64,000 nucleotides of DNA from NCBI GenBank assembly GCA_030765065.1, contig CM060990.1, forward strand, positions 496,734,190-496,798,189, written 5' to 3'. The position numbers were made by a program, and so were the translations under genes. How positions within the stretch are numbered: the first letter of the stretch is position 1; each line of letters begins with the position of its first letter. The DNA comes from Deroplatys truncata. Lineage: Eukaryota; Arthropoda; Insecta; Mantodea; Mantidae. The notes beneath the pieces are model-generated. The model worked only from the letters and a program-made list of their open reading frames with translations. It was not told the origin of the DNA and ran no database searches. Below are positions 1 through 64,000 of this stretch, piece after piece.

Positions 1-779
1 AATATACTGCTTTAGTTGGGGCAATTCATGTACAGATCCTTCATGAACAACACAAGAAGAATGTAAGAATAAATTTGAAATGCACTGATGAGCCTGCTGT
101 CAAAGCTGAACTGTGCAGAGTACCACCAACTTCTGATTGAGAAAGTGTGACAGATGTGGCATCTGGCTATTGACACGAAAAAGCAGCGTTGATATTTGCT
201 GAAGCACTAAACCAAAGAAACAGCTTGCACCATAATCGAATTCAATAAGCAGCAATATATGTTGTTTGTAAGTGATTGAATAGCAATATATATCTAAAAT
301 TTTGAGTGGTAAAAGAACAAAACGTAAATTGTTATGTTATTTTACATATAATTTCATCATCGTTTTCTATTTGGCATTTTCATGATAAAGACTTACTTTC
401 TCATTATCTTGTACTCTGGTTTCGATATATTTATGTGATTTAAAGCGAGCTAATGAAAGGTTTTCACTGTTGATTTTCACCATATTTCGCAAATAAATAC
501 TTGTAAAGATCTGGAATCCCAAGTAATTAGTAATTATTTAAGCACATATAAGGAATACAAAAATTTAAATCTTGAATGTAAATGCAGCCTCTTCGATGAG
601 TGATAGTTGAAGTCACAGGATTCAACAAGAATACTATGTATTCCTCAAAATCATTAATTTTCATCAGTTTGAAAGCTATTAATTGTCACAGGATTTTGCT
701 ACTCTCAAAAGGAGGAGAAGGATGATGATAATGATAGAGAAATTTTGTAAGCTTTAAACTTACTGCTGGAAATGACATA
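1..779. other. AT-rich stretch with no recognised gene
   Basis: I see no convincing coding region or named repeat. The first 250 bases translate into short open stretches on the plus strand with no family I recognise. The rest is AT-rich and looks like intron or decayed repeat leading into the LINE fragment downstream. Confidence 0.5.
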
Positions 780-1790
780 GAGGTAACCAGTAAATTACAG
801 GAAAATGCACTAAATTTGGCTGCTTAGTGGTTTACTGCCAATAATTTAGTACTCAGCAAGCAAAAAACTGAAAAAAATTAATTTTACACTTCATATAGTC
901 CTAATGATACTGAACAAAAATTTGTTAAACTTTAAGGAATAATCTTGCATAACAAATTAAGTTGGGAACACCATATTAATAGTGTGTGTTCAAAATTATC
1001 AAGGGTATATTTTTGCTTAGGAAACTTAAACACTGAATCAGTATAGACAAAGTAGTAATGACATATTTTGGCCTTTTTCACCCATACCTACAATATGGTT
1101 TGCTACTATGGGGGAGTAGCTCCCATGTAAAAGATGCATCTCTTAGGCAAAAGAGAGCCATTAGAATAATTATGGGAGAAACAGTAGGGAATCATGTAAA
1201 TTATTCCTCTCACAGCTAACCTTTTGCATGTGAAGGAAAAGCTAGGCAATTACCAATGTCGTAATGAAATACTCAAGTATGAAACTAGGTTAAGGAACAA
1301 TATCAATAAACCATATGTACGTTTAAGTAAATCTATAAATTCATATAACTATTTTGGTCTAAAATTATTTAACAAACTTCCACCTCAGGCTAAATGATGT
1401 GCAGGAAATATATTTAAAAGTATGTTTCATTAAGAAACCGTTTTACTCCAATGAAGAATTTTTCACAATAAGCAAGAGTGACCATATTTTTAGTCTATAA
1501 GACAAAGATACTGTCTTAATGTAAAGCTAAAATTAAGCATTAGTTATAACCTCTATTATTCACAAACATTTGCTTAATTTTATTTTTTCTTAACCATGAG
1601 TAAACAATGGCTGTTATTGTACTTCTTATACATTTTACCTTTAATGTGAATATATGATCAGATGTGTACTTGACATGTAATTGTGGAATATTCCATGAAT
1701 TTTGTTATAACTGACATGTTCCATATTGCTGTATGTAATCAGTGGATGAATAAAGATTCTACTCTACTCTATTCTTTTAAAAAAAAAAGG
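780..1790 (+). mobile_element. LINE 3-prime fragment (CR1/Jockey-like RT C-terminus and tail)
   Basis: Broken plus-strand translation shows the end of a non-LTR reverse transcriptase. There is a WFTANNLVLS-like stretch, then a thumb-like LGIILHNKLSWEHHI stretch, then the typical end region with YGLLLWG and QKRAIRIIMGE. The fragment finishes with AATAAAGA followed by a short CTACT-rich tail and an A-run, which is the expected LINE 3-prime end. The 5-prime half (endonuclease and palm) is absent and several stops and frame changes break the rest. It lies in the same direction as the host exon that begins about 40 bases beyond it. The clade is a best guess. Confidence 0.7.
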
Positions 1791-1829
1791 TAGGACAATT
1801 CATGTTAAATGAAAACTGAAAATTTTCAG

Positions 1830-2023
1830 GAAGAAGAGGAGGATTTTAGGGGCTTCAGAGATGAGGAAATCCCAAATGTTGTAAAACATGATAGACAAAG
1901 GGCTTATGAAGTTCCCACCCTGAACCCTGAAGATGTAACAGAAACAATGCTGGCTAACATTTGTTACCATAGTGGCAGAAAGGAATATGATAGTGTAAAA
2001 GGAACAACATGTCATCAGTGCAG
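1830..2023 (+). CDS. Internal exon of a CDCA7-like zinc-finger protein gene
   Basis: This 194-base exon has a TTTTCAG acceptor immediately before it and a consensus CAG/GTAAGT donor at its end. It reads phase 0 in and leaves two bases of an Arg codon. The peptide has an acidic start (EEEEDFRGF), a middle part NPEDVTETMLANI, and ends YDSVKGTTCHQCR. CDCA7 and CDCA7L proteins enter their C-terminal four-CXXC zinc finger (zf-4CXXC_R1) with the very similar YDKVLGNTCHQCRQKT, so this is the segment holding the first CxxC pair. CDCA7 is a nuclear protein that works with the HELLS remodeller in DNA methylation maintenance; that role is family knowledge. No other exon was found in the window. An in-frame ATG lies upstream at 1809, but the acceptor makes it intronic. 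A processed copy is unlikely because the donor is intact. Confidence 0.8.
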
Positions 2024-2194
2024 GTAAGTTTAAATGCATTTAAGTCTACTCACTTTTTTCTGATGTGTGAACTGCTTTGAAGGAACGCATTATGGTTATG
2101 GAATTGTCAAAATTTGATTTCTCTGTGAAGTATAAGAGGACGAAAGACAATTATCAAACATATATGTAAAACCATTCCCCCTACTCCCCAATCC
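2024..2194 (+). other. Start of the CDCA7-like intron
   Basis: Begins with the GTAAGT donor. There is no coding or repeat signal before the piggyBac target site at 2195. The next exon should encode the rest of the cysteine-rich domain on the plus strand, and I did not find it in this window. Confidence 0.6.
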
Positions 2195-2198
2195 TTAA

Positions 2199-2214
2199 CC
2201 CATTAAGGTCCAGT
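2199..2214 (+). repeat. piggyBac left terminal inverted repeat
   Basis: CCCATTAAGGTCCAGT follows the TTAA at 2195-2198 and pairs with 18232-18247 at 14 of 16 positions. Confidence 0.85.
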
Positions 2215-2514
2215 TTATTTTTTTCTTCAAAAAATTAAAAAAAACATTTAAAATATATTGGTTCAGTCTACAGAATGTCAATAATATTGTTGTTCTCACC
2301 ATGCGCACAGTAGCCCAAAATCACCTGATCTATAAACAGATTGCTGGGCATTGATCTTATCAAAACACACTGTAATAATGAACAGATACATTTATGCCTA
2401 TTGAATGCATTTTATGTTTAAATTTTATTCCTTAAAGCAATTACAGAACAATTAAGTCAATACACATTAATATTGAAACACATTTGGGTTGCCAAAAGTT
2501 TATCAACTTTGGTA

Positions 2515-3470
2515 AGGTTAGAACATTTTTGGCAGTGTGTTACATCACACTTTTTGCAGAATGTTACTGTCTGCCTTTTACAGCCTTCCACCTGACAGTG
2601 CCTCTGTTAAGAACATTTAGCCATATAGGCCCACAGCTTCTAACCAAATAAGATAGATTTCTCTCAAATGAATTGTTTGATAATATTGTGGCCCTAATAT
2701 TTTACGATCATCTCATCTGTGGTAAGGTGTTCTGAAAAATACCAAATTGCCGGAAAAAAGCATTTAGTATAGATATAAGTGGCCTTACCTTGAATCCTGT
2801 GTTATGCTTCTGATCATTAGCAAGAGCATTTTTGTTAAAATAAGTAAAGCTGAAGTACTGATTTAGAAACATGGTAATTGTTTTTACAATGTCTAATCTC
2901 AAATCTTGCTTCTATGACCAGTAGTTCCTCTAAGAAGGAATTCTATGGTATCCTGAAAGTAATAATATCCTGAGATAGCTGAGCACATCAGGATTGAATG
3001 GGTATGTTTTCATACGAGGCTGCATACAAAACAGTTTCTTGAACAATAAGTTCAAACATATAGGTATAATTTAGAATTTTCTCTCCAATCTCAAATTGCA
3101 AGCAATCGTTCAAACATCTTTTCATTTGTTCCCATTTTTCTTTAAAGCATGTTTATTTGCTGGAGTTTTTGTGTACTTAATTGCACTTTTACGTATCTTG
3201 CTGTTTTGTTGCAGATTTTCTTTTTTCCCCTTTCTTTTCTTTTAGTTGATTTTTCAGGCCTAGAGCTAGTTGCTAATAAGTCTTTCCTTTCAGAAACAGT
3301 GAAATGTACTTCAACAGGTCCGCAAATATCGCTCACATTTACTATTCCTTTTGCATCACCAGGTGATTCATCTTCAGTCAGACTGTCTAGATCAGGAGGT
3401 ATATCATTACATCAACTACATCACAAACATCATCAATTTTATTGGCAAAGTTATCATTGCCTGCTTCTTG
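2515..3470 (-). pseudogene. piggyBac transposase, decayed and internally deleted
   Basis: Minus-strand reading gives an acidic N-terminal part (DLDSLTEDESPGDA, near 3390-3340) and basic KSTKRKERGKKK. The piggyBac core follows: KVRPLISILNAFF (about 2800-2750), then in a shifted frame TDEMIVKY, GHNIIKQFI and KLWAYMAKC, which match the family's DESMVKY-GRH-KQFIRGKP-FGYKLW block. The reading then jumps to a C-terminal cysteine-rich part (RHCQVEGCKRQTVTFCKKC, about 2605-2545). The DDD-bearing stretches between these blocks are missing or unreadable, so the protein cannot be functional. Frameshifts and stops separate the blocks. The 5-prime end of the gene lay where the LINE pair inserted or beyond it (17986-18190). 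Confidence 0.8.
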
Positions 3471-3898
3471 TTGTGTAATTCCTTTGAATAGTAGACTATA
3501 ATTAATACATGTCATATCTCTGAATGTAATTTAAAATAGGGAAAGAAATAACTAACAAACCTCACATATTATCACCCTCATTTTCCACTAGTTTAAAATT
3601 GCAAAACTATCCCCTTAAAACATTATGAAATTCAATAATTATGCAACATAATTTATAAATCAGTGTACTTACATGCTAGCCTCCCTTCAAATAATACATA
3701 CAATACTGTTTGTTGAACCCCAGTTCACTTTTATTTCAAACAAGAAAGCCTGTAGATAGCAAATAATACATGTGGCAGATGCTTCCTTATTATTGCAGAA
3801 GCAACAGAGTAATGGCTATTGTGCCACATGCAGCTTTCCATGTGCTCAAGCAAGGATAACAGAAGTGCCTAACAGCCTATAAATAGATCACTTGTTTT

Positions 3899-3909
3899 TC
3901 AGCTCAAAT
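3899..3909 (+). repeat. Left target-site duplication of LINE pair A+B
   Basis: TCAGCTCAAAT here is repeated exactly at 17975-17985. It brackets both LINE copies as one unit inside piggyBac. Confidence 0.85.
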
Positions 3910-4400
3910 CCCCCTCAGGGCTCGCTTCGTATGAGTACGGGTTTGGCTCACCCGGGGTCCTGAGCCACTCATCGCCATCGTCATCCCTCCACCCTCGTCC
4001 GGTCGAGGTGGGTTCGTCCTCGTGTCCGGGGGACACAAGGTAGGCTCTCGTGCGTTCTTTGCATTTCATTTCCATGCTGCTCCTTGCCATTGTTTCTTTC
4101 TTCTCTGATTTCTCTTTCCGAACATTTCGCACACGACCATTCACACGTCTCTTTTCCTTCCTCCCCCCAGGGGCTCACCTTATGTGAGTACGGGTTAGGC
4201 GTACCCGGGGTGCCCGAGCCATTCATCCCCATTTTCAGACTCATCCCCGTCCGGTCGAGGTGGGTTCGTTCTCGTGGGTAGGCTCTCGTGCGTTCTGTGC
4301 ATTTCATTCCATACCGCCCTCGCCATCGATTCTTTCTTCTCTCTTCTATTTATGCACATTTCGCCCCACGTCCATTCATTCACACATCTATTTTTCTTCT
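3910..4400 (+). repeat. Two tandem 5-prime UTR units of the I-like LINE
   Basis: Unit 1 (about 3910-4163) and unit 2 (about 4164-4400) each start CCCC(T)CAGGG followed by a GAGTACGGGTT motif, then GTCCGGTCGAGGTGGGTTCG, then a TTCTTTCTTCTCT-type pyrimidine tract and a CATTCACAC stretch. Copy C has one such unit and copy B none. Repeated 5-prime UTR units can hold internal promoters in non-LTR elements; that function is inferred here. Confidence 0.75.
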
Positions 4401-4755
4401 TCGCCGGCCTAACTTGCGTGCGAAACGCCCACACAGTTTTATTTATTTTACATATTATTTTAATCCTCCGTTGACACAGCCTGACGGATACACGCGCACT
4501 GGGTGCGCAGCTGGGTGAGTGGGTAATGGCGTCATGTAGGGTATGTGTTTTCGTATCCGCTGTTCAACTGCAGTCCCGCGCGGGGGGTGCCATTGCATGA
4601 GCTGCTGACTTCTGACGGCGATTGGGTCTCTCTGTCTATAATATGGGAGGTGTGACCCTGGAGTGAGATAGGCCACTCACCCAAGCCGGCGTAACGACCG
4701 GGAAGTCAGAGCCCGAGGTCGGAGACGGTTGCAATGGTGGAGGATTTATTTCGCT

Positions 4756-6037
4756 ATGGAGCCCCCCTTTCTCCATAATTAATAACAAGTGCCGTAAAGT
4801 TTTGGTAACGGAAGTAGCACCATCGACATCTGGTTGTTACTTAGTCATTACGCGAACAGAGGAAGGCCAATCGTTTGAGAAGGTAAACCCTTTTATAGTT
4901 CAGAAGGGCATTGACTCAATTGCTGGTTCGCTTCATTCCTGCACTCGACTTAGAAACGGTTCATTATTGGTACAAAGCAAGTCCGACCAACAACTAACAC
5001 CTTGTTGCGCGCTACGCTTCTCCACGGTTATCCCATCCGTGTTGAGAAGCACCGCACCCTGAATTCCTGTCGAGGCGTCGTCACCACGCATAGCCTCGAT
5101 GGTATATTGGACGATGACGTAGTGGAATATCTTACGAACAAAAGGTGACAGCGGTTCATCGAGTGTAGGCTAAACGCGACGGAGTGTTGGTACCAACTCG
5201 TACCCTGTTTTTCACGTTCGATGGCGTCGATCTGCCAACTAGTATTACAGCACGGTACGAACGTATTGCGGTGAGGCCCTATACTCCTAGACCTCTGCGT
5301 TGTTTCAAATGCCAACGTTTTGAGCATACGCAAGTCTCATGTAAGAGTGCCGTTACTATCTGTGCCTCATGTAGCCAGCCGTCACACGATGATACCTGTT
5401 CATCCGGACCCGTCTGCGTTAACTGCAAAGGGTCTCATTCTGCTTCATTTGCCGACTGTCCGCGGTACTTGGACGAGAAGGCGATCCAGGAGATCCGGGT
5501 AAAGGAGAAACTCCTTCGCCGAAGCCCGGAGGCGTTACCATGCGCGCCAACCTTCGCTCCTGCGATCGGGAACATTCAGTTCTGTTGTTGCCTCGCCAGT
5601 GCACCGGAAGGATGCAGAGACTCAAACCCGGACGATGACTGCATTGACCGCCACTAACATTCGGTCCATTTCAGCTACAGTTATCAAGCCCTCTAAACCT
5701 GGTCCAAAGGTTATGAAGTTACAAGGCAATGAGAAAGAATCGAAGCAGAAATTTCGTAGAGAAGATTTTTTGAAAGACCCTCCGCGTGCACGCGGTAAGA
5801 AGAGTTCACCTTCCCCTCCTTGAAGGTCGCAGTCCCAGGATGCTCCTGGGACAAGCCGCGCTCAGCGGCCACCTTCACCCATTGCCACCCAGAACCGATT
5901 CTCGCCGCTTGAATCGGTTTCTGATACTGAGCGCGTGGGCCCTCCCTTCGAGGAGCCAATGGAATCTTAAAAACTGCATACAAAAAGCCTGAGTCCCAAT
6001 GTTAAGCATAAGGTTATTTTAAGCCGCCCTTCTAAGT
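4756..6037 (+). pseudogene. LINE copy A ORF1 (gag-like nucleic-acid-binding protein)
   Basis: The start is placed at the ATG beginning MEP, by comparison with copies B and C. An N-terminal region (LVTEVAPSTSGCYLV, then GSLLVQSKSDQQ) leads to three zinc knuckles near 5300-5470: CFKCQRFEHTQVSC, CASCSQPSHDDTC and CVNCKGSHSASFADC. These follow a conserved RPYTPRPLR approach. A basic, Pro/Ser-rich tail runs to a stop after an SRPSK-like end. In I-type elements this protein coats the RNA in the retrotransposition particle. There are frameshifts soon after the start, before the knuckles and in the tail. Confidence 0.75.
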
Positions 6038-6059
6038 AGACAGTTTATCCCTTTTCTTG

Positions 6060-9000
6060 ATGGCTATCCTGACCTGGAATGTACGTGGTGTACGATCGCA
6101 TAGGGCGGAACTGCAACTTTTATTGCGTTCCCATTCACCTATGGTCGTGTGTTTGCAGGAGACCAAGCTTCGCCCTCATAACTCTTTTGCTCTCTGAGGG
6201 TACACTCCGGTTCGCTATGATCTTGAACCGGATGAGGGTGCTCCTGCTCATGGAGATGTCATGTTCTTAGTACGTAACGACGTTCATTTTCAAACTCTCA
6301 CACTTACGTCCGACTTGCAAGCTGTTGCCGTTATGCTTCAATTACCCGGCTTTTTCTTTTCTGTTTGCTCTGTGTATTCACCTCCGTCTCCCCTCGCTTT
6401 AGCGGACGTTCGAGATCTCCTGTCCGCTCTCCCAACACCATTTCTTCTGTTGGGAGATTTTAATGCCCATCACCCCCTGTGGGGTTCACCAAGGGCTTGT
6501 GCGAGGGAAACTCTTCTTTCCGACATTTTTGATCAGTTCAACCTCTCTATCCTCAAAACAGGTGAACCTACTTTTATTTCTGATTCTTTTGGTTCGTTCT
6601 CTCACTTAGACCTTGCCGTTTGCTCCATCCCGCTTGCTAGTCGTCTGCAGTGGAACGTCGTCGCTGACACCTACTCATGCGACCATTACCCCTGCATCGT
6701 TTCTCTTTTGTCTCACCACGTACAGCATTCCAGAGTACCTACCTGGATATTCAGAAAAGCCGACTGGAGATTGTATTCCAGCCTCGTGTCTTTTGCGGAC
6801 CAGCCCTTCACTGACGTTAACCAAATGGTGCAGCACCTTATGTCTACGATCTGCCGCGGAACGCACAATTCCCCGATCATCCTCTCACCCTCCGCATATT
6901 CCTGTTCCGTGGTGGAACGAGGATTGTCGGGACGCCGTTCGTGCTCGTAGGACTGCGCTTAGGGTGTTTCGGCGACACCCTACACTTGATAATTTGGTTA
7001 CTTTTAAACAATCGCGCGCCAGGGCTCGTCGCATTATTCAGGATAACAAGAAGGTGTCTTGGGTTCGTTTTGTCGAGTCTTTTAATCGCTTTACACCTTC
7101 CTATGTTTAGGATAAACTTCGTCTCTTCTCCGGTAAAGTGTCGCATTGTACTGTGTCTGGCCTTCAGGTTTCCAATGCCACTATAGTGGATCCGGCCGCC
7201 ATTGCTAAAATCTGGGTGCTGCCTTTGAGGCGGTTTCCAGTTCAGAGCATTATTCCGCCGGCTTTCGCACTCTCAAAGACCGGCTGGATGCCGATACCTT
7301 TAATTTTCGGTGTGCTAATAAGGAGTGTTATAATGAACTTTTCACAATGAGGGAGCTGGAGCATGCTCTTCGTTGCTCTAGGCACTCCGCTCCTGGGCCG
7401 GACGGCATTCATGTCCTGATGATACAGAACCTTTCAGCTGACAGTAAACTCCTTCTCTTAAAGGTCTATAACCGTATTTGGCAACACGGCATTTTTCCTT
7501 CTGTTTGGCGCGAAGCCACCATTGTCCCTATACTTAAGCCTGGGAAGGATCGCCAACTACCTTCCAGCTACCGCCCTATCTCCCTCACCAGTTGCATTTG
7601 CAAGGTGATGGAGCGCATGATCAACGGGCAGTTGACATGGTGGTTTGAGTCTCAGAAACTTCTAGCGAACGCTCAGTGCGGATTTCGTCGCTATCGCTCT
7701 ACCGTCGACCATCTGGTGTCTGTCGACGCATATTCTGAACGGATTTCTGAGAAAGTGTCAAACAGTTGCTGTGTTTTTGACCTAGAGAAAGCTTATGACA
7801 CTTGTTGGAGGGGCTGCATTTTACGTAAACTTCACGCATGGATTTTACGCGGTCGTCTTCCCATATTTCTTCGGGAGTTTATGACGGACCGCGTCTTTCG
7901 TGTACGTGTGGGCTCGGTTTTATCTAGTCGTTTTATTCAAGAAAGCGGTGTACCGCAGGGCTCTGTACTCAGTGTCACACTTTTTGCAATTGCTATCAAC
8001 CCCATTGTTGATTGTATTCCACTTGGTATTTCATCGTCTCTTTTCGTTGACGATTTTGCCATTTATTGTAGTTCACGGCGGACCTGTCTACTCGAACTCC
8101 GTCTCCAGAGCTGTATCGACCGTCTCTATGCCTGGAGTAACGTAACGGCTGTAATTTCTCCGCCGAGAAATCCGTCTGCATTAATTTCTGGCGCCGGGAG
8201 GCTTTCCCTCCGCCCTCTCTCCATCTTGGGCCGGAGGTCCTTCCATTTGCAGGCGAGGCGAAATTTTGGGGGTTGATCGTTGATCGAAACCTGAGCTGTA
8301 CTTCTCACGTTTCCTTTTTAAAAGCAAAGTGTGACCGTTCTCTTAATATTTTACGTGTTTTAAGTGGCACATCCTGGGGAGCGATCGGACCGTCCTTCTG
8401 TGTCTTTATCGTTCTTTGGTCCGATCCAAACTTGATTACGGATGCATTGTCTATTCATCGGCACGTCCATCTGTGTTACGTCGCTTGAATGCCATTCATC
8501 ATCGTGGTATCAGTCGCTACAGGGGCCTTTCCAACTAGCCCTGTACCCAGTCTGTCTGCTGAAGCTGCAGAGCCTCCGCTGTCCTCCAGGCGTGAGATGC
8601 TTTTGTGCAGCTATGCCTGTCGACACTCAAGCTTGCCTGACCACCCGTCCTTCGAGTTATTTTACGCGGAGTCGCTTGATCGGCAATATTTAATTAGCTC
8701 CTCTGCATTGCTCCCTCCAGGGGTTCGATTTCGACAGCTTCTTCTACATCTGGACGTTACGCCAGCGCCGGCCCTTCCAAGGGGGGAAACGCGTTTTCCT
8801 CCATGGTTGCGCGCTAAGGCCCACTGTCACCTTGGGTTAGCGTCGATGTCGAAGAATGAGACCCCTTCTTCAGTCTTTAGATCAGCGTTTGTAGAACTTC
8901 AGGCGCAATTCGGGGACTTTCATTTTATCTTTACCGATGGATCTAAGACTGATGCTGGAGTAGGGTGTTTATGGTGAAAATAGTTTTACCTTTCGTTTAC

Positions 9001-9702
9001 CGGGGCAATGTTCGATTTTCACCGCCGAACTTTTTAGCATTTATCAGTCTCTTTTATACATTCAGCGGCACGACTTACGGCACTGTTTTATTTGTTCAGA
9101 CTGCCTGAGTGCTCTTCAAACTATTAGCGCGCTGTACAGTCAACACCCGCTCGTACAGCGCATTCATGACCTGCTCCACTCGCTTGGTGTTTCCGGGATC
9201 GGCGTCTCCTTCATGTGGGCATCCCAGGGAACAAGTCTGCCGACGCCGCTGCCAAATCGGCGATTTTATCACCCATAAGTTTTACCTGTGTTGTTCCCTG
9301 GTCAGATTTGTTTATTATTTTACGTCGCCGCATCCTCTCGCTTTGGAGCGATGAGTGGACGGCCCTCCGGGGGAACAAGTTGCGGGAGGTTAAACCTCTT
9401 TCGTTAGTCTGGGGTACCTCTTCTCGTTCTTCTCGTCGGGAAGAGGTACTTTTAGCCCTCTACGAATCGGACATTGCCTTTTTAGTCATAGAGACCTGCT
9501 CAGTGGTGGCCCCGCACCAGTATGTGAGCAGTGTGATTCGACAACGGTGCGTCACATCTTAACAGAGTGTCAAGTTTTAGCTCCATTGCGCGTTCGTTTG
9601 GGTCTGCCTGTTGGCTTAGCCAACGTTTTGGCAGACGACGCGCGTGCTGTAGAATGTGTTTTACGTTTTATTAGCGACAGTGATTTTAATCTGCCCATTT
9701 GA
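6060..9702 (+). pseudogene. LINE copy A ORF2 (endonuclease, reverse transcriptase, RNase H)
   Basis: It starts MAILTWNVRGVRSHR, the usual APE endonuclease opening. The catalytic GDFNAHHPLWGS lies near 6460. The RT domain (7347-8276) is one long open stretch with PGPDGIHVLMIQNL, PSSYRPISLTSCICK, DLEKAYDTCWRG, GVPQGSVLS and an intact FVDDFAIY active site. RNase H follows with FIFTDGSKTDAGVG (about 8928) and a damaged second motif near 9215. A cysteine-bearing C-terminus ends at 9702. At least five frame changes separate the parts, so no full enzyme can be made, although the RT block itself is open for about 310 codons. Confidence 0.82.
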
Positions 9703-9950
9703 TGCGTTGAGCGTCCTTTAGTTTTGTAATTTTATATTCTCTGTTTTAATGGGGACTACTCCCCAGTGGACATATGGCGCTCATGTCCCATGCGTTCTAC
9801 AGTTCTTGACACGTGGTTAAATTCTTTTATTGTTTTGTTCGACATGTTTTAGTGGTGGTGGTTTTAGCAATTGTGTGCGTGTTTTTTAGTGTTTTTGACT
9901 TAGCTGATTTTTCCGTATTTCACTTCTTGAATTTTATATTTTACACGTTG

Positions 9951-9987
9951 TAAGGGCGTTGATGACCTTTGATGTTTAGCGCCTTAA
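9951..9987 (+). other. 3-prime end hairpin of LINE copy A
   Basis: AAGGGCG(T)T and AGCG-CCTT arms flank a loop near the 3-prime end. The arms are imperfect here but perfect (nine pairs) in copy B and present in copy C. Likely part of the 3-prime recognition structure; the function is inferred. Confidence 0.6.
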
Positions 9988-10385
9988 CCCCATATGATCA
10001 TTATTCTTCCTCGCCGGCCTACCTTGCGTGCGAAACGCCCACACCCTTTTGGTTTATTTTCCGATTTTATTTATTTTAATCCTCCGTGGGCACAGCCTGA
10101 CGGATACCCGCAGGGCTGGGTGAGTGAGTAATGGCGTCATCCCCACCACCCGGGGTCGTCATGTAGGGCCTGTATTCCTATCCGCTGTTCAACTGTAGTC
10201 CCACAGGAAGACTTGCATGAGCTACTGACTTCCCAAGGTCATTGGGTCCCTCTGTCAAAGTTCTGGGAGGTGTGACCCTGGGGTGAGACCGGTATGGATA
10301 GGTCACTCACCCAAGCTGGGGTAACGCCCGGGAAGTCAGAGCCCGAGGTCGGAGACGGTTGCAATGGTGGATGATTTCTTTAGCT

Positions 10386-11737
10386 ATGGAGCCCTATTTT
10401 TCCATTACTTCAAACAAGTGTCGTAAAGTATTTGTAACAGAAGTAACACCATCGACATCTGGTTGTTACTTGGTCATTACCCGAACAGAAGAAGGACAAT
10501 CTTTTGAGGTGAACCCTTTCATTATCCAGAAGGGCATTGATTTTATTGCTGGTTCCCTTCATTCCTGCACTCGACTTAGAAACGGTTCATTATTGGTACA
10601 AAGCAAGTCCGACCAACAACTAAGACCTTGTTGCGCGCTACGCTTCTCCACGGTTATCCCATCCGTTTGAGAAGCCCCGCACCTTGAATTCCTGTCGAGG
10701 CGACGTCACCACCCATACCTCGATGGTATGTCGGACGATGAACTGGTCGAATATCTTTATGATCAAAAGGTAACAGCGGTTCACCGAGTGCAGGCTAAAC
10801 GCGACGAAATGTTGGTACCCACTCGTACCTGCTTCTAACTTTCGATGGCGTCGATGCCCACGAGTATTTCAGCAGGGTACGAACGCATTGCGGTGAGGCC
10901 CTATATTCCCAGACCTCTGCGTTGTTTCAGATGCCAACGTTTTGGGCATACGCAAGTCTCTTGTAAGAGTGCCGTTTCCATCTGTGCCTCATGTGGTCAG
11001 CCCTCACACGATGGTACCTGCTCATCACCCCTCGTCTGCCTTAATTGCAAAGGGTCTCATTCTGCGTCATTTGCTGACTCCGCAGTACTTGCACGAGAAG
11101 GCGACCCAGGAGATCCAGGTAAAGGAAAAGCTCTCCAGCGCTGAAGCCCGAAGGCGTTACCATACGCGCCAACCTGCGCTCCTGCGATCGGGTACATTCA
11201 GCTCTGGTGTTGCCTCGCCAGTACCCCGGAAGGATGCCGAAACTCAGATCAGGACCATGACTGCCATGACCGCAACTATCATCCTGCCGTCCATCTGTGG
11301 CACACTTGTTAATCTAAAGCTGGTCCTAAGGTACTGAAGTCTCAAGGCACTGAGAAGAAATCAAAGTAGAAACTTCGGTATATTTTATTAAGTACTGTAC
11401 ATTTTTACTTGAAATACATAATTTAGAAACAATTAACATATGTGCAACAAATTTTGCAAAAGCAAAGGAAGATTTTCTTAAAGACCCCCCTGCGTGCGCG
11501 CAGTAACAAAAGTTCATCTCCTCGGGGGTCGCAGACCCAGGACGCTCCTGGGACAAGACGCGCTCAGCGGCGCCCTTCACCTATTGCCACCCAGAACCGA
11601 TTCTCGGTGCTTGAATCGGTTTCTGGCACTGAGCGCGTGGGTCCTTCGAGGAGCCTATGGAGTCTGACCAACTCCATAACCAAATCCCGAGCCCCAAGGT
11701 TAACCAGAAAGTTATTTTGAGTCGCCTTTCTAAGTAG
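10386..11737 (+). pseudogene. LINE copy B ORF1
   Basis: The ATG is at MEPYFSITSNKCRK. The reading is open for about 94 codons, then shifts. The knuckle block lies at 10900-11090: CFRCQRFGHTQVSC, CASCGQPSHDGTC and CLNCKGSHSASFADS. The last knuckle has lost its final Cys (Ser in its place, next to a small deletion). An AT-rich insert at about 11370-11460, foreign to copies A and C, breaks the tail region. The final coding stretch ends at the same SRLSK stop as in copy C. Confidence 0.72.
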
Positions 11738-13482
11738 GAAGTTTATCCTTTTTATTCATGGCTATCCTGACCTGTAATTTACGTGGTGTACGATCGCATA
11801 GGGCGGAACTGCAACTTTTGTTGCGTTCCCCATTCACCTATGGTCGTGCGTTTGCAGGAAACCAAGCTTCGCCCTCACGATCTTCTTGATCTCCGAGGGT
11901 ATACTCCGGTTCGCTACGATCTTGCACCGGATGAGAGTACTCCTGCTCATGGAGGTGTCATGCTTTTTTCGTAACAATGTTCATTTTCAGACTCACACTT
12001 ACGTCTGACTTACAAGCTGTTGCCGTTAGGCTTCAATTACCCGGCGTTTTCTTTTCGCTCCGTCTATTCACCTCCATCGTCTCCCCTCGCTAACCCGGAC
12101 ATTCGAGCTCTCCTGTCCGCTCTCCCAACGCCATTTCTTCTGTTGGGAGATTTTAATGCCCATCACCCCCTGTGGAGTTCGCCAAGGGCTTGTGCGAGGG
12201 GTACGCTTCTTTCCGACATTTTTGCTCAGTTCAACCTCTCCATCCTCAATACAGGTGAGCCTATTTTTCTTTCTGATTCTTCTGGTACATTCTCTCACTT
12301 GGACCTTGCCATTTGCTCCATCCAGCTTGTGCCGTCTTCAGTAGAACGTCGTCGCTGACAACTACTCCAGCGATCATTACTCCTGCATCGTTTCTCTTCT
12401 GTCTCACCACGTCCAGCATTCCACAAAACCTACCTGGCAATTCAGCCCAGCCGACTGGAGACTATTCCAGCCTCGTGTCTTGTGGACCAGCCCTTCACTG
12501 ATGTTAACCAAGTGGTGCAGCACCTTACCTCTACGATCCTATCTGCCGCCGAGCGCACAATCCCCCGTTCGTCCTCCCACCCTCGGCGTATTCCTGTTCC
12601 GTGGTGGATCGAGGACTGTCGGGACGCCGTTCGTGCCCGTAGAGCTGCTCTTAGGGTGTTTCGGCGACACCCTACTCTTGATAATTTGGTTAGCTTTAAA
12701 CAATTGTGCACCAGGGCTTGTTGCATCATTCCGGATAGCAAGAAGATGTCCTGGATTAGTTTTGTCGAGTCTTTTAAGCGCTTCGCGCCTACCTCGTTGT
12801 TTGTGATAATCTTTGTTGCTTCTCTGGTAAAGTGTCGCATTGTACTGTGTCTGGCCTTCATGTTCCCAATGCCACCATAGTGGATCCGACTGCCATTGCT
12901 AACACACTGGGTGCTGCCTTTGCGGCGGTTTCCAGTTCGGACCATTATTCTGCCGGCTTTCGCACTCTCAAAGACCTCCTGGATTCTGAGTGCTATAGTT
13001 TTCAGTCTCCTAATCAGGAGTGTTATAATGAACTTTTCACAATGAGAGAGCTGGAGTACGCCCTCCATTTCTCTAGGCACTCCGCTCCTGGGCCGGATGG
13101 CATTCATGTCCTGATGTTAAAGAACCTTTCAACTAACAGTAAACTCTTTCTCTTACAGGTCTATTTGGCCAGACGGCATTTTTTCCTTCAGTTTGACACG
13201 AAGCCACCATCGTCCCTATATTTAAGCCTGGGAAGGATTGCCAACTACCTCCAGCTACCACCCTATCTCCCTCACCAATTGCATTTGCAAGGTGATGGAG
13301 TGCATGATCAACGGGCGGTTGACATGGTGGCTTGAGTCTCAGAACCTTCTGGCGAAAGCTCAGTGCGCGTTTCGTTGGCACCGCTCTACCGTCGACCATC
13401 TGGTGTGTGTGTCGACGCATATTATGAACGGATTTCTGAGAAAGTGTCAAACAGTGGCTGTGTTTTTTTGACTTGGAGAAAG

Positions 13483-13490
13483 CTTGTGAC
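13483..13490 (+). repeat. hAT target-site duplication, left
   Basis: CTTGTGAC pairs with CTTATGAC at 15774-15781, one mismatch. The uninterrupted LINE copies A and C read CTTATGAC, so the left copy changed after insertion. The site fits the hAT preference nTnnnnAn. Confidence 0.85.
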
Positions 13491-15773
13491 TAGGGCTAGG
13501 ATATTTATGACCTAAAAATCACCATAATATGCACCAAAATATGCTGTTATGACCAAACATTTACCAAAATATGCACAATAACATAATAAATATGACCTAA
13601 CAATATTAAAATGAGGTAAAATTTCTATTGTAAAATAAATTAGTAAGTCAGTTTTGATAATGAACTATTTATATGAGAATAAAATGCACATGCGAAGCAA
13701 GTTAAACTATGCAATTTGACATTCCAGTATGATTTTTATTAACATTATAGGAACATAGTTAACCTATGTGCTTTTTACATCCTCATTCTGTTTCATATAA
13801 GCTCTGAGTTGCAATTCACAATGAAGACCTTGTGCAAATTTTCAAATGAAAAAGATTTCCTATTGTCAGCCAACAAAACCTTGTACTTCGAAAAGCTCCT
13901 TTCTACTTCAGCTGACACAAGAGGAGCATATTTAAAATGAACAATACAATTTGAATCTATATATGAATGATTAAGGGAGAACTTTTCACTCAATAAAATC
14001 ATTGAAATGGAACACTGTGTATGATACCCTTCGTTTTTTTCTAACACCTTTTCCATTTTCTTTGACACTTCTTTTCCCACTTTACCACAAACACCCTCTA
14101 ATTTATTCACAAATTTTTTCAGTTGTTCTATCTGCTTCACCAGTGGCACTTCTGATTCCTCCAAAGCAGTTATGACAGCTGGAAGAAATGCAAAATTTGA
14201 TTTTATGTATGAAAGTTTGCCTGAAACTCCACCATTAGACATTAATTCTTGAGTTAGTCTAATTGAAGTAGCTTCACTGCTATCGAATGAATCAATGATG
14301 CTTTTCACAACGTTGAAGTTCTGGCAGTAATAGTTGCAGGCATCAACCCTGGACCACCACCTTGTCAAAATGGGAGATGGTGGCAAGGGAATGTCTGGAG
14401 TTAACAACTTAAATGCTGCAACATGTGAAGGGGCTTTCAAAAATATCTTTTTGACACATCCTATAAATTTGTCAACGTCACTGAATTTACTACGAATCTC
14501 CTCTGCAACTCGGTGCAAGGCGTGAGCTAAACAAGTCACATGCACCATTTTACTGTACAATGCTTTTAGAGAATCGGCAGCTTTCACCATATAAGGTGCA
14601 GCATCCGTTACGAAGAGAAGTACATTGTCATGCTTAACACCTTCGGGCCATATGGCACCCATAGATCTGTCGAACAACTTAAAAATGGTGGAAAAATTTC
14701 CTTTTTCTAAATGTTCACAGTTTATTAGAAACTTTTTGCCTGGACCATCTTCTTTCAAAGTTCCCACAATGACATTTGCAATATATCTTCCCATAGAGTC
14801 TGTAGTTTCATCAATTGATACCCAAATTTTTTTATTTACGAGCTCTTGTCTGATTTGTTGTGTTGTTTTTTCGCAGCTTCGGCTGACAAAGTGCTTTCTT
14901 AATGTGGAAGAATCAGGAAGAAGTTTGCCTGTGTATTTTTCTAAGAATTCACGAAATTTTGGATGGTTTAATTTACTTAAGGGAATATCAGCACATAGGA
15001 AAACTGTACAAAGTTCTTCAGAGAATGGTGAATAAGACTGGCGGGATTCCCCTAGGAGCATTTGCTGTAGTGTTTTTTCATTTTCAATCCGTTGTACTCC
15101 ACATTTGTGTTTATCTGTTGCCACATGCTGCTGAACATTAAATGACTTCTCAGCAGTTACTCTTACGTCGCACAGCTTACAATAGAGTATTTTACCATCA
15201 CTTGAAAATACTTTCTCACCATATTGAGACACAAACTTTTTTAGTCTTACTTGAACATTTTGCTTCACTTTAGGCATTTTTTCTGAACTGTACTGCACAC
15301 CCTTCGATTACAATAAGACTGAATAACACAATGAGTGAATTAGACACTTGTCTGTAGTCCAGGGTCCAGAATGATCAGCTACCTGTTCATAGAGTAACAA
15401 TAGCTTACACAAACTCACTGATGCGTAAGGGTGAAGTCCGTATTATGAATTCAAAGGAAACAGGGATGGAAGGTAGATACTTCCCATTTTCCAGGAAACA
15501 AAATGAGGTGCGCAATTCTGGGAAATGTAACACGGAATAAATAAATTGCATGAGAAAGTTCTTTTCTTCTTGAAAGAGTGAAAATATGACGAATATGACC
15601 ATTTACTTACTAAAATATGCTCTATCAGAGAGAAATGGCCATATATGCAAAAATATTACTTAACAAATTAGGTTAATTCATTTCGCTGTTTCATAAGAAG
15701 CATTTATATGTATTTAAGGAGCATGTCAGTCCTACCAAAAAATATATGCCCTATCATAAAAATCCTAGCCCTA
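13491..15773 (-). mobile_element. Complete hAT transposon with open transposase
   Basis: 2283 bases. The terminal inverted repeats are TAGGGCTAGGATATTTATGA on the left and TAGGGCTAGGATTTTTATGA reverse-complemented on the right, one mismatch in 20. Eight-base target duplications flank it. Subterminal ATATGC-type motifs recur near both ends (for example ATATGCACC, ATATGCTGT, ATATGCTCT, ATATGCCC), as expected of transposase binding sites. The single gene on the minus strand is unbroken. This is the youngest-looking DNA transposon here by structure, and it sits inside LINE copy B. Confidence 0.92.
13793..15277 (-). CDS. hAT transposase, 494 aa, apparently intact
   Basis: Start: the ATG of MPKVKQNVQVRLKKF. 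The frame is open slightly further upstream but only from a GTG. An N-terminal BED/CGGBP1-like finger has C33, C36, H51 and H57. The hAT catalytic core shows D156 in VSIDETTDSMGRY, D225 in LFVTDAAPYM, the family's C249-x2-H252 in CLAHALHRVAE, and Glu near 457-459 in SAEVERSFSKYK, which also opens the C-terminal dimerisation region (LLADNRKSFSFENL). Length is in the range of compact hAT transposases. There is no stop or frameshift across 494 codons. The protein would cut and paste the element from its terminal repeats in the nucleus. No intron is evident. Catalytic assignments rest on motif position. Whether it is expressed is unknown. Confidence 0.9.
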   Translation of the reverse strand: MPKVKQNVQVRLKKFVSQYGEKVFSSDGKILYCKLCDVRVTAEKSFNVQQHVATDKHKCGVQRIENEKTLQQMLLGESRQSYSPFSEELCTVFLCADIPLSKLNHPKFREFLEKYTGKLLPDSSTLRKHFVSRSCEKTTQQIRQELVNKKIWVSIDETTDSMGRYIANVIVGTLKEDGPGKKFLINCEHLEKGNFSTIFKLFDRSMGAIWPEGVKHDNVLLFVTDAAPYMVKAADSLKALYSKMVHVTCLAHALHRVAEEIRSKFSDVDKFIGCVKKIFLKAPSHVAAFKLLTPDIPLPPSPILTRWWSRVDACNYYCQNFNVVKSIIDSFDSSEATSIRLTQELMSNGGVSGKLSYIKSNFAFLPAVITALEESEVPLVKQIEQLKKFVNKLEGVCGKVGKEVSKKMEKVLEKNEGYHTQCSISMILLSEKFSLNHSYIDSNCIVHFKYAPLVSAEVERSFSKYKVLLADNRKSFSFENLHKVFIVNCNSELI

Positions 15774-17919
15774 CTTATGACACTTGTTGGAGGGGCGGCA
15801 TTTAACATACACTCCACGCATGGAATATACGCGGTCATCTTCCCATATTTCTTCAGAAGTTTATGACGGATCGCGACTTTGGTGTCCGTGTGGGCTCGGT
15901 TTTATCTAGTCGTTTTGTTCAAGAAAACGGTGTACCGCAGAGCTCTGTACTCAGTGTCTCACTTTTTACGATTGCTATCAACCCCATTGAGTGTGTTCCA
16001 CCTAGCATTTTATCGTCCCTTTTCGTTGACGATTTTGCCATTAATTGCAGTTCACGCGGACCTGTCTGCTCGAACGCCGTCTCCAGAGCTGTATGGAGCG
16101 TCTCTACGCATGGAGTAACGCAAACAGTTTTAATTTCTCCGAGAAATCCCTCTGTCAATTTCTGTCGCCGGAAGGCTTTCCCTTCGCCCTCTCTCCATCT
16201 TGGGCCGGATTGTCTTCCATTTGCAGGCGCTGTGAAATTTTGGGGGTTGATCTTTGATCGAAAGTTGAGCTGGTTGTCGCACATTTCGTTTTTAAAAGCA
16301 AAGTGTGACGATTCATTTAATCTTTTGCGTGTTTTAAGTTGCACATCCTGGAGAGCTGATCGGACCGTCCTTCTGCATCTTTATCGCTCTTTGGTGTGAT
16401 CCAAACTTGATTACGGGTGCATTGTCTATTCGTTGGCGCCTCCATCTGTGTTACGTCACTTGAATGCCATTCACCATCGTGGCATAAGTGTCGCTACAGG
16501 GGCCTTCCCAACTAGCCCTGTACCCAGTCTACACTGAAGCTGCAGAGACTCCGCTGTCCTTCAGGCGTGCGATCCTCTTTGTGCGGCTATGCATGTCGAT
16601 TCTCAAGCTTGCCTGTCCACCCGTCCTTCGAGTTATTTTTTGAGGATTTGCTTGACCAGGCAATATTTAGTTCGCTCCTCTGCATTGCTCCCTCCAGGGA
16701 TTCGATTTCGCCAGCTTCTTCGGCATTTGGACGTTATGCCAGCGCCGACCCTTCCCAGGAGGGAATGGCGGTTTCCTCCTTGGTTGCGTGCTGAGGCCCA
16801 CTGTCACCTTGGGTTAACGTCAATGCCAAAGAATGAGACCCCTTCTTCAGTCCTTAGATCCGTCTTTTTAGAACTTCAGGCGTAATTCGGGGACTTTCAT
16901 TTTATATATACTGATGGGTCTAAGACTCGTGTTGGAGTAGGGTGTGCCTTTATTTTTGATCAACATAGTTTTACCTTTCGTTTACCGTGGCAATGTTCGA
17001 TATTTACCTCCGAACTTTTTAGTATTTATCAATCTGTTTTATATTTTCAGCGGCACGACTTATGGCACTGTGTTGTTTGTACGGACTCTGAGTGCCCTTG
17101 AGAGTATTAACGCGCTGTACAATTACCACCCCCTCGTACAGCGCATACATGATCTCCTCCACTCGCTTGGTGCTTCTGGCATCAGCGTCTCCTTTGTGTG
17201 GATTCCAGGTCATGTGGGCATCTCAGGGAACGAGTCTGCCGACGCCGCTGCCAAATCGCCAATTTTATCACCCAGATGTTTTTCCTCTGTTGTTTCCTCC
17301 ACAGATTTGTGTGTTCTTTTACATCGCCGTATCCTCTCGCTTTGGCGCGATGAGTGGATGGCCCTCCGGGGGTACAAGTTGCGGGAGGTTAAACCTCTCC
17401 CATTAGTTTGGGGCACCTCTTTCCGTTCTTCTCGTGGGGAAGAGGTAACTTTAGCTCATTTACGTATCAGACATTGCCTTTTTAGTCATAAGACACCTGC
17501 TCAGTGGTGACCCTTCACCACTTTGTGAGCGGTGTGATGTGCCCTTAACGGTGCATCACATTTTAGCGGAGTGTCAAGCATAGCCAACATTTTGGCAGAC
17601 GACGCGCATGCTATAGAATGTCTTTTATGTTTTGTCAGTGACAATGGCTTTAGTCAGCGCATTTGATGTGCTGAGCATCTTTTAGTTTTGCAATTTTCTT
17701 TTGTCTGTGTTAATGGGGGCTCTTCTCACCGGCGGACATATGGCGCTCTTGTACCTTGACTTCTTCAGTTCCCGACGTCGTTTAATCTTTTATTGTTTTA
17801 TTTACCATGGTTTTAGTGTGGTGTTTTTTTAATATTTGCTACCATGTTTTTTAGTGTTTTAGACAAAGCGGGTTTGTGTCCTGTGTTTTAGTTATTGGAT
17901 TTTAAATTCTATACATTGT

Positions 17920-17954
17920 AAGGGCGCTGATGACATTTGATGTTTAGCGCCCTT
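17920..17954 (+). other. 3-prime end hairpin of LINE copy B
   Basis: AAGGGCGCT and AGCGCCCTT form a perfect nine-pair stem around a 17-base loop, followed by the element tail. Confidence 0.7.
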
Positions 17955-17974
17955 AACCCCCATCTCATCTCTCA

Positions 17975-17985
17975 TCAGCTCAAAT
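17975..17985 (+). repeat. Right target-site duplication of LINE pair A+B
   Basis: Exact copy of TCAGCTCAAAT at 3899-3909. piggyBac sequence resumes after it. Confidence 0.85.
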
Positions 17986-18231
17986 TATCAGTCTTACAAT
18001 TGATTATAGCTGTGATTTCTTTGTGTGATACAGTAATAAGTACCTTAATCAACAATTTTACTGCAATACAGGAACTTAAAAGGGAAGATTGATAATATTC
18101 TTTGTCATTTGCTGCAGTTAGTTTTACCTTACCCTTGTGAATTAATAAGTTGTGTATAAATGATAAAACTGGCTCTTGATATTTCATGTGACTTGAGTAA
18201 AAAAATATTTGCAGGAGTCTTTAAATAGACC

Positions 18232-18247
18232 ACTGGGCATTAATGGG
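18232..18247 (-). repeat. piggyBac right terminal inverted repeat
   Basis: ACTGGGCATTAATGGG, followed by TTAA. It is the inverted partner of 2199-2214. Confidence 0.85.
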
Positions 18248-18251
18248 TTAA

Positions 18252-18604
18252 AGGAGAAGCTTGGCAGTAGCTTATTAATACTTAAACAAAAGAGCAAACA
18301 CAGTGTAAATTGAATTTTTTTTTTGTATTGAAAATGTTATACATATCATCATTGTTAGTGCAATATCTCCTATGTAAAAAAAAATCTTTTTAGAAGAAGG
18401 TAAAAAAGTTTTAAAAATTCACTTTCATTCTGTGTTTATACATTTATTTCAATATATGAATTTATTTTAATTGTAAGCATACATGTAAAGAACATGGAAC
18501 TGGCCTTGGGTCCTAACAATTAGCCAGAAAATGTCTGTGTGCATCAGTTTTTTCAGTAATGTCAAAAGCTTCTAGGAAACAAATGAAAAAACATCAATTC
18601 TGTA
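18252..18604. other. AT-rich spacer
   Basis: Homopolymer-rich sequence between the piggyBac end and the next LINE. No gene or repeat is recognised. Confidence 0.5.
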
Positions 18605-18615
18605 GTCACTAAATA

Positions 18616-19530
18616 TGGATTTAGAATCTTTTACTGGAATGCTCAGAGCATACTAAATAAATTATCGTATACACTTCTTGCTGGACTAAAGGTTGATATA
18701 CTTCTGATATCTAAATATTGGCTTTGTAACGATGAGTTGTCTTTACCTAAGACACCTGGACACATTGATTCAACTAGCTGCTGTAGACAACACAACATAG
18801 TAACTAAACGTGAATTTGAAATTTGTCGTACATACATACATAACTACAGCTGAATTGTTATGTATTATATTATATTGTACACCTGACATGCGCGAGTCCT
18901 CCGTGGACTAGTGGTACCATGCTAGCCTCTAGTTCCCAAGGTCGCAGGTTCAAACCCGGTGGAGGGTGATGGATTTTTTTGGGCGTAAAATTCCTTAGCA
19001 TGGCTTCCTTCGGAAGGGAAGTAAAGCCGGTGTTCCCGTGTCGTAGATTTACAGCACGTAAAAGAACCTCAAACTTGATAAAGAGGCCTCTGAGCAAAAT
19101 TACTGATCTTTCACGCCCAATATAGAATGGGATGCTAAGGACCATAGTAGTTAAAGAGCATCCATAAATAAAACCAAATTGCAATTTTCCTGACATGTGC
19201 AATGCTGCTTTTGAACAATTCCTAGATAGACTCATTGTGTTATTAGATTTAGCATTCAAGTCAAAATCATCTATAAGTGTTGGCCTACCTAGCGACTTTA
19301 ATATTGATTTTGTTCCAATCCATCAAATTTAATTACTTAAAAAATGTTAAAATGTTCTTAACGAATTTGGGCTTTGAACAGTGGTCTGTGAACCTACATG
19401 CCCAAGTACAAAAAAATGTGCCTGGTACTGGAATAGATAATGTCATCACTACAATACATGATGACAGAATGGTAGCATGTGTTGTTCCTAAATATTTTCT
19501 GACCATGATGCAATTGTATGCAATGTTTAC
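18616..19530 (+). pseudogene. LINE AP-endonuclease domain, split by SINE 1
   Basis: Before the SINE: NAQSILNKLSYTLLAG, VDILLISKYWL and LSLPKTPGH, the standard APE opening in which the usual Glu of the SETWL motif is Lys. After it: AFEQFLDRLIVLL and GLPSDFNIDF (the GDFN motif with Gly lost), then a SDHDAIV-like block near 19497, the family's final His motif. Several stops and frame changes are present. Confidence 0.7.
18894..19188 (+). mobile_element. tRNA-derived SINE, copy 1
   Basis: 295 bases flanked by 12-base duplications CCTGACATGCGC (18882-18893) and CCTGACATGTGC (19189-19200). The head carries a Pol III A-box-like TGGACTAGTGGTA and a B box GGTTCAAACCC, as in tRNA genes. The body has AGTTCCCAAGGTCGCAGG, TTAGCATGGCTTCCTTC and CCCAATATAGAATGGGATGC; the tail is CATCCATAAATAAAAC. 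Copies 2 (40079-40372) and 3 (59193-59461) share head, body and tail. It is inserted in the LINE endonuclease. Confidence 0.88.
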
Positions 19531-20039
19531 TTAAATATATCAAATAATAATTGTTATGCCGAAATACCATCTTGCCATATTGGTGATTTTAGCATTTGTT
19601 ATTACATATTTCTACTTACAAATGTACAGTTTACAGGATGTAGATTAATTTACAGTTTGCAGGATATATATGAAAACGTTAATTAATTATTACTCTATTA
19701 ATTAGTGTAATTTATACTGCTTTTCCTGTTGTACTTTCTAAATATTTGCCTAGAGATTGAACTAATCACAAAAGGTGGTTTTTCAGTGAGCTCTTAAAGT
19801 AAAAAAAAAAAAAAAAAATGTATGATTGTTAGAATTTGATAAGGTATCATGGAATGAATGTGTGTGCTCTTTTCTTAGCGACAAGCAATTATTATTCTAA
19901 CATAACAAAGGATTCTTACAACAAATCCAAGACGATTTCTCTTGTATCCGAATTAGTAAACAGTAGTATGAAACAAATTGTCATCTTTCACATCTGGTTG
20001 CAGATGTTTTTAATCATAATTTACTGATCAAATTGATAT

Positions 20040-20960
20040 GATTGCAAAGAAATTTTGTGGTAATAATGATTTTTGAAGTATTATTAAATAAGATTAATAA
20101 ACCCATGTCCATATTTTATTTTACTCTTTTTAATGTTGAGGAGGTTTATTCACTAACATTGAAGTTTAAAAACAGTGCATGTACTGATGTTTATGGCATT
20201 AGCTCTAAATTTGTAAATTTTGCTGCCACCTTTGTCTGTGAACCCTTGACATATACGTTTAATTACTGCATTGATAATTATAGTTTTCCTAATATCTTCA
20301 AACACAGTAAAGATATTCCCTTGTATAAAAAGGGGAACAAACTTGATTATGCCAATTATAGATCTGTAAGCATAATTCCTGTGGTATCCAAGGTATTTGA
20401 CTGGTTACTTTAAGCAGATTTGTTTATTTGTGAATCAGTTTGGTTTTAGATCAGCACAAAGTACCATCAAAACTGTTGTAAAATTGATTCAAAATGTTTT
20501 TGTTGAATTGGAAAATGGAATGCAACTTCATGGGCATTTCTATGATTTTACTAAGGCATTTGACCCTATATCTCACTACATTCTCCTTCAGAAGGTAAAC
20601 TTTTATGGTTTTAACAATGATACTATTAAGTTTTTTAGAATCTTATCTAAATAGAAGGTATCAGACAGTTTATTACAATGGTAAATTTTCACATATAGGC
20701 CTGCCTTGCATTTGTGCCATCTGGGTCTGTATTTGGACCACTTTTATTTATTATTTATATAAATATTCACAATAAATCTTAGATTAATTATTTGTTTGCA
20801 GACGACTTAGCAATTGCAGTTACTTCTTGTAATGACATTTCTTTAAATGTCAAAGTCAATGAGTTATCATCTAAGATTAATGAATGATGTAGTGCCAATA
20901 AACTTGGCATCAATATCAATAAAATTGTGTATCTACGATTTGATTACAGTACGTCTAATT
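20040..20960 (+). pseudogene. LINE reverse transcriptase fragment
   Basis: Broken reading with ACTDVYGISSKFVNF, DIPLYKKGNKLDYANYRSV, SIIPVVSKVFDWLL, VPSGSVFGPLLFIIYIN and the active site LFADDLAIAVTS (about 20793). CSANKLGININK follows near 20890. This is the palm of a CR1/Jockey-type RT. The Asp pair is kept, but stops and shifts are frequent. Confidence 0.75.
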
Positions 20961-21119
20961 ATGACCACTGTTGTTCTACTAAGTTTCTTTAAGCTGGCTT
21001 AGTTTGGAGTACTAATATTCACTATATTGCAAACAAGATTACTAAAGGTGTATACTTGATACTCACTTTATACAAAACTGTAAAGCCGATAGCTTGTTCC
21101 AGAATTGTGTTCCTATTAG

Positions 21120-22219
21120 TAGTTTACTGTGTATAAATGCATGTAACCAATGTTGTATTCTATTTCTCCAATTGGCAGCAATTTTTTACCTTTATAATGC
21201 TACAGATTATATATCCCATATTGTTAGTCAAGGCTAATAATAACAATAATAATAAAAATTCTTTGCTTCCCTTTTTATGTAACTATATTTTATGCTGAAA
21301 ACTTTCTGTTAAAGGGTTTTCTATTCATAGAAAAACAAATACTAGCAATTCGTTTTTATTCTCCAATCTTGAAAATGTAAACTAATATATATTTTACATG
21401 AAACTCGACTAAAAATAATGTGTGTTATATCATTGTACTACTGCTCACAACTACCACATAACATATGTATTTTTTTCATCCGGTAATAAGTAATTAGTCA
21501 TATTGCACTCGGAAACATAGTAAGTTTGTAGATTAAGCCTCTCTACTACCTACCCTCACACATTAGCATATACCTACATGTTTAATACAAAGGCATATTA
21601 GATATAATTTTAAATTAGAAGAAAAAAATCAAGGAAGTGTTATATGAAATGTACAGATATTAAGGAATCAAATATTTTTGTTTAAGAACACGAGCATTCA
21701 TGAAAGAACAAATGCCAGATTTCCATGTGCTTTATTATCTCACGATTTAAGTTCTGATTTGTTTCTGCTCGATTCACAGGTTTTGGTCACTGGAATAGGT
21801 AAAAGCAATGGCTGAGAGTGAGAATCACCAAGCCAGGCTATTGCAGAAATGTAATTTAGTGCATCAGCTAAATCAGTTTCTCACAACTTAGTTAACACTG
21901 CATGTTACATGAGTACATCTTTTCCTTATTTTTCATGTTTTCGTTTAGACACTAAGAGTCCATGGAATGTTGCATTCATCACAGTCAATGTCTCTCAAGA
22001 ACTATAGTCCAGCAACTCTCTGGAGACACATGCGAGGCAATAACATGAAGTCTCGACACCTTTCATTTCTTATCTGGCATAAAGTTAAATGCAACTGCTT
22101 TCAATAATGCAGAACTTAAAAATTTAAAATTATTGAAAAAGTATCATAGGTTTATCTCAAAGTATTAGACATACTTCAATACCACCGAGTATCGAGAGTA
22201 TTGAGGTCCCATCCCTAAT
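21120..22219. other. Unassigned insert with an hAT-like right end
   Basis: The LINE reading stops near 21120 and resumes near 22225. The right edge reads CGAGAGTATTGAGGTCCCATCCCTA; its reverse complement begins TAGGGATGGG, the style of Ac-group hAT ends. No matching left end was found. The interior is AT-rich, with an AATAATAA run at 21236-21258 and no recognisable protein. Confidence 0.4.
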
Positions 22220-22224
22220 AGTCA

Positions 22225-22690
22225 CCTAAGTTATAGTACAGTATTGTGGGGCAACCATCATTCAGCCAATAAATTACTTATTCTGCAGAACAGAGCTCTT
22301 AGAATTATATGTGAGGTGCATCCGAGAACACACTGCAAGCCACTTTTTGTAGATCTGAACATTCTTACTTTACCATCAATGTACGTACTGTCTTGTCTGT
22401 TATATGCTAGGGCTAATTTAAAGAACAATATGAAGTGCTTATCATACCATAAAGTTTAGATGAGAAACAAAGACAGTATTTATATAAGTAAATATAAATA
22501 TAGTAAGACGAAAAATAGTTTTTTATATATGGCTTATAAATTCTACAATAATTTACCATCTAGGTTACAAAGTATGTCTTTAAATTCGTATAAGAGATCG
22601 GTATGCAATACATTGATGTTAAATACTATATATAATATAGACAAATTTTATAATATTGATTTTAATATGAGCTTCTAATTTACTTATATT
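22225..22690 (+). pseudogene. LINE RT C-terminal region
   Basis: YSTVLWGNHHSANKLLILQ and NRALRIICEVHPRTHCKPLF, then NILTLPSMYVLSCLLYA and YMAYKFYNNLPSRLQ. This is the typical end of CR1/Jockey-like ORF2 proteins. One stop divides the two open halves (22244-22459 and 22460-22678). Confidence 0.75.
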
Positions 22691-22710
22691 GACATTGCTA
22701 TACTGTACTG

Positions 22711-25006
22711 CAGGCTGTTCCAAATCCATGAGTTTGAGTATGCATATGCACGAGTACACAGCAGCGTTGCTCGGAGCATGGCTTATGGGGGAATGGAGGC
22801 AGAAGGTGATAGCCAATACATCACTTGGCAAAGATCATAGCACAAGTCCATGCGCTTCTTGCCAGTCTTGAAGTTATGTTCTTCCCCATAACTGCATAAC
22901 ATGTTATGTTACTATGTCAAGCCAGGGAGGCCTGTTGACTAGTTCATGGGAAGAATAGTTTCTCTTTACCGAAAAGGATGGACTCCCACAGTGTCTTGTG
23001 TGTCAAAAAGTGCTACATTCAATGAGGAAATGGAATGTACAGCATCATTCCACAACACTTTGTTCAGCTCTGTATGCACAGATGGAAGGCAAAGCACGGC
23101 AAGAGCTCATAGCTAGACTGAAAGCTGACATACAGAAACACGATGTTTTTAAAAATAAATATCACTGTAAATTCGTTTGATATAAACCGTTACAGATTAA
23201 AAGGAAAACTTAATCATATTTTCTTTTCTAGGTGAATTATATTGAAGAAACTACCAATGAGGCAGCAATTCGAGCAAGTTACAAAGTCACTCACATCATT
23301 GTGATGAATGGGAAACCATTCTCATGGGGGCCTATCATGAAATCGTGTTTGCTCACTGTTGCAGAATGTGTAACTCCAGGGAAGAGGCAAAAATTTGAAT
23401 CGGTCCGTCTCTCAAAACAGACAGTGTCTTGTCACATTCATGTCATTGGAGGGGATTTGGAAAGACAGTTCAAATGTAGAATTCAAGAGATGGTGGCCTT
23501 TTCGCTCGCATTTGATGAAAGTACGGATGTAGTTGATTGCAGTCAGCTAACTATATTTGTGCAGTATCAACATGGGACTGCAAATTGTGGAGGAACTCTT
23601 AGATGTGATACTGCTGGATTACACTGCTACAGGTCAAGATATATTTGAAGCAGTTTACGAGTCTATGGACAACATGAGCTTACCACAGGAAAAGCTCCAT
23701 TCGATGGCTTCAGATGGCGTGCCACAAATGGTTGGGCAACAGCAAGGTTTCGTCTGTCGGTTAAAAAATAAAGTTAAATGTAAATTCGGGAAGGACATGT
23801 GACTATTCACTGTTTTATTTGCCAAGAGGCACTTTGTACTACAACAGTAGAACTGGAATCTATTTTGAAAGTTGTGTTGTGTGTAAATTTTGTCTGGCAT
23901 CACAGTGTTAATCATCGTCGGTTCAAAGGGTTTTTAAAAGATCTCAAAGCGGCTTACAGTGATACACCCTACCACAGCACTTTTCGCTGGCCAACTTGGG
24001 GAAAAGTTCTTTATGTATTTTTTTGTCCTTTGTGAAGAAATCGCTCTTTACCTGGAAATGAAAGGACAGGCAGAGCAATGTCTGTCTGATCCAACATGGC
24101 TAGCAGATTTGGCATTTCTTGCAAATATAACAATGCACCTAAACCCTGAATAAGTCATTGCAGGGAAAAGATCTATTAATCGTGGATATGCACGATAAAC
24201 TCAGAGCGTTCAAGAAAAGCTCCGTTTGTTTGAGCGGCGAATTCAAAATAGAGATTTAATGTTTTTCACTTGTTTTGCCTCTTTAAACATGTCTCCTGAG
24301 ACCTCTTTGGACAAGTATCTAAAGAAGATCATTCAGCTTCTGCACTCTTTTGAAATGAGGTTCCAAGAGCTCAATGTTTTTTGGAAAAAGAAATGCGATA
24401 ATTCAGCACTCCTTTCTCAGTTACCTCTGATGACTACCCGCCATCAATGCAGTTGGAAATAATAAGACTTCCAGAATTCTACCCCACTAAAAGACAGATA
24501 TTACAACACTCTGGATCTGTCATGATGGTATCGTTCACTGCACCAAGAAACTTTTCCCAGGCTGCACAAGAATGTAGCATAGATTATATGTATGTTTCGG
24601 TCCACATACTGTTTCGAGCAACTTTTCTCAGGCATGAACTGAATGAAATGCAAAGACAGATCAATGCTCAGAGATCCAACAACGAAGAATGCTCTGTGCA
24701 TCAGCAAATGCATTGACTCCTGATATATCAGCACTTGTGTCTGAAGTAAACCGTGTACCCTCTGATGCCAATAAACATATTGTATTCTGTATCTTGAACT
24801 TGTCTTATGAATATCTCTTACATTTCCAACTACACAGTGTGCAGCCCCATTCAACAGTGTTCCCATTACAGGTCTCCACCAGTATCCAACGTGCCGTGAT
24901 GACAGCTTACCCCAGAACAGAGTTGTATTGCATATTGCAGGCTTACTCGCGCAAGGCAGCGAGTACACTGCTACTCACTGGCAAGCAGCCCAGCTGGAAC
25001 AGCCTG
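22711..25006 (+). mobile_element. hAT transposon (ZBED5/GTF2IRD2-type), full-length ends, broken gene
   Basis: The ends are CAGGCTGTTCCA on the left and its inverted copy TGGAACAGCCTG on the right, a 12-base perfect terminal repeat. Eight-base duplications CTGTACTG (22703-22710) and CTGTAGTG (25007-25014) flank it. 2296 bases. It lies in the 3-prime UTR of the CR1/Jockey-like LINE, whose tail continues immediately beyond. Confidence 0.85.
22960..24720 (+). pseudogene. hAT transposase related to ZBED5/GTF2IRD2 proteins
   Basis: The N-terminal BED-like part FTEKDGLPQCLVCQKVLHS leads to KARQELIARLKAD. About 80 non-coding bases follow, ending in a TTTTCTTTTCTAG acceptor-like tract at 23219-23231 that could be an old intron. 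Then come EAAIRASYKVTHII, GKRQKFESVRLSKQTVS and SLAFDESTDVVDCSQLTIF (catalytic Asp region). Later blocks are MASDGVPQMVGQQQGF, WLADLAFLANITMHLN, LFERRIQNRDLMFF and the end CFEQLFSGMNEMKCKDRS in broken frames. It matches host proteins domesticated from this hAT branch, but its many stops and shifts mark it as dead. Confidence 0.8.
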
Positions 25007-25247
25007 CTGTAGTGTAATGGCAATAAAGAAACTACTCTGCTGTGGCCATCATTGCTGTCTGTCTTTAAAGACCATGTAAAGTAATTTTAAGTTCACATAT
25101 GAGTCATTCCACATAAAGTCGCTCAAATTGCCACAATATTTGACCATCATGTCTCCAATTCACTTCAAATTTTGTCCATGGATTACAAAAGCAAAGTGAA
25201 TTATTTTTTTTAAATTGCAATATATTAAAAAATATTGTACAATACTA

Positions 25248-26542
25248 CACAGTCTGGCCATAAGTTCTGTTACAAAATTTTGATAGGCACTGTATCATGT
25301 GCTGGGCGATCAGATAAAGTGCCTGCTGCTAAACTCTACCTTATACATTGTTGACTTCAACTGTAGCTGAGTAAACACACTAGTTTTAAAGGTTTAGTCA
25401 TGGATCGGGAACATTACGAAAATCGTGTTGCAATGATAGCCATCCATAGAATGGGAAAATTGCCACCTCAGATTTTTCAGACACTTAAGAAGCTGAAAAT
25501 CAGCAGGATCCTTAAGTACTGCAGTATTGAGCACTTAATAAAACTGGTACAACTGCTGACTGACCAAGATCTGGGCATCCATTGTCTGTGAGGATCAGGA
25601 CCGTGGTGAAAGCAGTGGCGGGTATTAGGAGAAATCCAGTATGAAAACAAAAATTGATGGCTTGTGAGACGAACGTCTCCAGGAGATCAATGTCCAGATT
25701 GCTGAGACAAGTCCTAGGCCTGAAGGCTTATTGCTGGGGTACTGCACACTTCTTAACTCCAAAACTTAAGCAGCAGCAGAGAGTTGAAATGCAAATGCCT
25801 ACTTGAGTGTTATACTAACAACAGGCACAGAAAAATGCTTTTTGTTGATGAAAACTTTCAAACTTGAAGAAAGCTACAACCGGCAGAATGACTGAGTGTA
25901 TGCCAGGACTTCAGAAGAAGCTTGCGAATGGCTCCCAAAGATCCAGAGGGACCACCATCTCGCCTCAGTGATGGTTTGGTGGGGAGTAAGCTATGTTGGT
26001 GTCACAAAGGTGCATTTCTGCCAAAAGAGATTAGACAATGACCAGAGTATGTGAAACAAACCACCTTGAGGTTGTGGTGAAAGACTTGAACACCACTTAG
26101 TTCAAGAATGGGCACTGGACCTTCCAGCAAGTTTCTACACCAGCCCATAAGGTAAGATTCACTCAATCTTGACTTGAGGGAAATGTTCCAGATTTTATTG
26201 CTACCCAAGACTGGCCCTCTGACCCCAACCCCTTGGATTATAAGCTGTGGTCAGTGCTTGAGGGTATATCTTGTAAGAAAAAACAATCCAATATTGAGTC
26301 TCTCAAGTGTTCCCTGAAGTTAGTAGTGTCAGATTTCCCCATGGAGATAGTGCATGCTGCTATTGATGAATGGTTCATAGACTTAGATCCTGTATCAGTA
26401 CAAAAGGGGATCATTTTGAATAATAATATGTACATTTAGCACAGAATACATGTAGATGCCATGTACATAAACTAAAAAAAGCAGTATATACATTGTTGCC
26501 ACTATAAAAAAACTTTGTAACAGAACTTATGGCTAGACTAGG
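25248..26542 (+). mobile_element. mariner-type transposon, full-length ends, broken gene
   Basis: 1295 bases between TA dinucleotides (25246-25247 and 26543-26544). The inverted ends share AGTCTRGCCATAAGTTCTG and continue TTACAAA. The plus-strand gene opens with MDREHYENRVAMIAIHRMGK and LPPQIFQTLKKLKISR, a helix-turn-helix part. It continues with a LFVDENFQT first-Asp motif (about 25840) and ends with TQDWPSDPNPLDYKLWSVLE (about 26200-26260) and a region around ESLKCSLKLVVSDFPMEIV. Stops and shifts are scattered through the middle. Confidence 0.85.
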
Positions 26543-26544
26543 TA

Positions 26545-27135
26545 CTTGTGTAAAGCTTTGCATCTCTCTACCATTAAATTAGAATATCTCACAGGCAATA
26601 AGTGATAAAATTATGTTATAAGATTCAATACAAAGCTTAATGTGTAATATTTTATTTAATATTTATTATAATTCATATAAGTATTTTACATCAATTTTTA
26701 AAAATTACATAACCCTATTAACCCTCTTGTTTAAATTTCTATAAAAAATATAAATGAATTCCTTGAAGTTTTTATTTATATTTATACATATATTTGCATA
26801 AAACAGAAATGGAATTTGTATAGTTAATTTTAAATAAAAAAAAACCTACAAAGTAATGTGTAGCAGGGTTCCAGCGCAGCGTGGTTGAAGAGTAGCAGCA
26901 GTGGCAGTCTGTCATTAGATGCCTTGTCAATTATTCACAGCACTTTAGTTGCACTAGTTTGTTCACATGTAACTGTTAAATCTGGCATATACATTCAAAC
27001 TTTAAATCCTATCCAATGGGAGGTAATTGAACTACAATTTAAATACACACTTTTTTCCCTTCAGGCTCAAATGAATACTGTCAGATTATCGTTGCATTAT
27101 TGGTGATTGAATAAATGAATGTAGGTTTAAGTTAC
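26545..27135. other. AT-rich stretch without recognised content
   Basis: No family signal. A short open stretch at 26885-27106 on the plus strand is Ser-rich and unlike any family I know. Confidence 0.45.
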
Positions 27136-27139
27136 CCGG

Positions 27140-27830
27140 GATCACTTCTGCATTACTGCATTTGCCTTAGAATGGTCACTGCATTCCTGATGTTGGTGCT
27201 CTGTGTAAAACGTAAACCTTATGTTGGTAATATGTTCTTTTGCCCAAATAAATAATTTTTTAGGAGTTATAATTGGAGCCTGAAAAGGCTGTAGACTGTC
27301 TCTCATTGCTAGTCTTTTAGTGGCATCTCCTATACTATCACATGGTCCTTTTCTGCGTGACATGGCAAAGAAATGCCACTCAGCATGGATACCAAAGTCA
27401 TCCTCATGGTAGCATTAATTAGAAAATTGTTTATTTTTATACTGAGAACTGATACCATTAGAAAAGTAATAAATCTTCTTCAAATGTTAAATTTCTTTTT
27501 TAAAAGCTTTATCAATTCTGCCTGAAAAATATGTATTACGTTGGTGTCGTGCTTCAGGCACTCCGAAATTGAAACAAATTTCAGGTGATGCGTTTCTCGC
27601 ATTGCTTGAAATAGACTACAATTATTTGTGTACTGTAGCTTGGTTGTTATTCCATAAGTTGGGACTAACCTTGAAAGTACTGTCAAGGAATCATATTGAG
27701 CTTTTCATTAATAACTGCATATTTGGTTTGGTTCCAAATATTATCACTCTTAATCTATTGCACCATTTGCGGGTACAATATGAATTTATTACATTGGAGT
27801 GTTATGGTATATTGCTCAGGGATAATAGTC
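27140..27830 (-). pseudogene. Relic of an unclassified repeat-associated protein family (HxEDFG type)
   Basis: Minus-strand blocks in changing frames: NLWNNNQATVHK, then KIYYFSNGISSQYKNKQ, then CYHEDDFGIHAEWHFFAM, then RRKGPCDSIGDATKRLAMR, then PIITPKKLFIWAKEHI. I remember uncharacterised multi-copy proteins in invertebrates and fish with the same order (fSDG..sQYKN, HhEEDFG.pAEWHFFAtSHGK, cDGiGGtvKR). They resemble transposase-like proteins with no assigned function. The family match is from memory and the function unknown. Conserved Asp, His and Trp positions survive, but frames are broken. Confidence 0.55.
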
Positions 27831-28274
27831 AGATCTGCCAGAGGACCTGATCTGGATCTGGGTGTTGACAAGCTGCTTCCTTAAGATTAGATTTAACTGC
27901 TTCTGTGTTTGGAGCATGTGAATACAAGGACTGGGTAATGTCATTATTACAATAACATTATCTCCTTGTACTTCGGTGATCACACATGCTTTACGCTCTC
28001 TTTGGCATACTCTTCAGCGATGCCAATAGATCTTGCTTCCAAGTCCACTTTTATTCTTTGTATATACATACCCATCGGGAATCAATTTCAAAGATCTGGA
28101 GCCAGAATTTATTATGGTTGGTATATTATTCATATCTTAATCCTCACTTAAAATGTTCAGTATTAGCTAAAAACTGTAAACATTGACAAAAAAACGTGTT
28201 GCTATGTTTACCAGGAAATCAGCTCTTTCTGTTTGTAATGTGTTCATGGACAATAAGAAAGAAGAAGACAAATG

Positions 28275-28570
28275 CAAACTTCCAGGCTAGAAAATATACT
28301 GGTGGTGGTGGCGGCGGCGGCGGCGGTGGTGGTGGTACATTTGAGTGAATTATCATTCAGTAACAATAAAAACATTAAAGAAAGTAAAAACAACTGGAAA
28401 CAACATGTGGAGAGTATGGATGATAACCGTTATACGAAGTTGGTTTTAAGATACACACCAAAAGGCCAAAGAAGCATCGGCAAACCTAAAAGAAGATGGA
28501 CGGAACAGTTTAAATGATGAGGCCAGAACAAGCCAAAGGGCTTAAACCGTGAAAGATGATGATGATCATT
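28275..28570 (+). mobile_element. LINE C-terminal tail with embedded GGN run and GAT tail
   Basis: The translation WKQHVESMDDNRYTKLVLRY, then PKGQRSIGKPKRRWTEQF, is the phrase often found at the end of RTE/R4-like LINE proteins (HVxRMxxNRxPKxxLxYxPxGxRxxGRPxxRW). It is followed by GATGATGATGATCAT, a LINE-style 3-prime repeat. A GGTGGTGGCGGCGGC run (28301-28337) lies just upstream. Confidence 0.6.
28301..28337 (+). repeat. GGT/GGC microsatellite
   Basis: About twelve consecutive GGT or GGC triplets, a GC-rich spot in an AT-rich region. Confidence 0.85.
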
Positions 28571-28915
28571 TAGTAATAATGGTCATTCAGGGCAGTGGGT
28601 TCATGGTGAAGTTCATTTGGGATAATGGCCATTCAAGGTGGTTGTTTTGGAGAAATGGTTGTGAATGGGGAAGAAACAGCTGTGAAGCTAGCATAGAAAG
28701 TTATAAACTTGTGAGTAACAGTAGTTAGTTTACTGCTCTGTGGAAGTCGCACATGCCTAGAACACCTTTCTTGGTCATGTAACATTTTCATGTTGATCCA
28801 CGGCCTTTCTTGGTCAGAAGGTTTTTACTGTCTGTGAGTGTCAAAAACTTTTACCGCCTTTGGTGTGGATCAAATGAGTGTGCAGATAGTCCAGACCAAC
28901 ATGAAATCTATGAAT
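28571..28915. other. No recognised content
   Basis: I see no protein family or repeat end in this spacer. Confidence 0.4.
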
Positions 28916-28919
28916 ATGG

Positions 28920-29470
28920 CTCATAGTTACTTTTTGAGGACATGGAATCAGAGCATATTAAGCAAACAGTTTTGGAAATTTTAAATCTCTGAATAGATGA
29001 ATTAAATAAGGATGATGCTTCATCAATTGAAATTCTTTAGACTTTAAGTACAGTACATTAAAGGAAGGTTTTATTTTACATATATGCAAGTTTGAGTTTT
29101 TGTGTCACTATAAAAAAATTAGAAACATCAACATGTTGACTGAGACAATGAGATGTACAACATTAAGAAAGAAATTAATTCACTCAAATGTCCCTAAGTA
29201 GAAGCTATGAAACACAAATTTAAAAGTGTGTTTGAAACAAAGTATGGTCTTCATACTATGTGTAAGATTGACAAAGTTTTGGAAGGCAAGTAGAGGTTGT
29301 GAAATTGAACGTTTGTGGGTCAGTGACATTCCTTTAATGAAATAAGCAGGACTAACTTCTTGTGGTGTTGAAAACCTTTTAGCACATAAAAATCTGCTCC
29401 CTGCTATTGAATAATAGAATGCATGATGTCTGTCAATTGCTTGCTTCAGTTCTTGCAGATGCAAAAATTT
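28920..29470 (+). pseudogene. Possible hAT transposase C-terminal relic
   Basis: Plus-strand blocks FETKYGLHTMCKIDKVLEGK (about 29233-29290) and LTSCGVENLLAHKNLLPAI (about 29350-29410) resemble the end of BED-type hAT transposases (KNxGxxTxCKIxxVLxG, then PxTSCDVERxFSxYKNxL). Stops interrupt both. The key Glu of the VER motif is kept as VEN, with Glu present and Arg lost. No ends or target duplication were found. Confidence 0.45.
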
Positions 29471-29785
29471 TGATTCTGATGTATAGGGAATGGGTTTTTA
29501 GGTTCTAAAAACGAAAGAATATTTACTTTTTATGTATTAAAAAGGGGAAAAAAATGTAAATTTAAAATAATTGGAAATTTTACAAGTAAAGCAAATAATT
29601 AAACCATATTACTGGCTAGGACATGTTCGAGGACCTATTGTCCTGCCAGTAATTTGGTAAGTGGAGCAATATGAGTGCTTAACGTTGATTCATTTTCCAT
29701 AATTTAATATAGAAAAAAAATGTGTTCTCTTAGGCTCACACAATAAAACACTATAACAGGAAAAAAATTGTATTAGGCATTCTAC
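29471..29785. other. AT-rich spacer with a short imperfect palindrome
   Basis: It contains TACTGGCTAGGAC at 29608 facing GTCCTGCCAGTA ending near 29650, a 12-pair stem with one bulge. Nothing else is recognised. Confidence 0.45.
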
Positions 29786-29789
29786 TTGC

Positions 29790-31935
29790 CAATTATGAAT
29801 GGTTTTTGACATTTTGTTGCCATTCATTGGTATTACAGTACGTAGTAAATGTCATCTCCAAATCGTCTGATATTATTCTTTGTCTATTATGGAATACAGT
29901 TAGATATTGTGAAAATGGCAGTATTACGTCACACAAAGTCAGTCTAAAATACTTCAAACAGGGGTTTTCACCAACACATGAAATTCTCAGTGTGTGCTTG
30001 CTGACCTTCCAGAACTTGCATAACATTGCTCATAATTTCTTTTTCTCATTCAAAAAAAAATGGAGTTCTTATATTACAAGAAATATATGCACTTCATTTC
30101 TTAAAAATCTGTCAACTAATTAATAACAGTTTTGATAAACTATAACCTCTGTCTAATTCAACAGTGATTGATTTGAAAGCATAAAAGTTATTACCATTGT
30201 ATCCCATTGTAGAATGGCATGTCTCACAATAAGAGACATTTGGTAATGGAATATTAGGGTTTTCTTTATTAAACACTATCTTTCCATTTCAAGTTATGCC
30301 ATTTCTGGAAATAAGATGCTGATAGTTTCACACATCCTCTGTAGTGCGTGCACAATGCAAGTCAAACACATAATTTTCAGGTAACTCATAAAGCATTTCT
30401 GCAGCTTTTTCCTTGTATGCTGCTGAATCATTAAGCAAAATAAATACATTATCATATTAAACACCATTTGGCCCCAGTTTATGCTTGAACAGCCTAGCAA
30501 CAGTGAAATGATTTGCTGCCAACATTTCTTTACAAGCTGGCAACTACAAGCCTTTAGAAAGTATTTCATAGTTTTTATGCACACCTAAATTTCATTTTCT
30601 ACTTTTCTGCCTGTTCAGCTCATAGTTTGATCAATGCACACACCCATATTTCCTATTTTTTCTAATGGAGCTCCAATATTTTCAAAATGCTTCTTCATAG
30701 CATTTGGGTAAATAGTTTTTCCTTAAAAGTAGATTCATCTGGAGGACAAAACTCATATACTATGCATTCCATTTATAGCTGGGCCATAGACAATGTATAT
30801 GCGTAGTACGCTTTCACTGTGGTGACCTCAGTATTTTTCAACAGTGCACTAGCTGTGAATAACCCTCTTAAAGCTATGTTTAACAGCTGTGTTATACTGT
30901 GTCAGTTGTTGCCCGAGTTTGTTCATTGTGCATCTCAAAAGTGAAAGTTTATTCAAGACACATGTGTTGTGTGTGAATAGCATTAGATTATTTTATTGAT
31001 CCATTGAAGTGCCTACCAAAAAATTAACACTTGAACAAAGAATTTTTATGTAAGATTCATAGTAAAAGCTGTATCATTAGACAGGTATGTGAACAATTTC
31101 AGAAGACATTTCCTGGTATTCCAGTTCCAGGTAGAGAAACTGTCAGATATCTGGTTGATAAGTTTGGGACATTGTGATTGCTAAACAATAAACTAAGAAA
31201 TGAAAAAGAAATTCTAACAGAGGAAAATATTGAACAAAATTGGTGTGTCATTCTAACACTCTCCAAAGAAATGTCTTAAGACATGTTGCACAGCAAGTAG
31301 ATATCTCAAAAACATCTGTTAATATAGTGCTAAACTTTTAAAACTGAAACCCTACAGAATGACTTGTTCATGAATTACAACCTCCTGACAAGGAATGCCA
31401 GTGATGTCTCAATGCAGATGGACACCACTTTTGACACAACTTACAACAAGGTTAACCGTGCATGTTACCTTCACTCATGAGTAAGTAACGCGGGAATTTT
31501 AGAATGGAAACTCCCCCAGTGTAATAGTGTGTGGGGCACACATGTGCATGATCTGTGGCCCGGCAATACAAGGAACATGCTGTATCTCACAGTAAACTAT
31601 TTAACTATTGGATTGCAGACTTTTACAAGAGGAATGTCTCCCCAAAACAAAAGTTCTGCATAAATGTGAATAAAATTTCAACATTTCAAGGGTTCTGAAA
31701 GCGATATGGAGTATCCTGTTTTACCGAGAAGCACTTGTTTTGAAGTAGAACGTGAAGCCACAACAATGTTTGTTGCTGAATAAGTGTTCTGAATGTGTGA
31801 GAGTTTATCTACGTTTATGGATTTTTGACAATACTGGCAATATCGAGTTTTTCCATCTGCTGAATATGTTTTAAATTTATTAACATACTGCTGCATCCTG
31901 TTACTATAGATTTTACTCTCGGCATTCTGACAAGC
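29790..31935 (-). mobile_element. Worn hAT related to the 13.5 kb element, split by a mariner relic
   Basis: Minus strand. An N-terminal part begins at the MPRVKS-like start near 31928 and reads YVNKFKTYSADGKTRYCQYC, the counterpart of the intact hAT's FSSDGKILYCKLC. After a gap occupied by other sequence (30980-31560), NVFILLNDSAAYKEKAAEML and LTCIVHALQRMCETISILF (30570-30300) match that hAT's VTDAAPYM and CLAHALHRVAEEI blocks. Weak C-terminal similarity runs to about 29790. Ends were not found. Many breaks make it much older than the 13.5 kb copy. Confidence 0.6.
30985..31560 (+). pseudogene. Tc1/mariner-like relic with DUF4817-type helix-turn-helix
   Basis: Plus-strand blocks LTLEQRIFM, then LRHVAQQVDISKTSVNIVL, then ELQPPDKE. 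This is the order of the DUF4817 DNA-binding part and following linker in a branch of Tc1/mariner-related transposases. The catalytic part is barely readable. It lies within the span of the minus-strand hAT relic, so it probably inserted there. Confidence 0.5.
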
Positions 31936-31939
31936 ACCT

Positions 31940-32775
31940 TAAATGGATACAACCAAAATATAATTCACTTGACATGTAACTAGCTGGTGAACTAAATCAA
32001 CAAAGCAGTGTAGAAAGATACTTGCTTTTGAATTGGAAGGAGGATGGAAAATCCCTTTTTGAGGAAGAGGTTACATAATAAATTAAGAGCAGGCACATAT
32101 TAAGTTCTTCCCCCTCTACATACATACATACAGAAACAAATTGCATTACACTTAAAATCTAACATATTGCACTCAAAATGTAAAAGATGTGTTAGCAATA
32201 TTTAATGAATTTAGCATTTATATTTTTTTCTGGAGAAATAATAAAATTAGGAGGAACCATTAAAAAATTAATCAAATATATGTTGTAACAAAATATTTGG
32301 AAATGTGTATTTACATTAAAAAAAATGGAAAATGTTTTATGTGAAATAAAATTTGGTGCATCTGCTCTGGAAGTGACACCCAAAACTTTGAGCCCAATTA
32401 GGTATGAGAAAAATGTCTATTTACCTAACAATCTCTTTCCTACTTGTAAAGGAATAGGACTACTGTAAAGCTTGGAGTGTTCTGTACAACCTTTCTCCTC
32501 TGGGGAGGCAATTAACATATATCTGAAAACCCTAGTATGTACAATATTTGGTGCATATTTCAGATTATGAATGTTGACAATGCATCACCAACATTTTCCT
32601 CAGGTCATAGAGAATTAAGATTGATCTTAAGCTCTTAATTGTTTAAAACTCTTAACACTTTCACATATAGGAATGCTTTCACTTGGATATTGTCATTTTT
32701 GCTATGTAATCTGATGGTGAGCATATTAGAAGCCTTAAAATATTCTTCAAGGATAGCATTATAATTCAAGGAGGT
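31940..32775. other. AT-rich stretch without recognised content
   Basis: Only short open stretches (for example minus 32192-32383) with no family match. Confidence 0.4.
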
Positions 32776-32779
32776 AGTT

Positions 32780-34010
32780 ATTTAGAATTGCAATGTCTAG
32801 TGGATACTGTAATGACAAATATGATGCAATGGCTATGCTCCAACAAACAACAAACTGATGCTTAATACCAAAAAATCGCACTGCATGCGAATAGCATTAT
32901 CTGGTAGAAGTGACACAAGTGTAGCACCTAAAATTACACATAATAATGATGAAATACTTTGTCCACGAGACCAAATTTTTGGGGGTAACAATTGACAAAT
33001 TCTTAACCTATAAACCTCATATTCAGAGCATTACTTCAAAAATTAATAAAGTACACTATATAATATCTGTATTAAAAAATATTTCTAATATATAGACACT
33101 AAAAATGATATATTTTTCTTATGTTGAATCTGCTCTTATGGAATTTTCATATGGGGTTCTGCCACAGAAATAAAACTCTTTTTGTAGCACAAAAGAAAAT
33201 AATAAGAAAGATGTTTAGTATAAATAGGATCACTCACTATAAAACTTATTTTAAGGAAAACAACATACTAACCTTACCTGCTTATATATTTTGGAAACTG
33301 TTTGTTTCATAAATAACAACATCCAAAATTTCCAGATGATCATAAAACAAAGAACAGCAATAAAATACATTTACAAGGTTCCAGATTTACTAAAAGAATT
33401 AACTCCATTTTACATAAAGGTATTCAGATGTACAACTTAATCACTGAGGAAATAAAATGTAAGGATAAGCAGAAGTTCAGAAGAAATGTAAAAAGATTTC
33501 TAATAAATCATAGCTTCTATAGTACTCAAGAAACTCTTCAATATTTCTAATATCATTGTTAGCTGTAAGATTGCAGATGATAAGCAGAAGTTCAGAAGAA
33601 ATGTAAAAAGATTTCTAATAAATCATAGTTTCTATAGTACTCAAGAAATTTTTCAATGTTTCTAATATCATTGTTAGCTGAAAGATTGCAGATTTGTATT
33701 TAACCCTTTGTTATTATATATGTATTTATATGAACAATATCTACAGATTTCACTTTTTAATAGTATTTGTACCAAAACTCTTCATTATATACTATAGTAA
33801 CCATTATGATTGTATTTTTCCTGTAATTTTCTTTTTGGGTTTTTACGTTAGTATTTTTTGTGTTATTGTATTAATCAGTCTATTTTGTCCAGTACATTGT
33901 GTAGGATATATAGATTCTTATTGTATTCTGTTTTAACTTCATTTTTGCTATGTTAGTACTTTATTTGTTTAAGACTATGTTACCATATTTCCTATTATAT
34001 ATTTATTGTG
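32780..34010 (+). mobile_element. CR1/Jockey-like LINE, RT C-terminal fragment
   Basis: Broken plus-strand reading shows an MMQWLCSNKQQ-like start of the post-palm region, TNFWG and a HIQSITSKINKVHYIISVLK-like thumb. Then come SALMEFSYGVLPQK, KENNILTLPAYIFWK and the end region VPDLLKELTPF. The order matches the LINE ends at 780-1790 and 22225-22690. A 115-base tandem duplication lies in it. The AT-rich stretch to 34010 is probably its 3-prime UTR. Confidence 0.65.
33464..33693 (+). repeat. 115-base tandem duplication
   Basis: 33464-33578 and 33579-33693 are head-to-tail copies starting GATAAGCAGAAGTTCAGAAG and differing at about five positions. It is local and lies within the LINE end region. 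Confidence 0.9.
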
Positions 34011-34014
34011 CTAA

Positions 34015-35745
34015 GAGATTTACAATTTGATTGTCTACTGAACTTTGCCCTGGCCACTCATTCTGTAGACAAACACTACATTTTACAATTTCCCGCCAAT
34101 AAATTATCTTGCTTCAGTTTTTCATGTCCCATTTCCACTTGTTTTTCACTTGTCACTTGTTGATTGCATTACCATCACACATTCACCATAGTTTTCCATT
34201 CAAGGTAAGATACACTACCTCTTACTTTTCTCTATCCACTGTCCAAAGCCATTTATTTTTTGACTTTACACAAAAACTGTCCAATGCTCCTAGCGTCCTT
34301 GCACATCATTTCGATTATAAGTGCATTTCTATCCCCCTTCAACCACTTCTTTTTAATAAATCCTCTTCTCCAATTTTCTGTTCCTTGGCACTTAAATACT
34401 ATGTATTCAATGTCTTCATTACCACCACATATCGGACATTGGTTGTGAGGAATACCCTGTCTTAACCCTATTGGCCTCCATGCTCCAGTTCTTACCCATG
34501 CAATAGATTCTCTCTCTTCTTTATTTACTATGTCTATGTATTTTTCCCTACCCCATGTATTTTTCATTGGCCTATAACAAACCAATGAGCTCTTTTCAGC
34601 AATCTCACAGAACATGTTTTGTATTTCTATATCTTCCAGTCTTTTCCTTTCCTTTTTCCAAAAATTGTTCATGTTATTTTCTCTCCTTCTCCACATGTCT
34701 GCTAACCCATTTTTCTCCAAAATGTTCCGTAAATTACTTACCCATCCATTATTCATTAAACTATTCTCTTGGTATTATATACATTGTCTTAACATATTAC
34801 TTTTTCCTACATTTAAAGTTCAGAACCAAAATTTCAAAGCTCTTTCCATTATCTTCCCCTTAGTCGCCACCCTGCCCATTTGTAATTGTGCTACCTGTCT
34901 TACAATTGCCTTCGGTAACCCTAGTATTTCTCTACAAAACATCCTGTGCACCTCATCTATACTTTCCCATCCTCTATCTAATCCCCATATTTCTATTCCA
35001 TACATCATTTTTGCCTCCACAACCATCCTGTAAACTTTTTCCAGCCATTTAACATTTATATTAGGTACTCTATATTTGCAGCTTCTGATTGCTGCCATTG
35101 CCCCTTTACCTTTTGCCAATGCAAACTTCTTTTGTTTCTCCCATTTATTACCTCCATCTATTTTTACTCCTAATTAAATAGTCAAGTACCACCTTGTAAT
35201 CTTTATTCTCTCCTTTCCGCTTTTCATATTTGCTTAATTTTCCCCCCTTTTTGAATACCACAATCTGTGTTTTCTCTTGATTTACTTTTAACCTCCATTC
35301 TTTACAATATACATCAATTGCTTGTAATGATTGTTTTAAACCACTTACTGTAATAGATCCTACCACTAGATCATCTGCAAAAAGAAGTCCTGGGATTTGG
35401 ATGTTGTTAATTACTGGTGCACAGTTATTATTCCTTCCAATTTCTAGTAAGACATCATCTATGTATAAATTAAATAAAACTGGGCTTAACTTACATCCTT
35501 ACCTTAGGCGTTTCTTTTGTTGAATTTCTCTTGTTACACAGCCTGTCTCCACCCTTACACAGAAGGTGTTCTCAAAATACAGTGCTTTAAGAATATTCAC
35601 CAATTGCTGACTTACTCCCTCACACACTAATTTATGCCACAGAAGTTGTAACTCAATTCGGTCATACACTTTCTCTAAGTCTACAAAAGCCATATACAAT
35701 TTACCCCTTTTTTCTTTTAAATATTTGTCTGCTAATGCCTTTATA
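34015..35745 (-). mobile_element. Zinc-finger LINE (family Z), copy 1
   Basis: Minus-strand element. The RT region (about 35745-35150) has MAFVDLEKVYDRIELQ, GCKLSPVLFNLYID and the active site LLFADDLVVGS. A thumb region follows (35119-34820: MMYGIEIWGLDRGWESIDEV, HRMFCREILGLPKA). A C-terminal open stretch (34756-34253) has a finger CPICGGNEDIEYIVFKC and ends FLCKVKK. The 3-prime end falls after TCTTAG near 34015, followed by an AATAAATA-type tail. The 5-prime part (endonuclease) is missing. RT and thumb stretches are separated by a few stops. The clade is not assigned. Copies 2 (56708-58230) and 3 (45450-48090) belong to the same family. Confidence 0.8.
34253..34756 (-). pseudogene. Family Z LINE ORF2 C-terminus with zinc finger
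   Basis: An open stretch of about 167 codons: basic NNFWKKERKRLEDIEIQ, then NKEERESIAWVRTGAWR, GLRQGIPHNQCPICGGNED, IEYIVFKCQ, and the end DARSIGQFLCKVKK. The C-x2-C and later C form the finger after the RT. Copy 2 matches almost residue for residue at 56948-57388. Confidence 0.75.
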
Positions 35746-35835
35746 ATAAGTAAATTATCAGTATAAATGTTGACGAAACCATGAAATTGTAAAATGTTTG
35801 TAATAGTGAATAAAGATCTACCTACCTACCTGCAC
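35746..35835 (+). mobile_element. Short LINE 3-prime tail
   Basis: TTGTAATAGTGAATAAAGAT followed by CTACCTACCTACC is the style of the LINE ends at 1750 and 25025 (AATAAAGA plus short CTAC-type repeat). Too short to assign further. Confidence 0.5.
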
Positions 35836-35844
35836 AGGATCTGC

Positions 35845-37044
35845 CTCCATTATGGTGTGTCCTTTTTCCAAAAAGAGCAGTTCAACAGTAATAGCTTTAA
35901 CTTTTGTCACATCACTAAGTGCACTAGCCAGTACTTTTTTTTTCAATTTTGATGGTTACAACCATCTGAAATCAAAACAATTTGTTTTTAAGATAAGGAA
36001 TATTAGTATATTAGTGGTGTCAATTAAGCAAGAGGTAAAATCATTGCTAGATACACTACCATTTGCCTCATGCCACATGTAAAGATATACGTTGCCATCA
36101 TTGAGCTCATTAATAGTGAAATTATGGATCTGAAGCTTCTGTTTGTAGTACATAGCTAATGCCTCAATTTTGAGGCATAACACAACATTTCATAGACCCA
36201 TTGTTAACCCATTACTTTTATTTAAATGCCCTCATGACTACCTCAGAAATCTGATTTAAATCCCTGTACAGCTGTGTGGGTGTGTTGCAATCTTGTAAAA
36301 TCAGCCAATGTAATTTCTTTCCTGAAATTTTGCATGCATGATGCTGGAAGCATTGATTTGCTGATTTTGATGCCCTAATATGATTATTGGTTATAGTAGA
36401 TCTTAAATCATTTCTCCAAATGAAGGATAACACAACACTTTTTTGCGTTGCAAAGAACTTTTTGCTGTTTTGCCCCCATTGGAGCATACAACTCTTAGGT
36501 TTTCCTTCCATCCCTCCCTTTTTTTCTTGTCTGTGGGTGGAATATAAATTGGAAAAGAGCCACATATTATAGCTAGTAGTCTTAGTGGGGTGAAGGCCGA
36601 CTTCTAACATTGAACTGTAGTAGTGTTATACTTTGAAGCAGCTGATGAGTGACATTGGTAGTAAATTCAATGTAGCTTTATCAGTCATCTTGTGAAGCAC
36701 AATGAAAAAATTGAATGCACACATGACTAGCAGTCAAAGGGATATTTTCCTGTAACCTTTAGCTGTATGTGGCATCATAGGAAACAAACCTGATCTTAAA
36801 AATTGACATCTCCCATTCATTTCTGGTACTGACTGGTTTGTTTACCTCCTCTTTGAGATTTCTGACCTTCCCTTCTCAGCTTGCCTTTTGCTGGAATGTC
36901 AGCAGCTTTGTGTTTAATTGATGGGAATTGAACATCCTTCCGCTTCACACATAGTGCATTCATTGCAGACCATGATTCACACTCGCCACATTTCACTTTA
37001 TTATGAGATATATCAGATGACATGTCTTTCTTATTTGTTCTCAC
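35845..37044 (-). pseudogene. Relic of an unclassified repeat-associated family (WxEANG/GHTxMEAD type)
   Basis: The minus strand reads a charged N-terminal stretch (37044-36817). Then come open stretches with ASKSANQCFQHHACKISGKK (36400s) and ALAMYYKQKLQIHNFTINEL followed by YLYMWHEANGSVSSNDFTSC (36160-36040). It ends LLFLEKGHTIMEADPVQ (about 35900-35850). I remember large multi-copy arthropod and cnidarian protein families with YYKRKLxxYNxTI, WDExxGxRGxNEIxSC and the GHTxMExDxxH motif, whose function is not established. Two or more frame breaks separate the blocks. Confidence 0.5.
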
Positions 37045-37490
37045 AGTACCTACAGCATTAGTTTATCTGTTTTATAGTCTTCTAAAGAGAGATGGAGATC
37101 ATTTGAATGCCACGTGATAGTTGAAAATGCAAATATATATAGTTTTATTGGCCAGTGCTTATGAGTTGTGCTCATCATGCAATTTAAATGCTGTTACTAA
37201 CCTATGTAAGTACAGCTTGTCATATGATGCAAATATGTTAATACCAGTTTTTCAGAGCCGCCATTCTCTTTTGCAACACTTTTTTTTTTTTTGGCAACTC
37301 TTCCTTCTTCTTTAAATTCTAAATAAATCCCTGGGACATAACCCAAATCATTTCCACAGCAAGTATCATATTGATACCTTCTGTGACTGTGAATGGCTAT
37401 GTCTACTTATTCATTTCAGTTGAAAAGGTATTTCTTGAAACAGAAGAATAATTCTTTTATATAAACCATTCTTTAGAAACACCAAAAGAT
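37045..37490. other. AT-rich spacer
   Basis: A T-run at 37280-37291 and nothing recognisable as gene or repeat. Confidence 0.4.
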
Positions 37491-37510
37491 GATAATTGAA
37501 AGATGACAAG

Positions 37511-38629
37511 ATGGCGCTGAGTGGAGTAGTGACCAAGAGTATGCAGCTTAAATATAGCAATAATAGTGGTAAATATATTAATACAGTATGTGAAGATAGT
37601 GCTAAATCGAGGCATATTAGTAAAGGAATATGTGCAAATGTAGGGAGCACGAGGGATCAAGCCAACTCGGCGAAACCAACAAGTAAATTGTGCAAAGATG
37701 AACTGGCATTTGGAAGTGTGCACAAAACGGAAATGGCATCCTCGCTTCATACAATCATTGACATCTTAAAGATTTGAGAGACACACAGAAGGAAATAACA
37801 AGACTCCGTAGTGAGAAAAATGCTCTGCAGATAGAGATGGATGTGATAAGCAAGGACAAAGCTGAAATTGATACCTTGAGAAAAGGAATTGAAATACTGG
37901 AAGAAGAAATTACAAAGTAAAAGAGAGAAATGCAATCCTACAAGCCAAGATTGCAAGTACGGATAATAATCGATATACCAAAGTGCTATGTGCACACAAA
38001 AGAAGATATTCGGATCCAGCTTAAAATAAATGAGCACAGCATATAAAATATAGCAGCAATGAGGTAGAGGTGAAAAACACATTTATTGTGCTGATAGACA
38101 ACAATCTAGAAAGCTCAACTAATCCAAAACATCACGCCGAAGGAAACAACTCACCGGAAGCCTTGGCAGTAGGAGGCTCCTTGATAAAATTTGAAGGGCA
38201 GATGTGTAAAAACCGAGGACATGATGTGAGGTGCTTCCAGGAATTAAGCTAAATGAACTGAGGCACTGAATTGAAACATTTAAGCTAAAGGAAAGTAATC
38301 CCAATGTCGTGGTCGTGCATGCAGGTTCCAAGAATATAAAACCAGGTGTACATGCAGAGGAAATCATGGGAGATACCATGGACATTGTAAACTATGTACA
38401 ATCCAAGTTATCTAACATTAAGGTAATTATCAGTGGTGTGATAAGATGGCATGATACAATGCGAAAAAGAGTAATGAGGATCAGTAAAGAAATAAACTGG
38501 CTGGGTTCCACTAAAAAGTGCACATTTGTAGATGGAAACTTTTGGCTGGCAGATAATGAATTCGGAAGAGATGGTGTTCACCTCAACCACAGAGGGTCTT
38601 ACAAATTCAGGATGCTACTTGCAATGTAA
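37511..38629 (+). pseudogene. CR1-like LINE ORF1: coiled coil plus SGNH esterase domain
   Basis: The first open part starts with ATG at 37511 (MALSGVVTKSMQLKY) and runs through HTIIDILK. A Lys/Glu-rich heptad-like stretch follows in shifted frames (LQIEMDVISKDKAEIDTLRK). The esterase part at 38309-38629 reads VVVHAGSKNIKPGVHAEEIM, IKVIISGVIRWHD, FVDGNFWLADNEFGRDGVHL and NHRGSYKFRMLL. The DGVHLN motif supplies the Asp-His pair of SGNH hydrolases, and HAGSKNI stands where GxND is usual. Retroelement esterases may act on membranes or lipids; their role is unsettled. At least three breaks. Confidence 0.65.
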
Positions 38630-40078
38630 TTAGTTCGGTGCCAAAGGGAAACTAATAAAGTGGATGGTGGATGACACATCAGTGACTGAAAATGGTGATT
38701 GAAGTGTTCAAACGTTTAACAAGGTATGCAGTACAGAAACCAGTGTTATAAGAGTGAATGCTTCTGGGGACCAACTACTAAAGAGAAATTAGGTGATGGA
38801 TCCTACTTTGATTAATCCAATGACCACACACACTGTGCGGATGGAGCAGAACAAGCAAAACTGTTGAAGGTAACTGCTCCTGCAAGAAAGCCTAAAGAAG
38901 GACCCTATCTAACAATCTGTCATCAAAATGTATAGTCTATTTAAAATAAATTAAACTACACTGAAATCTTACTAGATAAAGATATGAAAGAGGTTAGTAT
39001 AACATGCATATCAGAATATTGGTTAAAAAGCACTGAAATTAATTACATACACATACCAAATTATAAATTAGCAGCTGACTATTGCAGAGCTAATAAAATT
39101 GGAGGTGGGGTATGCATATTTATTAAAAACATATTCACTTCATAAATATAAGTACATGCCAGACATTATGTCGAGTAGGTGACTTTGAAGTGGCAGCTGT
39201 AAATTTAACAGAACTAGGCATTACTGTGATCTGTTTATATCTCCAGATATTTTCCAGATAGTAATATTAGAATCTTTCTAAATAAACCTAAAGAAAATAT
39301 TGAACATGCTTATGAAAACCAATAAAAGAAAACTTTCTTAAACACAGTAAAGAGAAACAAGCTCTTATAAACCTTCTTAAAAGTCATAACTTAATACATG
39401 TCATAACATCACCTACAAAAATAACTAACCATTTAAAAACCGCTGTAGATCAAATTATAATTAATGAAAATTGTAAATACAAAGCACAGATAATAAACAC
39501 ATGATTTAGTGACCATGAGGCACAAATAATTTAAATTGAAACTAATAAAACCAGGATGTTCAGAAACAAATATATAATACAGAATATTTTGTATATGAAT
39601 TACCTCTTAAGTAAAGAAGACTAGCTTGATATGTATAATGCAGCTAATACTAATGAGAAATTTAGGTTGTTTGTAAATATTTTTATGTTCTGCTTCAATA
39701 CTGCTTTCCCTCTCAAAACATCAAGAACATGCAATGGGAAAATAAAATAAAATTGAATAACTCCAGGTATAAGAAAGTCATGTGAATGTAAAAAGTTATT
39801 GTATGACTTAAGCAAAGTTATTAAAATGTCAGAATTTGATAATTATTTTAAGAATTATAAATGCATATTAAATAAAGAAACAAAGCCAAAATCAATAATA
39901 ATGACAGTTATATTAAAATCTCTAATAATAGGACTAAAGCTATATGGCAAATAGTAAACCAAACAATTAATAAAATGCGTCATACATAAGGTAACGTAGA
40001 ACTTGACATAATGATAGAAAAATTACGGATGCATTTCAAGTTGCTATGTGTTTTAACACTTACTTCACAGAAATAATT

Positions 40079-40372
40079 GTCATCCTTCGTGTTGTAGTGT
40101 TTACCATGCTAGCCTCTAGTTCCCAAGGTCAACCCAGCGGAGGGCGATGGATTTTTTCGGGTGTAAAAATCTTTGGCATGGCTTTCTTCAGAAGGGAAGT
40201 AAAGCCAGTGGTCCCGTGTTGTAGATTTACGGCATGTAAAAAGAACTTCAAGCCTGATAAAGAGGCCTCTGAGCAAAATTACTGGCCTTTCACGCCCAAT
40301 ATAGAATGGGATGCTAAGGACCACAGCAGTTAAAGAGCATCCATAAAGAAAACTCAATTTAATTTATTTTTA
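40079..40372 (+). mobile_element. tRNA-derived SINE, copy 2
   Basis: 294 bases flanked by exact 12-base duplications ACAGAAATAATT (40067-40078 and 40373-40384). The head keeps an A-box-like GTTGTAGTGTTTACC but has lost most of the B box. Body and tail match copies 1 and 3. Inserted in the CR1-like LINE. Confidence 0.88.
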
Positions 40373-40802
40373 ACAGAAATAATTAAAGAATTGGTTAAAA
40401 ACAATAATGGACATTTCAACGCACCAATAAAGACTAGTACTTCAACTAATGTAAATTCTATATACCTTTATGAAGTTATAACCGAGGGAATGCTTAAGAC
40501 AATAAATGGATTGAATAATATATATTCGGCAGGTGTAGTAGACATACCAGATACACTGCCAATCAAGTTTCCAGACACCCAGTAAAAGTAATGCAATTCA
40601 GCATTTAGCTTGAATTGTTATTTATTCCACGTAAGTACAATCAATCCAAAAATTGTTGTTTAGAATGCAGTATTAGTTAAAAAGAGAGTATAGTAGTACG
40701 TTTTGAAAATTTATAAAACAGGTCGCAAACCGGATGCTTCTACCTGCCTCCATCATAATCTAGACATGCCGTACCAACGATTACACTGTGGAACAGTGAT
40801 TT

Positions 40803-40900
40803 TGGTGCCTTACAATTCTGACCTATTTCTGACTATATTTGGGCCACTGATTCCAAAAATGCTCTCAGTTTTGCCCTATCAGCTCTAGTTTTTGAGATAC
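40803..40900 (+). repeat. Inverted repeat, left arm
   Basis: Pairs with 42386-42483 in inverted orientation, 70 of 98 by hand count. Confidence 0.8.
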
Positions 40901-41089
40901 AGCTTATTCACATTATACACCAATTTAATCTTACTGGTCCGCATATACAACTATATTACTTGCACACAATTAAATAAAGAATGCATTTAGTTGGATCAAG
41001 CACATTCTTTTTCATGAAGCAACTTTCTATCAACTACCATAATTTATTTATACACTAGTTGCATTAGGTTCATTGATTTTCTTCTATCA

Positions 41090-42228
41090 GGTCGCTGAAT
41101 TCTCGTTAACATGATTTCCTCCTTGTTTTTGTCAACCAAAGGTTATGTGATGTTTTTTTCTCCAACGGTCATGCTTTCTCTAAGAGACCACTGTCTTGTC
41201 ACACCTAATGTTGATCTTTAGCTCTAGAATTCCATAGGCATATAACGCATGGGTATTTGGTGTACCCACCTTGTCCTAGAAGAAAGTTCATCATCTTTAT
41301 GTCGACACAGATAACCCATTGGTGATCACGGTATGAGATCTTCTGTAGAACTGTAGCTATTGTAGCTTGATTTTCATGCATAGTAATTGAGTGACCAATT
41401 GGTATTGACCTGTATTTGTTCCTATTATGCAAAAGAACACATTTTAAGCTGCGTTTGGAGCTATCGATAAGTAACTGCCACTCTGTTGGTGTGTATTTTC
41501 TTATACCCAGTTTCATTAACAGTCTTTCAACATTGTTGCAAAAAACAAATTGGTTTTCTGTTGTGAAGAACGGTAGGAAATCCTGCTCTCTTTTGCGATA
41601 GACTGTCGCCTTTGTTCCCGGTAACAGACAGTGTTTCTCTGCCAGCCTAGAAGCCAACAATTCTGACAACTGCTTTGGAAGACTAAGATCTCTAAAGAGG
41701 CCATTCAGTTCTGCTTGATTAAAACCAGACACAACTGATGAAGGTCGTGCGAAATCAGTCATTTTGCTCAGCATAGCTTTCAGCTGATTAATCCACTTCT
41801 TCTGATGACTCTGGAAGACTGATAAATGCTGGAACAGGTATCTCCTCTGAATGTGGAACAGGACCTCTTGCAGAGCGTAGATCGGGATATTTCCACGTAT
41901 TCCAGTTTTTGCTATTGATGCCCTTTACATTTACTGAACAAATGTGGTTTATTGGTTCTCGCCATATCATTAGTTCCCCAAATTTCAAGCACTTCCGCTT
42001 CCCATTTTTCCAGTGTCTCAGATGCTCTGTGCATGTTTTACATATGATGTAAGGTGCCCAAGCCTTATCTTGGTCCCCAAGTTTTACTTTGAAATAGGCC
42101 AAATAAGCTCTTTTTACAAAATCGGTTATGGGTTTTCTTTGCTGGATGAATGTGTATTCCCCACAGATAAAACAAAACACATCAGGATTATTCACACATT
42201 TTCTTCGTGATGAAGCCACATCAGTGCC
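41090..42228 (-). pseudogene. Uncharacterised Cys-rich repeat-borne protein (CFICGEYT family), copy 1
   Basis: The first open part, 42219-41788, begins after a TTTTCATAG acceptor-like tract with no ATG, so an upstream exon is likely. It holds FCFICGEYTFIQQRKPITDF, then VKLGDQDKAWAPYIICKTC, then HLRHW. These C-x2-C pairs and His suggest a zinc-binding N-terminus. The second part, 41774-41205, reads GFNQAELNGLFRDLSLPKQL, ELLASRLAEKHCLLPGTK and YTPTEWQLLIDSSKRSLKCV. It then has HNRNKYRSIPIGHSITMHEN and FLLGQGGYTKYPCVICLWNS. A frame slip near 41780 separates the parts, and a decayed continuation reaches about 41090. I recall many near-relatives in arthropod and Hydra predictions, all uncharacterised. 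The IDSSK and CxxC-type residues might form an enzyme or binding core, but I assign no function. Confidence 0.65.
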
Positions 42229-42385
42229 TATGAAAAGGAGACATAAATGTCAGAATAGTTAAAGTACATCTGCAAACATGAATAGGCCTAGGATAAAATA
42301 AATTAGTATAATGCAAATAATATAATCAAGTTACAAATAGTGCTGTAAAACAAAGTAGTCATAAGAGCAATTTATAAAGATATCA

Positions 42386-42483
42386 GTATCTCATAAACTA
42401 GAGTTGCTAGGATGAAATGGAAGACATTTTTGGAATCAGCAGCATCAAAATACCCAGAATCATGTGGAAAATTCAAGGCACCA
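42386..42483 (-). repeat. Inverted repeat, right arm
   Basis: Inverted partner of 40803-40900, same length. Followed outward by an A/T-run and GTTCCCCAGTGTT. Confidence 0.8.
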
Positions 42484-42516
42484 TGAAAAAAAAATTTTTT
42501 TGTTCCCCAGTGTTAT

Positions 42517-43105
42517 TTAACCTGGACCCCTCCTATCCTAATCCACAAGCAAGGTAGAGCACCCAGTGGGTCTAGCCACACTCCACAAACAGCATATTTT
42601 CGGCCATGAAATAGGGGCTGTCTTAACGGCAGAGAGCAGTTTGACTTATACCAAAGGACTTGCAGTTTTCAGCGAGTATATATATGGCCGAGAAGGAGCA
42701 AAATCAATCTGTGAGAGTCATCAGTTATAATCAAACTAAAAATCTGCTGCTACTTTCAAAGAGAAACAAACATCTGTGTTAGCATATAATAATATAATTA
42801 CAAATTTTGATGAGAAAATCAGGTGCTAAAGTTACAGAAAAGAAAAAAAAGAAGAATTCAACAAAATGCGTAATTCTGTAATTTGGGTGCAAAAATTACA
42901 GAACAAAAATACGAAATAGCGACAGCACCTTTAACAAATTACAAAGTATTACAAAATTCAAACAAATAACACTTATCTCGGAAATGGCTCATGCCAGAAA
43001 GAAAGGCGTAACTTGGTCATTTATTTCTTAGAATAAATAAATCATTGGAACAAAATGAAAATGAAATGAAAGTAATGATTATCATCACATTAAACTTTAA
43101 TGAGA
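42517..43105. other. No recognised gene
   Basis: A GC-richer block (about 42520-42720) resembles neither coding nor a known repeat. It may belong to the inverted-repeat element's 5-prime flank. AT-rich beyond. Confidence 0.4.
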
Positions 43106-43109
43106 CAAT

Positions 43110-44015
43110 AAAACATGTCAAGAGTTTTGCTTCTTTATGTTTACTATCCTATTTGTTTCTTTAAATTACCACTATTACACTTACTACACTGGTTGTCCAG
43201 AAACTTATGGTCGGAAGTGTATAATAATTATAAAAAATTCAGTGAGTACATAATTAGACCACTTGTTCATCTGTGTAGTGCATCCATTGCTAGCAGAACT
43301 TTCCCTGATATTAAAAACATCTAAGGTTGTATCTGTACAAAAAAGGGAATAAGTCTTGAGGCATCAAACTACCGTCCAATTTCCATTCCTGCCATATTCT
43401 CAAAGATACTGGAAAACATAATATATAGGAGACTTCTTTTGTTTATTGAAAAAAATTATATAATTACTAACTCACAGCATGGATTTCAACACAAAAAATA
43501 AACAGAGACTGCAATATACTCTTTATTAAACAGTGTTATAACTGCCTTAGATAACAAAGATAAATCCATTGGCATATTCTTAGATTTAAGTAAAGCTTTA
43601 GATACTGTTAACAATCAAATTTTGCTAATGAAGTTATTTGACTTTGGCATAAGAGTTGAATCTTACCTCACAAACTGGAAAAAATAATGGATATTACATA
43701 TGCAAACCCTAACACTAAAACACTTTTGGCAGTTAGATCCAACTTGATATAACATACGGAAGCCCTTAAGGGTCTATTCTAGGCCCATTTCTATTTATTT
43801 TGTATATAAATGACCTACCAAATAACATTCAAGCTCATAACATCTTACTATTTGCAGATGATACTGATTTACTAACAACAGAAAACAGTAATGAAATGTT
43901 AAACAATTCATTAAGCCAGGCTAGTAAAGATTTGGTAACATGGATAGCTAAAGACAACCTGGTTTTAAACACTGATAAAGCAGTTTGTCTTAAATTTCAT
44001 ATTACTGATAATGCA

Positions 44016-44046
<31 letters not shown>

Positions 44047-44345
44047 TAATAATAATAATAATAATAATATATCTGAAGTAAAATTAAATAATATTAATCT
44101 CATACAAAAATGAAACAAACTTTTTAGGCTTTTGAATACAGAATAATTTGAAATGAAAATCTCATATTAAATACCTTCTAAGCGAATTAAGTAGGAATAT
44201 ATACACCTTAAGAATTGGCATGTCAGCCTTTGTGTACTTTTAATAGCATATTATGCACATACAACTCAATAATGAAATATAGAATAATGTTTTGGGGAAA
44301 TTTGCCAGAAGTTACAGAAATATTTATTAAACAAAAATAAGCCAT
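43110..44345 (+). mobile_element. CR1/Jockey-like LINE, RT part
   Basis: Plus-strand reading: IRPLVHLCSASIASRTFPDI, ASNYRPISIPAIFSKILEN, TNSQHGFQHKK, GIFLDLSKALDTVNNQILL, then MYINDLPNNIQAHNILLFAD, DTDLLTTENSNE and NLVLNTDKAVCLKFH. The active site LLFADDTDL is intact. Later pieces FLGFWIQ-like and IMKYRIMFWGNLPEVTEIF lead to the Tc1 insertion. Several stops and shifts lie around 43500-43790. An (AAT)n run has grown inside the gene at 44017-44070. Confidence 0.75.
44017..44070 (+). repeat. AAT microsatellite inside LINE RT
   Basis: AATAATAATAATAATAATAA followed by an A-run and a second AAT run. Confidence 0.9.
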
Positions 44346-44355
44346 TTGCGTTATA

Positions 44356-45441
44356 CACTACGTGATCAAAAGTATTCGGACACCTGGCTGAAAATGACAT
44401 ACAAGTTCATGGCACCCTCCATCGGTAATGCTGGAAGTCAATATGGTGTTGGCCCACCCTTAGCCTTGATGACAGCATTCACTCTCTCAGGCATACTTTC
44501 AATCAGGTGCTGGAAGGTTTCTTGGGGAATGGCAGCCCATTCTTCACAGAGTGCGGAACTGAGGCAAGGTATCGAAGTAGGTCGGTGAGGCCTGGCACAC
44601 AAAGTCGGCATTCCAAAACATCCCAAAGGTGTTCTTTAGGATTCAAGTCAGGACTCTGTGCAGGCCAGTCCATTACAGGGATGTTATTGTCGTGTAACCA
44701 CTCCACCACAGCCCGTGAGTATGAACAGGTGTTCGATCATGTTGAAAGATGCAATCGCCATCCCCGAATTGCTCTTCAACAGTGGGAAGCAAGAAGGTGC
44801 TTAAAATATCAATGTAGGTCTGTGATCGTGCCATGCAAAAAAACAAGGGGTGCAAGCCCCCTCCAGGAAAAACACGACCACACCATAACACCACCACCTC
44901 CGAATTTCACTGTTGGCACTACATACGCTGGCAGATGACGTTCACTGGGCATTCGCCATACCCACTCCCTGCCATCGGATCGCCACATTGTGTACCGTGA
45001 TTTGTCACTCCACACAACGTTTTGCCACTGTTCAATCGTGTAATGTTGATGCTCCTTACACCAAGCAAGGCGTCGTTTGGCATTTTCCTGCATGATGTGT
45101 GGCTTATGAGCAGCCGCTCGACCATGAAATCCAAGGTTTCTCACCTCACGCCTAACTGCCATAGTACTTGGAGTGAATCCTGATAGTGTGGAATTCCTGT
45201 GTGATGGTCTGGATAGATGTCCGCCTATTACTCTTTACGACCCTCTTCAAATGTCGGCGGTCTCTGTCAGTCAACAGACGAGGTTGGCTGTACGCTTTTG
45301 TGCTGTACATGTCCCTTCATGTTTCCACTTCACTATCACATCAGAAACAGTGGACCTAGGGATGTTTAGGAGTGTGGAAATCTCGCGTACAGACTTCTGA
45401 CACAAGTGACACCCAATCACCTGACCACGTTCGAAGTCCAT
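44356..45441 (-). mobile_element. Tc1 transposon, one end present, gene broken
   Basis: The left end begins CACTACGTGATCAAAAGTAT, the typical Tc1 terminal style, after TA at 44354-44355. The matching right end was not found. Sequence beyond the transposase start passes within a few dozen bases into the family Z LINE, so the right end is missing or very decayed. Inserted in the preceding LINE RT. Confidence 0.82.
44380..45441 (-). pseudogene. Tc1 transposase (DDE type)
   Basis: Starts MDFERGQVIGCHLCQKSVRE with a helix-turn-helix (ISTLLNIPRSTVSDVIVKW). After a break, it continues GFTPSTMAVRREVRNLGFHG, NVVWSDKSRYTMWRSDG (first Asp), VKFGGGGVMVWSCFSW, CIFQHDRTPVH (second Asp), and WPAQSPDLNPKEHLWD (third acidic residue, Glu of KEH). 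It ends VNAVIKAKGGPTPY plus further residues. All three acidic positions survive. Three or more frame changes or stops separate the blocks. Confidence 0.85.
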
Positions 45442-46505
45442 GAGTTATCTTGAGTATCAACATATAACAAACATACCAATATACCCATATCATAGGGAAA
45501 TGGTTAGATTATTTTAAAAACTTTATGAAATATCAGTGCATGAGAGCTAGGAATATTACAGAAACTGGTAATGATTTTGTAGACATTTTGCACAGTGAAA
45601 TAAAAAAAAAAGAAGTAATAGAACAGGTTAAAGTATTGAAAGTAAAGAAAGCAGCTGGAATAGATGGTATACCAACAGAATTTTTAAAGGAATGGTGCAG
45701 TAATGGGGATAGAGTGGAACTACTTACATATGTACTCAGTGCAATGAAAAGTAAAGGATACACATCACAAAATGGGAGAAAAACAATTATACACCTGATA
45801 TAAAAGGCAAATGTAGTATAGTTAAACCTAAAAGTTACAGGGATGTGGCTTTATTATCTAATGTAGGAAAAATGTTCACTGGTATTTTTGCAGGCAGATT
45901 ACAAGAACAGTTACAATGCAACATACTATCTGAATACAAAATGGGGTTTTGAAAAGGAAGTTTATCTACTGACAACATATTCATTTTAAAAACCTTAATA
46001 GATAGATAAAAAATAAGAGGGAAATTATACTTGGCTTTTGTGGATTTGGAAAAAGTTTTTGATCGAATTGAAATGCAGCCACTGTTGTATAAGCTTTCAG
46101 AAAAAGGAGTCAGTAGACACATAATAGAAGTTTAAAAAGCTCTATATAAGGAAAATGCTTTTTGCATAAGATTTGAGGAAGTGTCGATAACAGAGGACTA
46201 AGACAAGAAAAGATGCTAAGGCAAGGGAGTAAGTTAAGTCCAGTCTGTTAAATTTATCTATTGATGATATATTGCAAAATATAAATGAAAACAATTTTAT
46301 GCCAGTTATAAACAGTATGCGGATCCCCGGTCTATTACTTGCAGATGATCTGGTAGTTGGTTCTATTATGGTAATTGGCCTAAAATGAGCTTTGCAGGAA
46401 ATTGATAATTATTCTTCAGAATGGGGTCTAAAGGTGAACCAAGACAAGATACAAAGTGTAATATGTAAGAAAGGAGGAAGGTTGAGTAAATATGGGAAAT
46501 GGAAG

Positions 46506-46760
46506 TGTTAGAATTAGAGGATCCTCTTAGAGGTTGTAGATCAATGAAGAACCACGGATTAACATAACACATTTATTTACACAATCACTGGTGACATTAT
46601 AATAACCATTTATAAAGTATGTGCATGCTTGGTCGGCAACTAACATGTTTCTTGGTGCACTGTCTCTCTCACACAAAGCATCACACACTACCGCATACCT
46701 TCACTTCTCTATGTATAAATGTCGCTAGCTCTGTAACGTGAGTTTACTTATATTCCAACA
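46506..46760 (-). repeat. Copia LTR, single copy
   Basis: 255 bases running TGTTGGAATATAAG to TCTAATTCTAACA on the minus strand. It keeps TG/CA ends and directly follows the RNase H region. Confidence 0.7.
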
Positions 46761-47170
46761 TGCCTCCTTAAATTCATATTACATTCCAAAATTTACTATT
46801 GTCAATTACTTTACATTTAACATATTTTTTAACTTTTCAAATTTGTTTTGTCCTAAAGACTTAGTAAAATTATCTGCAATGTTTTCTTCAGAATTCACTT
46901 TTACAATATCAATTTCACCATTAATACAACTTTCATTTAGAAAGTGGTAATGAGTTTCTATATACTTTAATTTCTTTGTAAAGTTACCAAGCTTTGCTAT
47001 CGCATCAAAATTATCTTATAAATTTTAATAGGATCAAGAATTTCCATATTAAAATCAAGCAAAATATCTTTTACAACCTTTAATTCATTCACACACTCAG
47101 ATAATGCTACATATTCAGCTATGTGGATGAGTTTGTTACACTGTTCTGTTTCTTTGACTTTCAATAAATT
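46506..47170 (-). mobile_element. Copia (Ty1-type) LTR retrotransposon fossil
   Basis: Partial and broken element of the Ty1/copia family on the minus strand, lodged in family Z copy 3. Parts seen: the end of the pol RNase H region (about 47170-46765, with YIAEYVALSECVNELK and LADNFTK-like ADNFTKSLGQ motifs) and one terminal repeat. The rest of the internal region and the other repeat are absent. Probably moderately old. Confidence 0.7.
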
Positions 47171-48297
47171 ACAAGAAAAGGTTTGATTATGGGGTGAGTT
47201 TTAAAATATTGGTGCAGGGTATTAAATCTAAATGATGATAGAGTAGTTAAGCGATGTTTACTATTTAAACATTAGGATTCAAATTTGGTACACAGAAGCA
47301 AGAGCTTCTGAAACATGTTCTGTATAAATTACAGAAAAAATGAAGCACACATGTCCCAAATTCGACTAGTGCTTAAATACTGAAGTTTGCCTTTACTGTT
47401 ACGAAGCTTCTAAACAATTAATTATTAATAAATCAAGAATCATGTCTAACTAAAGGGTGTCTGAGTAGTCTAAGAAATATTTTAGAGAGTAATGGATTAG
47501 GGTATATATGGAGTAAAAAAGAAACAAAAGTTAGAGGATTTTGGAAAGATACAATAAGATGTTTCGAAGATATAGAGATATAGAGATATTTAGTAATTTA
47601 GCTGGGAAGACTGCTGGAATTTTGTTAGGATGAAATGGGTATGGGAAAGGGAAAATTATATTGACAAAGCTAATAAGGGGAAATGAGAGCATGAGCGAGA
47701 ATAGGTGTGTGGAAGTTAAAAAGTGAGAGAGTAGGCTTTACTCAAGGTGAACGTCCATTTTGTGGAGGGAAAGAAGGCTTGGTACATACAGGAAGGAAGG
47801 ATTGTAAGGAAACTGAAAACTGGAGAAATGAATTCATTAAATTTAAAAGGGACAAAGGAACAATGTTGAACAAAATATTCATAAAGGGGAGCAGGAATGT
47901 GGGATAGTATTTATTTAGAGTTAAAATGAGTTGGAAATGGAGAGTGAAGAGAGAAGAAGAAAATTGATAGGTATGTAATAGTATAATAATTTTTGTATGT
48001 GAAGTGGATGTCTACTGAATGGGTGGCCAGAGCCAAATTTTCTGTGGGCAACCCTCTATATCGTAAATTTCTTAGCAATAAATAAATTATATTCCATTCA
48101 TTTTCATTTTACATTTTGAAAGAATCAAAACAATCAATTACAAACTTTTGGAGATGGTTTGCTTGACAAAGATTGCGTACTTATGGGGTTTCAAAATTGT
48201 TTGTAATTAACTCAGAGTAGAGCTAAATTTTCACATAAGGACAGTCAAAAAACAAATGATTTACTGAACCCTGTTCTCCACAATTACAGCAGGAATC

Positions 48298-48308
48298 ATC
48301 ATCTTTAA
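48298..48308 (+). repeat. Left target-site duplication of LINE copy C
   Basis: ATCATCTTTAA, repeated exactly at 55657-55667. Confidence 0.8.
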
Positions 48309-48937
48309 ATCCCCCCAGGGGTTCACTTTATGTGAGTACGGGTTTGGCACACCCGGGATCCCGAGCCACCGATCTCCATCATCATCCCTCCATCCTCGTC
48401 TGGTCGAGATGGTTGGGTCCTCGTGACCGGGGGACACAAGGTAGGCTCTCGTGCGTTCTTTGCATTTCGTTCCATGCCACCCCTCGCCATCGTTTCTTTC
48501 TTGTCTGGTCTCTTTCCGAACATTTCGCACCACAACCATTCACACATCTCTTTTCCTTCCTCACCGGCCTACCTTCAGTGCGAAACGCGCACACACTTTT
48601 GGTTTATTTTACCCTTTTCTTTCTTTTAATCCTCCGTGGACACAGCCTGACGGATACCCGCGCACTGGGTGCGCAGCTGGGTGAGTGGGTAATGGCGTCA
48701 TCCCCACCACCCGGGGTCGTCATGTAGGGTATGTGTTCGTATCCGCTGTTCAAGTGGAGTCCCGTGGGGGGGCCATTGCATGAGCTGCTGACTCCCCATG
48801 GCCATTGGGTCCCTCCGTCTATGTTCTGGGAGGTGTGAGACTGGTATAGATAGGCCACTCACCCAAGCTGGGGTAACGCCCAGGAAGTCAGAGCCTGAGG
48901 TCGTAGACGGTTGCAATGGTGGAGGATTTCTTTCGCT

Positions 48938-50188
48938 ATGGAGCCATCTTTCTCCATTATTGCTAACAAACGCCGAAAAGGTTTGGTAACAGAAGTAGCA
49001 CCACCGACACCTGGTTGTTGCTTAGTCATTACGCAAACAGAGGAAGGACAATCTTTCGAGAAAGTGAACCCTTTTATAATACAGAAGGGCATTGACTCTA
49101 TTGATGGTTCGGTTCAGTCCTGCACTCGACTTCGAAACGGTTCATTATTAGTACAAAGCAAGTCCGATCAACAAAGTAAGACCTTGTTGCGCGCTACGCT
49201 TCTCCACGGTTATCCCATCCGCGTTGAGAAGCACCGAACCTTGAATACCTGTCGAGGCGTCGTCACCACACATAGCCTCTATGGTATATCGGACGATGAC
49301 CTGGTCGAATATCTTTCAGAACAAAAGGTGACAGCGGTTCATCGAGTGCAGGCTAAACGCGACGGTGTGTTGGTACCTACTCGTACCCTGTTGATCTGCC
49401 CGCGTATATTTCAGCAGGGTCAAACGTATTGCTGTGAGGCCCTATATTCCTAGACCTCTGCGTTGTTTTAAATGCCAACGCAAGTCTCTTGTAAGAGTAC
49501 CGTTTCCATCTGTGCCTCTTGTGGTCAGCCCTGACTTGATGGTACCTGTTCATCAGCCCCGTCTGCGTTAATTGCAAAGGGTCTCATTCTGCGTCATTTG
49601 CCGACTGTCCGCGGTACTTGGACGAGAAGGCGATTCAGGAGATCCGGGTAAAGAAGAAACTATCCTTCGCAGAAGCCCGGAGGCGTTAGCATACGCGCCA
49701 ACTTGCACTCCTGCGATCGGGTACATTCAGCTATGTTGTTGCCTCGCCAATACCCCGGAAGGATGCCGAAACACAGACCTAGACCATGACTGCCTTGACC
49801 GCAACTACCATCCGGCCGTCCATCTCTGGCATAGTTATCAAGCCATCTAAAGTTGGTCCAAAGGTACTGAGGTCACAAGGCACCAAGAAGAAATCCAAAC
49901 AGAAACTTCGTAAGGAAGAGTTTCTTAAAGACCCTCCGCGTGCGCGTGGTAATAAAAAGTTCACCTCCTCGGAGGTCGCAGTCCCAGGATGCTCCTGGAA
50001 TAAACCGCTCTCAGCGGCACCCTTTACCAATTGCCACCCAGAACCGATTCTCGGCGCTTGAATCGGTTTCTGGCACTGAGCGCGTGGGCCCTCCCTTCGA
50101 GGAGCCTATGGAGCCTGACCTACCCCATACCAAAAGCCCGAGACCCAAAGTTAAGCAGAAGGTTATTTTGAGCCGCCTTTCTAAGTAG
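48938..50188 (+). pseudogene. LINE copy C ORF1
   Basis: ATG at MEPSFSIIANKRRKGLVTEV. The first 165 codons are open, the best-preserved ORF1 start in the window: CRGVVTTHSLYGISDDDLVE, YLSEQKVTAVHRVQAKRD. The first knuckle is mostly deleted (CFKCQRKSLV in place of the full motif). The second has lost its His (CASCGQP then a stop). The third, CVNCKGSHSASFADC, is complete. The C-terminal basic tail is open at 49940-50188 and ends SRLSK. Confidence 0.75.
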
Positions 50189-52892
50189 ACAGTTTATCCC
50201 TTTTATTCATGGCTATCCTGACCTGGAATTTACGTGGTGTACGATCGCATAGAGCGGAACTGCAACTTTTATTGCGTTCCCATTCACCTATGGTCGTGTG
50301 TTTGCAGGAGAACAAGCTTCGCCCTCACGATCCTTTGGATCTCCGAGGGTATACTCCGGTTCGCTACGATCTTGCACCGAATGAGGGTACTCCTGCTCAT
50401 GGAGGTGTCATGCTATTAGTGCGTAACGACCTTCCTTTTCAGACTCTCACACTTTCGTCCGACTTGCAAGCTGTTGCCGTTAGGATTCAATTACCCGGCT
50501 TTTTTTTCTGTTTGCTCCGTCTGTTCACCAACATCGTCTCTCCTCGTTAACGCGGACATTCGAGATCTCCTGTGCGCTCTCGCAACACCATTTCTTCTGT
50601 TGGTAGATTTTAATGCCCATCACCCCCTGTGGGGTTCGCCTAGGGATTGTGCAAGGGGAACGCTTCTTTCCGACATTTTTGCTCAGTTCAACCTCTTCAT
50701 CCTCAATACAGGTGAGCCTACTTTTCTTTCTGATTCTTCTGGTACATTCTCTCACTTGGACCTTGCCGTTTGCTCACTCCAGCTTGCTTTTCGTCTGCAG
50801 TGGAACGTTGTCGCTGATTCCTACTCCAGCGATCATTACCCCTGCATTGTGTCTCTTCTGTCTCACTACGTCCAACATTCCAGAGCACCTACCTGGCAAT
50901 TCCTTAAAGCCGACTGGAGACTATTCCAGCCTCGTGTCTTTTGTGGACCAGCCCTTCACTGACGTTAACCAAATGGTGCAGCACCTTACGTCTCCGATCC
51001 TATCTGCCGCCGAACGCACATCCCCCGTTCGTCCCACCCTCGGCATATTCCTGTTCCGTGGTGGACCGAGGACTGTCGGGACGCCGTTCGTGCCCGTAGA
51101 GCTGCGCTTAGGGTTTTTCGCCACCTTTCAGCCGACAGTAAGCTCTTTCTCTTACAGGTCTGTAACCGTATTTGGCAAGACGGCGTTTTTCCTTCAGTTT
51201 GGCGCGAAGCCACCATCGTCCCTATACTTAAGCCTGGGAAGGATCGCCAACTGCCTTCCAGCTACCGCCCTATCTCCCTCACCAGTTGCATTTGCAAGAT
51301 GATGGAGCGCAAGATCAACGGGCGGTTGACATGGTGGTTTGAGTCTCAGAAACTTCTAGCGAACGCTCAGTGTGGATTTCGTCGCCATCGCTCTACCGTC
51401 GACCATCTGGTGTCTCTGTCGACGCATATTATGAATGGATTTTTGAGAAAGTGTCAAACAGTGGAGAAAGCTTATGACACTCGTTGGAGGGGCTGCATTT
51501 TACATACACTCCACGCATGGAATTTACGCGGTTGTCTTCCCATATTTCTTCGGGAGTTTATGACGGATCGCGTCTTTCGTGTACGTGTGGGCTCGGTTTT
51601 ATCTAGTCGTTTTATTAAAGAGAACGGTGTACCGCAGGGCTCTGTGCTCAGTGTCACACTTTTTGCGATTGCTATCAACCCCATTGTTGATTGTATTCCA
51701 CCTGTTATTTCTTCGTCCCTTTTCGTTAACGAATTTGCCATTTATTGCAGTTCTCGGCGGACCTGTCTGCTCGAACGCCGTCTGCAGAGCTGTATCAACC
51801 GTCTCTACGTCTGGAGCAACGCCAACACCTTTACTTTCTCCGCCGAGAAGTCCGTCTGTGTGAATTTCTGGCGCCGGAAGGCTTTCCCTTCGCCATCTCT
51901 CCATCTTGGGCCGGATAGTCTTCCATTTGCAGACGAGGCGATATTTTTGGGTTTGATTTTTTATCCAAAGCTGAGCTGGACTTCGCACATTTCTTTTTTA
52001 AGAGCAAAGTGTGACCGTTCTCTTTATCTTTTACGTGTTTTAAGTGGCTGATCGGACCGTCCTTCTGCGTCTTTATCGCTCTTTGGTCCGATCCAAGCTT
52101 GTTTACGGGTGCATTGTCTGTTCATCGGCGCGTCCATCTGTGTTACGTCTCTTGAATGCCATTCACCATCGTGGCATAAGAGTCGCTACAGGGGCTTTTT
52201 CAACCAGCCCTGTACCCAGTCTGTATGCTGAAGCTGCAGAGCCTCCGCTGCCCTTCAGGAGTGAGATGCTTTTGTGCAGCTATGCATGTCGACTCTCAAG
52301 CTTGGCTGACCACCCGTCCTTCGAGTTATTTTTCTGGGATTCACATGATCTGCAATATTTAGTTAGCTCCTCTGCATTGCTCCCTCCAGGGGTTCGATTT
52401 CGCCAGCTTCTTCGGCTTTTGGACGTTACGCCAGCGCCGCCCCTTCCCAGGGGGAAATGGCGGTTTCCTCCTTGGTTGCCCTCTGAGGCCCGCTGTCACC
52501 TTGGGTTAACGTCGATGCCGAAGACTGAGACCCCTTCTTCAGTTCTTAGATCCGCCTTTTTAGAACTTCAGGCGCAATTCGGGGAATGTCATTTTATATA
52601 TACTGATGTGTCTAAGACTGATGTTGGAGTAGGGTGTGCCTTTATTTTCGGTCGACATAGTTTTATTACTCGCGCAAAACTTCTGGAATCGTGACCTTGA
52701 TTGCCAACCCAGCTGCCGAGCCTAGGAATGGTTTATGTTTAGCTTTATCAACGAAAGCGATATAATACCTTTGCTTACTCACAGTGCGTAACACATACAG
52801 TCTGCATAGAAAGTGTCTGCATCTGGTTGTAATTTTAAAGAGAGCTGCAGTATCTAAATAGTACTTATTTTATATTTGTTATATTTATAACC

Positions 52893-54470
52893 ATGGCTCC
52901 TATGTTTTCAAAGTTAAGTGGTAAGGTGTTACGTAGTCAAAGTAGGGAAATAATTGCAAATGTCCTAGACTTCATGAAGCAAGAAGCAGAGATGAAGGAA
53001 GAAAATATATGTTCATCCGAGTTCCACAAAAGCCTTAAGAGAATGAAAGAAAGAGTAGTCAAAGCAACTGGTGTTTCACCGAGTTCCGATTCCAGAGTTC
53101 TCAAGGATAAGAGAAAAAAACATATGGATGAAAGAGTGCCATTTGACACACCTGGGAAGAAACATAAGGTCCCTAAACGTATTACAGAAATAGACGATTC
53201 ACAATTCCTATGTGGAAGAAAAAACTGTGCTAATAATAAGCAGATTGCTCATCCAGCTGAAAGACAGCAGAAACTTTCAAGGTGGTGCTACAAATCTCAG
53301 AAAAATTATTAAAGATTTAGGGTTCAAATGGAAGAAACCGAAATCAAATAGAAGAGTTCTAACAGAAAAGCAAAATAAATAAATAAATAAAATAAAAAAA
53401 TAAAAAGTAAATGTTACCATGATAGCTTAGTCAGTTAGAGCAACGGCACAGAAAGCCTAAGATCCGGCTATGGCATTGAATTTTTCAGTCTGATTCTACC
53501 TTTCCAAATGAGTATAATTTTATATGTACTTATATCAGCATCAAATTTTAAGGTGGTGCTACAAATTTCAGAAAAATACTATAGTGTATGAAGATGAGTC
53601 ATACATACACAGCAGTCGTACAGCATCTAAAAGTTGGAGTGACGATAGCGAATTAGGTTGCAGGTCCCTGTTGCTAAAGGGCAAATACTTATTATCGTTC
53701 ATGCTGTTGGAGAGATCGGCTTCGTTCCAAATGCCCTTCTTTTACAAGCTGCAAAAACAACAGGAGATTTTCATCAAGAAATGAATACAGAAAAGTACAT
53801 GAAGTGAATCAACGCCATGTTGAGACCTAATATGCCTGCTGGGTCTGTTCTGGTCATCGACAATGCTTCACAATGCGTCAACACTCAATTGACAAACCAC
53901 CTACCTCAAATTCATTGAAAGAAGAAATGAGAGCTTGGTTACTTAGACATAATATAGCTTTAGATGAAAGCATGAGTAAAACAAAGCTATATAACTTAAT
54001 TAAAGCCAACAAACAGCTTCAGAAGTCATACATACTTGACCAGATAGTAATACAACATCGCCATAATGTACTTAGACTGCCATCGCATCACCCAGATCTA
54101 AACCCAATCGAATTAATCTGGGCTGATATCAAAAAATGGATGGCATGCAGAAATATGACTTTTAAATTAAAATATGTGGAGCAGTTATAACGCCAGCAAT
54201 TTGCTGAAATTGGAAGGCCAGAATGGGAAAATGTATGTCGACATGTTGAATAAATTAAGAATCATTATTTCGAAAAATACGGAATTGCAGAAAATCAAAT
54301 AGAAAGAATTCTCATCCAAGATAATGGTGCAGAAAGTAGTGACAGCAGCGATGACGGCAATAATGTGAGTGATTCCGCAGAAGAGGAAGGGTTGTTAGGT
54401 GTGGAAGAGTTGGAGGCAATGATTGACAGCGTTTTTTATATTAAGCGCTTTTTACAGCGTGGATTTTAAT
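52893..54470 (+). pseudogene. DDE_3-type transposase, broken
   Basis: The first part starts MAPMFSKLSGKVLRSQSREI and runs to FDTPGKKHKVPKRITEID, a DNA-binding region I recall in a Tc1/IS630-related arthropod family. LRKIIKDLGFKWKKPKSNRR follows in another frame. The core has IVYEDESYIHSS (first Asp), LFWSSTMLHNAS with the second acidic residue in another frame (VIDNASQ, about 53846-53868), then KAPTSNSLKEEMRAWLLRHN-like text and LPSHHPDLNPIELIWADIKK (final Glu). The C-terminal tail is acidic (SSDSSDDGNNVSD). Between the second acidic residue and the end it has an extra SKTKLYNLIKANKQLQK stretch, known in this branch. Frame changes and the insertion at 53308-53549 break it. Confidence 0.72.
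53279..53577 (+). repeat. 28-base direct repeats around a 243-base segment with a tRNA-like head
   Basis: 53279-53306 and 53550-53577 are the same 28 bases (AAGGTGGTGCTACAAAT then TCAGAAAAAT) with one mismatch. Between them lie some transposase codons, an AAATAAATAAATAAA run, and at 53421-53505 GATAGCTTAGTCAGTTAGAG with a weak GTCTGATTC B-box-like part, resembling a tRNA-derived SINE head. Whether the repeats are a long target duplication or a rearrangement is unclear. Confidence 0.5.
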
Positions 54471-55597
54471 ATACTGTATATAACTAAGTTTATCAGCGCA
54501 AAGCAGTGCATAACCTGTGAGGATATTTGACGATGACTGTCCAACGCACTCCTGCAGTATCAGTCGACCGGTCACCACCTGATCTGGTAAGCAACTCGCA
54601 TCATAGCTCTCATTAAGATTTTCACGTGTCTAGAACGATTATACCTTCCGTTTACCGTGGCAATGCTCAATTTTTACCGCCGAACGTTTTAGTATTTATC
54701 AATCCGTTTTATATTTTCAGCGGCACGACTTATGGCACTGTGTTGTTTGTACGGACTCTGAGTGCCCTTCAGAGTATAAACGCGCTGTACAATTACCACC
54801 CCCACGTACAGCGCATACATGATCTCCTCCACTCGCTTGGTGCTTCTGGCATCAGCGTCTCCTTTGTGTGGATTCCAGGTCATGTGGGCATCTCAGGGAA
54901 CGAGTCTGCCGACGCCGCTGCCAAATCGCCAATTTTATCACCCAGATGTCTTTCCTCTTTTGTTTCCTCCACAGATTTGTGTGTTCTTTTACGTCGCCGT
55001 ATCCTCTCGCTTTGGCGCTATGAGTGGACGGCCCTCCGGGGGAACAAGTTGCGGGAGGTTAAACCTCTCCCATTAGCCTGGGGTACCTTTTCCCGTTCTT
55101 CTCGTCGGGATGAGGTAATTTTAGCTCGTTTACGTATCGGTCATTGCCTTTTTAGTCATAAGCACCTGCTCACTGGCGACCACGCACCACTCTGTGAGCA
55201 GTGTGATGCGCCCTTAACAGCGCGTCAGGTTTTAGCTCATTTGCCAATTGGTTTGTCTCTGCCTGTTAGCACGGCCAACGTTTTGGCAGAAGACGCGTAT
55301 GCTGTAGAATGTCCTTTACGTTTTATCAGTGACAGTGGTTTTAGTCGGCGTAGTTGATGCATTGTGCGTCTTTTAGTGTTGTGGTTTTCTTTTGTCTGTT
55401 TTAATGGGGGCTCTTCTCTCCAGCTCTTGTTGCTTGACTTCTATAGTTCCTGACACGTTGTTTACTCTTTTATTGTTTTATTTACTATGTTTTAGTTTGG
55501 TGGTTTTTAGACTTTGATATGTTGTTTTTTGTTGTTTTAGACTCAGCAGCTTTGTGTCCCGTATTTTAATTTTTGGATTTTAAATTTTATACATTGT

Positions 55598-55632
55598 AAG
55601 GGCGCTGATGAGCATAGATGTTTAGCGCCCTT
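55598..55632 (+). other. 3-prime end hairpin of LINE copy C
   Basis: AAGGGCGCT and AGCGCCCTT, a perfect nine-pair stem as in copy B, then an ATCATC tail. Confidence 0.7.
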
Positions 55633-55656
55633 AAACCCCATATCATCATCATCATA

Positions 55657-55667
55657 ATCATCTTTAA
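55657..55667 (+). repeat. Right target-site duplication of LINE copy C
   Basis: Exact repeat of ATCATCTTTAA (48298-48308). Confidence 0.8.
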
Positions 55668-56616
55668 TTTTAATTCTGTGTAAGATGAGGATATTTGCCG
55701 TGATCTGATTCTAAGAACAATAACTGTTACCTTTCAAGGAAGATTAACGTGACAGAACCAGGAACATTTGTTACAATTTTTTTAATATTGTAGCATTTAG
55801 TTTGTCCCATTTTCTTGCCATTTATCATACAGTTTTTTTCAATGTTTAAAATATAAGTATATGGCAAACTAGTCAAAGTATTCTCCTTTTTCATTGCGTT
55901 TTGCTAATTTATCTGCCATTTCATTGCCTTTAATGTTCTTATTTCCAGGAATCCAAAAGAATTTTGTAGATATGTTATGTTTGTTTTTAAATATTAAGTA
56001 CTTTAAATTCAATAAGTGGCAGTCCCATTAGAATGGTAATTAACTGATTTTAGTGATTCTAAAGGCGAAAGACAATGTGTTAAAAATCGCTAAATTCTTT
56101 AGAAAATTCTGAGTTGCACAAAGAATAGCTAGCCTGTTTAATAGCAAATATTGTAGCATTAAATACAGATGTAGAAGACGGTGGCTTGAGTGTTTTTGAA
56201 ATGAGATTTTCAATATAGAAGGTAGCACCTAGTGTGTTATCTTCCAAGCATTTTGAATCATCAGTATGTATTACTGTGGTCAAGTTGCACATCATGTTAA
56301 CATGAAGTGCATCTAATAATTTCTTTTTTATATCAGTATTACACATATTGTGCTGGATGAGTGAAGTGTCCACATCTACTTCATGTATTAGTGTCTCATA
56401 AGAATATGAGAAACAAAGATAGATTGAAAATCGGTATGCGGTTTCTTTATATTCAGTAACTAACTGAAAAGCCTTAAGAATAGTGGGGTATTTTTCTTCT
56501 TTGTATTTCTTATAAGTAAACCAAGTTTCTGAAGTAACAAAAAAATTACCAACCTCAGAAATTAACAGTATTAGGTCTATTTTTTTCGATCCCGAGGAAT
56601 TTATGTTTATTGTCAC
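55668..56616 (-). pseudogene. LINE RNase H domain
   Basis: An open stretch of about 178 codons (56616-56080) contains TTVIHTDDSKCLEDNTLGAT, where the Asp of IHTDxSK is catalytic. FYIENLISKTLKPPSSTSVF and NATIFAIKQA follow, where the usual Glu of the NAE motif reads NAT. In shifted frames, IPGNKNIKGNEMADKLAKRN gives the final Asp motif near 55900. The family's job is removal of the RNA strand during target-primed copying. Confidence 0.75.
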
Positions 56617-56707
56617 TAGGCAGGCTCATTCATGAACCAGAAAAAAAAAATAAATAAATAATGGCAACTTGCAACTGTTTAGTTATCCTAATTGTTTTAT
56701 TTTACTA

Positions 56708-58230
56708 AGAGATTTACAATTTGATTGTCTACTGAACTTTGACCCTGGCCACTCATTCTGTAGACAAACACTACATTTTACAATTTCCCACCAATAAATT
56801 ATCTTGCTTCAGTTTTTCATGTCCCATTTCCACTTGTTTTTCACTTGTCACTTGTTGATTGCTTTACCATCACACATTCACCATAGTTTTCCATTCAAGG
56901 TAAGATACACTACCTCTTACTTTTCTCTACCCACTGTCCAAAGCCATTTATTTTTTGACTTTACACAAAAACTGTCCAATGCTCCTAGCGTCCTTGCACA
57001 TCATTTCGATTATAAGTGCATTTCTATCCCCCTTCAACCACTTCTGTTTAATAAATCCTCTTCTCCAATTTTCTGTTCCTTGGCACTTAAATACTATGTA
57101 TTCAATGTCTTCATTACCACCACATATCGGACATTGATTGTGAGGAATACCCTGTCTTAACCCTCTTAGCCTCCATGCTCCGGTTCTTACCCATGCAATA
57201 GATTCTCTCTCTTCTTTATTTACTATGTCTATATATTTTTCCCTACCCCATGTATTTTTCATTGGCCTATAACAAACCAACGAGCTCTTTTCGGCAATCT
57301 CACTGAATATGTTTTGTATTTCTATATCTTCCAGTCTTTTCCTTTCCTTTTTCCAAAAATTGTTCATATCGTTTTCTCTCCTCCACATGCCTGCTAACCC
57401 ATTTTTGCCTTCAGTAACCCTAGTACTTCTCTACAAAACATCCTGTGCACCTCATCTATACTTTCCGATCCTCTATCTAATGCCCATATTTCTATACCAT
57501 ACATCATTTTTGCCTCCACAACCATCTCATAAACTTTTTCCAGCCATTTAACATTTATATTAGGTACTCTATATTTGCAGCTTCTGATTGCTGCCATTGC
57601 CCCTTTACCTTTTGCCAATGCAAACTTCTTTTGTTTCTCCCATTTATTACTGCCATCTATTTTTACTCCTAATTAAATAGTCAAGCACCACCTTGTAATC
57701 TTTATTCTCTCCCTTCCGCTTTTGATATTTGCTTAATTTTCCCCCCTTTTTGAATACCACAATCTGTGTTTTCTCTTGATTTACTTTTAACCTCCATTCT
57801 TTACAATATACATCAATTGCTTGTAATGATTGTTTTAAACCACTTACTGTAATAGATCCTACCACTAGATCATCTGCAAAAAGAAGTCCTGGGATTTGGA
57901 TGTTGTTAATCACTGGTGCACAGTTATTATTCCTTCCAATTTCTAGTAAGACATTATCTATGTATAAATTAAATAAAACTGGGCTTAACTTACATCCTTG
58001 CCTGAGGCCTTTCTTTTGTTGAATTTCTCTTGTTACACAGCCTGTCTCCACCCTTACACAGATGGTGTTCTCAAAATACAATGCTTTAAGAATTTTCACC
58101 ATTGCTGACTTACTCCCTTACACACTAATTTATGCCACAGAAGTTGTAACTCAATTCGGTCATACGCTTTCTCTAAGTCTACAAAAGCGATATGCAATTT
58201 ACCCCTTTTTTCTTTTAAATATTTAAAGGA
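56708..58230 (-). mobile_element. Zinc-finger LINE (family Z), copy 2
   Basis: Nearly identical to copy 1 (34015-35745) along most of its length, with a shared 3-prime end after TCTTAG and different flanks on both sides, so it is a separate insertion. About 200 bases equivalent to roughly 34700-34903 are missing near 57405. The RT part (58102-57647) is open for about 150 codons with LRQGCKLSPVLFNLYIDN, then VLLEIGRNN and LLFADDLVVGS intact. The C-terminus (57388-56948) is open with the finger CPICGGNEDIEYIVFKC. The 5-prime end is cut at about 58230. Confidence 0.82.
57647..58102 (-). pseudogene. Family Z LINE RT core, open
   Basis: CVRVETGCVTREIQQKKGLR, GCKLSPVLFNLYIDNVLLE, IQIPGLLFADDLVVGSITVS and EWRLKVNQEKTQIVVFKKGG. 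This is the best-preserved palm of the family here, with both active-site Asp present. It is a fragment, since its 5-prime part and the thumb connection are missing. Confidence 0.78.
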
Positions 58231-59180
58231 AATTCTCTTAAATTTAAATTTTCATACTGTGCAGAGGTTTCTTCCTCTTATGATTTTAATATGTTAACAA
58301 CATTTCTTAGTTTGTTTAGAAAAAAATTAATCTCTATGGAGTATCATATTTTGTCCACTATGGCAGTCCACAAATGTAGATAGTTGCTGAATTGTTTTCA
58401 AATAAATAAAGTATTATTAGCACTGTAATTGAAATATGGCTAATTTTATAATTACACCTTTAATAACAATTCCTTTCCTCTTATAAACTTTTATATTTTC
58501 TTAACATGGGGGAATTCATCTCTGGATGCAATAGTTGCCTAAGTTGTGCTTTTTCTAACCAATACATGCATTTGCTATGAGGGTGATTATGACATGTAGT
58601 AAAACTATAACATAAACTTGTCTGATTAATTTTGGATAAATAACAGATTTTACATGAAGCCAAAAATTGCTTTTTTAAAATGCTTCCTGTATGAGTTGCT
58701 ATGAAGCTTCATATATTAACATACTTTTTCCCCCACGTAAAGAAAAATCTATGTGGCATTTAAGCAATTTCCCCAAAGTGAGGCTATAAAGGGCACACTA
58801 AAAACAAACAACATATCATTTATTTTTTAAAAAAAAAATTTACATAGTGAAATCGGAACTCTGCCATGTATTGCTATTTAAAACTTTCTTTAGGATAATG
58901 CTTAGAAATTACATGAGGTTTTCCTTACTACTATTTATTTGTGTACATCAGCCAATTTTATTGTATTTTTTGGGGGGTGTAATAAAGCGAAAGTTTTTAA
59001 AGGTTTTGATCACAAAATAAGCACAGGAATGTGTGTTTTAATGTTATTAATGCCCCAGAAACAAGCTAGCATTTAATAACATTGTATGCATTGCACTGCG
59101 AATTATAATGTAGTTCAAATTAAATGGCATGGCAACTTCTCTTTTTGTTTGAACTTGACCTCTCTGCCATTCCTAAAACT
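58231..59180. other. AT-rich stretch without recognised content
   Basis: No protein family or repeat end is seen. Confidence 0.45.
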
Positions 59181-59192
59181 AACTATACAGTT

Positions 59193-59461
59193 GTCGTCCT
59201 TCATGGTGTAGTGGTTACCGAGGTCCCGGGTTCAAACCCGGTGGAGGGCAATGGATTTTTTTCAGGCCTAAAACTCCTTAGCATGGCTTCCTTCAGAAGG
59301 GAAAGCTGGTGGTCCCATGCCATAGATTTATGGCACATAAAAGAACCTCAAGCCTGATAGAGGCCTCTAAGCAAAGTTACCAGTCTTTCATGCCCGATAT
59401 AGAATGGGACGCTAAGGACCACAGCAGTTAAAGAGCATTCATAAATAAAACTCCATTCTTT
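59193..59461 (+). mobile_element. tRNA-derived SINE, copy 3
   Basis: 269 bases between AACTATACAGTT (59181-59192) and AACTATACAATT (59462-59473), one mismatch in 12. It has the best-kept tRNA head: GTCGTCCTTCATGGTGTAGT then GGTTACC (A box) and CCGGGTTCAAACCCGG (B box), closest to Glu/Asp-type tRNA by eye. The body is shared with copies 1 and 2; the tail is CATTCATAAATAAAACTCC. Confidence 0.9.
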
Positions 59462-59473
59462 AACTATACAATT

Positions 59474-60685
59474 TGAGCTGTGAGGAAAATAATGCACTGG
59501 GATTCGTGTACCTGGGTTGAGTTTGATGATGGCCTCCTACTGTGGTGTCATATGCCCAGTGTTGCGGCCTTATTCTTAGTAGGCATTGACTTAGCACATA
59601 TGCAGTTTTATTGTATTTTGCATAACTTTAAGGTTTAGAAATATTTATTTATTACCAGTTGTCATGAATACTATAGATTATGTTGCACACAATGACCAAA
59701 TAATGAAAACTAGTATTACCACTAATTGCTACAGACCTGTCCTTCAATCTGAGAACATTACTAGTAAAAATATGCCTTTTTAGGATTTAAGCTTTTTCTG
59801 GCAATAATTTAAAATAGTAGTAGAAGATCATCATTAAGAAGGGGTATTCCATGGATGTTAAAACAGGCACATGTGTAATGTTTCTACCTGAAAGCTGAGT
59901 GGTGAGGTAAAAAAGGGCAACAAACCTCCATGCAGTTGTGTATTGAGCAATAGGCCATACAAACTTGGTATTATTCATTTCACTGAAGCAGCTTTTTTAC
60001 TGTTCAAAAATATAAACAATAGTTATTCCTATGCCAAGTTTGCAGACATGCTGCTTGTTAATGGGGAAGCTAATGGACATGTAACTGTAGCAGAACAATT
60101 GCACTTGGCAGATATCATTCCTATCAGTTGAAATTTCAGTCTATTTATACAGTCTGCGATGAAAATCCTGTCTTTAAAGTTTGAACATTTTTGGTGTATT
60201 TTTAACATGCTAATATCAAATTCGTGACTAGAAAGTTCCCACTATGTACCATTTTCCTTAATTTTCTTATAATATCACCTTTTTGCAATTATTTATACTA
60301 TAATACTTTAACGCATTCTGTAGTTTTAGTACCTAAGATATGAAAACTAAATTTATTCAAAATATTTTAAGTTGCTTATAGTAAAAACTGAGCACACTGG
60401 ATATTTCTTATCTGGGGTGAAACTACATAAGGAAGCTAGAATGAGATTACATGTACCCTTGCCATTATGTTTATTTGTGGGAGATAGGTATGTCGGCCCT
60501 ATTTGGTGAGAAACACATCTTATCTTTGTAAGCAAGAACAAACCCCATCTGGTTCCTCTCATACTTCATTAATCTGAGTTTTATCTGGAAATGAAATAAG
60601 TTTGAAGCTTTATTTTGGTATAGAATGTTGTGAGTTTTCATTTCAGTAAGAAAGTATTTACCATGTTGCATTGAAAATGTATAGA
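59474..60685. other. AT-rich stretch without recognised content
   Basis: Short open stretches only (for example 59943-60131 plus, 60353-60562 minus) with no family match. Confidence 0.4.
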
Positions 60686-60689
60686 TAAT

Positions 60690-61780
60690 CCTGACCACTT
60701 TTATTATATATGTGGGAAATGCACACTGTCTAAATAGAGGCATAATATTGCAGATTTTGTGATAAAGTTGTATCTTGCCTATTTTGGAACCAAAGTAAAG
60801 CTTTGGCACCACACAAAGTATGTAGAGCATGCATTTAAGAACTTTGTCATTCTATCAACAACAAAAGACTGCTACTATCTTTTGGAATATCTACGATTTG
60901 AAGAGAGCAGTCGAACCATAGTAATGACTGCTACTTCTCTTCTTGTGATGTGAAGGGGTACAATTCTAAGAATAAAAAGCAAATCGTGTATCCAGTTGTT
61001 TGGTCAGCCATTTTACGTATGTGCCATGGGCCTGCTGTGTACCAATCTGTGAGACCAGAAAATCTTGAACAGTTTCCATCTGAGTCTGATGAAGAAGTGA
61101 GGGAAACTATAAGGAGTGACAGTAACTGTCTAACAAAATCGTCTGTTGCAGGACATGGGTGTTGTAACCAAAGGGAATTAAATGAGTTTGTGAGGGATCT
61201 TGCCCTCCCTAAGGAGTTAGCTCGAATTATGAGGTTCTAGTTTCCAAGAAAAAAATTTGCTATGCCCAGAAACATCAGACTGTTGCTATCAACAATGTGA
61301 AATAGATTTTAAATTCCTTTTTTCCAGAGATGTCCATCTTGTATATTGCAGTAATGTGAAAGAATTTGCTTAAGCTTGGACTTCCAAACTATGACCCAAG
61401 TGAATGGAGACTGTTCACTGATGCTTCCAAGTAATGTTTACGGGGTGCCCTCCTTCATAACAGAAAGGCTTTTTGGTTCAGTGCTCATTGCCTATTCATT
61501 GATCCTCAAAGAATCATATGGAAATTTGGAACTACTATTATTGCAACTGAACTACAATGAACACCACTGCAAGTTTGTGGTAAGTTTGATGTTACTATGC
61601 TGCTGGGTCAACAATCTGGTTTTATCAAATTTCCATGCTTTCTTTGTGAGTTTGCAGGGTATGAGAGTAATTTACATTTGAATGCTTACTTTGTTGATAA
61701 AGCTATTTATCTCGCACCATAGCTCAAATGCCTCGACAGGGCACCCCATTTGAGCCACCTGACATGGCAATAATATGGCA
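60690..61780 (+). pseudogene. Uncharacterised Cys-rich repeat-borne protein (CFICGEYT family), copy 2
   Basis: Plus-strand blocks match the 41-42 kb gene in order: FYYICGKCTLS, then ADFVIKLYLAYFGTKVKLWH, then ELNEFVRDLALPKELARIM, LKLGLPNYDPSEWRLFTDAS, ALLHNRKAFW, MLLGQQSGFIKFPCFLC. It is more broken than copy 1. I did not find the 98-base inverted repeats around it, so either it lost them or it belongs to a different subfamily. Confidence 0.55.
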
Positions 61781-61984
61781 GAATGTCTAATGTGATCCCA
61801 GCTCTTCTAGCAACTCTTTAAATTGCTTATGACGAAGGGACTTTTTTAATAAACTTCACGCAGTTCACAACAATGGACATAACAGTACTTAAGGTAATTG
61901 ATTTTGCATATAAAGCCTCCCTATGAATGATGCAGTGTATAGACAAAACATCAGAGGGCATATCCATATTCCTTAAATATGTCC

Positions 61985-62835
61985 TTAGTCTCCCAAACTC
62001 TTTTCACCCCCGCTCATTGATGGGCCCCCATCGGTCGCAACACTAACTAGTTTAGCCCAAGGAAGTTCTAATCTGCAACAAACAGCAAGAACAGTATTGA
62101 AAATATCTTCACCACAAGTATGTGTTTTAAGAGAAACTATGTTTTGAAGTTCTTCAATAACATTGAATTCAGTATCAACCCCCCTCAAAAATACAGCCAG
62201 TTGAGCTTCATCAGTTATGTCCATGCTGTCATCCAATGCCAGAGAAAAATAAATTAAGGATTTTATTTTCACCTGTAGCTGTCACTCTATATCACATCTC
62301 AATTTTCCACACGTCTTGTCGCGGTATTTCAAAATAGGCTCACTGATTTGAAAGTATCTATTACATTGGGACACACTTCCTCAGTGGCTATATTTAAACA
62401 ATCTGTAATGAACTCCCCTTCCTGAAAAGACTTCATGTTCTTTGCAATGTGTTCAGCAATTCTATACGATTTAACAACATTGTCAGGACGAAAGCCGTTC
62501 GAAGTTGGTGCTTTAATATATTTTAATTTCTGTATTGTTGCTTCACCTGCAAGTGAAATGATTTAATTGCAAATTAATTTACAAGTTAGCTGATATATTC
62601 ACATTTAAATTATAACAGCAAGTGCTGTTACTGATTGCTTACTTGATAAAATGTGTTTGACATAATCAGTATGATGGTAGTTTTCAAAGTGTCGTTTAAT
62701 ATTATATTGGGTACCCCACGATAAGTGATGCTTGCAAATAAGACATTTCACCATGCTGTCCTCTTTAACAACAAAATATTCTTCATCCCATTCTTTCTGG
62801 AATACGATATGTTTGGGTTGCTTGCAAGCTGCCAT
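61985..62835 (-). pseudogene. hAT transposase N-terminal half with BED finger
   Basis: MAACKQPKHIVFQKEWDEEY, then CLICKHHLSWGTQYNIKRHF, then ENYHH: a BED finger (C-x2-C, H-x4-5-H). A poorly framed linker (KAPTSNGFRPDNVVKSYRIA-like, about 62500-62300) follows. Then SLALDDSMDITDEAQLAVFL holds the catalytic Asp region, and LPWAKLVSVATDGGPSMSG the second Asp. A splice-like gap may lie between finger and linker (62600s). The gene stops at 61985, with the insertion domain and C-terminus missing. The ATG at 62835 opens the finger and is a natural start. Related to the 22.7 kb hAT but not the same family. Confidence 0.75.
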
Positions 62836-62975
62836 TGTGTCGACAGTCGAACCGCCACAGAATTGATGAAGGGGAAATGCTTCCTGCTATGGCCATGCAC
62901 AACAGAAGGGGGCAGGGTAACACGACCAGTTTGACGTCATTAGCTCATATGAGCACAGGTTGGACACCTCTGCTT
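61985..62975 (-). mobile_element. hAT transposon fragment (ZBED5-like), one end present
   Basis: The right edge reads, on the minus strand, CAGAGGTGTCCAACCTG, a typical terminal repeat of Charlie-type hATs. The other end was not found near 61870-61985. The minus strand encodes the N-terminal half of a transposase. Confidence 0.7.
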
Positions 62976-63194
62976 TTGCCTATAACATTGTAAGTTAGGT
63001 ACTTCAATGTTCACTTGAAAATTTTTGTGCAGCTACCTTCAACAGTGTACAACAGAACCTATCTCCTCATAAATAGGTTTGGACTGTTCCAGTGATTGGA
63101 TACATTTTGTGCTATTGCACGACACTTCTTTTACATTAGTATTAGCTGGAACATCTAGGCATTAACATGCACACAGTCAAAAACATATGTTCCT

Positions 63195-64000
63195 TGTTCT
63201 TAAATACTGGCAATGGGTTGCTTTAAGGTATGTCAAAGGGCATTCCAAGGTAAATTTGGTGTGCAGCATGTATCTATAAAATGCTGTAATCATTTTCTAT
63301 TAAGTGCTGTTACCAGAAAATTGCAAAACGATTGGAGACAAGAAAGCCTACTCGCACAGTATTCAGGTGGTTGGAAACTGTTCAAAGAAACAATATAGGA
63401 TGTAAAGGAGCAGTTATTGGTATCAGCATCAAAATCATTGCAAAGACTTTCCTGGGAAATTGATCTCCCATATTTCACATGTCAAAAAGATGCGAAAAAA
63501 ATCAAAACTGCACACTTGCCATATGTCATATTTTCAGGAATTGAAAACCCATGGACAGTGAGAAATGTTTATTTTTGTTTATGGTTTTAGAATTTAATTA
63601 ATCAAAATCCCGGGATTTCACACATCACTTGGTTTACAGATGAAGCACAAATAATCAAAATATGTGTATATGGGTACAAGAAAACCTTATGTGCAAAACA
63701 TGAAGAGCCTTTTCATTCTTAAAAAATCAGTGTGGCATGGAGTGTCTTGTAGGTAAATTATAGGCCCTATTTTCTTCAAACAAATGATTAACACTGAGGT
63801 CTACCTGAACATATTCACTGAATTTGTCAATTCGTTAATAGGTGATGAATATTTCCAACAAGACTGTGTAACAAGTCATACTTCACGTGTTATCTCCAAA
63901 AAAGCTTTGGCCAACAAGATCTCCTGACCTAACAATACCTACTTTCTTTCTATGGAGGTTATTGAAGGGAAAATTACACATCATCACAGCCTTGAAAGAA
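63195..64000 (+). pseudogene. Tc1/mariner-like transposase relic with DUF4817-type domain, cut by window end
   Basis: Plus-strand blocks: VCQRAFQGKFGVQHVSIKCC, VKEQLLVSASKSLQRLSWEI, PGISHITWFTDEAQIIKICV (first Asp), then KISVAWSVL and DEYFQQD (second Asp) near 63845. This is the order of the same branch as the relic at 30985-31560. Stops are scattered. The third acidic residue would lie at or just past 64000. Confidence 0.6.

Follow-up and report, generated by a model that had tools for sequence, protein, structure and literature searches.

Chapaev3 transposons have been described as having 5'-CAC...GTG-3' ends, C(2)C, LH and H(4)H motifs and internal-deletion derivatives (PMC4079192). The same description places a TWA target-site duplication between A and T in all Chapaev3 elements examined, and gives a length of 2,289 bp and a transposase of 556 aa for the silkworm element (PMC4079192). 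A Chapa zinc-finger domain is attributed to Chapaev3 (PMC4411706), and the wider group, including EnSpm families with 3-bp duplications, has also been described (PMC12730594). Chapaev was one of the DNA transposons found in all species investigated in PMC6327564, and two Chapaev3 families are listed for a blowfly (PMC3630058).

We analysed a stretch of 64,000 nucleotides from the mantis Deroplatys truncata (hereafter the window) and found in it an element that matches the published description of Chapaev3 features. Almost certainly it belongs to the Chapaev3 group of the CMC assemblage, as a cut-and-paste DNA transposon that has lost an internal part and is nonautonomous.

Termini and inverted arms

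The features of the element are collected in Table 1. The 98-nt arms match in inverted orientation, without gaps, at 70 of 98 positions (~71% complementary), which bears out an earlier note made from the window alone; in 300 dinucleotide shuffles of the region 40780-42516, the best 98-nt inverted match between the region halves was 53. The outer motif that the same note had paired was also recovered, with CACTGTGGAACA starting at 40784 on the left and CACTGGGGAACA starting at 42512 and reading inward on the right. The window copy thereby ends in CACTG...CAGTG, in agreement with the CAC and GTG of Chapaev3, and most tabulated copies do likewise. The bounds first proposed, 40780-42516, are exactly the A and the T just outside the TTA duplication. 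A minus-strand gene does lie between the arms, and its two frames (189 and 143 codons) are parts of one decayed gene. The element was found to sit within another interspersed repeat (40684-40783 and 42516-42612), which occurs at 80-87% identity in at least 40 other places.

Table 1. Features of the element in the window (positions are those of the window)
Feature	Position	Strand	Remarks
Whole element	40784-42512	- (gene strand)	1729 bp; ends set by terminal motif; internal-deletion derivative, Chapaev3-like
Left TIR, imperfect	40784-40900	+	includes 98-nt arm 40803-40900
Right TIR, imperfect	42386-42512	-	includes 98-nt arm 42386-42483
Left target-site duplication TTA	40781-40783	.	A at 40780; identical to right one
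Right target-site duplication TTA	42513-42515	.	T at 42516
Gene end and trailing sequence	40901-41122	-	present in both short and long copies
Deletion junction	41122/41123	.	~530 bp of long copies missing
189-codon frame	41205-41774	-	transposase middle: two candidate catalytic Asp (putative role) and C(2)C motif PCVIC
143-codon frame	41788-42219	-	Cys-rich N-terminal part, possibly Chapa zinc finger

Genomic copies and target sites

The genome (4.29 Gb, 818 contigs) was searched for further copies. A DNA search with the whole stretch as query, in which the best 40 of 420 first-look candidates were scored and gave 59 matches, found at least 34 near-full copies including that of the window, the other 33 being 88-93% identical; these copy numbers are lower bounds. 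When the 189-codon frame was used in a protein search, at least 150 matches were obtained with identity down to 47% (best 150 of 8155 candidates scored), and the frames of many copies were interrupted by stops. The left arm (query 40780-40910) gave 95-100% identity in all 40 scored places, the best 40 of 301 candidates. The possibility had been raised that such arms are widespread without the gene; 36 of the 40 arm places lie near listed copies of the element or gene, and 4 were left unmatched in a comparison made by eye against partial lists. These 4 may be free-standing arms without the gene.

We then examined the ends of the copies. From loci L001-L060, ten repeats of a place were dropped to leave 50 distinct loci. 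Ends were called with the terminal motif alone, allowing up to 3 mismatches; both ends were called in 45 loci, and no pair of ends was found in the other 5. An exact 3-bp duplication was present in 28 of the 45 copies (16 TAA and 12 TTA, nothing else), which is the TWA duplication of Chapaev3, and 37 of the 45 had an A before and a T after the insertion, as in Chapaev3. By size, the exact duplication was seen in 20 of 27 short-size copies and in 8 of 12 parent-size copies; L038, in fact a short copy with its right end called wrongly, is among these 12. TWA was found on both sides in 30 copies and agreed in 28 of them; 10,000 random pairings averaged 15.3 agreements and never exceeded 24. Among the 17 copies lacking an exact duplication, some differ by one base and others have doubtful end calls (e.g. 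L007, L040, L052, L055 and L056, as well as the mis-called right end of L038). Shared ends and consistent target duplications, which the earlier note had looked to a genome-wide search to supply, were thus found among the copies.

Empty sites were sought by joining the flanks over one TTA. Joined flanks were prepared for ten copies, and those of the window copy, L019, L009 and L010 were then searched. For the window copy, all 40 listed places cross the join at 80-87% identity (best 40 of 1330 candidates); for L019, whose flanks are part of another repeat, all 40 listed places cross it at 93-95% identity (best 40 of 3083 candidates). L009 and L010 had no row among the best 40 matches listed, all 40 of which fell on the window site, the query being shared with the window copy. 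Six empty sites, three each for the window copy and L019, were aligned. All carry a single TTA and lack the element; therefore, the element was inserted at both sites and duplicated TTA.

Internal deletion and the encoded protein

An alignment of 33 short and 11 long copies placed the junction at 41122/41123 in all 33 short copies, several minor gaps aside in some of them, and an extra stretch of ~530 bp in all 11 long copies. Copies were sorted by whether their match broke at the junction or ran through it, so that 33 of 33 speaks for one event and is not a frequency; outside both classes were 7 of the 50 loci and 4 of 5 in another locus set. Because the short copies have one junction in common, we attribute them to one deletion event. 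The BLAST pieces at the breakpoints overlap by one base. With up to 3 mismatches allowed, the short junction pattern was counted in 84 places and the uncut pattern in 156, with 0 for the reversed control. Long relatives measure ~2.26 kb, and the eight with exact duplications are 2151-2288 bp long.

The part missing from the window copy was read in the long copy L035. It contains the LH motif as PPLHIKLG, the H(4)H motif as LHYLHSHL and the presumed Glu in EEQGERFHQ; the part also kept in the short form has the presumed Asp residues in FID and CVD, and C(2)C as PCFIC. The deletion thus removed LH, H(4)H and the segment with the presumed catalytic Glu, and the window copy retains only C(2)C of the three motifs. 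It is nonautonomous and could move only in trans, if at all. Of 11 aligned copies, 9 have LH; L047 has lost it and reads LF, and L059 is unreadable there. H(4)H is present in 11 of 13 copies; L046 has lost it, L058 is unreadable at this point, and L052 has a stop inside the motif. C(2)C was damaged in L046 and L057. The losses in L046, L047 and L057 are as decayed copies would be expected to show. As in Chapaev3, the transposase of the long copies has C(2)C, LH and H(4)H. The 2151-2288 bp of the eight copies above, with ~560 aa estimated across broken frames, agree with the size given for the group (~2.3 kb, ~556 aa). Putative Asp and Glu residues of a DDE triad are visible in relatives.

Many of the motifs are also retained in the decayed frames of four distant copies (L061-L064, 41-59% protein identity). 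One of these, L063, belongs to a different family (41% protein identity) and has the ends ATTA-CACTAG...CTAGTG-TTAT; ends of this type were looked for in L061, L062 and L064, and none were seen. L063:1455-3761 is Chapaev3-like, with TTA flanking it on each side and long imperfect inverted ends (a 151-nt match, 69.5%). Arms of this kind may be common in the Chapaev3-like group.

A profile comparison of the protein with known transposase superfamilies had been suggested. Pfam gave nothing above its cut-offs, the Cys-rich 143-codon part matching zf-AD at E 0.1, under the cut-off, and a search of PDB chains with the two protein pieces gave no match at E up to 10. These two results account for the uncharacterised look of the protein; the placement came from the ends, the duplication and the motifs. 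Single-sequence AlphaFold2 models of the two frames had mean pLDDT values of 33.4 and 37.1, too poor for a fold search, and two viral_contigs scans found no relative. The lack of Pfam and PDB matches would suit a DNA transposon from a superfamily still undescribed, as first proposed; we give this next to no credence, as the ends, TWA duplication, A/T flanks, three motifs and size all match published Chapaev3. The locus is a real DNA transposon, as the shared ends and TWA duplications had it, but its group is the already known Chapaev3 (PMC4079192) rather than an undescribed one. What appears as a multi-copy gene for an uncharacterised Cys-rich protein is transposon-encoded and fits Chapaev3; such genes can therefore be masked as repeats rather than annotated as host genes.

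We also considered whether the short form is more than a passenger. Truncated products can act in trans as repressors, as KP of the P element does. A repressor-type Chapaev3 deletion form, in which the truncated gene was retained because its product, a putative end-binding protein, keeps the family in check in trans, would be compatible with placement in Chapaev3. The amplification of one deletion form that keeps the Cys-rich N-terminal part and the gene middle, and its junction at 84 places, point in that direction. Against this, the 33 short copies deviate from the column majority equally often at codon positions 1, 2 and 3 (457, 461 and 452; ~0.042 each), the rate outside the frames is 0.042 too, and stops occur in many frames. 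Equal decay after insertion leaves room for selection on a few source copies, and we regard a repressor role as improbable, with a slim chance of being right. Mean divergence of the short copies was 4.2%, with L048 at 12.6%. The majority sequences of the short and the long class disagree at 12 coding sites, of which 8 are third positions, and at 10 noncoding ones. These few differences are what lineages derived from a gene under selection would be expected to show.

A second copy of the gene had been reported at 60.7 kb. The fragment there (60675-61647) is a real relative, with 35-38% protein identity to the protein of the window element, but it is not a second copy of the element: it belongs to another, decayed Chapaev3-like family, and the region 60000-62600 yielded no inverted repeat of 16 nt or more. 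Other presumed transposon sequences were seen in the window. Minus-strand frames at 44500-45160 are taken to resemble a Tc1/mariner-type transposase, plus-strand sequence and a frame at 43300-44080 presumably resemble LINE reverse transcriptase, and minus-strand frames at 61985-62835 presumably resemble a hAT/ZBED-type transposase fragment.

Taken with placement in Chapaev3, the following history is proposed. A parent of ~2.26 kb would encode a DDE transposase able to excise the element at its ends and reinsert it at A-TWA-T, with duplication of the 3-bp TWA. One parental copy would have lost ~530 bp, and with them LH, H(4)H and the segment of the presumed Glu, and the resulting short form was probably multiplied by the transposase of intact relatives. 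The window copy would be one product of this multiplication, now decaying. The shared deletion, together with the empty sites, marks it as a clear example of a nonautonomous derivative; it is otherwise ordinary.

Comparison with known groups

Transib and RAG1 have been put in the same wider group (PMC12730594, PMC4411706); the two protein pieces of the window copy differ from them in having no PDB match at E up to 10. EnSpm/CACTA and the other Chapaev groups are closer. CAC...GTG ends are found there, the stretch from the second Asp to the Glu has C(2)C and H motifs, and EnSpm has 3-bp duplications (PMC12730594). On these grounds EnSpm/CACTA, Mirage or Chapaev proper, neighbours of Chapaev3 within CMC, could be proposed in its place, the C(2)C and H motifs being common across the group and EnSpm having both the ends and the duplication size (PMC12730594). 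However, all Chapaev3 elements examined in PMC4079192 have their TWA duplication set between A and T, an arrangement not seen in the accounts of the other groups that were consulted. As C(2)C, LH, H(4)H and a one-gene parent of 2.26 kb fit Chapaev3 too, we consider a neighbouring group very unlikely.

Within Chapaev3, the MITEs described are generally <600 bp (PMC4079192), whereas the window copy is 1.73 kb long and retains much of the gene. Merrow and Garfield have a first small exon (PMC4079192). With Merrow, Garfield and Conan, the Chapaev3 elements of PMC4079192, the element has in common CAC/GTG ends, a TWA site set between A and T, all three motifs, a parent of ~2.3 kb and deletion derivatives, a likeness drawn from published descriptions.
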